Assembly (NCBI RefSeq): GCF_023264855.1
Contig: NZ_JAHFUW010000051.1
Coordinates: 1 to 36,045 of the forward strand
DNA from: Herbiconiux sp.
Lineage (GTDB): Bacteria; Actinomycetota; Actinomycetes; Actinomycetales; Microbacteriaceae
Length of the DNA stretch: 36,045 bases
Reading direction: 5' to 3'
Of the stretch, positions 1 to 36,045 are shown in pieces (position 1 is the first letter of the stretch; each line of letters begins with the position of its first letter). The notes under the pieces are model-generated. The model did no database searches. It saw only the letters and a program-made list of their open reading frames with translations, and was not told the origin of the DNA. Made by a program: the position numbers and the translations under genes.

Positions 1-561
1 ATGGCTTCAACGAACGACATCAAGAACGGCACCGTGCTCGACATCGACGGTCAGCTCTGGAACGTCATCGAGTTCCAGCACGTCAAGCCGGGCAAGGGCG
101 GCGCGTTCGTGCGCACCAAGCTCAAGAACGTGCGCACCGGCAAGCTCGTCGACCGCACCTTCAACGCCGGCGCCAAGATCGAGACGGCCAACGTCGACCG
201 TCGCGACTACCAGTACCTGTACAAGGACGGCGACGACTTCGTGTTCATGGACACGACCGACTACGACCAGATCACCATCCCGGGCACCATCGTCGGTGAC
301 GCCGCGAACTTCCTGCTCGAGCAGCAGAACGCCACCATCGCGCTGACCGACGGCGAGCCGCTCTACGTCGAGCTCCCGGCATCCGTCGTTCTGGAGATCA
401 CCTACACCGAGCCGGGCCTGCAGGGCGACCGCTCGACCGGCGGCACGAAGAACGCCACCGTCGAGACCGGCTATGAGATCCAGGTTCCGCTGTTCCTGGA
501 GATCGGCACCAAGGTCAAGGTCGACACCCGCACGGGCGACTACCTCGGCCGCGTCTCCTAA
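1..561 (+). CDS. efp: Translation elongation factor P
   Basis: EF-P binds the ribosome between the P and E sites and relieves stalling at polyproline stretches. The 186-residue product has the family's usual length and three beta-barrel domains: an N-terminal KOW-like domain (about residues 1-65), a central OB domain and a C-terminal OB domain carrying the family signature around residues 150-185 ([15 protein letters not shown]). The tip of the first domain reads KPGKGGAF, with Lys32 where other bacteria carry a modified lysine. The ATG is the first base of the window, so its promoter and ribosome binding site cannot be seen. The stop is 11 bases before nusB, suggesting co-transcription. No EF-P modification gene is visible in the window, so the state of Lys32 is unknown. 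Identification is near certain. Confidence 0.97.
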
Positions 562-572
562 GGCGCCGGTCT

Positions 573-983
573 GTGAGCGCACGGACGAAGGCGCGTAAGC
601 GCGCTCTCGACATCCTCTTCGCCGCCGACGTGCGGCAGATCCCGATCGCCGAGTCGCTGGCCGCCGAGGCCGCCCGCGCGGCCTCGGAGCCCGACCGCGA
701 GGCCTCGTGGCTGTACGCCCGCGACATCGTGGACGGCGTCGTCGACCACTTCAGCGAGATCGACGAGACGATCGAGAGCTACGCGCAGGGCTGGACGATA
801 GCCCGGATGCCGGCCGTCGACCGCGCGCTGCTGCGAATCGCGATCTGGGAGATCCTCTACAACGACGAGGTGCCGGCATCCGTCGCCATCGCCGAGGCCG
901 TCGAGGCCGCGAAGACGCTCTCCACCGACGAGTCGGCCGGCTTCGTGAACGGCGTGCTCGGCAAGGTCGCGCAGTCGGCCTGA
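573..983 (+). CDS. nusB: Transcription antitermination factor NusB
   Basis: NusB binds boxA RNA with NusE (ribosomal protein S10) and supports rRNA antitermination. The 136-residue product matches the family length of about 130-150. Visible signatures are the N-terminal RKRALDILFAAD helix, the central MPAVDRALLRIAIWEILY helix and the C-terminal AEAVEAAKTLSTDESAGFVNG segment. The start is a GTG 11 bases after the efp stop; no ATG or better start lies upstream in frame. The efp-nusB pairing is common in Gram-positive genomes and supports the call. A strong hairpin 17 bases after the stop suggests that the efp-nusB transcript ends here. Confidence is high. Confidence 0.95.
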   Translation: MSARTKARKRALDILFAADVRQIPIAESLAAEAARAASEPDREASWLYARDIVDGVVDHFSEIDETIESYAQGWTIARMPAVDRALLRIAIWEILYNDEVPASVAIAEAVEAAKTLSTDESAGFVNGVLGKVAQSA

Positions 984-999
984 GCTCGGACCACTCTCC

Positions 1000-1045
1000 A
1001 CGAAACGCCCATCGGCGGCCCCTGAGGTCGTGGTGGGCGTTTCGT
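1000..1045 (+). terminator. Intrinsic-type terminator after nusB
   Basis: Bases 1000-1011 (ACGAAACGCCCA) pair perfectly with 1034-1045 (TGGGCGTTTCGT), giving a 12-bp stem with a 22-base loop, followed by a short TT tract. It lies 17 bases after the nusB stop and before the next gene, where a terminator is expected. The loop is longer than usual and the T tract is short, as is common in high-GC actinobacteria. It could also work from the opposite strand. Confidence 0.7.
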
Positions 1046-1070
1046 TTCGGCGAACTCCGGCCGTGAACCC

Positions 1071-1099
1071 TGGATCGTGTGGCGCTCGCGATCTAGGCT
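1071..1099 (+). promoter_or_regulatory. Possible promoter of the lipoprotein gene
   Basis: A TAGGCT hexamer at 1094-1099 fits the actinobacterial -10 pattern TAnnnT. A weak -35 candidate, TGGATC at 1071-1076, lies 17 bases upstream. The site falls between the nusB terminator and the lipoprotein gene, where a promoter is needed. The -35 match is only three of six, so this is tentative. Confidence 0.3.
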
Positions 1100-1155
1100 C
1101 GGAGCGAGCGGGGCCTGAGGTCGCGCGGGGCGTGAGCGGGCAGATGGGGGAGCGG

Positions 1156-2154
1156 ATGCGCGGGGGAGTCATCGGGGGATCGCTGCTGGCCGTGGCGTCA
1201 GTGGTGCTGCTGAGCGGATGCGCGGCCGTCGCGCAGGACCCGGCCGGCAGCTCGGGTTCGGGGGAGAACGGCGGCGCGGTATCGAACGGGCCCGAGCTGT
1301 GGGGGGCTGCAGCGCTGTGGGTATCTCCCGAAGGGGAGGTGGTGATGTGCCCGGTTCCGTTCGGCGACTCCGGGTGGGGTGGGCCGAGGGTGTGCGACGA
1401 TCCGCTGGAGGTCGCCGACGTGGACGCCGAGTCGCTGGCGACGATGGCGCCGGCGCCGTCAGCCCCGGCCGCTGCTCCGCTGTTGGGCGAGGGGAGTGAC
1501 GATGGCTGGACGTGGTCAGCCCACGCACTGACCGGGTACTTCGACGGCGACGCGAACCGATTCACGGTGACCGGCGTCGACAGCGCCGAGGCGACGGCAC
1601 TGCAGCAGGCGGTCTGGGCACCACGAGTGAATCCCGAGCCGCAGCCGGCCTACGCCACCGACGCGGACAAGCTGGCCGCGATGTACGCGGGGCAGGATCC
1701 CACGGCCTACGGATGCGCGGAGCCCGCGGGTGGCTGGCGCGATGCCGGCGACATCGAAGGACTGATCGGGCCGTACTCGGCCGCCTATCCGGAGCAGGTC
1801 GTGGGCTGGAGCGCGCTCGGCGTCGCCGACGGTGTGCAGGTGGCGCTGATCGGCGCGGCTGCCGGCTACGACCTCGAGGCCGTCCGGACGGGTGCGCAGA
1901 AGCTGTTCCCCGACGCCGCCTGCGTCGTGACCTCGCGCATCTCGGCGGAGCAGCTGCAGAGCGCGCTGGCCGAGCCGCTCTTCGGCCCGGATCCCTACCT
2001 CGCGCGCGGGGGTTCCGACGACATCGGCGGAACGAAGGCGGATCCCTACCTCTGGATCTCCCGCACGGCTCCGAGCGACGAGCTCGACGCCGCCATCGCC
2101 CGGTATCCCGCGGGTTTCGTGCAGCTGAGCACCTGGTTCCAGCGCCTGCCCTGA
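1156..2154 (+). CDS. Predicted secreted lipoprotein, function unknown
   Basis: From the ATG at 1156 the product has 332 residues and starts with a lipoprotein signal: a short Arg-bearing n-region, a hydrophobic core (GGSLLAVASVVLL) and a lipobox LSGC with Cys22 as the acylation site. It should therefore be anchored on the outer face of the membrane. The rest is acidic, rich in Ala, Gly, Asp and Pro, with no further membrane segment; it ends in a Trp/Phe-containing tail (STWFQRLP). I recognise no domain. A GGAG sits 3 bases before this ATG. ATG 1144 and GTG 1135 are also possible; GTG 1030 would start inside the terminator and is unlikely. A long open frame on the opposite strand over 558-1565 is taken as a GC-rich shadow because the + frame has a convincing signal peptide. 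The gene separates nusB from pyrR and joins neither operon. Confidence 0.72.
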   Translation: MRGGVIGGSLLAVASVVLLSGCAAVAQDPAGSSGSGENGGAVSNGPELWGAAALWVSPEGEVVMCPVPFGDSGWGGPRVCDDPLEVADVDAESLATMAPAPSAPAAAPLLGEGSDDGWTWSAHALTGYFDGDANRFTVTGVDSAEATALQQAVWAPRVNPEPQPAYATDADKLAAMYAGQDPTAYGCAEPAGGWRDAGDIEGLIGPYSAAYPEQVVGWSALGVADGVQVALIGAAAGYDLEAVRTGAQKLFPDAACVVTSRISAEQLQSALAEPLFGPDPYLARGGSDDIGGTKADPYLWISRTAPSDELDAAIARYPAGFVQLSTWFQRLP

Positions 2155-2174
2155 CGCCGCCGGCGGTTTGCGGC

Positions 2175-2183
2175 TGCTACGCT
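2175..2183 (+). promoter_or_regulatory. Candidate pyr operon promoter (extended -10)
   Basis: TGC followed directly by TACGCT at 2178-2183 makes an extended -10 element (TGn-TAnnnT). It predicts a start site near 2190, about 15 bases before the PyrR-binding stem-loop. No good -35 hexamer stands at 16-18 bases, which an extended -10 can tolerate. The position just after the lipoprotein gene and before the regulatory leader supports the call. Confidence 0.5.
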
Positions 2184-2205
2184 GGGGGACGCAAGAGGTA
2201 GACAT

Positions 2206-2240
2206 CCTTTAAGTCCGTCCGAGAGGCGGGGAAGGGGGTC
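2206..2240 (+). promoter_or_regulatory. PyrR-binding loop overlapping the pyrR ribosome binding site
   Basis: The leader holds the conserved core of PyrR-binding RNA. CCTT at 2206-2209 pairs with AAGG at 2232-2235, an internal bulge follows, then CCG at 2215-2217 pairs with CGG at 2227-2229 around a loop TCCGAGAGG at 2218-2226. The bacillar consensus loop is UCCnGnGAGG, so this one appears one base shorter. The 3' arm contains the pyrR Shine-Dalgarno stretch (GAAGGGGG, 2231-2238), 8 bases before the ATG. PyrR bound with UMP should therefore hide the ribosome binding site, a translational repression scheme described for mycobacteria. No terminator/antiterminator pair is visible, so attenuation of the Bacillus type is unlikely. 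Confidence 0.82.
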
Positions 2241-2246
2241 GGTTGC

Positions 2247-2798
2247 ATGGCGCGTACCGTGCTGCAGCAGGCTGACATCACCCGGGCGTTGACTCGGATC
2301 TCGCACGAGATCCTGGAGTCCAACCGGGGGGCCGACGATCTCGTGGTGCTGGGCATCCCGACCCGCGGGTCGCTCTTGGCCGAGCGGATCGCACGGCTCA
2401 TCGCGGGCATCGAACCGGGGGCCGATCCTGAGGCCATCGTGGGATCGCTCGACATCACCATGTACCGCGACGACCTGTCGAAGCATCCGGTGCGGACGCC
2501 GGCGCCGACGCAGGTTCCCCGCCAGGGCATCGACGGCAAGACCGTGGTGCTGGTGGACGACGTGCTCTACTCCGGCCGCACCATCCGGGCCGCCCTCGAC
2601 GCGCTGAACGACCTCGGCCGGCCGCGCGCCGTGCGGCTCGCCGTGCTGATCGACCGGGGCCATCGCGAACTGCCGATCCGGGCCGACTTCGTGGGCAAGA
2701 ACCTGCCGAGCTCACGGGACGAGCGCATCAACGTGCGGCTCGCCGAGATCGACGACACCGAAGAAGTGAGCATCGAAGAGGTGAGCGCACCCGTATGA
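2247..2798 (+). CDS. pyrR: Bifunctional pyr operon regulator / uracil phosphoribosyltransferase PyrR
   Basis: PyrR senses UMP/UTP against PRPP and binds stem-loops in pyr mRNA; many members also have weak uracil phosphoribosyltransferase activity. The 183-residue product shows the type I phosphoribosyltransferase fold with the PRPP loop [13 protein letters not shown] at residues 100-112. It also has the family segments [10 protein letters not shown] (32-41), DITMYRDDL (69-77) and [13 protein letters not shown] (132-144). The length matches the family. The ATG follows a strong purine-rich ribosome binding site embedded in a PyrR-binding loop, so the gene is probably autoregulated. Its stop overlaps the pyrB start as ATGA, suggesting that repression of pyrR translation carries into the downstream genes. 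Identification is secure. Confidence 0.96.
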
Positions 2799-3751
2799 GA
2801 CACCTCCTCTCGACCAAAGACCTGAGCCGCGACGAGGCCGTGCAGATCCTCGACATCGCCGAAGACATGGCGGCGGTGCAGACCCGCGAGGTCAAGAAGC
2901 TGCCGACACTGCGAGGCAAGACCGTGGTGAACCTCTTCTTCGAAGACTCCACCCGCACCCGCATCTCGTTCGAGGCGGCGGCCAAGCGCCTCTCGGCCGA
3001 CGTGATCAACTTCTCGGCCAAGGGCTCCAGCGTGTCGAAGGGCGAGAGCCTGAAGGACACCGCGCAGACCCTCGCCGCGATGGGTGCCGACGGGGTCGTC
3101 ATCCGGCACCACGCCTCGGGCGCACCCCAGGTGCTCGCACAGAGCGACTGGATCGACGCCGGCGTGGTGAACGCGGGCGACGGCACCCACGAGCATCCGA
3201 CCCAGGCCCTGCTCGACGCCTTCACCATGCGCCGCCGCCTCTTTCCGGGCGCGAGCCGTGGCAAGGGCCTCGACGGAGTGAGCGTGGTCATCGTCGGCGA
3301 CATCCTGCACTCGCGGGTGGCCCGATCGAACCTGTGGCTGCTGCGCACCCTCGGCGCCGAGGTGCACTTCGTGGCACCGGCCACCCTGGTGCCGGTGGGT
3401 GCCGCAGGCTGGCCTGCGACCGTGGGCTTCGACCTCGACGCGAGCCTGGCCGCAGTGAAGCCCGACGTGCTGATGATGCTGCGCATCCAGAGCGAGCGGA
3501 TGAACGCGGCCTACTTCCCGAACGCCCGCGAGTACTCCCGGCAATGGGGTCTGGACGACGAACGGATGAAGGCCCTCCGCCCGGATAGCATTGTCATGCA
3601 CCCCGGACCGATGAACCGCGGCCTCGAGATCTCGGCCGGTGCCGCCGACTCGGCGCAGTCGACGGTTCTCGAGCAGGTCGCGAACGGGGTGTCCATCCGG
3701 ATGGCGGTGCTCTACCTGCTGCTCTCCGGCGAACGAGAGGCCCTGGCGTGA
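2795..3751 (+). CDS. pyrB: Aspartate carbamoyltransferase, catalytic chain
   Basis: The enzyme joins carbamoyl phosphate and aspartate to N-carbamoyl-aspartate, the second step of pyrimidine synthesis. The 318-residue product carries the carbamoyl phosphate site FEDSTRTR at 49-56, the loop around Lys82 (SSVSKGESL), HEHPTQ at 132-137 and HPGPMNRG at 269-276. Its length fits the stand-alone catalytic chain. No regulatory chain pyrI is present, as expected for Gram-positive bacteria, where control passes through PyrR. The ATG overlaps the pyrR stop (ATGA) and the stop overlaps the GTG of pyrC (GTGA), so the three genes are translationally coupled. Confidence 0.97.
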
Positions 3752-5121
3752 GCGAGACCACCAGCCACCTGCTGAAGGGTGCCGCCCTGCTGGGCGGTGC
3801 CCCCACCGATCTGCTGATCGAGCGCGGGCGCATCACGGCCATCGGGGCGGATGCCGCATCCGGAGCCTCGGCATCCACCACCGTCGTCGACGCGGCGGGC
3901 CTCGTGGCCCTGCCCGGCCTCGTCGACCTGCACACCCACCTGCGCGAGCCCGGCTTCGAGCAGAGCGAGACCGTGCTCACCGGCACGCGCGCCGCGGCGG
4001 CCGGCGGCTTCACCGCGGTGTTCGCCATGGCCAACACCATGCCCGTCTCCGACACCGCCGGCGTGGTGGAGCAGGTGCAGGCGCTCGGCAAGGCCGCCGG
4101 CTACGCCACGGTGCGCCCGATCGGCGCCGTCACCGTGGGGCTCGCCGGCGAGCGGCTCAGCGAGATCGGCGCGATGGCGCAGTCCCGCGCGGGCGTTCGG
4201 GTGTTCTCCGACGACGGCAAGTGCGTGCACGACTCGCTGCTGATGCGGCGGGCGCTGGAGTACGTGAAGACCTTCGACGGCGTGATCGCCCAGCACGCCC
4301 AGGATCCGCGGCTCACCGAGAACGCGCAGATGAACGAGGGCGCGCTGTCGAGCGAGCTCGGGCTCAAGGGCTGGCCGGCCGTGGCCGAGGAGTCGATCAT
4401 CGCGCGCGACGTGCTGCTGGCCGAGCACGTGGGCGCCCGGCTGCACGTGTGCCACCTGTCGACCGCCGGATCGGTCGACGTGGTGCGCTGGGCGAAGGCC
4501 CGCGGCATCCCGGTGACGGCCGAGGCCACGCCGCACCACCTGCTGCTGACCGAAGACCTCGTGCGCAGCTACGACGCGAAGTACAAGGTGAACCCGCCGC
4601 TGCGGCGCGACGAAGACGTGCAGGCCCTGCGCGCCGGCGTGGCCGACGGCACCATCGACATCGTGGCCACCGACCACGCCCCGCACCCGCGCGAGAGCAA
4701 GGAGTGCGAGTGGGATGCCGCGTCGTTCGGCATGGTCGGCCTCGAGTCCGCCCTTCCCGTGGTGCAGACCGCGCTCGTGGAGACGGGGCTGCTGGAGTGG
4801 GCTGATGTGGCCCGCATCCTCTCGAACGCCCCGGCGCGGATCGGCCGCCTGCACGACCACAGCCACTCGTTCGAGATCGGCAGCGCCGCGAACATCGTGC
4901 TCGTCGACCCCGCCTCGCGGAGCGAGTTCACGCTCGACCGGCTGCACGGCAAGTCGTTCAACACGCCCTACGAGGGCGTGAGCCTGGCCGGGAACGTGCG
5001 CTGGAGCTTCCATCACGGCTTCGCGTCGCTCCGTGACGGCGAACTCGCACCGGTGAACGAGGCGGCCGCATTCGGTGCCGCCCAGCTGGCCGCCGAAGCC
5101 GCCCAGGGGGTCTCCGCCTGA
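3748..5121 (+). CDS. pyrC: Dihydroorotase, class I type
   Basis: The enzyme cyclises N-carbamoyl-aspartate to dihydroorotate, the third step of pyrimidine synthesis. The 457-residue product has the metal-binding motif [10 protein letters not shown] at residues 60-69, an FSDDG segment at 153-157 and the catalytic ATDHAPH at 307-313. The last marks class I, roughly 430-residue, dihydroorotases as opposed to the shorter E. coli type. The N-terminal region has an Ala/Ser-rich insert near 36-46 that slightly lengthens the protein. The GTG start overlaps the pyrB stop; the stop shares one base with the next ATG (TGATG). Allantoinases are related, but the operon context settles the role. Confidence 0.96.
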
Positions 5122-5666
5122 TGGACAAGCTCGTTCCGGGTCTGCTCGTCACCCTGCTGGCCGTTCTGCTGCTGCTGGCCATGGTGCTGGCGTGGCGCGC
5201 CCGCAAGCGCCGCCAGGCGGCGTTCCGGCAGCCTTCGGTAGCCGCACCGGATCAGGCTCCGGGTACCGAGATCGCCAGCGTCCCCGTGCTCTACGTGGCC
5301 ACCACGACGGCCGGCGATCCGCTGGACCGACTCACCATCCCGGGCCTGGCGTTCCGCGGTCGCGGCGTGGTCAGCGTGTCCGACACCGGCGTCAGCCTCA
5401 CCATCCCGGGCGAGCCCGTCACCTTCATCGCGCGTGGCGCGCTGCGCTCGGTTGGCCGCTCGACCTGGGCCATCGACCGCGTGGTCGAGACCGGGGGGCT
5501 CGTGCGCCTGGACTGGACCTACGATTCCGCCGCCGGCGCTGCCGACGTCGAAAGCTACCTCCGGGCGACCGGCTTGGGTGATGCGAACCGCATCATCGAG
5601 GCCGTGCAGTCGCTCATCCCCGCCGGCACCCCGGCAGACCCGCAACAGGAAGGAACCTCGTCGTGA
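5121..5666 (+). CDS. Membrane-anchored PH-like domain protein of the pyr operon
   Basis: The 181-residue product begins with one hydrophobic helix (about residues 5-25, [20 protein letters not shown]) followed by a basic stretch RARKRRQ. This predicts an N-terminal anchor with the rest in the cytoplasm. Residues about 50-165 form an apparently beta-rich domain ([54 protein letters not shown]) that resembles the bacterial PH-like proteins found between pyrC and carA in many actinobacteria; that link is from memory. Function is unknown. The start shares a base with the pyrC stop (TGATG) and the stop overlaps the carA GTG, so it is an integral member of the operon. A role in placing pyrimidine enzymes at the membrane is possible but unsupported. 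Confidence 0.88.
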
Positions 5667-6852
5667 TCTCAACCGAACCCGCCGTTCTCGTGCTGGAAGA
5701 CGGGCGACGCTACGAGGGACGTGCCTACGGCGCCCGTGGCCGCACCCTCGGCGAAGCCGTCTTCGCCACCGGCATGACCGGCTACCAGGAGACCCTCACC
5801 GACCCGTCGTACGCCGGCCAGATCGTGATGCAGACCGCCCCGCACATCGGCAACACCGGCGTGAACGACACCGACAAGGAGTCGTCGAAGATCTGGGTGG
5901 CCGGCTACGTGGTGCGCGACCCCTCCCGGGTCGTGTCGAACTTCCGCGCGCAGCGCTCGCTCGACGACGACCTCGTATCCGACGGTGTCGTGGGCATCTC
6001 GGGCATCGACACCCGCGCCGTCACGCGCCACCTGCGGAGCCTCGGCGCCATGCGCGCCGGCATCTTCTCCGGCGCCGACTACGGGCTGAACCCGACCGAG
6101 CAGCTGAACGCGGTCCGTGGCGGCGCCGAGATGGCCGGCCAGAAGCTCTCGACCGTCGTCTCGACCCACGAGCGCTACCAGGTGCCCGCCGTCGGTGAGC
6201 GGATCGGCTCGGTGGCGGTTCTCGACCTCGGCGTCAAGACCTCCACGCTGAACTACCTCGCGGAGCGCGGCTTCGACGTGGAGGTGCTGCCCGAGTCGAT
6301 CACCGCCGACGAGGTGCGAACCCTCGAGCCCGACGCCCTGTTCTACAGCAACGGCCCCGGCGACCCGGAGGCATCCGAGACCCACGTCGCCCTGCTGCAG
6401 GAGCTGCTGCGCGGCGGAACGCCGTACTTCGGCATCTGCTTCGGCAACCAGCTGCTCGGCCGCGCGCTCGGCTTCGGCACCTACAAGCTGCCCTTCGGCC
6501 ACCGCGGCATCAACCAGCCGGTGCTCGACAAGACCACGGGCCGGGTCGAGATCACCAGCCAGAACCACGGGTTCGCCGTCGACGCGCCCCGCGAGGGCGT
6601 CGTCGAGTCGCCCGCCGGCTTCGGCCGGGTCGAGGTGAGCCACGTGAGCCTCAACGACGACGTGGTGGAGGGCATCCGGTGCCTGGACATCGACGCCTTC
6701 TCGGTGCAGTACCACCCCGAGGCCGCCGCCGGCCCGCACGACTCCATGTACCTGTTCGACCGCTTCCGCGACATGATCCTGGCGAAGAAGACCGCGGCCC
6801 TCGAGGCCGACGCGCACTTCGTCGAGGCCCCCTCCGAAGGAGACAACCAGTA

Positions 6853-6853
<1 letters not shown>
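5663..6853 (+). CDS. carA: Carbamoyl phosphate synthase small (glutaminase) chain
   Basis: CarA hydrolyses glutamine and feeds ammonia to CarB. The 396-residue product has the N-terminal CarA-specific domain (about 1-150) and a class I glutamine amidotransferase domain (about 180-375). The nucleophile is Cys259 in the motif [11 protein letters not shown], and the other triad members are His351 and Glu353 in [11 protein letters not shown]. The elbow reads GNQ where the E. coli enzyme has GHQ; the nucleophile is intact. The GTG start overlaps the previous stop (GTGA) behind a clear AGGAAGG ribosome binding site about 8 bases upstream. The TAA stop shares one base with the carB ATG. Confidence 0.97.
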
Positions 6854-10136
<3,283 letters not shown>

Positions 10137-10140
<4 letters not shown>

Positions 10141-11045
10141 GTCCCGCTCCTGACGCCCACGGCACCGGTGCCGCCCGCCTGTCCGAACCCACGACGGTGC
10201 CGCCCTTCGGGACGCGCCTGGACGCGGTGTTCGGCTCGCGCGGGCACCTGTGCGTAGGCATCGACCCGCACCCGTACCTGCTCGAGGCGTGGGGGCTGCC
10301 GGTCTCGGCGGCCGGCGCCCGGTCATTCGGTCTGAGCGTGGTCGAGGCCGTCGCCGCATCCGGCCGCGTCGGCATCGTGAAGCCGCAGGTGGCGTTCTTC
10401 GAGGCCTACGGATCGGCCGGCTTCGCCGCGCTCGAAGAGGTGCTGGCCGCCGGACGCGCCGCGGGTCTGCTGGTGATCGGCGACGCCAAGCGCGGCGACA
10501 TCGGCTCCACGAACGACGGCTACGCCGCGGCGTGGCTCGAACCGGGCTCGCCGCTCGAGGTGGACGCGCTCACCGTGACCGCGTTCACGGGAACCGGCGC
10601 GCTGGATCCGCTGTTCTCGCGGGCCGCCGAGCACGGGAAGGGTCTGTTCGTGCTCAGCGCGACCTCCAACCCCGAGTCGCGGCTGCTGCAGACCGCGCGC
10701 TCGGAGGCGGGGGAGAGCGTGTCGCGGATCGTCGCCGACGGGGTGGCCGCGCGCAACAGTGACCGCACGCGGCTCGGCGACTTCGGTCTCGTGCTGGGTG
10801 CCACCAAGCGACTGGACGAGTACGGATTCACCGCCGAGGCACTTCGCGGGCTGTCGACGACCCCGGTGCTCGCGCCGGGATTCGGTTTCCAGGGGGCGTC
10901 GTTCGCGTCGATCCCGGGCATCTTCGGGCCGCTGGCGCCGGATCTGATCGTGAGCGTGTCGCGCTCGATCCTGCAGCACGGAGCGTCGGGTCTCGCCGGT
11001 GCGATCGAGGCCGACGCCTCCGCTCTCGCCGAGGTGATCTCGTGA
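10137..11045 (+). CDS. pyrF: Orotidine 5'-phosphate decarboxylase, type 2
   Basis: The enzyme converts OMP to UMP, the last step of the pathway. The 302-residue product belongs to the longer type 2 family found in actinobacteria. It has the signature [11 protein letters not shown] at residues 116-126, with Lys118 as the catalytic lysine, plus [12 protein letters not shown] at 38-49 and [12 protein letters not shown] at 81-92. The first 20 or so residues are a non-conserved Ala/Pro-rich extension. The ATG overlaps the carB stop and the stop overlaps the GTG of the next gene. The operon lacks pyrD and pyrE, so the steps from dihydroorotate to OMP are encoded elsewhere. Confidence 0.96.
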
Positions 11046-11968
11046 ACCCGCCCGAGGTCGACCGCGCCGCCGCCTCGCGCGCCGCCGTCGCCGCCCGCCG
11101 GGCCCGCGCCGCCGTGAAGCGCGCCGTGAACGAGCGTCGGCTGAGCGCCGTCTCCGTGCTCGAGACCGCGCTCTCCAGCACGGAGAGCATCGAGGCCACG
11201 ATGCGCGTGCGTGACCTGCTGATGAGCATCCCCGGCCTCGGCCCCGTGCGGGTCGATCGCGTGATGGACAAGCTCGGGATCGCCGCCTCCAAGCGCCTCT
11301 CGGGCCTCGGCGTGCACCAGCAGGAGCGGATGCGCGAGTACCTCGCCAAGCGCGCCCCCCAGGTCGATGCGCCCGGACTCAGCCGCCTGGTCGTGCTGGC
11401 CGGACCGACCGCGGTCGGCAAGGGGACGGTCTCCACGTACATCCGGGAGAACTACCCCGACGTGCACCTCTCGGTCTCCGCCACCACCCGGGCGCCGCGT
11501 CCGGGCGAGATCGACGGAGTGTCGTACTACTTCGTCGACGACGCCGAGTTCGACCGGATGATCGCCGACGGCGAGTTCCTCGAATGGGCCGTGGTGCACA
11601 ACAAGTCGCGCTACGGCACGCCGCGCCCGCCGATCGACGCCGCTCTGGCCGCGGGCGGGAGCGTGCTGCTGGAGATCGACATCCAGGGCGCGCGCCAGGT
11701 GAAGGCCGCCATGCCCGAGGCCCGGCTGGTCTTCCTGCTGCCTCCCACCTGGGAGGAACTGGTGCGCCGGCTGATCGGCCGCGGCACCGAGACGCTCGAA
11801 GAACAGGAGCGCCGGCTGACCACCGCGAAGGTCGAATTGGCCGCCCAGGACGAGTTCGATCACCGTGTCGTGAACCGCGATGTGCAGGCCGCGGCGGCGG
11901 AGGTCGTAGAATTGATGCAGATTCAGAAGGCGCCCGCTCAGGAGGCCGGCCTTCGTAGCAAGGAGTGA
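11042..11968 (+). CDS. gmk: mIHF-type nucleoid domain fused to guanylate kinase
   Basis: One unbroken 308-residue frame joins two proteins that are separate neighbours in mycobacteria. Residues about 8-102 match mIHF, the actinobacterial integration host factor: an Arg/Ala-rich helix ([17 protein letters not shown]), [20 protein letters not shown] with a helix-hairpin-helix turn at 63-80, and [17 protein letters not shown]. After a short linker, residues 115-298 are guanylate kinase (GMP + ATP to GDP + ADP), with P-loop GPTAVGKG at 121-128, the GMP-binding [11 protein letters not shown] at 146-156 and [10 protein letters not shown] at 211-220. The GTG start overlaps the pyrF stop. An in-frame ATG at 11330 behind AGGAG could yield kinase alone. 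DNA-binding activity of the fused protein is inferred from similarity. Confidence 0.95.
11907..11912 (+). promoter_or_regulatory. Possible -10 element for rpoZ inside the gmk 3' end
   Basis: TAGAAT at 11907-11912 is a good TAnnnT -10 hexamer in the last codons of the fusion gene. It would start transcription near 11919 and leave a leader of about 57 bases before rpoZ. No convincing -35 hexamer precedes it, and it also encodes Glu-Leu codons, so it may be chance. Confidence 0.28.
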
Positions 11969-11975
11969 CCACATA

Positions 11976-12242
11976 ATGCCCACCAACAAGCTCGGCATCA
12001 TCGACCCCCCGATCGACGAACTTCTCTCGAAGGTCGACTCGAAGTACGCCCTGGTGATCTTCGCCTCCAAGCGCGCCCGCCAGATCAACGACTACTACGC
12101 CGACCTGCACGAAGGCAGCCTGTTCGACAACGTGGGGCCGCTGGTCGACTCCACCATCGACGACAAGCCGCTCTCGGTCGCCATGCACGAGATCAACGAA
12201 GACAAGCTCGAGATCAAGCCTGCGGCGCCGATCGTCGAGTAG
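11976..12242 (+). CDS. rpoZ: DNA-directed RNA polymerase omega subunit
   Basis: Omega assists assembly and stability of RNA polymerase around the beta' subunit. The 88-residue product fits the actinobacterial omega family, with the N-terminal [31 protein letters not shown] core, a [13 protein letters not shown] pattern typical of RpoZ, and a short acidic C-terminal tail. The ATG lies 7 bases after the gmk stop behind a strong AAGGAG ribosome binding site whose sequence overlaps the last gmk codons. The gmk-rpoZ-coaBC-metK order is widely conserved in actinobacteria and supports the identification. Confidence 0.95.
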
Positions 12243-12309
12243 TCACCCTCCCCACCCGTCCTACCTCGGCTTCCCGGGTCATCGCCGGTAACGCGTTCGG
12301 AGCATCCGT

Positions 12310-13554
12310 TTGAACATCGTCGTCGGGGTCACGGGTGGGATCGCGGCCTACAAGGCCGTCAACGTCATCCGCGGCCTCGTGCTGGCCGGCCACGAAGTGC
12401 ATGTGGTCGCCACCGAGGCCGCGTTGCGTTTCGTGGGGCGGCCCACCCTCGAGGCGCTCTCCCGCAACACCGTCGAGAGCGATCTCTACGAGGGCGTCGC
12501 CGAGGTGCGGCACGTGGCCATCGGCCAGGCCGCCGATCTAATCGTGATCGCCCCTGCCACCGCGAACACCATCGCCAAGCTCGCCGCCGGCATCGCCGAC
12601 GATCTGCTCGGCAACACCGTGCTGGCCAGCCGAGCCCCGCTCGTGCTCGCGCCGGCGATGCACACCGAGATGTGGCAGAACGCGGCGACGGTCGCCAACA
12701 TCGAGACGTTGCGCTCGCGCGGGGTGCGGTTCGTGGGTCCGGTCAGTGGGCAGCTCACCGGTAAAGACTCCGGAGCCGGGCGGATGGCCGAACCCGACGA
12801 CATCATCGCCGGAGCGCTGGCCGCGGTCTCCTCGGCTTCGTCCTCCGGGGAATCGGATGCCGCCGCATCCGTTCCCGAACAGGATCTCGCCGGCCGCACC
12901 GTGCTCGTGACCGCCGGCGGTACCCGCGAACCCCTCGACCCGGTGCGCTTCATCGGCAACCGCTCGAGCGGTCGGCAGGGGATCGCCATCGCCGAGGCCG
13001 CTCGTGACCGCGGCGCATCCGTCACCCTGATCGCCGCCCATGTCGAGGTCGACCTGCCCTCGGGCGTCGAGGTGGTCCGGGCCGAGACCACCCAAGAGCT
13101 GCTCGAGGCCACGCTGGCCGCAGCGCCCGCGCACGACCTCGTGGTGATGGCCGCGGCGGTCTCCGACTACCGGCCCGTCGCCGTCTCCGACGCCAAGATC
13201 AAGAAGGCGAACACGGGGGAGCGGCTCACGCTCGAACTCGTGCAGAACCCCGACATCCTCGCCACGATCTCCGCCGCCCCGCGGGACGGCCGGCTGATCG
13301 TGGGCTTCGCCGCCGAGACCGCCACCACCCCCGAGGAGCTGCTCGCGCTCGGCCGGGCGAAGATCGCGCGCAAGGGCTGCGACTTCCTCGTGGTCAACGG
13401 CGTGGGCTGGACGACGGGCTTCGGAACGGACGGTAATTCGGTGACGGTGCTCGGAGCATCCGGGGATATAGTTTTCGAGGCATCCGGCAGCAAGTCGTCG
13501 GTGGCCGATGACATCCTCCGGGTGTTCGCCGCCGCCCTATCAGGAGCAGAATGA
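12310..13554 (+). CDS. coaBC: Bifunctional phosphopantothenoylcysteine decarboxylase / phosphopantothenate-cysteine ligase
   Basis: CoaBC performs two steps of coenzyme A synthesis: CoaB couples phosphopantothenate to cysteine using CTP, and the flavoprotein CoaC decarboxylates the product. The 414-residue protein has CoaC at about 1-180 ([13 protein letters not shown], catalytic His68 in [14 protein letters not shown] at 82-87, PAMHTEMW at 115-122). After a Ser/Ala-rich linker, CoaB follows at about 190-412 ([21 protein letters not shown]). In E. coli the CoaC flap has a catalytic Cys in an ACGD motif; the aligned segment here ([11 protein letters not shown], 149-159) has none. The start is a TTG: an in-frame TAA at 12289 excludes upstream starts, and GGAG at 12299-12302 is well placed. 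A 67-base gap separates it from rpoZ. Confidence 0.95.
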
Positions 13555-14759
13555 CCTCTCTTCGTCTCTTCACGTCCGAGTCCGTCACCGAGGGGCACCC
13601 CGACAAGATCTGCGACCAGATCTCGGACTCGATCCTTGACGCCCTGCTCGCGGTCGACCCGCACTCGCGGGTCGCGGTCGAGACCCTGGTCACCACCGGG
13701 CTCGTGCACGTGGCCGGCGAAGTGACCACCAAGGGCTATGTCGAGATCCCCGCGATCGTGCGCGAGAAGATCACCTCGATCGGCTACACGTCCTCCGACG
13801 TGTGGTTCGACGGCCGCTCGTGCGGTGTGTCGGTGTCGATCGGCGGACAGTCGCCCGACATCGCGCAGGGCGTGGACAACGCCTTCGAGACCCGTGAGGG
13901 CTCCTCCACCGACGAGGTCGACCGCCAGGGTGCGGGCGACCAGGGAATCATGTTCGGGTACGCCACCACCGAGACGCCCCAGCTGATGCCGCTGCCGATC
14001 TGGCTCGCGCACCGGCTGTCGGAGCGCCTCGCCGCCGTGCGCAAGGAGGGGCTGCTCGACTACCTGCGTCCCGACGGCAAGACCCAGGTCACGGTCGGCT
14101 ACGACGGCGTCGTGCCGAAGTCGGTCGACACGGTCGTGCTCTCCACCCAGCACGCCCCCTCGGTATCGCTGGACGACCTGCGCCACGAGGTCGAGGAGCT
14201 CGTCATCCGCCCCGTGCTCGCCGGGGTCGAGGCATCCGGTCTCTCGCTCGACTACTCGAACGTGCGCATCCTGATCAACCCCACCGGGCGGTTCGAGATC
14301 GGCGGGCCGCAGGGCGACGCCGGGCTGACCGGCCGCAAGATCATCGTCGACACCTACGGTGGCGCCTCGCGGCACGGCGGCGGCGCGTTCAGTGGCAAAG
14401 ACCCGTCGAAGGTCGACCGCTCGGCCGCCTACGCGATGCGCTGGGTGGCCAAGAACGCGGTCGCGGCCGGTCTCGCCTCGCGACTCGAGGTTCAGATCGC
14501 CTACGCCATCGGCAAGGCGGCTCCCGTGGGCTTCTACGTCGAGACGTTCGGCACCGGTGTCGTCTCCGACGAGGTCATCACCGAAGCGCTCCGCAGCGTG
14601 TTCGACCTGCGGCCCGCCGCCATCATCAGCGACCTCGACCTGCTGCGGCCGATCTACGCGAAGACTGCGAGCTACGGCCACTTCGGCCGCGAACTGCCGG
14701 AGTTCACCTGGGAGCGGCTCGACCGGGTCGACGAGATCCGGGCCGCCGCGGGCCTCTAG
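13551..14759 (+). CDS. metK: S-adenosylmethionine synthetase
   Basis: MetK makes SAM from methionine and ATP. The 402-residue product has the expected three-part fold and signatures: [17 protein letters not shown] near the N-terminus, [12 protein letters not shown] at 127-138, and the Gly-rich phosphate-binding [16 protein letters not shown] beginning at 276. The ATG overlaps the coaBC stop (ATGA), so no SAM riboswitch can precede it; expression depends on upstream promoters. The stop is only 2 bases before priA. SAM made here is used by the RsmB methyltransferase encoded downstream, though this adjacency is conserved synteny and not proof of a shared pathway. Confidence 0.97.
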
Positions 14760-14761
14760 CC

Positions 14762-17122
14762 GTGGCCGGCGACCTCGCCCTGCCGGGCGGCGGCGCCGAC
14801 GCGGCGAGCGAGGGCACGACCACCGAGGGCACACTCGTCGCGCGGGTGATGCTCGAGTCTCCGCTGCCTCAGCTGGACAGGCTGTTCGACTATCGGGTGC
14901 CGGCTGCTCTGGTTCCGGATGCCGCGGCCGGGGTGCGGGTCAAGGTGCCGCTGCGCTCGGCCGGACGCACCGCGCGCGGGTACATCATCGAACTCGCGCA
15001 CGAGGGTGAGCACAAGGGCACGCTGAGTGACCTCGACGAGATCGTGTCGCCGGTGCCGGTGCTGACGCCCGACGTGTGGGCGCTGGCCCGCCGGCTCGCC
15101 GATCGGGCGGCCGGCAGCGCCTGCGACATCGTGCGGCTGGCGGTTCCGCCCCGGTTCGTGCGGGTGGAGAAGGCATTCGTGGCGCGCACGGCAGCGTCGG
15201 CGGAGTCAGCGGAGTCGGCGGAATCGCCGGAGTCAGCGGAGTCGGCGGAGCCGAGCAGGTCCAGCGGGTCGGTGGAGCCGTCGGAGCCGAGCGGGTCCAG
15301 CGGATCGGTGGAATCGGCCGGTTCGGCGGTTCCGGCCGGGTCGGTGGAGTCGGCCGGGTCAGCAGTTACAGCCGGTTCGGCGGTTCCGGTCGGGTCTTCG
15401 CCGGTGGCCGAGGGCGCGCCTCGCGAGGTGACACTGACGGGCTATTCCGACACGGATGCCGGCCACCTCGCCGAACCGGGTGCGCGCAGCGCCATCGCGG
15501 CGATCGCCACGGTGGTGAAACTCGTGCCGTGGAGTGCGGGTGGTGCGCCGCACTCGGTCACGCCGGATGCCGGTGCGTCGCACTCGGTCACGCCGAATGC
15601 CGGTGCGTCGGGCGCGGGTGCCCGCGCGCCCGGGGACGGGCCGACCGTCGGCCACTGGGCGCTGACGGCGGCACAATTGGCTGCGGCCGCCTACCTGCGC
15701 GGCGAGTCCGCCATCGTCGCCGTCCCGGACTATCGCGACCAGACCTCGATCGAGCAGGCGTTGGAGTCTCTCGGGCTGGCGGACGTGGTCGTTCGCCTGG
15801 ACGCCCGCCAGGCCCGCCCCGACCGCTACGCGAACTTCCTGACGGCCCTCGACGGTGCGCCGCACATCGTGGTGGGCAACCGGTCGAGCATCTACGCGCC
15901 GGTCTCGTCGCTCGGCCAGATCGTGGTGTGGGATGACGGCGACCCGCTGCAGAGCGAACCGCTCGCCCCGTACGTGCATCTGCGCGACGCCGCGCTGGTG
16001 CGTCAGGAGCAGTCAGGAGCACGCCTGGCGTTCCTGTCCCACGCGCGGAGCACCGAGGTGGAGCGCCTGGTCGAGCTCGGCTTCCTGCATCCGGTGTTCC
16101 CGACGCCCCGATACCTGCCCCGGGTCGTGCCGACCGCCGAGCAAGACGACGCGGACGCCCCGCAGAACGCCGCCCGCATCCCGAGCTCGGCCTGGACCGC
16201 GGCCCGCAAGGCCCTCGAGAGCGGGCCCGTGCTGGTGCAGGTGGCCCGGCCCGGCTACGCGCCGGTGCTGGCCTGCACGACCTGCTCGACGCCCGCATCC
16301 TGCACGGTCTGCGGCGGGCCGCTCAAAGTCGCCCGCGCCGGCGAGCGCCCCACCTGCTCGCTCTGCGGCGCGATCGCCGCGAACTGGCACTGCTCGCACT
16401 GTGCGGGCACCACACTCCGCTTCGCGTCGATCGGTGCGGGGCGCACGGCCGACGAGCTGGGCCGCGCCTTTCCGGGAGTGCGGGTGATCGTGTCCGACGG
16501 CGAGCGCAACCTGCTGACGGTCGATGACCGCCCGGCTCTCGTGGTGGCCACGCGCGGCGCCGAGCCGATCGCGACCGGCGGATACCGGGCCGTTCTGCTG
16601 CTGGACGGCCCGCGGATGCTGGCCCGCGAGTCTCTTCGCGTGGCGGAGGACTGCCTGCGCTGGTGGTCGAACGCCATCGCGCTCTCGGCCCCCCGCGCCA
16701 CGACGATGCTCGTGGGTGTGGGGGGCGAGCTGGCACGGAGTCTCGTCACCTGGCAGCCGGAGAGCGTGGCCGCGAGCGAGCTGGTCGACCGGCGTACTCT
16801 GCGGTTTCCGCCCGCCGTCCGTCTGGCGACCCTGACGGGCTCGCCGGACACCGTCGCTCTGGCGCTCACCGAGTTGCGCTCGCTGCTCACCCAGGCCGAG
16901 TGGGAGAAGATGGATACCCTGGGACCGGTGCCCGCCGACGACGGCATGGTGCGTGCCATCGTGCGCTTCGACTACTCGATCGGCACCTCCCTCGCTCGCC
17001 ACCTGCGTGCACTCGTGGTGAAGAACGCCACCAGCCGCCGCCCGAAGACGGGGCGCGGTTCGGCCTACCGCCCGCCACCCACCCTGCGCGTGCGACTCGA
17101 CGATTCGGAGATCATGGAATGA
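14762..17122 (+). CDS. priA: PriA-like primosomal protein N' lacking helicase motifs
   Basis: The 786-residue product aligns with PriA, which restarts stalled forks in other bacteria. It retains the N-terminal DNA-binding domain (about 25-135, VMLESPLPQLDRLFDYRVP) and eight zinc-ligand cysteines at 505, 508, 514, 517, 532, 535, 544 and 547. The helicase core is degenerate: I find no GxGKT Walker A, and the DEAH box position reads VVWDDGD. This loss is characteristic of actinobacterial PriA. Residues 144-213 are a Ser/Glu/Ala/Gly/Pro low-complexity insertion made of repeated SAES/ESAGSAV units. A second repeat, HSVTPDAGAS then HSVTPNAGAS, sits at 264-283. The GTG start is 2 bases after metK; the stop overlaps fmt. 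It probably acts in DNA binding or scaffolding, not unwinding. Confidence 0.9.
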   Translation: MAGDLALPGGGADAASEGTTTEGTLVARVMLESPLPQLDRLFDYRVPAALVPDAAAGVRVKVPLRSAGRTARGYIIELAHEGEHKGTLSDLDEIVSPVPVLTPDVWALARRLADRAAGSACDIVRLAVPPRFVRVEKAFVARTAASAESAESAESPESAESAEPSRSSGSVEPSEPSGSSGSVESAGSAVPAGSVESAGSAVTAGSAVPVGSSPVAEGAPREVTLTGYSDTDAGHLAEPGARSAIAAIATVVKLVPWSAGGAPHSVTPDAGASHSVTPNAGASGAGARAPGDGPTVGHWALTAAQLAAAAYLRGESAIVAVPDYRDQTSIEQALESLGLADVVVRLDARQARPDRYANFLTALDGAPHIVVGNRSSIYAPVSSLGQIVVWDDGDPLQSEPLAPYVHLRDAALVRQEQSGARLAFLSHARSTEVERLVELGFLHPVFPTPRYLPRVVPTAEQDDADAPQNAARIPSSAWTAARKALESGPVLVQVARPGYAPVLACTTCSTPASCTVCGGPLKVARAGERPTCSLCGAIAANWHCSHCAGTTLRFASIGAGRTADELGRAFPGVRVIVSDGERNLLTVDDRPALVVATRGAEPIATGGYRAVLLLDGPRMLARESLRVAEDCLRWWSNAIALSAPRATTMLVGVGGELARSLVTWQPESVAASELVDRRTLRFPPAVRLATLTGSPDTVALALTELRSLLTQAEWEKMDTLGPVPADDGMVRAIVRFDYSIGTSLARHLRALVVKNATSRRPKTGRGSAYRPPPTLRVRLDDSEIME
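15191..15400 (+). repeat. In-frame low-complexity repeat tract within priA
   Basis: About 210 bases consist of irregular short repeats in the priA frame: a GCGGAGTC-type unit encoding Ala/Glu/Ser in the first half and a GGCCGGGTC/GGCGGTTCCG-type unit encoding Gly/Ser/Val/Ala in the second. All units preserve the reading frame. The tract contains no stop on the coding frame and likely forms a disordered linker between the N-terminal DNA-binding domain and the remainder of the protein. Confidence 0.85.
15551..15610 (+). repeat. Tandem 30-bp duplication within priA
   Basis: Bases 15551-15580 and 15581-15610 are adjacent copies that differ at one position (G at 15566, A at 15596). They encode HSVTPDAGAS and HSVTPNAGAS. 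Near identity suggests a recent slippage or duplication event in the same poorly conserved linker region as the larger repeat tract. Confidence 0.95.
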
Positions 17123-18033
17123 AGCTCGTGTTCGCCGGCACCCCCGCGGTGGCCGTGCCGAGCCTGCAGGCTCTGGTGCCGCACCACCGGATCGTCGCAG
17201 TCGTCACTCGCGAGGATGCTCCGCTCGGCCGTAAGCGCGTGCTCACGCCCTCGCCCGTCGCCGTGGCCGCGGACGAGCTCGGCCTGCCCGTGATCAAGGC
17301 CAACCGCCTCGACGACGCCGTCACCGCGCAGATCGCTGCGCTCGACGCCGATCTCGGCGTCATCGTGGCCTACGGCGGTCTCGTGCGCGAACCCCTGCTC
17401 AGCACCCCACGCTCCGGCTGGGTCAACCTCCATTTCTCGCTTCTTCCCCGATGGCGCGGTGCCGCGCCCGTTCAGTGGTCGGTGATCGAGGGAGACACCG
17501 AGAGCGGCGCGACCGTCTTCCAGCTCGTGCCCGGTCTGGATGCCGGACCGGTCTGGTCGATGACCTCGACCCCGATCGGTGCCAACGAGACCTCCGGCAA
17601 CCTGCTGGGACGCCTGGCGGAGTCCGGCGCTCAGCAGCTCGTGGACACGGTCGACGTGATCGCATCCGGCGGCCGGAGCCCGGTCGAGCAGACCGGGGAG
17701 GTCACTCTCGCCCCCAAGCTCGGCATCGACGACGCCCGTCTCGACTTCACCCGGCCGCTCGAGGTCGTCTACCGACGCCTGCGGGGGGTGACTCCCGAGC
17801 CGGGAGCGTTCACCGAGATCGACGGGCTGCGGGTCAAGATCCTCGACGCCGCGCCGGCCTGGGACCGGCCCGTTCTGGAGCCCGGAGCGGTGATCGCCGA
17901 AGGGCGCCGGATCTACGTGGGCACAGCGACCACCCCCCTGGAACTGCTGCAGGTGCACCCCGCCGGGAAGAAGGCCATGTCGGCCGCCGACTGGTGGCGA
18001 GGCGCCGGAGCCGAGAGGATGACCGCCCGATGA
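17119..18033 (+). CDS. fmt: Methionyl-tRNA formyltransferase
   Basis: Fmt adds a formyl group from 10-formyl-tetrahydrofolate to initiator Met-tRNA. The 304-residue product has the formyltransferase domain at about 1-190, with KLVFAGTP at the start and the catalytic segment NLHFSLLPRWRGAAP at 103-117; Asn103, His105 and Asp141 form the active site. A C-terminal tRNA-binding domain occupies about 205-300. The ATG overlaps the priA stop (ATGA) and the stop overlaps the rsmB ATG. The usual partner def (peptide deformylase) is not in the window. Identification is secure. Confidence 0.97.
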   Translation: MKLVFAGTPAVAVPSLQALVPHHRIVAVVTREDAPLGRKRVLTPSPVAVAADELGLPVIKANRLDDAVTAQIAALDADLGVIVAYGGLVREPLLSTPRSGWVNLHFSLLPRWRGAAPVQWSVIEGDTESGATVFQLVPGLDAGPVWSMTSTPIGANETSGNLLGRLAESGAQQLVDTVDVIASGGRSPVEQTGEVTLAPKLGIDDARLDFTRPLEVVYRRLRGVTPEPGAFTEIDGLRVKILDAAPAWDRPVLEPGAVIAEGRRIYVGTATTPLELLQVHPAGKKAMSAADWWRGAGAERMTAR

Positions 18034-19505
18034 GCGACTCGAAGAACACCCGGAATGGGCGCCCCGGTGCCCGGGGCCCGGAGCGCCGGAAGCCCGCCAC
18101 ACCCTCGAACCGGCCGGCTGCTGTGCAGCCCGCCCGGCGGATCGCGCTCGAGGTGATCACCGCGGTTCGCGAAGACGACGCCTACGCGAACCTGCTGCTG
18201 CCCACCAAGATCGCTGCCGCCCGCCTGGACACGTCCGATGCCGGCTTCGCCACCGAGCTCACCTACGGCACGCTGCGCCTGCGCGGGTACTACGACCGCG
18301 TGATCGAGCTGGCGTCGGGGCGCCCGATCGACGAGATCGACGGCGTGGTGCGCGACATCCTCGAGCTCGGCGCGCATCAGCTGATCTCGATGCGCACGGC
18401 GACCCACGCCGCCGTGAACGAATCGGTCGAGCTCGCCCGGCAGCACGCCTCCCGCTCGGCGACCGGCTTCGTCAACGGAGTGCTGCGCGGGATCACCCGG
18501 ACACCGGCCTCGGAGTGGCTCGACCGGGCGATGGAGTCGGCTGCGGACGACGACGAGCGCCTGGCCGTCGCCTCCTCGCATCCCGCGTGGATCATCCGTG
18601 CCTTCCGCCGTGCGCTGACGGCCGACGGTGTCTCGGACACCGACCTCGCGTTCGAACTCGACGACCTGCTGGAGGCTGACAACACCCCGGCACGGCTGAG
18701 CCTGGCGGCCCTGCCCGGCCTGATCGACCGCGAGGAGGTCGGCGAGGGAACCGAACCCGCACCCCTCTCGCCGATCGGGCTGCGCGCGCCGACCGGCGAC
18801 CCCGCCGGGATCGCGGCCGTGCACGCCGGCACCGCTCGTGTTCAGGACGAGGGTTCGCAGCTCGCCGCCCTCGCCCTCAGCCGGGCCCGGCCGGTGGAGG
18901 CGGGGGAGCGCTGGCTCGATCTCTGCGCCGGACCGGGCGGGAAGACCGCCGTGCTGGCCGCCGAGGCCCGCCTGGGCGGGGCCGTCGTGATCGCCAACGA
19001 GCCCGTGCCGGCACGAGCCGGCCTCGTGCGCCGAGCGGTGGAGGCGCTGCCGGAACCGCCCGAGGTGTGGGAACGCGACGGCACCGCGATCGGAACCGAC
19101 GCGCCGGAGTCGTTCGACCGCATCCTGGTCGATGCGCCGTGCACCGGTCTGGGAGCGCTGAGGCGCCGACCGGAGGCGCGCTGGCGCAAGACCCCCGGCG
19201 ACGTGGCCGAGCTCGTGGCGCTGCAGCAGCGGCTGATCGACTCCGCCGTGCGGGCGCTGAAGCCAGGAGGCCTGCTCGCCTACGTGACCTGCTCGCCGCA
19301 TGTCGCCGAGACCCGCGGCCAGGTGCAGGGCGCCCTGCGTCGCTGGGACGGGCAACTCGAGCAGCTCGACGCCCAGAACGTGCTGCGCGAGATCACCTCG
19401 GACGCCGTGGTGCTCGGCGGCCCGGACGCCGCCGTGCAGCTCTGGCCGCACCGCAACACGACCGACGCCATGTTCATCGCCCTGTTCCGCAAGACCACCG
19501 CCTGA
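18030..19505 (+). CDS. rsmB: 16S rRNA (cytosine-967-C5)-methyltransferase
   Basis: RsmB methylates C967 of 16S rRNA using SAM. The 491-residue product starts with a polar basic extension (about 1-32), followed by a NusB-like RNA-binding domain (about 35-165) and a Rossmann-fold methyltransferase domain (about 270-490). The SAM motif LDLCAGPGGKT lies at 296-306, and the two conserved cysteines are Cys371 in DAPCTGLG and Cys421 in VTCSP, matching the two-cysteine mechanism of RNA m5C methyltransferases. The ATG overlaps the fmt stop. A longer frame reaching into fmt is not used. The gene ends 14 bases before the convergent - strand gene and closes the long co-directional run that began at pyrR. 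Confidence 0.96.
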   Translation: MSDSKNTRNGRPGARGPERRKPATPSNRPAAVQPARRIALEVITAVREDDAYANLLLPTKIAAARLDTSDAGFATELTYGTLRLRGYYDRVIELASGRPIDEIDGVVRDILELGAHQLISMRTATHAAVNESVELARQHASRSATGFVNGVLRGITRTPASEWLDRAMESAADDDERLAVASSHPAWIIRAFRRALTADGVSDTDLAFELDDLLEADNTPARLSLAALPGLIDREEVGEGTEPAPLSPIGLRAPTGDPAGIAAVHAGTARVQDEGSQLAALALSRARPVEAGERWLDLCAGPGGKTAVLAAEARLGGAVVIANEPVPARAGLVRRAVEALPEPPEVWERDGTAIGTDAPESFDRILVDAPCTGLGALRRRPEARWRKTPGDVAELVALQQRLIDSAVRALKPGGLLAYVTCSPHVAETRGQVQGALRRWDGQLEQLDAQNVLREITSDAVVLGGPDAAVQLWPHRNTTDAMFIALFRKTTA

Positions 19506-19519
19506 CGTTCTGACGTTCG

Positions 19520-19924
19520 TCACAGCAGAGACACGCCGTCGTCGTGACTCAGCATCTGTCGTCGGAGCCGGATCGGTATCGGTGGGAAGAGCCGGTTCAA
19601 GGCATCGACGGTCGCCCGCTCGCCGATCGTGAGCCGGTTCGCCCCCGGGCGTTCCCAGACGACGACCACCTCCGCGGCGGCGGCCATCCGCGCCAGTTCA
19701 CCGGCGAGCGTCGCCACGGACAGCAACCCCGTCTCGTCGATCAGATCGAGTTCGATGTCGTCCACCGGAATGATCAGAGGCCGCGGCCGGTGCTCATCGT
19801 CGAAGAAGAGCAGCCACACCCGGCTCAGCACCGCGGCGCCGATCAACTCGCCCAAGAAATCGAGGAGCAGCTCGTCGGTCGTGACGGGCGAAGCGGAGTC
19901 CGCCCGATTTCGAGTTTTTGTCAT
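19520..19924 (-). CDS. Conserved-looking hypothetical protein, 134 residues
   Basis: This is the only - strand gene. From the ATG at 19924 it encodes a soluble, acidic 134-residue protein with no signal peptide or clear membrane helix. Hydrophobic strand-like segments (RVWLLFFDDEHRPRPLIIPVDDIELDLIDE) alternate with helices (GLLSVATLAGELARMAAAAEVVVVW), giving an alpha/beta look, and it ends LSHDDGVSLL. I do not recognise the family. The frame extends upstream to 20248, but that would cross the antitoxin gene, so the ATG at 19924 is preferred; its ribosome binding site is weak. It converges on rsmB (14-base gap) and diverges from the toxin-antitoxin pair across 144 bases. A real gene is likely because the + strand here has no credible alternative. 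Confidence 0.6.
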   Translation of the reverse strand: MTKTRNRADSASPVTTDELLLDFLGELIGAAVLSRVWLLFFDDEHRPRPLIIPVDDIELDLIDETGLLSVATLAGELARMAAAAEVVVVWERPGANRLTIGERATVDALNRLFPPIPIRLRRQMLSHDDGVSLL

Positions 19925-19974
19925 GGGCCGATCTTGGGCCTCTGCACGCCCGCCGCCGGCGATCCGTCCCGATC

Positions 19975-19983
19975 TGTGGATAA
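19975..19983 (-). promoter_or_regulatory. Isolated perfect DnaA-box-like 9-mer
   Basis: The + strand reads TGTGGATAA, the complement of TTATCCACA, which is the strong DnaA-box consensus. It lies 51 bases upstream of the - strand gene and 94 bases before the antitoxin start. By base composition such an AT-rich 9-mer is expected about 0.1 times per 36 kb here, so chance is possible but not comfortable. No second box or AT-rich unwinding region is near, so this is not an origin. Confidence 0.5.
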
Positions 19984-20012
19984 CTTTCCGCCCGAGTCCT
20001 GTTGTGCATGAC

Positions 20013-20041
20013 GTGACATGATGCGTGCGGCGTGGTAGCGT
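20013..20041 (+). promoter_or_regulatory. Promoter of the toxin-antitoxin operon
   Basis: GTGACA at 20013-20018 matches the -35 consensus at five of six bases. It is 17 bases from TAGCGT at 20036-20041, a TAnnnT -10. This is the best sigma-70-like promoter seen in the window. It predicts transcription from about 20047, 22 bases before the antitoxin ATG. Confidence 0.65.
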
Positions 20042-20052
20042 CTGATATCGCT
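20037..20052 (+). promoter_or_regulatory. Possible autoregulatory operator of the toxin-antitoxin pair
   Basis: AGCG at 20037-20040 and CGCT at 20049-20052 form an inverted repeat with an 8-base spacer, overlapping the -10 and the predicted start site. Ribbon-helix-helix antitoxins typically bind short inverted repeats in this position. The arms are only four bases, so the assignment is tentative. Confidence 0.25.
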
Positions 20053-20068
20053 TACGAAAGGAATCCTC

Positions 20069-20290
20069 ATGACTGACATCCTCATTCGAAATGTGCCGGA
20101 CGATGTGATCGCCGAGATCGACTCCCACGCCGATCGGATCGGTCTCTCCCGAGTCGAGTACGTGCGACGACAGCTTCTGCGCGAATCGACTCGAACCCGG
20201 GCCCACATCACGCCTGCCGATCTCGCTGCCTCGGACGTGCGGCTGCAAGACCTGCTCGATCCCGAACTCATGGATGCTGCGTGGCGATGA
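20069..20290 (+). CDS. Ribbon-helix-helix antitoxin, FitA/VapB type
   Basis: The 73-residue product starts with MTDILIRNVPDDVIAEIDSHA, typical of FitA-like antitoxins in which the N-terminal strand and two helices (about 1-40) dimerise and bind operator DNA. The C-terminal part (about 45-73, ITPADLAASDVRLQDLLDPELMDAAWR) ends in an aromatic/basic tail that usually plugs the toxin's active site. The ATG has a good AAAGGA ribosome binding site 6 bases upstream and a strong promoter. Its stop overlaps the toxin ATG (ATGA). The surrounding bases are less GC-rich than the neighbouring core genes, hinting at acquisition. It should repress its own promoter together with the toxin, by analogy with the family. 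Confidence 0.9.
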   Translation: MTDILIRNVPDDVIAEIDSHADRIGLSRVEYVRRQLLRESTRTRAHITPADLAASDVRLQDLLDPELMDAAWR

Positions 20291-20706
20291 GTGAGTGGCT
20301 CATCGACAAGTCGGCTCTTGTTCGACTAGGCCGGTCCGCCGATCCCATTGCGTGGGCGGAGCGCCTGGAGCGCGGACTCGTGCGGGTCTGTTCCGCGACG
20401 AGGCTGGAACTCGGATACTCCGCGCGCTCAGCGAGTGATCTGAAGACGATCATCACCACTGTTCCGGTTTCGGCATTGACGATCGAACACTTCACGCCTG
20501 CTGTCGAGGAGCGCGCGATCGAGATCCAGCGGCTCCTCGCGGAGAGGGGGCTGCACCGCGGCCCGTCCTTGGTCGACATCCTGATCGCAGCCACGGCCGA
20601 GCTCAATCGGCTGGTCGTGCTGCACGTCGACCCCGATTTCGAGACGATCAGCGAGCTGACAGGCGTGCGCGTGGAACGACTCCAGCTGGCCGCACCCGCC
20701 GAGTAG
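20287..20706 (+). CDS. PIN-domain ribonuclease toxin, FitB/VapC type
   Basis: The 139-residue product is a PIN-domain RNase of the toxin class. The acidic active-site residues are visible as Asp7 (LIDKSAL), Glu41 (TRLELGY), Asp97 (SLVDILIAA) and Asp115/Asp117 (HVDPDFETIS). The arrangement and length match VapC/FitB toxins, which are metal-dependent endoribonucleases; the RNA target cannot be inferred. I chose ATG 20287, which overlaps the antitoxin stop, over GTG 20281 because the overlap gives translational coupling. All catalytic positions are present, so the toxin appears intact. Forty bases separate it from rpe. Confidence 0.9.
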   Translation: MSEWLIDKSALVRLGRSADPIAWAERLERGLVRVCSATRLELGYSARSASDLKTIITTVPVSALTIEHFTPAVEERAIEIQRLLAERGLHRGPSLVDILIAATAELNRLVVLHVDPDFETISELTGVRVERLQLAAPAE

Positions 20707-20734
20707 CATCGATCGGATGACGTGGCAGACCGGA

Positions 20735-20740
20735 TAACGT
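20735..20740 (+). promoter_or_regulatory. -10 element for leaderless rpe
   Basis: TAACGT at 20735-20740 is followed after only 6 bases by the rpe GTG. A start site about 7 bases past the hexamer would fall on the GTG itself, and no Shine-Dalgarno is present upstream. This is the typical arrangement of actinobacterial leaderless genes. No clear -35 was found. Confidence 0.5.
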
Positions 20741-20746
20741 TGACGG

Positions 20747-21412
20747 GTGCCGATCCGCATCCATCCCAGCATCCTGTCCGCCGACTTCGCGAACCTCGAG
20801 GCCGAACTCGGGCGCATCGCGAACGCCGATCTGGCGCACATCGACGTGATGGACAACCACTTCGTGCCGAACCTCACGATCGGCCTCCCGGTCGTCGAGC
20901 GGCTGCAGCAGGTGTCGCCGGTTCCGCTGGATCTGCACCTGATGATCGACGACCCCGACCGCTGGGCGCCGCTCTACGCCGAGACCGGCGCCTACTCGGT
21001 CACCTTCCATGCCGAAGCCGCCGCCGATCCGGTGAAGCTGGCCCGTGCCCTCCGTGAGCGGGGCGCCCGAGCCGGAATCGCCCTGAAGCCCGGCACCGCC
21101 GTCGAGCCGTACCTCGAGCTGCTGCCCGAGTTCGACCTGGTGCTCGTCATGACCGTCGAACCCGGCTTCGGCGGGCAGTCGTTCATGGGGTCGACCATGC
21201 CGAAACTGTCCCGGCTCTCGCACGCTGTTCGAGCATCCGGACTCGACGTCTGGATGCAGGTCGACGGCGGCATCAACGACGACACCATCGCCATCGCCGC
21301 CGAGGCCGGCGCGAACACCTTCGTGGCGGGATCCAGCGTGTTCGGCGCCGAGAGCGCCTCCGCGCAGATCGACCACCTGCGCTCGTTGGCGACCGAGCAC
21401 AGCCACGACTAG
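20747..21412 (+). CDS. rpe: Ribulose-phosphate 3-epimerase
   Basis: Rpe interconverts ribulose 5-phosphate and xylulose 5-phosphate in the pentose phosphate pathway. The 221-residue product is a TIM barrel with the family motifs [13 protein letters not shown] at 6-18, [12 protein letters not shown] at 31-42 (metal ligands His31 and Asp33), LDLHLM at 61-66 (His64), [12 protein letters not shown] at 135-146 and QVDGGIN at 171-177 (Asp173). The GTG start lacks a ribosome binding site and directly follows a -10-like hexamer, suggesting a leaderless mRNA. It stands just before the histidine genes, which draw on the same pentose phosphate pool through PRPP. Confidence 0.96.
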
Positions 21413-21418
21413 TAGCCT
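21413..21418 (+). promoter_or_regulatory. -10 element for leaderless hisE
   Basis: TAGCCT at 21413-21418 stands immediately after the rpe stop and 7 bases before the hisE GTG, so transcription should begin at or within a base of the start codon. No Shine-Dalgarno exists in the 13-base gap between the genes. No convincing -35 is visible. Confidence 0.55.
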
Positions 21419-21425
21419 TGACCCC

Positions 21426-21689
21426 GTGAAGACTTTCGACGAGCTGTTCCTCGAGCTCTCCGCCAAGGCGGTCGAGCGTCCGGCCGGTTCCGGCACGGTG
21501 CGTGAGCTCGACGCCGGCGTGCACACCATCGGCAAGAAGATCGTCGAAGAGGCCGCCGAGGTCTGGATGGCCGCCGAGTACGAGACCGACGAGAACACGG
21601 CAGAAGAGATCTCGCAGCTGCTCTACCACCTGCAGGTGCTGATGCTCGCCAAGGGGCTCACGCCCGCAGACGTCTACCGACATCTCTGA
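21426..21689 (+). CDS. hisE: Phosphoribosyl-ATP pyrophosphohydrolase
   Basis: HisE hydrolyses phosphoribosyl-ATP to phosphoribosyl-AMP, the second step of histidine synthesis. The 87-residue, mostly helical product fits the stand-alone actinobacterial enzyme of the MazG-like fold. Metal-binding acidic pattern [17 protein letters not shown] and the following [15 protein letters not shown] helix are visible. The start is a GTG 13 bases after rpe and appears leaderless. hisE directly before hisG is the usual actinobacterial order. Confidence 0.94.
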
Positions 21690-21739
21690 ACCGCGGCATC
21701 CCTCCCTCTCGTTTCCCCTCTTCTCTGAAAGACCCCACA

Positions 21740-22579
21740 ATGCTCAAGATCGCGGTGCCCAACAAGGGCTCCCTGTCCGAGACCGCCGCCCAGATGCTCG
21801 CCGAGGCGGGCTATCAGGGCCGTCGTGACCCTCGCGAACTGGTCGTGCTCGACCCGCGCAACGACGTCGAATTCTTCTACCTCCGCCCCCGCGACATCGC
21901 CACCTACGTCGGCTCCGGAGCGCTGGACGTGGGCATCACCGGCCGCGACCTGCTGCTGGACTCCGAGTCGACCGCCACCGAGACCGCGTCGCTGGACTTC
22001 GGCGGCTCCACCTTCCGGTTCGCCCGGCCCGAGGGCACGTCGATCGAGCTCGCCGATCTGCAGGGCGCCCGCGTGGCCACCAGCTACCCCGGCCTGGTCG
22101 GTACCTTCCTGGCCGGTCACGGCATCACCGCCACGCTCATCCGCCTCGACGGCGCGGTCGAATCGGCCGTGCGCCTCGGTGTCGCGGATGCCGTGGCCGA
22201 CGTCGTGTCGACCGGTTCCACCTTGCGCAAGGCCGGCCTGGAGATCTTCGGCCCCGTCATCCTCGAATCGACCGCGGTGCTGATCAGCTCGGGAACCGCG
22301 AACCCGGGCGAGGAGACGCTGATGCGCCGGCTGCAGGGCGTGCTCGTGGCCCGGCAGTACGTTCTGATGGACTACGACGTGCCGATCGCGCAGCTCGACG
22401 ACGCGTGCGCGTTGACCCCGGGCATCGAGTCGCCCACCATCTCGCCGCTGCACGACCCCGAGTGGGTCGCCGTCCGCTCGATGGTGCCGCGCCGCGACAC
22501 CAACCAGGTGATGGACGCCCTGTACGCCGTGGGCGCCCGCGCCATCCTGGTCAGCTCCATCCACGCCGCGAGAATCTGA
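21740..22579 (+). CDS. hisG: ATP phosphoribosyltransferase, long form
   Basis: HisG condenses ATP and PRPP, the first and feedback-controlled step of histidine synthesis. The 279-residue product is the long form, with the catalytic domains (about 1-200; [10 protein letters not shown] at the start, PRPP-binding region around [14 protein letters not shown] at 149-162) and a C-terminal regulatory domain (about 205-279) that binds histidine. Long-form enzymes need no HisZ partner and none is present. The ATG lies 50 bases after hisE with only a weak GAAAG ribosome binding site. Its TGA shares a base with the hisF ATG. Confidence 0.96.
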
Positions 22580-23340
22580 TGTCGCTCGCGGTACGCGTCA
22601 TCCCGTGTCTGGACGTGGCGGCCGGCCGCGTGGTGAAGGGCGTCAACTTCGAGAACCTCCGCGACGCGGGCGACCCGGTCGAACTGGCCCGGCTCTACTC
22701 CGCCCAGGGCGCCGACGAACTCACCTTCCTCGACGTGACCGCGACGGTGGATGCGCGCGACACGATGTACGACGTGGTGCGCCAGACCGCCGAGCAGGTC
22801 TTCATCCCGCTCACCGTCGGCGGGGGAGTGCGCACCACGGACGACGTGGCCAAGCTGCTCGCCCACGGCGCCGACAAGGTCGGAGTGAACAGCGCCGCGA
22901 TCGCGCGACCGGCCCTGCTGAACGAGATCGCCGACCGCTTCGGCGCGCAGGTGCTGGTGCTCTCGCTCGACGTGAAGCGGTCGCCGGCCACGGCATCCGG
23001 ATTCGTCGTCACCACCCACGGAGGCCGCCGCGAGACCGAGCTCGACGCCCTCGACTGGGCTCGTGAGGCCGTGCAGCGCGGCGCGGGCGAACTGCTCGTC
23101 AACTCGATCGACGCCGACGGCACAAAAGACGGCTTCGACCTCGAGCTGGTCGGCCTGATGCGCGACCTCAGCACCGTTCCCGTCATCGCCTCGGGCGGGG
23201 CAGGCCGCGTCGAGCACTTCGGGCAGGCCATCAAGGCGGGTGCGGATGCCGTGCTCGCGGCCTCGGTCTTCCACCTGCGTGAGATGACGGTCGGCGACGT
23301 GAAAGACGAATTGAAGAAGGAAGGTGTGCTCGTCCGATGA
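22579..23340 (+). CDS. hisF: Imidazole glycerol phosphate synthase cyclase subunit
   Basis: HisF forms imidazole glycerol phosphate and AICAR using ammonia delivered by HisH. From the ATG at 22579 the product has 253 residues, the usual size for this TIM-barrel protein. Visible features are [18 protein letters not shown] at the N-terminus with the catalytic Asp of CLDV, TVGGGVR, and LSLDVKR carrying the second catalytic Asp. The phosphate-binding [11 protein letters not shown] segment is also present. HisH and HisA are not in the window. The start shares a base with the hisG stop, and the stop overlaps hisI (ATGA). Confidence 0.96.
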
Positions 23341-23714
23341 GCACCGAGAACACGGTCACCGAGGTCGCCGGCATCCTGGAGCGTGTGCGCTTCGACGACA
23401 AGGGTCTGCTGCCGGCGATCATCCAGCAGTGGGACACCTCCGAGGTGCTGATGCTGGGCTACATGAACGACGAGGCGCTGCGCCGCACGCTCACGGAGGG
23501 CCGGGTCACCTTCTGGTCGCGCTCGCGCCAGGAGTACTGGCGGAAGGGCGACACGTCCGGGCACGCCCAGTTCGTCAAGGGCGCCGCGCTGGACTGCGAC
23601 GCCGACACCCTGCTCGTGCAGGTCGACCAGATCGGCGTGGCCTGCCACACCGGTGCACGCCGCTGCTTCGACGTCGATCCTCTGGCGCCGGTCGTGGGCT
23701 CGCCCTCCACCTGA
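23337..23714 (+). CDS. hisI: Phosphoribosyl-AMP cyclohydrolase
   Basis: HisI opens the adenine ring of phosphoribosyl-AMP, the third step of histidine synthesis. The 125-residue product has the zinc and magnesium site residues in DCDADT and the Cys-bearing [11 protein letters not shown], preceded by [14 protein letters not shown] and [15 protein letters not shown]. It is a stand-alone enzyme, not fused to HisE. The ATG overlaps the hisF stop. Only 38 bases follow before trpE, with no terminator, so read-through from his into trp is likely. Confidence 0.96.
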
Positions 23715-23752
23715 GATACTCCAACCACCCCTCGCCCTCGACGGAACAGACC

Positions 23753-25285
23753 ATGACAACCACTTCGACCGCCAGCACGACGCGCGCCGAGTTCGACGAG
23801 CTGCGCCACAGCCACCGCGTGATCCCCGTGATCCGCGACCTGTTCGCCGACGGGGAGACCCCGGTCGGCATCTACCGCAAGCTCGCAGACGGCCGGCCCG
23901 GCACCTTCCTCCTGGAATCCGCGGAGCAGGGCGGCATCTGGTCGCGGTTCTCGTTCATCGGCGTCTCCAGTTTCGGTCTGCTGACCGAGGCGGACGACCG
24001 TGCGGCCTGGATCGACCTCGGACTGCCGGTCGGGCGGGTTTTCCCGGAGGGCATGCCCGAGGGCCCGCTCGAGGCGGTCAGTGCGCTCTACGACACCTGG
24101 AAGACCCCCGCCGTCGCCGATCACCCGCCGCTCACCGGAGGCCTCGTCGGCTTCATCGGCTGGGAGTCGGTGCGCCAGATCGAGCACTTGCCCAACCGTC
24201 CGCCGGCCGATTATCCGCTGCCGAGCCAAGGGCTCTCGTTCGTCTCCGAACTCGTGGTCGTCGACCACGAACTCGGCACCGTGCAGCTCGTCGTCACGGC
24301 CCTCGCCGACGGCGACGACGAGTCCGACGCGCTCTGGGACGCCGCTCAGGCGCAACTGGATCGGCTGCAGTCGGGCATCGGCCGCCCTGCCGAGGCCTGG
24401 CTCGCGACCGCCGACTTCGGCGTCGTGGGCCAGCCCGCGCACCGCACCGAGCACGACGACTTCCTGGCCGCCATCGAGGTCGCCAAGGAGCACATCCGCG
24501 AGGGCGACATCTTCCAGGTGGTGATCGCGCAGCGCTTCGAGCTCGACTGCACCGCGCATCCGCTCGACGTCTACCGGGTGCTCCGCACGCTCAACCCGAG
24601 CCCGTACATGTACCTGCTGACGCTGGTCGACACCGACGGCGAGCCCTACCAGATCGTCGGGTCCAGTCCCGAAGCGCTCGTCAAGGTCGTGCACGGCCAG
24701 GCGCACACGCATCCGATTGCCGGTTCCAAGCCCCGCGGCGCCACCCCGCAGGAAGACGTCGACCTCGAGCACGAGCTGCTCGGCGACCAGAAGGAACGCG
24801 CCGAGCACCTGATGCTCGTCGACCTGGCCCGCAACGACCTGCTGAAGGTGTGCGAGGCCTCGTCGGTGGAGGTGACCGAGTTCATGCGGGTCGAACGATT
24901 CAGCCACATCATGCACATCGTCTCCTCGGTCGAGGGGCGGATGCGCGAGGGCGTCGACGCGATCGGCGTCTTTCGCGCCACCTTCCCGGCCGGCACCCTC
25001 TCGGGTGCTCCGAAGCCGAGGGCGCTGCAGATCATCGACGCGCTCGAGCCTTCGCAGCGCGGGGTCTACGGGGGCGTCGTGGGGTACTTCGGCTTCGGCG
25101 GCGACGCCGATCTCGCGATCGCCATCCGCACCGCGATGATCCGCGACGGCGTGGCCCGAGTGCAGGCCGGTGGCGGCCTGGTGGCCGATTCGGATCCGGA
25201 GAGCGAGTTCCAGGAATCGCAGAACAAGGCCGCGGCCCCGCTTCGCGCGGTGGCCGTGGCGAACGCCATGACGCGAGTGCGCTGA
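23753..25285 (+). CDS. trpE: Anthranilate synthase component I
   Basis: TrpE makes anthranilate from chorismate with ammonia from the TrpG glutaminase. From the ATG at 23753 the product has 510 residues. Its N-terminal domain carries the tryptophan feedback site LLES in FLLESAEQGG, so feedback inhibition is expected. The catalytic chorismate-binding domain (about 235-500) shows IREGDIFQVVIAQRF, PIAGSKPRGAT and FPAGTLSGAPKPRA. No trpG or trpD lies nearby, so the partner is encoded elsewhere. The 38-base gap after hisI leaves no room for a tryptophan-rich leader peptide. A modest GGAA serves as ribosome binding site. The stop shares one base with the next ATG. Confidence 0.96.
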   Translation: MTTTSTASTTRAEFDELRHSHRVIPVIRDLFADGETPVGIYRKLADGRPGTFLLESAEQGGIWSRFSFIGVSSFGLLTEADDRAAWIDLGLPVGRVFPEGMPEGPLEAVSALYDTWKTPAVADHPPLTGGLVGFIGWESVRQIEHLPNRPPADYPLPSQGLSFVSELVVVDHELGTVQLVVTALADGDDESDALWDAAQAQLDRLQSGIGRPAEAWLATADFGVVGQPAHRTEHDDFLAAIEVAKEHIREGDIFQVVIAQRFELDCTAHPLDVYRVLRTLNPSPYMYLLTLVDTDGEPYQIVGSSPEALVKVVHGQAHTHPIAGSKPRGATPQEDVDLEHELLGDQKERAEHLMLVDLARNDLLKVCEASSVEVTEFMRVERFSHIMHIVSSVEGRMREGVDAIGVFRATFPAGTLSGAPKPRALQIIDALEPSQRGVYGGVVGYFGFGGDADLAIAIRTAMIRDGVARVQAGGGLVADSDPESEFQESQNKAAAPLRAVAVANAMTRVR

Positions 25286-26076
25286 TGACCGGCGCCGTCA
25301 CGAACCCCGAGCGGTCCACCGCGGAGCGATCCGGCCGCCGCCTCAAGCTGCTGACGATCCTGGTCGTGCTGGTGGCGAGCGGACTCACCTTCCTCGCCTG
25401 GTCGCAGTCCTGGGGCTCCCTCACCCTCATCGCCGGTTCGAACACCGAGACCACCCTCGACGTGCCCGGGTCGGCCGCGGCCCCCGCCCTGTCGGCCCTG
25501 TCGCTCGCCGGACTCGCCCTGGCGGGCGCCCTGGCCATCGCGGGCCCGCTGATCCGGATCGTGCTCGGTGCGCTGGAGGTACTGCTCGGCGCGAGCGTGC
25601 TGTGGTCCGCCATCGGCGCGATCGCCGATCCGGTGGGCGTCGGCGCCTCCGTCGTCACCTCGAGCACCGGTGTGGCCGGCACCGCCTCCATCCGCGAACT
25701 CGTGACCCCGGCCTCGACGAGCGTCTGGCCCGCGCTCACCGTTCTCTTCGGCGCCGTGATGGTGCTGGCGGGACTGCTCATCATCGCCACGGTGCGGCGC
25801 TGGCCCGCCGCCGGCCGCCGCTACCAGGCCGTCACCTTCGAAGGGGCGGACGGGCGTCGCAGCAGCGATCCGGGCGACTTCTTCGATGAGGAGATGGGCG
25901 ACGAGCAGCCGGGCGACGACGAGCCGGGCGACGGGCAGCCGGGCCGGAAGAACGCTCCGGATGCCGCATCCGCGCCCGAGACGGCCGACGATCCCGAGGG
26001 GGCCGCGACGCTCTCCCGCGACACCGCGGTCGACAACTGGGACGATCTGACCCGGGGAACAGACCCGACCCGATGA
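25285..26076 (+). CDS. Trp biosynthesis-associated membrane protein (TIGR02234-like)
   Basis: The 263-residue product has four predicted membrane helices at about 21-40, 67-90, 92-113 and 148-170, then a long acidic cytoplasmic tail. Between the first two helices stands a WSQSWG motif. The tail holds three 5-residue repeats (GDEQP, GDDEP, GDGQP at 205-219). A membrane protein directly after trpE is a known actinobacterial association (TIGR02234 family, from memory); its biochemical role is not established. The start shares one base with the trpE stop (TGATG), implying coupled translation. A role in tryptophan or precursor transport has been an obvious guess, with nothing in the sequence to prove it. 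Confidence 0.9.
   Translation: MTGAVTNPERSTAERSGRRLKLLTILVVLVASGLTFLAWSQSWGSLTLIAGSNTETTLDVPGSAAAPALSALSLAGLALAGALAIAGPLIRIVLGALEVLLGASVLWSAIGAIADPVGVGASVVTSSTGVAGTASIRELVTPASTSVWPALTVLFGAVMVLAGLLIIATVRRWPAAGRRYQAVTFEGADGRRSSDPGDFFDEEMGDEQPGDDEPGDGQPGRKNAPDAASAPETADDPEGAATLSRDTAVDNWDDLTRGTDPTR
25897..25941 (+). repeat. Three tandem 15-bp repeats in the membrane protein tail
   Basis: Three adjacent 15-base units, each beginning GGCGAC and ending CCG, encode GDEQP, GDDEP and GDGQP. They lie in the acidic tail after the last membrane helix. The units are similar but not identical, so the array is probably older than the 30-bp duplication in priA. Confidence 0.85.
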
Positions 26077-26133
26077 CCCGACCCGTTGACCCGGCTCGCT
26101 GACCGGTCATCCCGAACCGCTCCCCGGCACCGG

Positions 26134-26139
26134 TAGACT
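26134..26139 (+). promoter_or_regulatory. Possible -10 element before the small membrane protein gene
   Basis: TAGACT at 26134-26139 fits TAnnnT and would start transcription near 26146, about 30 bases before the ATG at 26176. It sits in the only sizeable gap (99 bases) within the trp cluster. A TTGACC at 26086 is too far upstream to pair with it, so the promoter remains tentative. Confidence 0.4.
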
Positions 26140-26175
26140 TTTGCAGGTACCACCCGCCGAGACAGGAAGAGAACG

Positions 26176-26406
26176 ATGAGCCACGAAGAGGAAGAACTGG
26201 GCGAAGGCCACTCGCTCGCCGCTTGGACCGCCGTCGTGGTGTCGCTGGTCGGCATCGCCATTGGCACGGTCGCGTTCTTCTTCGCCATCGTCTGGCTGGT
26301 TTGGGCTGCGGCGGGGCTGACGCTGCTCGGCTTCATCCTGGGCTTCGCGCTGTCCAGGGCCGGTTACGGCGTGAACGGCTCGCGCACACTCGCCAGGGAG
26401 CACTGA
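26176..26406 (+). CDS. Small membrane protein, HGxxPAAW-like
   Basis: The 76-residue product has an acidic N-terminus, a [10 protein letters not shown] segment corresponding to the HGxxPAAW motif of a small actinobacterial family, and two predicted membrane helices at about 17-39 and 41-60. The Pro of the motif is replaced here (HSLAAW). A good AGGAAGAG ribosome binding site precedes the ATG. Function is unknown; members are regularly found between trpE and trpC, which is why it is taken as part of the trp cluster. The gap to trpC is 5 bases. Confidence 0.85.
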
Positions 26407-26411
26407 CCGAC

Positions 26412-27185
26412 GTGCTCGCCGATCTCGTAGCCGGAGCGCTCGAGGACGCGGCGGAGCGGCAGACGGCCACTGGCCTCGCCGAGGTGGAGGCGGCGGCGTT
26501 GGCCGCTGCACCCGCACTCGATGCCCTGTCGTTCCTCGCGCCCGCCGAGCAGATCAAGGTGATCGCCGAGGTGAAACGCGCGAGCCCCTCGCGCGGGTCG
26601 CTGGCCACGATCCAGGATCCCGCCGACCTCGCCGCGCGGTACGCCGCCGGCGGCGCCAGCGCCATCAGCGTGCTCACCGAGCAGCGCAAGTTCCTGGGTT
26701 CCCTGGCCGACCTCGAAGCCGTGCGTGCCGCGGTGAGCGTGCCGGTGCTGCGCAAAGACTTCATCGCTACCGAGTACCAGGTGCTCGAGGCCCGCGCGGC
26801 CGGAGCCGACCTCGTGCTGCTGATCGTCGCCGCGCTCGACCAGCCGACGCTCGTGCGCCTGCACGAATTCATCCGCTCGCTCGGGATGACTCCGCTGGTC
26901 GAGACGCACGATGCCGTCGAGGTCTCGCGCGCCGTCGACCTCGGTGCCGAACTGCTGGGCGTGAACGCCCGCAATCTCAGCACCTTCGAACTCGACCAGG
27001 ACCTGTTCGGCCGGCTCGCCGACCGCATCCCGGCCGGAACCATCAAGGTGGCCGAGTCCGCCGTCAAGAACGCCGCCGACGTGGCCCATTACCGCGCAGC
27101 CGGAGCCGATGTCGTGCTCGTCGGCGAAGCCCTCGTGACCGGAGAGAATCCGGTCGCGACACTGAAGGAGTTCCTCTCCGTATGA
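26412..27185 (+). CDS. trpC: Indole-3-glycerol phosphate synthase
   Basis: TrpC closes the indole ring from the phosphoribosyl-anthranilate-derived carboxyphenylamino sugar. From the GTG at 26412 the product has 257 residues, a TIM barrel with the catalytic [13 protein letters not shown] segment near residue 50, [12 protein letters not shown] and GVNARNL. The start gives the [11 protein letters not shown] opening usual for actinobacterial TrpC; a longer frame would run back into the small membrane protein gene. It is not fused to TrpF, and no trpF is visible in the window. The stop overlaps the trpB ATG. Confidence 0.95.
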
Positions 27186-28408
27186 CCGCCACCACTTCTC
27201 TCCGCGACGAGGCCGGCCCGTTCTTCGGCGACTTCGGCGGACGATTCATGCCCGAGTCGCTGATCGCGGCCCTCGACGAGCTCGACGCCGCCTACCAGCT
27301 GGCCAAGGCCGACCCCGAGTTCCACCGCGAGCTCGCCGAGCTCGGCCGCACCTACACGGGCCGGCCCTCGATCATCACCGAGGTACCGCGTTTCGCGAAG
27401 CACGCCGGGGGAGCGCGCATCCTGCTGAAGCGCGAAGACCTCAACCACACCGGCTCGCACAAGATCAACAACGTGCTCGGGCAGGCCCTGCTGGCCAAGC
27501 GGATCGGCAAGAACCGGCTGATCGCCGAGACCGGAGCCGGCCAGCACGGTGTCGCCACGGCGACCGCGGCCGCCCTCTTCGGCATGGAGTGCGTCGTCTA
27601 CATGGGCGAGGTCGACACCGAGCGCCAGGCCCTGAACGTGGCCCGGATGCGCCTGCTCGGCGCCGAGGTCATCCCGGTCACCAGCGGCACCCGCACCCTG
27701 AAGGACGCGCTCAACGAGGCCTTCCGCGACTGGGTGGCGAACGTGGAGAGCACGCACTACCTGCTCGGCACCGTCGCGGGCCCGCATCCGTTCCCCGTGA
27801 TGGTGCGCGACTTCGTCAAGGTCATCGGCGAGGAGGCGCGCCAGCAGGTCATCGACCTGACCGGTGCGCTCCCGGATGCCGTCACGGCCTGCGTGGGCGG
27901 CGGATCGAACGCGATCGGCATCTTCCACGCCTTCCTCGACGACGCCTCGGTGGGCCTCTACGGCTACGAAGCCGCCGGCGACGGCGTCGACACGCTGAAA
28001 CACGCGGCCACCATCACGATGGGCCGGCCCGGCGTGCTGCACGGCTCGCGCAGCATGATGCTGCAAGACGACGACGGCCAGACCCTCGACTCCCACTCGA
28101 TCTCGGCGGGCCTGGACTACCCGGGCGTCGGGCCCGAGCACGCCTGGCTCTCCTCGATCGGCCGGGCGAACTACCGCCCGATCACCGATGAGGCCGCGAT
28201 GGCCGCGTTCCGCCTGCTCTGCACCACGGAGGGCATCATCCCCGCCATCGAGTCGGCGCACGCCCTCGCCGGCACTCTCGAGCTCGGCCGTGAGCTGGGG
28301 CCGGATGCCACCATCCTGGTCAATCTCTCGGGCCGGGGAGACAAAGACGTGGAGACCGCCGGACGCTACTTCGACGTGCTCGACGAGCAGGGGAACATCA
28401 CCGCATGA
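27182..28408 (+). CDS. trpB: Tryptophan synthase beta chain
   Basis: TrpB joins indole and serine to tryptophan with pyridoxal phosphate. The 408-residue product is the standard TrpB1 type. The PLP-binding Lys94 lies in [24 protein letters not shown] starts at 118 and binds the substrate carboxylate, and [10 protein letters not shown] at 237-246 holds the cofactor phosphate. ATGA overlaps on both sides tie it to trpC and trpA, consistent with equimolar synthesis of the alpha-beta complex. Confidence 0.97.
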
Positions 28409-29223
28409 CCGACGTGCAGACTCCGAGCCGGCCTCTCGCCGCCTCGCCCGTGGCCTCCGCCATCGCGACGGCCAACACCGACCGCGCCGGTGCCCTCGTG
28501 GGCTACCTGCCCGTGGGCTTCCCCGACCTCGACACCAGCATCGACGCGGCCGTGGCCCTGGTCGAGAACGGCGTCGACGTGCTCGAGCTCGGCCTGCCCT
28601 ACTCCGACCCCGTGATGGACGGGCCGGTCATCCAGGCCGCGACGGTCAAGGCGCTGGAGGGCGGCATCCGTCTGAAGGACGCCTTCACGGCCGTGGAGCG
28701 CATCCGGGCCCGGGTGGATGCTCCGGTGCTGCTCATGACGTACTGGAACCCGGTGCTGCAGTACGGTGTCGACCGTTTCGCCGACGACCTCGTGTCGGCC
28801 GGCGGCGCAGGCCTGATCACCCCCGACCTCACGGTCGACTCCGGCGCCGACTGGCTCGCCGCGAGCGACCGCACGGGCCTGGATCGGGTCTTCCTGGCCG
28901 CCCCCACCTCCACCGACGAGCGACTGCGCCTGGCGATCGAGAACAGCCGCGGATTCGTGTACACCGTCTCCACGATGGGCATCACCGGTGCCCGGGCCGA
29001 CCTCGACGCCGCCGCCCGCAGCCTCGTGGCGCGCCTGCGCGAGCAGGGCGGCGACAGCCTGTGCGTCGGCATCGGCATCTCGACCGCCGAGCAGATCGCC
29101 GAGATCCTGGGCTACGCCGACGGCGCCATCGTCGGGTCCGCCCTGGTGAAGGCCCTCTCCGACGGAGGTGTCCCGGCCGTCGGCCGGCTCGCCGCCGAAC
29201 TCGCCGCCGGCACCCGCCGCTGA
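28405..29223 (+). CDS. trpA: Tryptophan synthase alpha chain
   Basis: TrpA cleaves indole-3-glycerol phosphate and channels indole to TrpB. The 272-residue TIM barrel carries the catalytic Glu61 in [11 protein letters not shown] and Asp72 in VMDGP, plus [21 protein letters not shown] and VGIGIST. The first 25 residues are a variable polar extension. The ATG overlaps the trpB stop. A weak hairpin follows the stop, and the next gene has its own leader, so this is the end of the trp unit. Confidence 0.97.
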
Positions 29224-29225
29224 GA

Positions 29226-29243
29226 ACCGCCCGGTGAGGCGGT
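29226..29243 (+). terminator. Weak hairpin after trpA
   Basis: ACCGCC at 29226-29231 pairs with GGCGGT at 29238-29243 around a six-base loop, starting two bases after the trpA stop. There is no T tract. It may mark the end of the trp transcript but is weak as an intrinsic terminator. Confidence 0.4.
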
Positions 29244-29279
29244 CAGGGTCGCCGTAACCGCGGATGCCGCCCGCTGAGG

Positions 29280-29285
29280 TAGAAT
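29280..29285 (+). promoter_or_regulatory. Candidate gltBD promoter (-10)
   Basis: TAGAAT at 29280-29285 is a strong TAnnnT -10 in the 193-base gap before gltB. It predicts a start near 29292 and a leader of about 125 bases, the longest in the window. No clear -35 is present, so an activator may be needed. The rest of the gap, 29292-29416, has no recognised riboswitch; a 10-codon frame opens at GTG 29307 and a TGGG/CCCA hairpin lies near 29366-29383. Confidence 0.5.
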
Positions 29286-29416
29286 CGACCGACCCGAGCG
29301 CCACAAGTGAAATCGGTGCGCATTCCCTCGTCCGCGTAGATCAGCAGCGGAATTCCTGATAGTCATGGGCCATCGATGTCCCAGTTCCCTTAGAAACACG
29401 CAGAGGACGGTTCTCC

Positions 29417-35486
<6,070 letters not shown>

Positions 35487-35492
35487 TAGCCT
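35487..35492 (+). promoter_or_regulatory. Possible -10 element for pyk
   Basis: TAGCCT at 35487-35492 follows the gltD stop directly and fits TAnnnT, giving a leader of about 75 bases before pyk. No good -35 is visible. The leader also contains an out-of-frame ATG at 35537 that overlaps the pyk start. Confidence 0.4.
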
Positions 35493-35573
35493 CCCAACCG
35501 AATTCATCCTGAACCTCCTCCCACCACCACCACACCATGCGCCTCGGCGCAGATTTCGGAGCAGTACACACTG

Positions 35574-36045
35574 ATGAGACGCGCGAAGATCGTCGCAACA
35601 CTCGGGCCGGCGACGTCGACCTACGAAACCATCCGGGCCATCATCGACGCGGGCGTCGACGTCGCGCGGATGAACCTCAGCCACGGCAGCTACGACGTGC
35701 ACGAGGCCGTCTACCGCAACGTGCGCCAGGCGGCGGACGACTCCGGCCGCGCCGTGGCCGTGCTGGTCGACCTGCAGGGCCCGAAGATCCGGCTCGGCAA
35801 GTTCGAGAACGGCCCCTACGACCTCGCCGAGGGTGACATCTTCAAGATCACCATCGACGATATCATCGGCAACAAGGAGATCTCCTCCACCACCTACAAG
35901 GGCCTGCCCGACGACGTCGCTCCTGGCGACCCGCTGCTGATCGACGACGGCAAGGTGGGGCTCCGCGTGCTGGAGACCGACGGCACCGTCGTCACGACGC
36001 GCGTCGAGGTCCCCGGTGCGGTGTCGAACAACAAGGGCATCAACC
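35574..36045 (+). CDS. pyk: Pyruvate kinase, N-terminal part (cut by window end)
   Basis: Pyruvate kinase converts phosphoenolpyruvate and ADP to pyruvate and ATP. About 157 codons are visible before the window ends; the full protein should be about 470-490 residues. The frame opens MRRAKIVATLGPAT, a typical Pyk start, and continues with VARMNLSHGSYDVH, LVDLQGPKIRLGKF and LLIDDGKVGLRV, which are substrate and metal-binding segments of the A and B domains. A GGAG at 35558-35561 stands 12 bases before the ATG, a loose spacing. The effector-binding C-terminal domain lies outside the window. Confidence 0.95.
   Translation, partial: MRRAKIVATLGPATSTYETIRAIIDAGVDVARMNLSHGSYDVHEAVYRNVRQAADDSGRAVAVLVDLQGPKIRLGKFENGPYDLAEGDIFKITIDDIIGNKEISSTTYKGLPDDVAPGDPLLIDDGKVGLRVLETDGTVVTTRVEVPGAVSNNKGIN

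Follow-up and report, generated by a model that had tools for sequence, protein, structure and literature searches.

A guanylate kinase fused to an mIHF-type domain in Herbiconiux and other Microbacteriaceae

The mihF-gmk locus and its product

The window analysed here is a stretch of 36,045 nucleotides from a Herbiconiux sp. draft genome (97 contigs, 95% complete). The fused mihF-gmk gene lies on the forward strand at 11042..11968; it starts with GTG and encodes 308 amino acids in an open frame with zero internal stops. Its start overlaps the stop of pyrF (10137-11045, Pfam OMPdecase) in the sequence GTGA at 11042..11045 (+), and the next gene downstream is rpoZ (11976..12242, +; Pfam RNA_pol_Rpb6), before which the original prediction had placed the fusion. 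The gene order assigned with Pfam is pyrF, mihF-gmk, rpoZ, coaBC and metK; the long gene upstream of pyrF was read by eye from the sequence as carB.

The product had been predicted to hold two complete domains in a single 308-residue frame, and family profiles bear this out, both exceeding their cut-off over the whole domain. The mIHF/sIHF domain with its H2TH fold (residues 7-101, 11060..11344, +) scored 78 bits against a cut-off of 60 with NCBIfam actino_IHF (NF041260), covering model positions 9-101 of 102, and Pfam H2TH_5 matched residues 39-97 (E 3e-14). The guanylate kinase domain (residues 114-293, 11381..11920, +) was matched by Pfam Guanylate_kin (PF00625, E 5.4e-39) and by NCBIfam guanyl_kin (TIGR03263; 212 bits against a cut-off of 160, model positions 2-178 of 180), which places it in the guanylate kinase family over its full extent. 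A sequence search of the PDB returned M. tuberculosis Gmk (1s4q, E 1e-61) for the one part, and sIHF (4itq, E 9.6e-12) and mIHF (6tob, E 2.3e-9) for the other. The P-loop G-P-T-A-V-G-K-G was read from the sequence at residues 121-128 (11402..11425, +), where it had been predicted; G121, P122, V125, G126, K127 and G128 did not vary across 49 fused proteins. The guanylate kinase signature (S-x-T-T-R-x-x-R-x-x-E, Y and E-W) is also present, with many of its residues invariant in the same 49 proteins.

In the predicted structural model both domains were complete and folded with confidence, and the mIHF part had the fold of DNA-bound sIHF. Model confidence dipped at about residues 101-120, around the interdomain linker (about residues 102-113, 11345..11380, +), where the alignment is variable; the linker is probably flexible, and nothing in the low pTM of 0.62 points to the two predicted domains touching in a fixed way. 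Judged from its sequence, the product most likely converts GMP to GDP like other GMP kinases, with a folded, basic mIHF domain attached through a short linker.

The N-terminal domain shares with mIHF (Rv1388, 6tob) and sIHF (SCO1480; 4itq, 6bek) the fold, the NF041260 family score and the place before gmk and rpoZ. However, mIHF and sIHF are free proteins of about 105 amino acids, whereas here the domain is the N-terminal part of Gmk, in one frame with it, K-R-x-G/A/S stands in place of R-R-x-R (K-R-L-S in the window) and the space upstream is lost. Compared with M. tuberculosis Gmk (Rv1389, 1s4q), the fused protein has about 112 extra N-terminal residues, which constitute the second domain. 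A study on M. tuberculosis (PMC6155035) describes mihF followed by separate gmk and rpoZ genes, in agreement with the original prediction of separate neighbouring genes in mycobacteria, and reports that polar effects made it necessary to supply gmk-rpoZ in trans when mihF was deleted. Proteins of the MAGUK type (PSD-95, MPP1, CASK), which were among the search matches, also combine the guanylate kinase fold with other domains, but those partner domains are unrelated. MAGUK proteins use the kinase fold chiefly for binding; the fused protein, unlike these, has the full catalytic family profile. No published account of an mIHF-Gmk fusion was found in the open-licence literature; NF041260 is a domain-type model, and its curators at NCBI may know of fused members.

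Distribution and origin of the fusion

Gmk homologues of the Microbacteriaceae were mapped, as the original prediction had suggested. A single frame holds the two domains in all 80 loci of named relatives and in all of 30 further loci that were read. The nearest named relatives are Herbiconiux, with 85–90% identity in the best segment; 79 of the 80 named loci are Microbacteriaceae by family name or genus and one (L205) is from an unranked actinomycete. Those that are in the tree described below are ranked in the family. Of 205 classified loci, the 80 named ones among them, 142 were fused; the others (49 split, 13 without mIHF, 1 without the kinase) were mostly picked as outgroups or as domain-lacking loci. 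An order-level sample of 297 genomes contained 25 of the family, of which 24 gave full-length matches and one (G093) ended at a contig edge. Five of the 24 matches list a stop, yet the loci concerned (L016, L018, L019, L021, L022) proved on reading to hold the two domains in a single frame. In a family-level sample of 398 genomes the mIHF domain was present in 362; among the matches listed, all but one (G589) lay in frames long enough for the fusion, frame length by itself being no proof of it in G+C-rich DNA. A search with the whole protein of 80 other family genomes, from 48 genera, gave 80 full-length matches, and the 30 further fused loci mentioned above were read from this set; these genomes had been preselected for having the domain and are uninformative on how often it is absent. 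The safest reading is that fusion is the rule in Microbacteriaceae, with the mIHF domain of most sampled members encoded at the N-terminal end of Gmk. The fusion is kept in one genome in spite of strong genome reduction (G310, L075; assembled as one contig of 927,303 bases).

That an error of sequencing or assembly erased a stop/start junction, as the 97-contig draft state of the genome might suggest and as the original prediction itself had allowed for, carries a negligible probability: error and chance are both ruled out by the recurrence of the fusion in all 80 named records and by the full-length matches in the 80 further domain-bearing genomes.

Outside the family, no fusion was found among the matches listed for 297 order and 396 phylum genomes, where every listed full-span match has an internal stop. 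All 45 outside loci kept at the sequence level were split, a few being two stretches of one genome; in L112 mIHF was not found within the available stretch. In 43 of 44 split loci measured, gmk starts at −8 to +67 bases from the mihF stop, the likely gmk start having been picked by a simple rule. With so short a distance, a single frame could have arisen through a frame shift or the loss of a stop codon.

A tree of PyrF, kinase and RpoZ (79 rows, of which 14 split; quick IQ-TREE run) placed the family's fused rows and those without the domain together against the split rows, with an SH-aLRT of 100. Four changes explain it, namely one fusion, two domain losses (genera g159 and g154; g102, g104 and g168) and the locus L065. 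This pattern is best explained by a single event in an ancestor of the Microbacteriaceae that merged the adjacent mihF and gmk into one gene. About two clades have likely lost the mIHF domain, which is also new here, although the number is not proven, as the well-supported branches by themselves require one loss only and several rows are long-branched. Of the 36 family genomes without a domain match, the whole protein was used to query 16, of which 12 had gmk alone and four (59–88% complete) gave nothing. Twelve domain-less loci were read (L068–L072, L074, L076, L077, L079–L082), and in 11 of them gmk is directly preceded by PyrF; L070 has a different gene upstream of gmk, and L068 an A-, P- and T-rich extension. 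Several domain-less genomes measure 1.1–1.7 Mb, but genus g159 has genomes of 2.1–2.4 Mb at 100% completeness.

Three loci, from two genomes of the family, carry the domains in different frames. In L051 (G589, about 1788–2036), inside the fused clade, about 220 extra bases separate mIHF from Gmk, and this may be a natural case of re-splitting. In L065 and L083, both from G304, the mIHF and Gmk frames overlap around a stretch of consecutive G bases in the GLG motif; L065 is frameshifted, the genome has 86% completeness and 5% contamination, and the break is likely an assembly error.

Change in the mIHF domain and in the space upstream

Motif and identity counts were made on 134 fused and 42 split rows, obtained by removing identical rows from 139 and 45; L031, L102 and L142 (repeat or cut), L106 (cut) and the two-frame loci L051, L065 and L083 had been dropped beforehand. 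In the window, residues 83-90 read S-K-R-L-S-G-L-G (11288..11311, +), the counterpart of S/T-R-R-x-R-G-L-G in free mIHF by column counts; in the 6tob sequence the motif is RRLRGLG. The first arginine is R in 42/42 split rows and K in 132/134 fused rows, and the second is R in 42/42 split rows and R or K in 132/134 fused rows. At the third, split rows have R (34), Q (6) or K (2), and all 134 fused rows have G, A or S. M. tuberculosis mIHF reportedly depends on these arginines to bind DNA (Sharadamma 2014).

The rest of the domain changed as well. Of three columns that are basic in 45, 44 and 45 of 45 split rows (columns 20, 36 and 57), only 14, 6 and 42 of 139 fused rows retain the charge; columns 26 and 108 turned basic in fused rows, and columns 25, 28, 32 and 59 are basic in 139/139. 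The mean net charge rose, from +5.8 in free mIHF to +9.7 in the fused domain. At a kinase identity of 0.65–0.70, mIHF identity was 0.44 among fused rows, 0.50 among split rows and 0.32 across the two groups, which means that change is concentrated between the groups. Overall, these alignments suggest that the domain changed mainly at fusion, with R-R-x-R going to K-R-x-G/A/S while it remained basic and selected, which is a new observation here. D7 is a fused-specific invariant (139 or 140 rows), and the N-terminal signature P-P-E/D-V-D-R would have been fixed at the same stage as the motif was rewritten. The domain is maintained under purifying selection: dN/dS over 28 pairs of eight Herbiconiux-type sequences was 0.19 for the mIHF domain and 0.15 for the kinase. 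Values for a wider set (fused 0.53 and 0.27, split 0.43 and 0.31) depend on large dS and were left unused. Relaxed evolution after fusion was considered and found no support, the median ratio in independent pairs being 2.09 for 67 fused and 1.76 for 21 split pairs (p 0.13).

Measured between the pyrF stop and a conserved codon early in the domain, the distance had a median of 25 nt (range 8–94) in 139 fused loci and 172 nt (range 76–937) in 25 split loci; the other 20 of the 45 split loci had no pyrF match in the available stretch, some stretches being short. The space between pyrF and mihF has shrunk in fused genes and is largely gone, again a new observation. According to PMC6155035, M. tuberculosis mIHF is transcribed from a start of its own, has a separate ribosome site and ranks among the ten most abundant proteins. 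Loss of the space fits co-expression of the fused gene with pyrF; since the gene abuts pyrF, expression would be at the level of the operon and its enzymes, and not among the most abundant proteins. As a proxy for expression, codon adaptation was compared over 10 fused and 10 split genomes: the mIHF part minus the gmk part gave +0.008 for the fused genomes and −0.049 for the split ones (p 0.014), at face value the opposite of a drop on fusion, with an automatic ribosomal reference set that did not separate from pyrF.

Readings of function

One reading is that two proteins are made from the gene, through an internal translation start or cleavage of the linker. An in-frame ATG at 11330-11332 (M97), with AGGAG three bases upstream, would give a Gmk of 212 amino acids, and the linker of G589 is interrupted with the domains in two frames. 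However, an internal start with a Shine-Dalgarno match occurs in 7 of 139 fused genes, the window being one of the seven, against 12.7 expected from synonymous reshuffling, and 127 of the 134 fused rows have L where the window has Met97. A conserved internal start is rejected on these counts, for which the positive control was weak (a match at 82 of 135 gene starts and 11 of 45 split gmk starts), and we regard two products as very improbable.

A chromosome-binding role had been part of the original prediction. The basic charge and purifying selection count in its favour, while the motif switch, the lost space and the domain-less lineages weaken it. The reading we favour, at about an even chance, is a Gmk with a tethered and altered nucleic-acid-binding domain, present in the amounts of an enzyme rather than as a bulk nucleoid protein. 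The fused gene, adjoining pyrF, would be made with its operon at enzyme level; the motif that matches the DNA-contact arginines would have been rewritten at the stage of fusion; and the domain may bind nucleic acid with lower strength or in another manner and may tether or tune Gmk, with bulk compaction of the nucleoid given up. This account builds on the fusion itself, its recurrence, the intact domains, the motif switch, the shorter space, purifying selection and the domain-less lineages. Counted against it are the higher basicity, with which DNA binding agrees at least equally well, a post-fusion rate that relative to the kinase is not clearly faster, the codon comparison and the 20 split loci with no pyrF match.

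If instead the protein had a full double function, coating and bending the chromosome as a true nucleoid-associated protein and carrying GMP kinase onto the nucleoid, one would point to a basic domain under selection with the fold of DNA-bound sIHF, the sole mIHF-family match above cut-off in its genome, where Lsr2 gave no match. Against this stand the switched motif and the loss of other conserved basic columns, the lost upstream space, the survival of lineages lacking the domain, the presence of HU and the amount, which one copy per kinase would limit; we consider it unlikely. The domain might also serve Gmk as a structural or allosteric extension and have no nucleic-acid function. The motif switch, the abrupt change at fusion followed by stable constraint and new fused-specific invariants such as D7 agree with this, but the basic charge rose, the H2TH fold and four basic columns were kept, and the model gives no sign of a fixed interdomain contact, so that such an extension, too, is unlikely. 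Going further than the favoured reading of a tethered, altered domain, the cell's only GMP kinase could, across the family, be bound to the chromosome with DNA occupancy by the remodelled mIHF domain and GDP/GTP production mutually coupled, so that one molecule would link the state of the nucleoid to the supply of guanine nucleotides; free mIHF and Gmk may do likewise in trans in bacteria with separate adjacent genes. This we hold to be quite improbable. PMC6783271 describes GMK as inhibited by (p)ppGpp in several phyla, Proteobacteria not among them, and has the C-terminal helix of the partner subunit act on the lid; a link of (p)ppGpp to the fused protein would be of a general kind only.

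According to PMC6155035, M. tuberculosis cannot do without mIHF, which is a free nucleoid protein there. In one large family mIHF is part of a housekeeping enzyme, and it is missing in some lineages; fused and domain-less lineages are natural experiments on the role of mIHF and on the adjacency of mihF and gmk in many actinobacteria. Annotation is affected too: the Microbacteriaceae would escape a search for free mIHF, and the name 'guanylate kinase' alone hides the mIHF domain.

The genome of the window has one match to the whole protein and one mIHF-family match above cut-off. A second free mihF, the presence of which the original prediction had wanted checked, was not found above cut-off in this 95% complete assembly; the one other match (E 0.017) is by eye the frame of ribosomal protein S13. 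Each domain-bearing genome of the family sample has one match, except G450 and G498, whose second matches are below cut-off, one being S13 by eye. The other (L264; G498, C1) is a distant IHF-like stretch of 28.8 bits in a 326-aa frame away from gmk. Lsr2 (PF11774) was present in 4 of 14 family genomes tested and gave no match in the window's genome or in two others of its genus. HU (PF00216) was present in 13 of the 14, the window's genome included, and HU would do most of the nucleoid compaction here. The single HU gene of the window's genome (G000) is a 95-aa frame with no space for a long basic tail. A 10-kDa protein of Clavibacter nebraskensis appears in PMC7839047 under the name 'Integration host factor'; by its size, we take it for HU.
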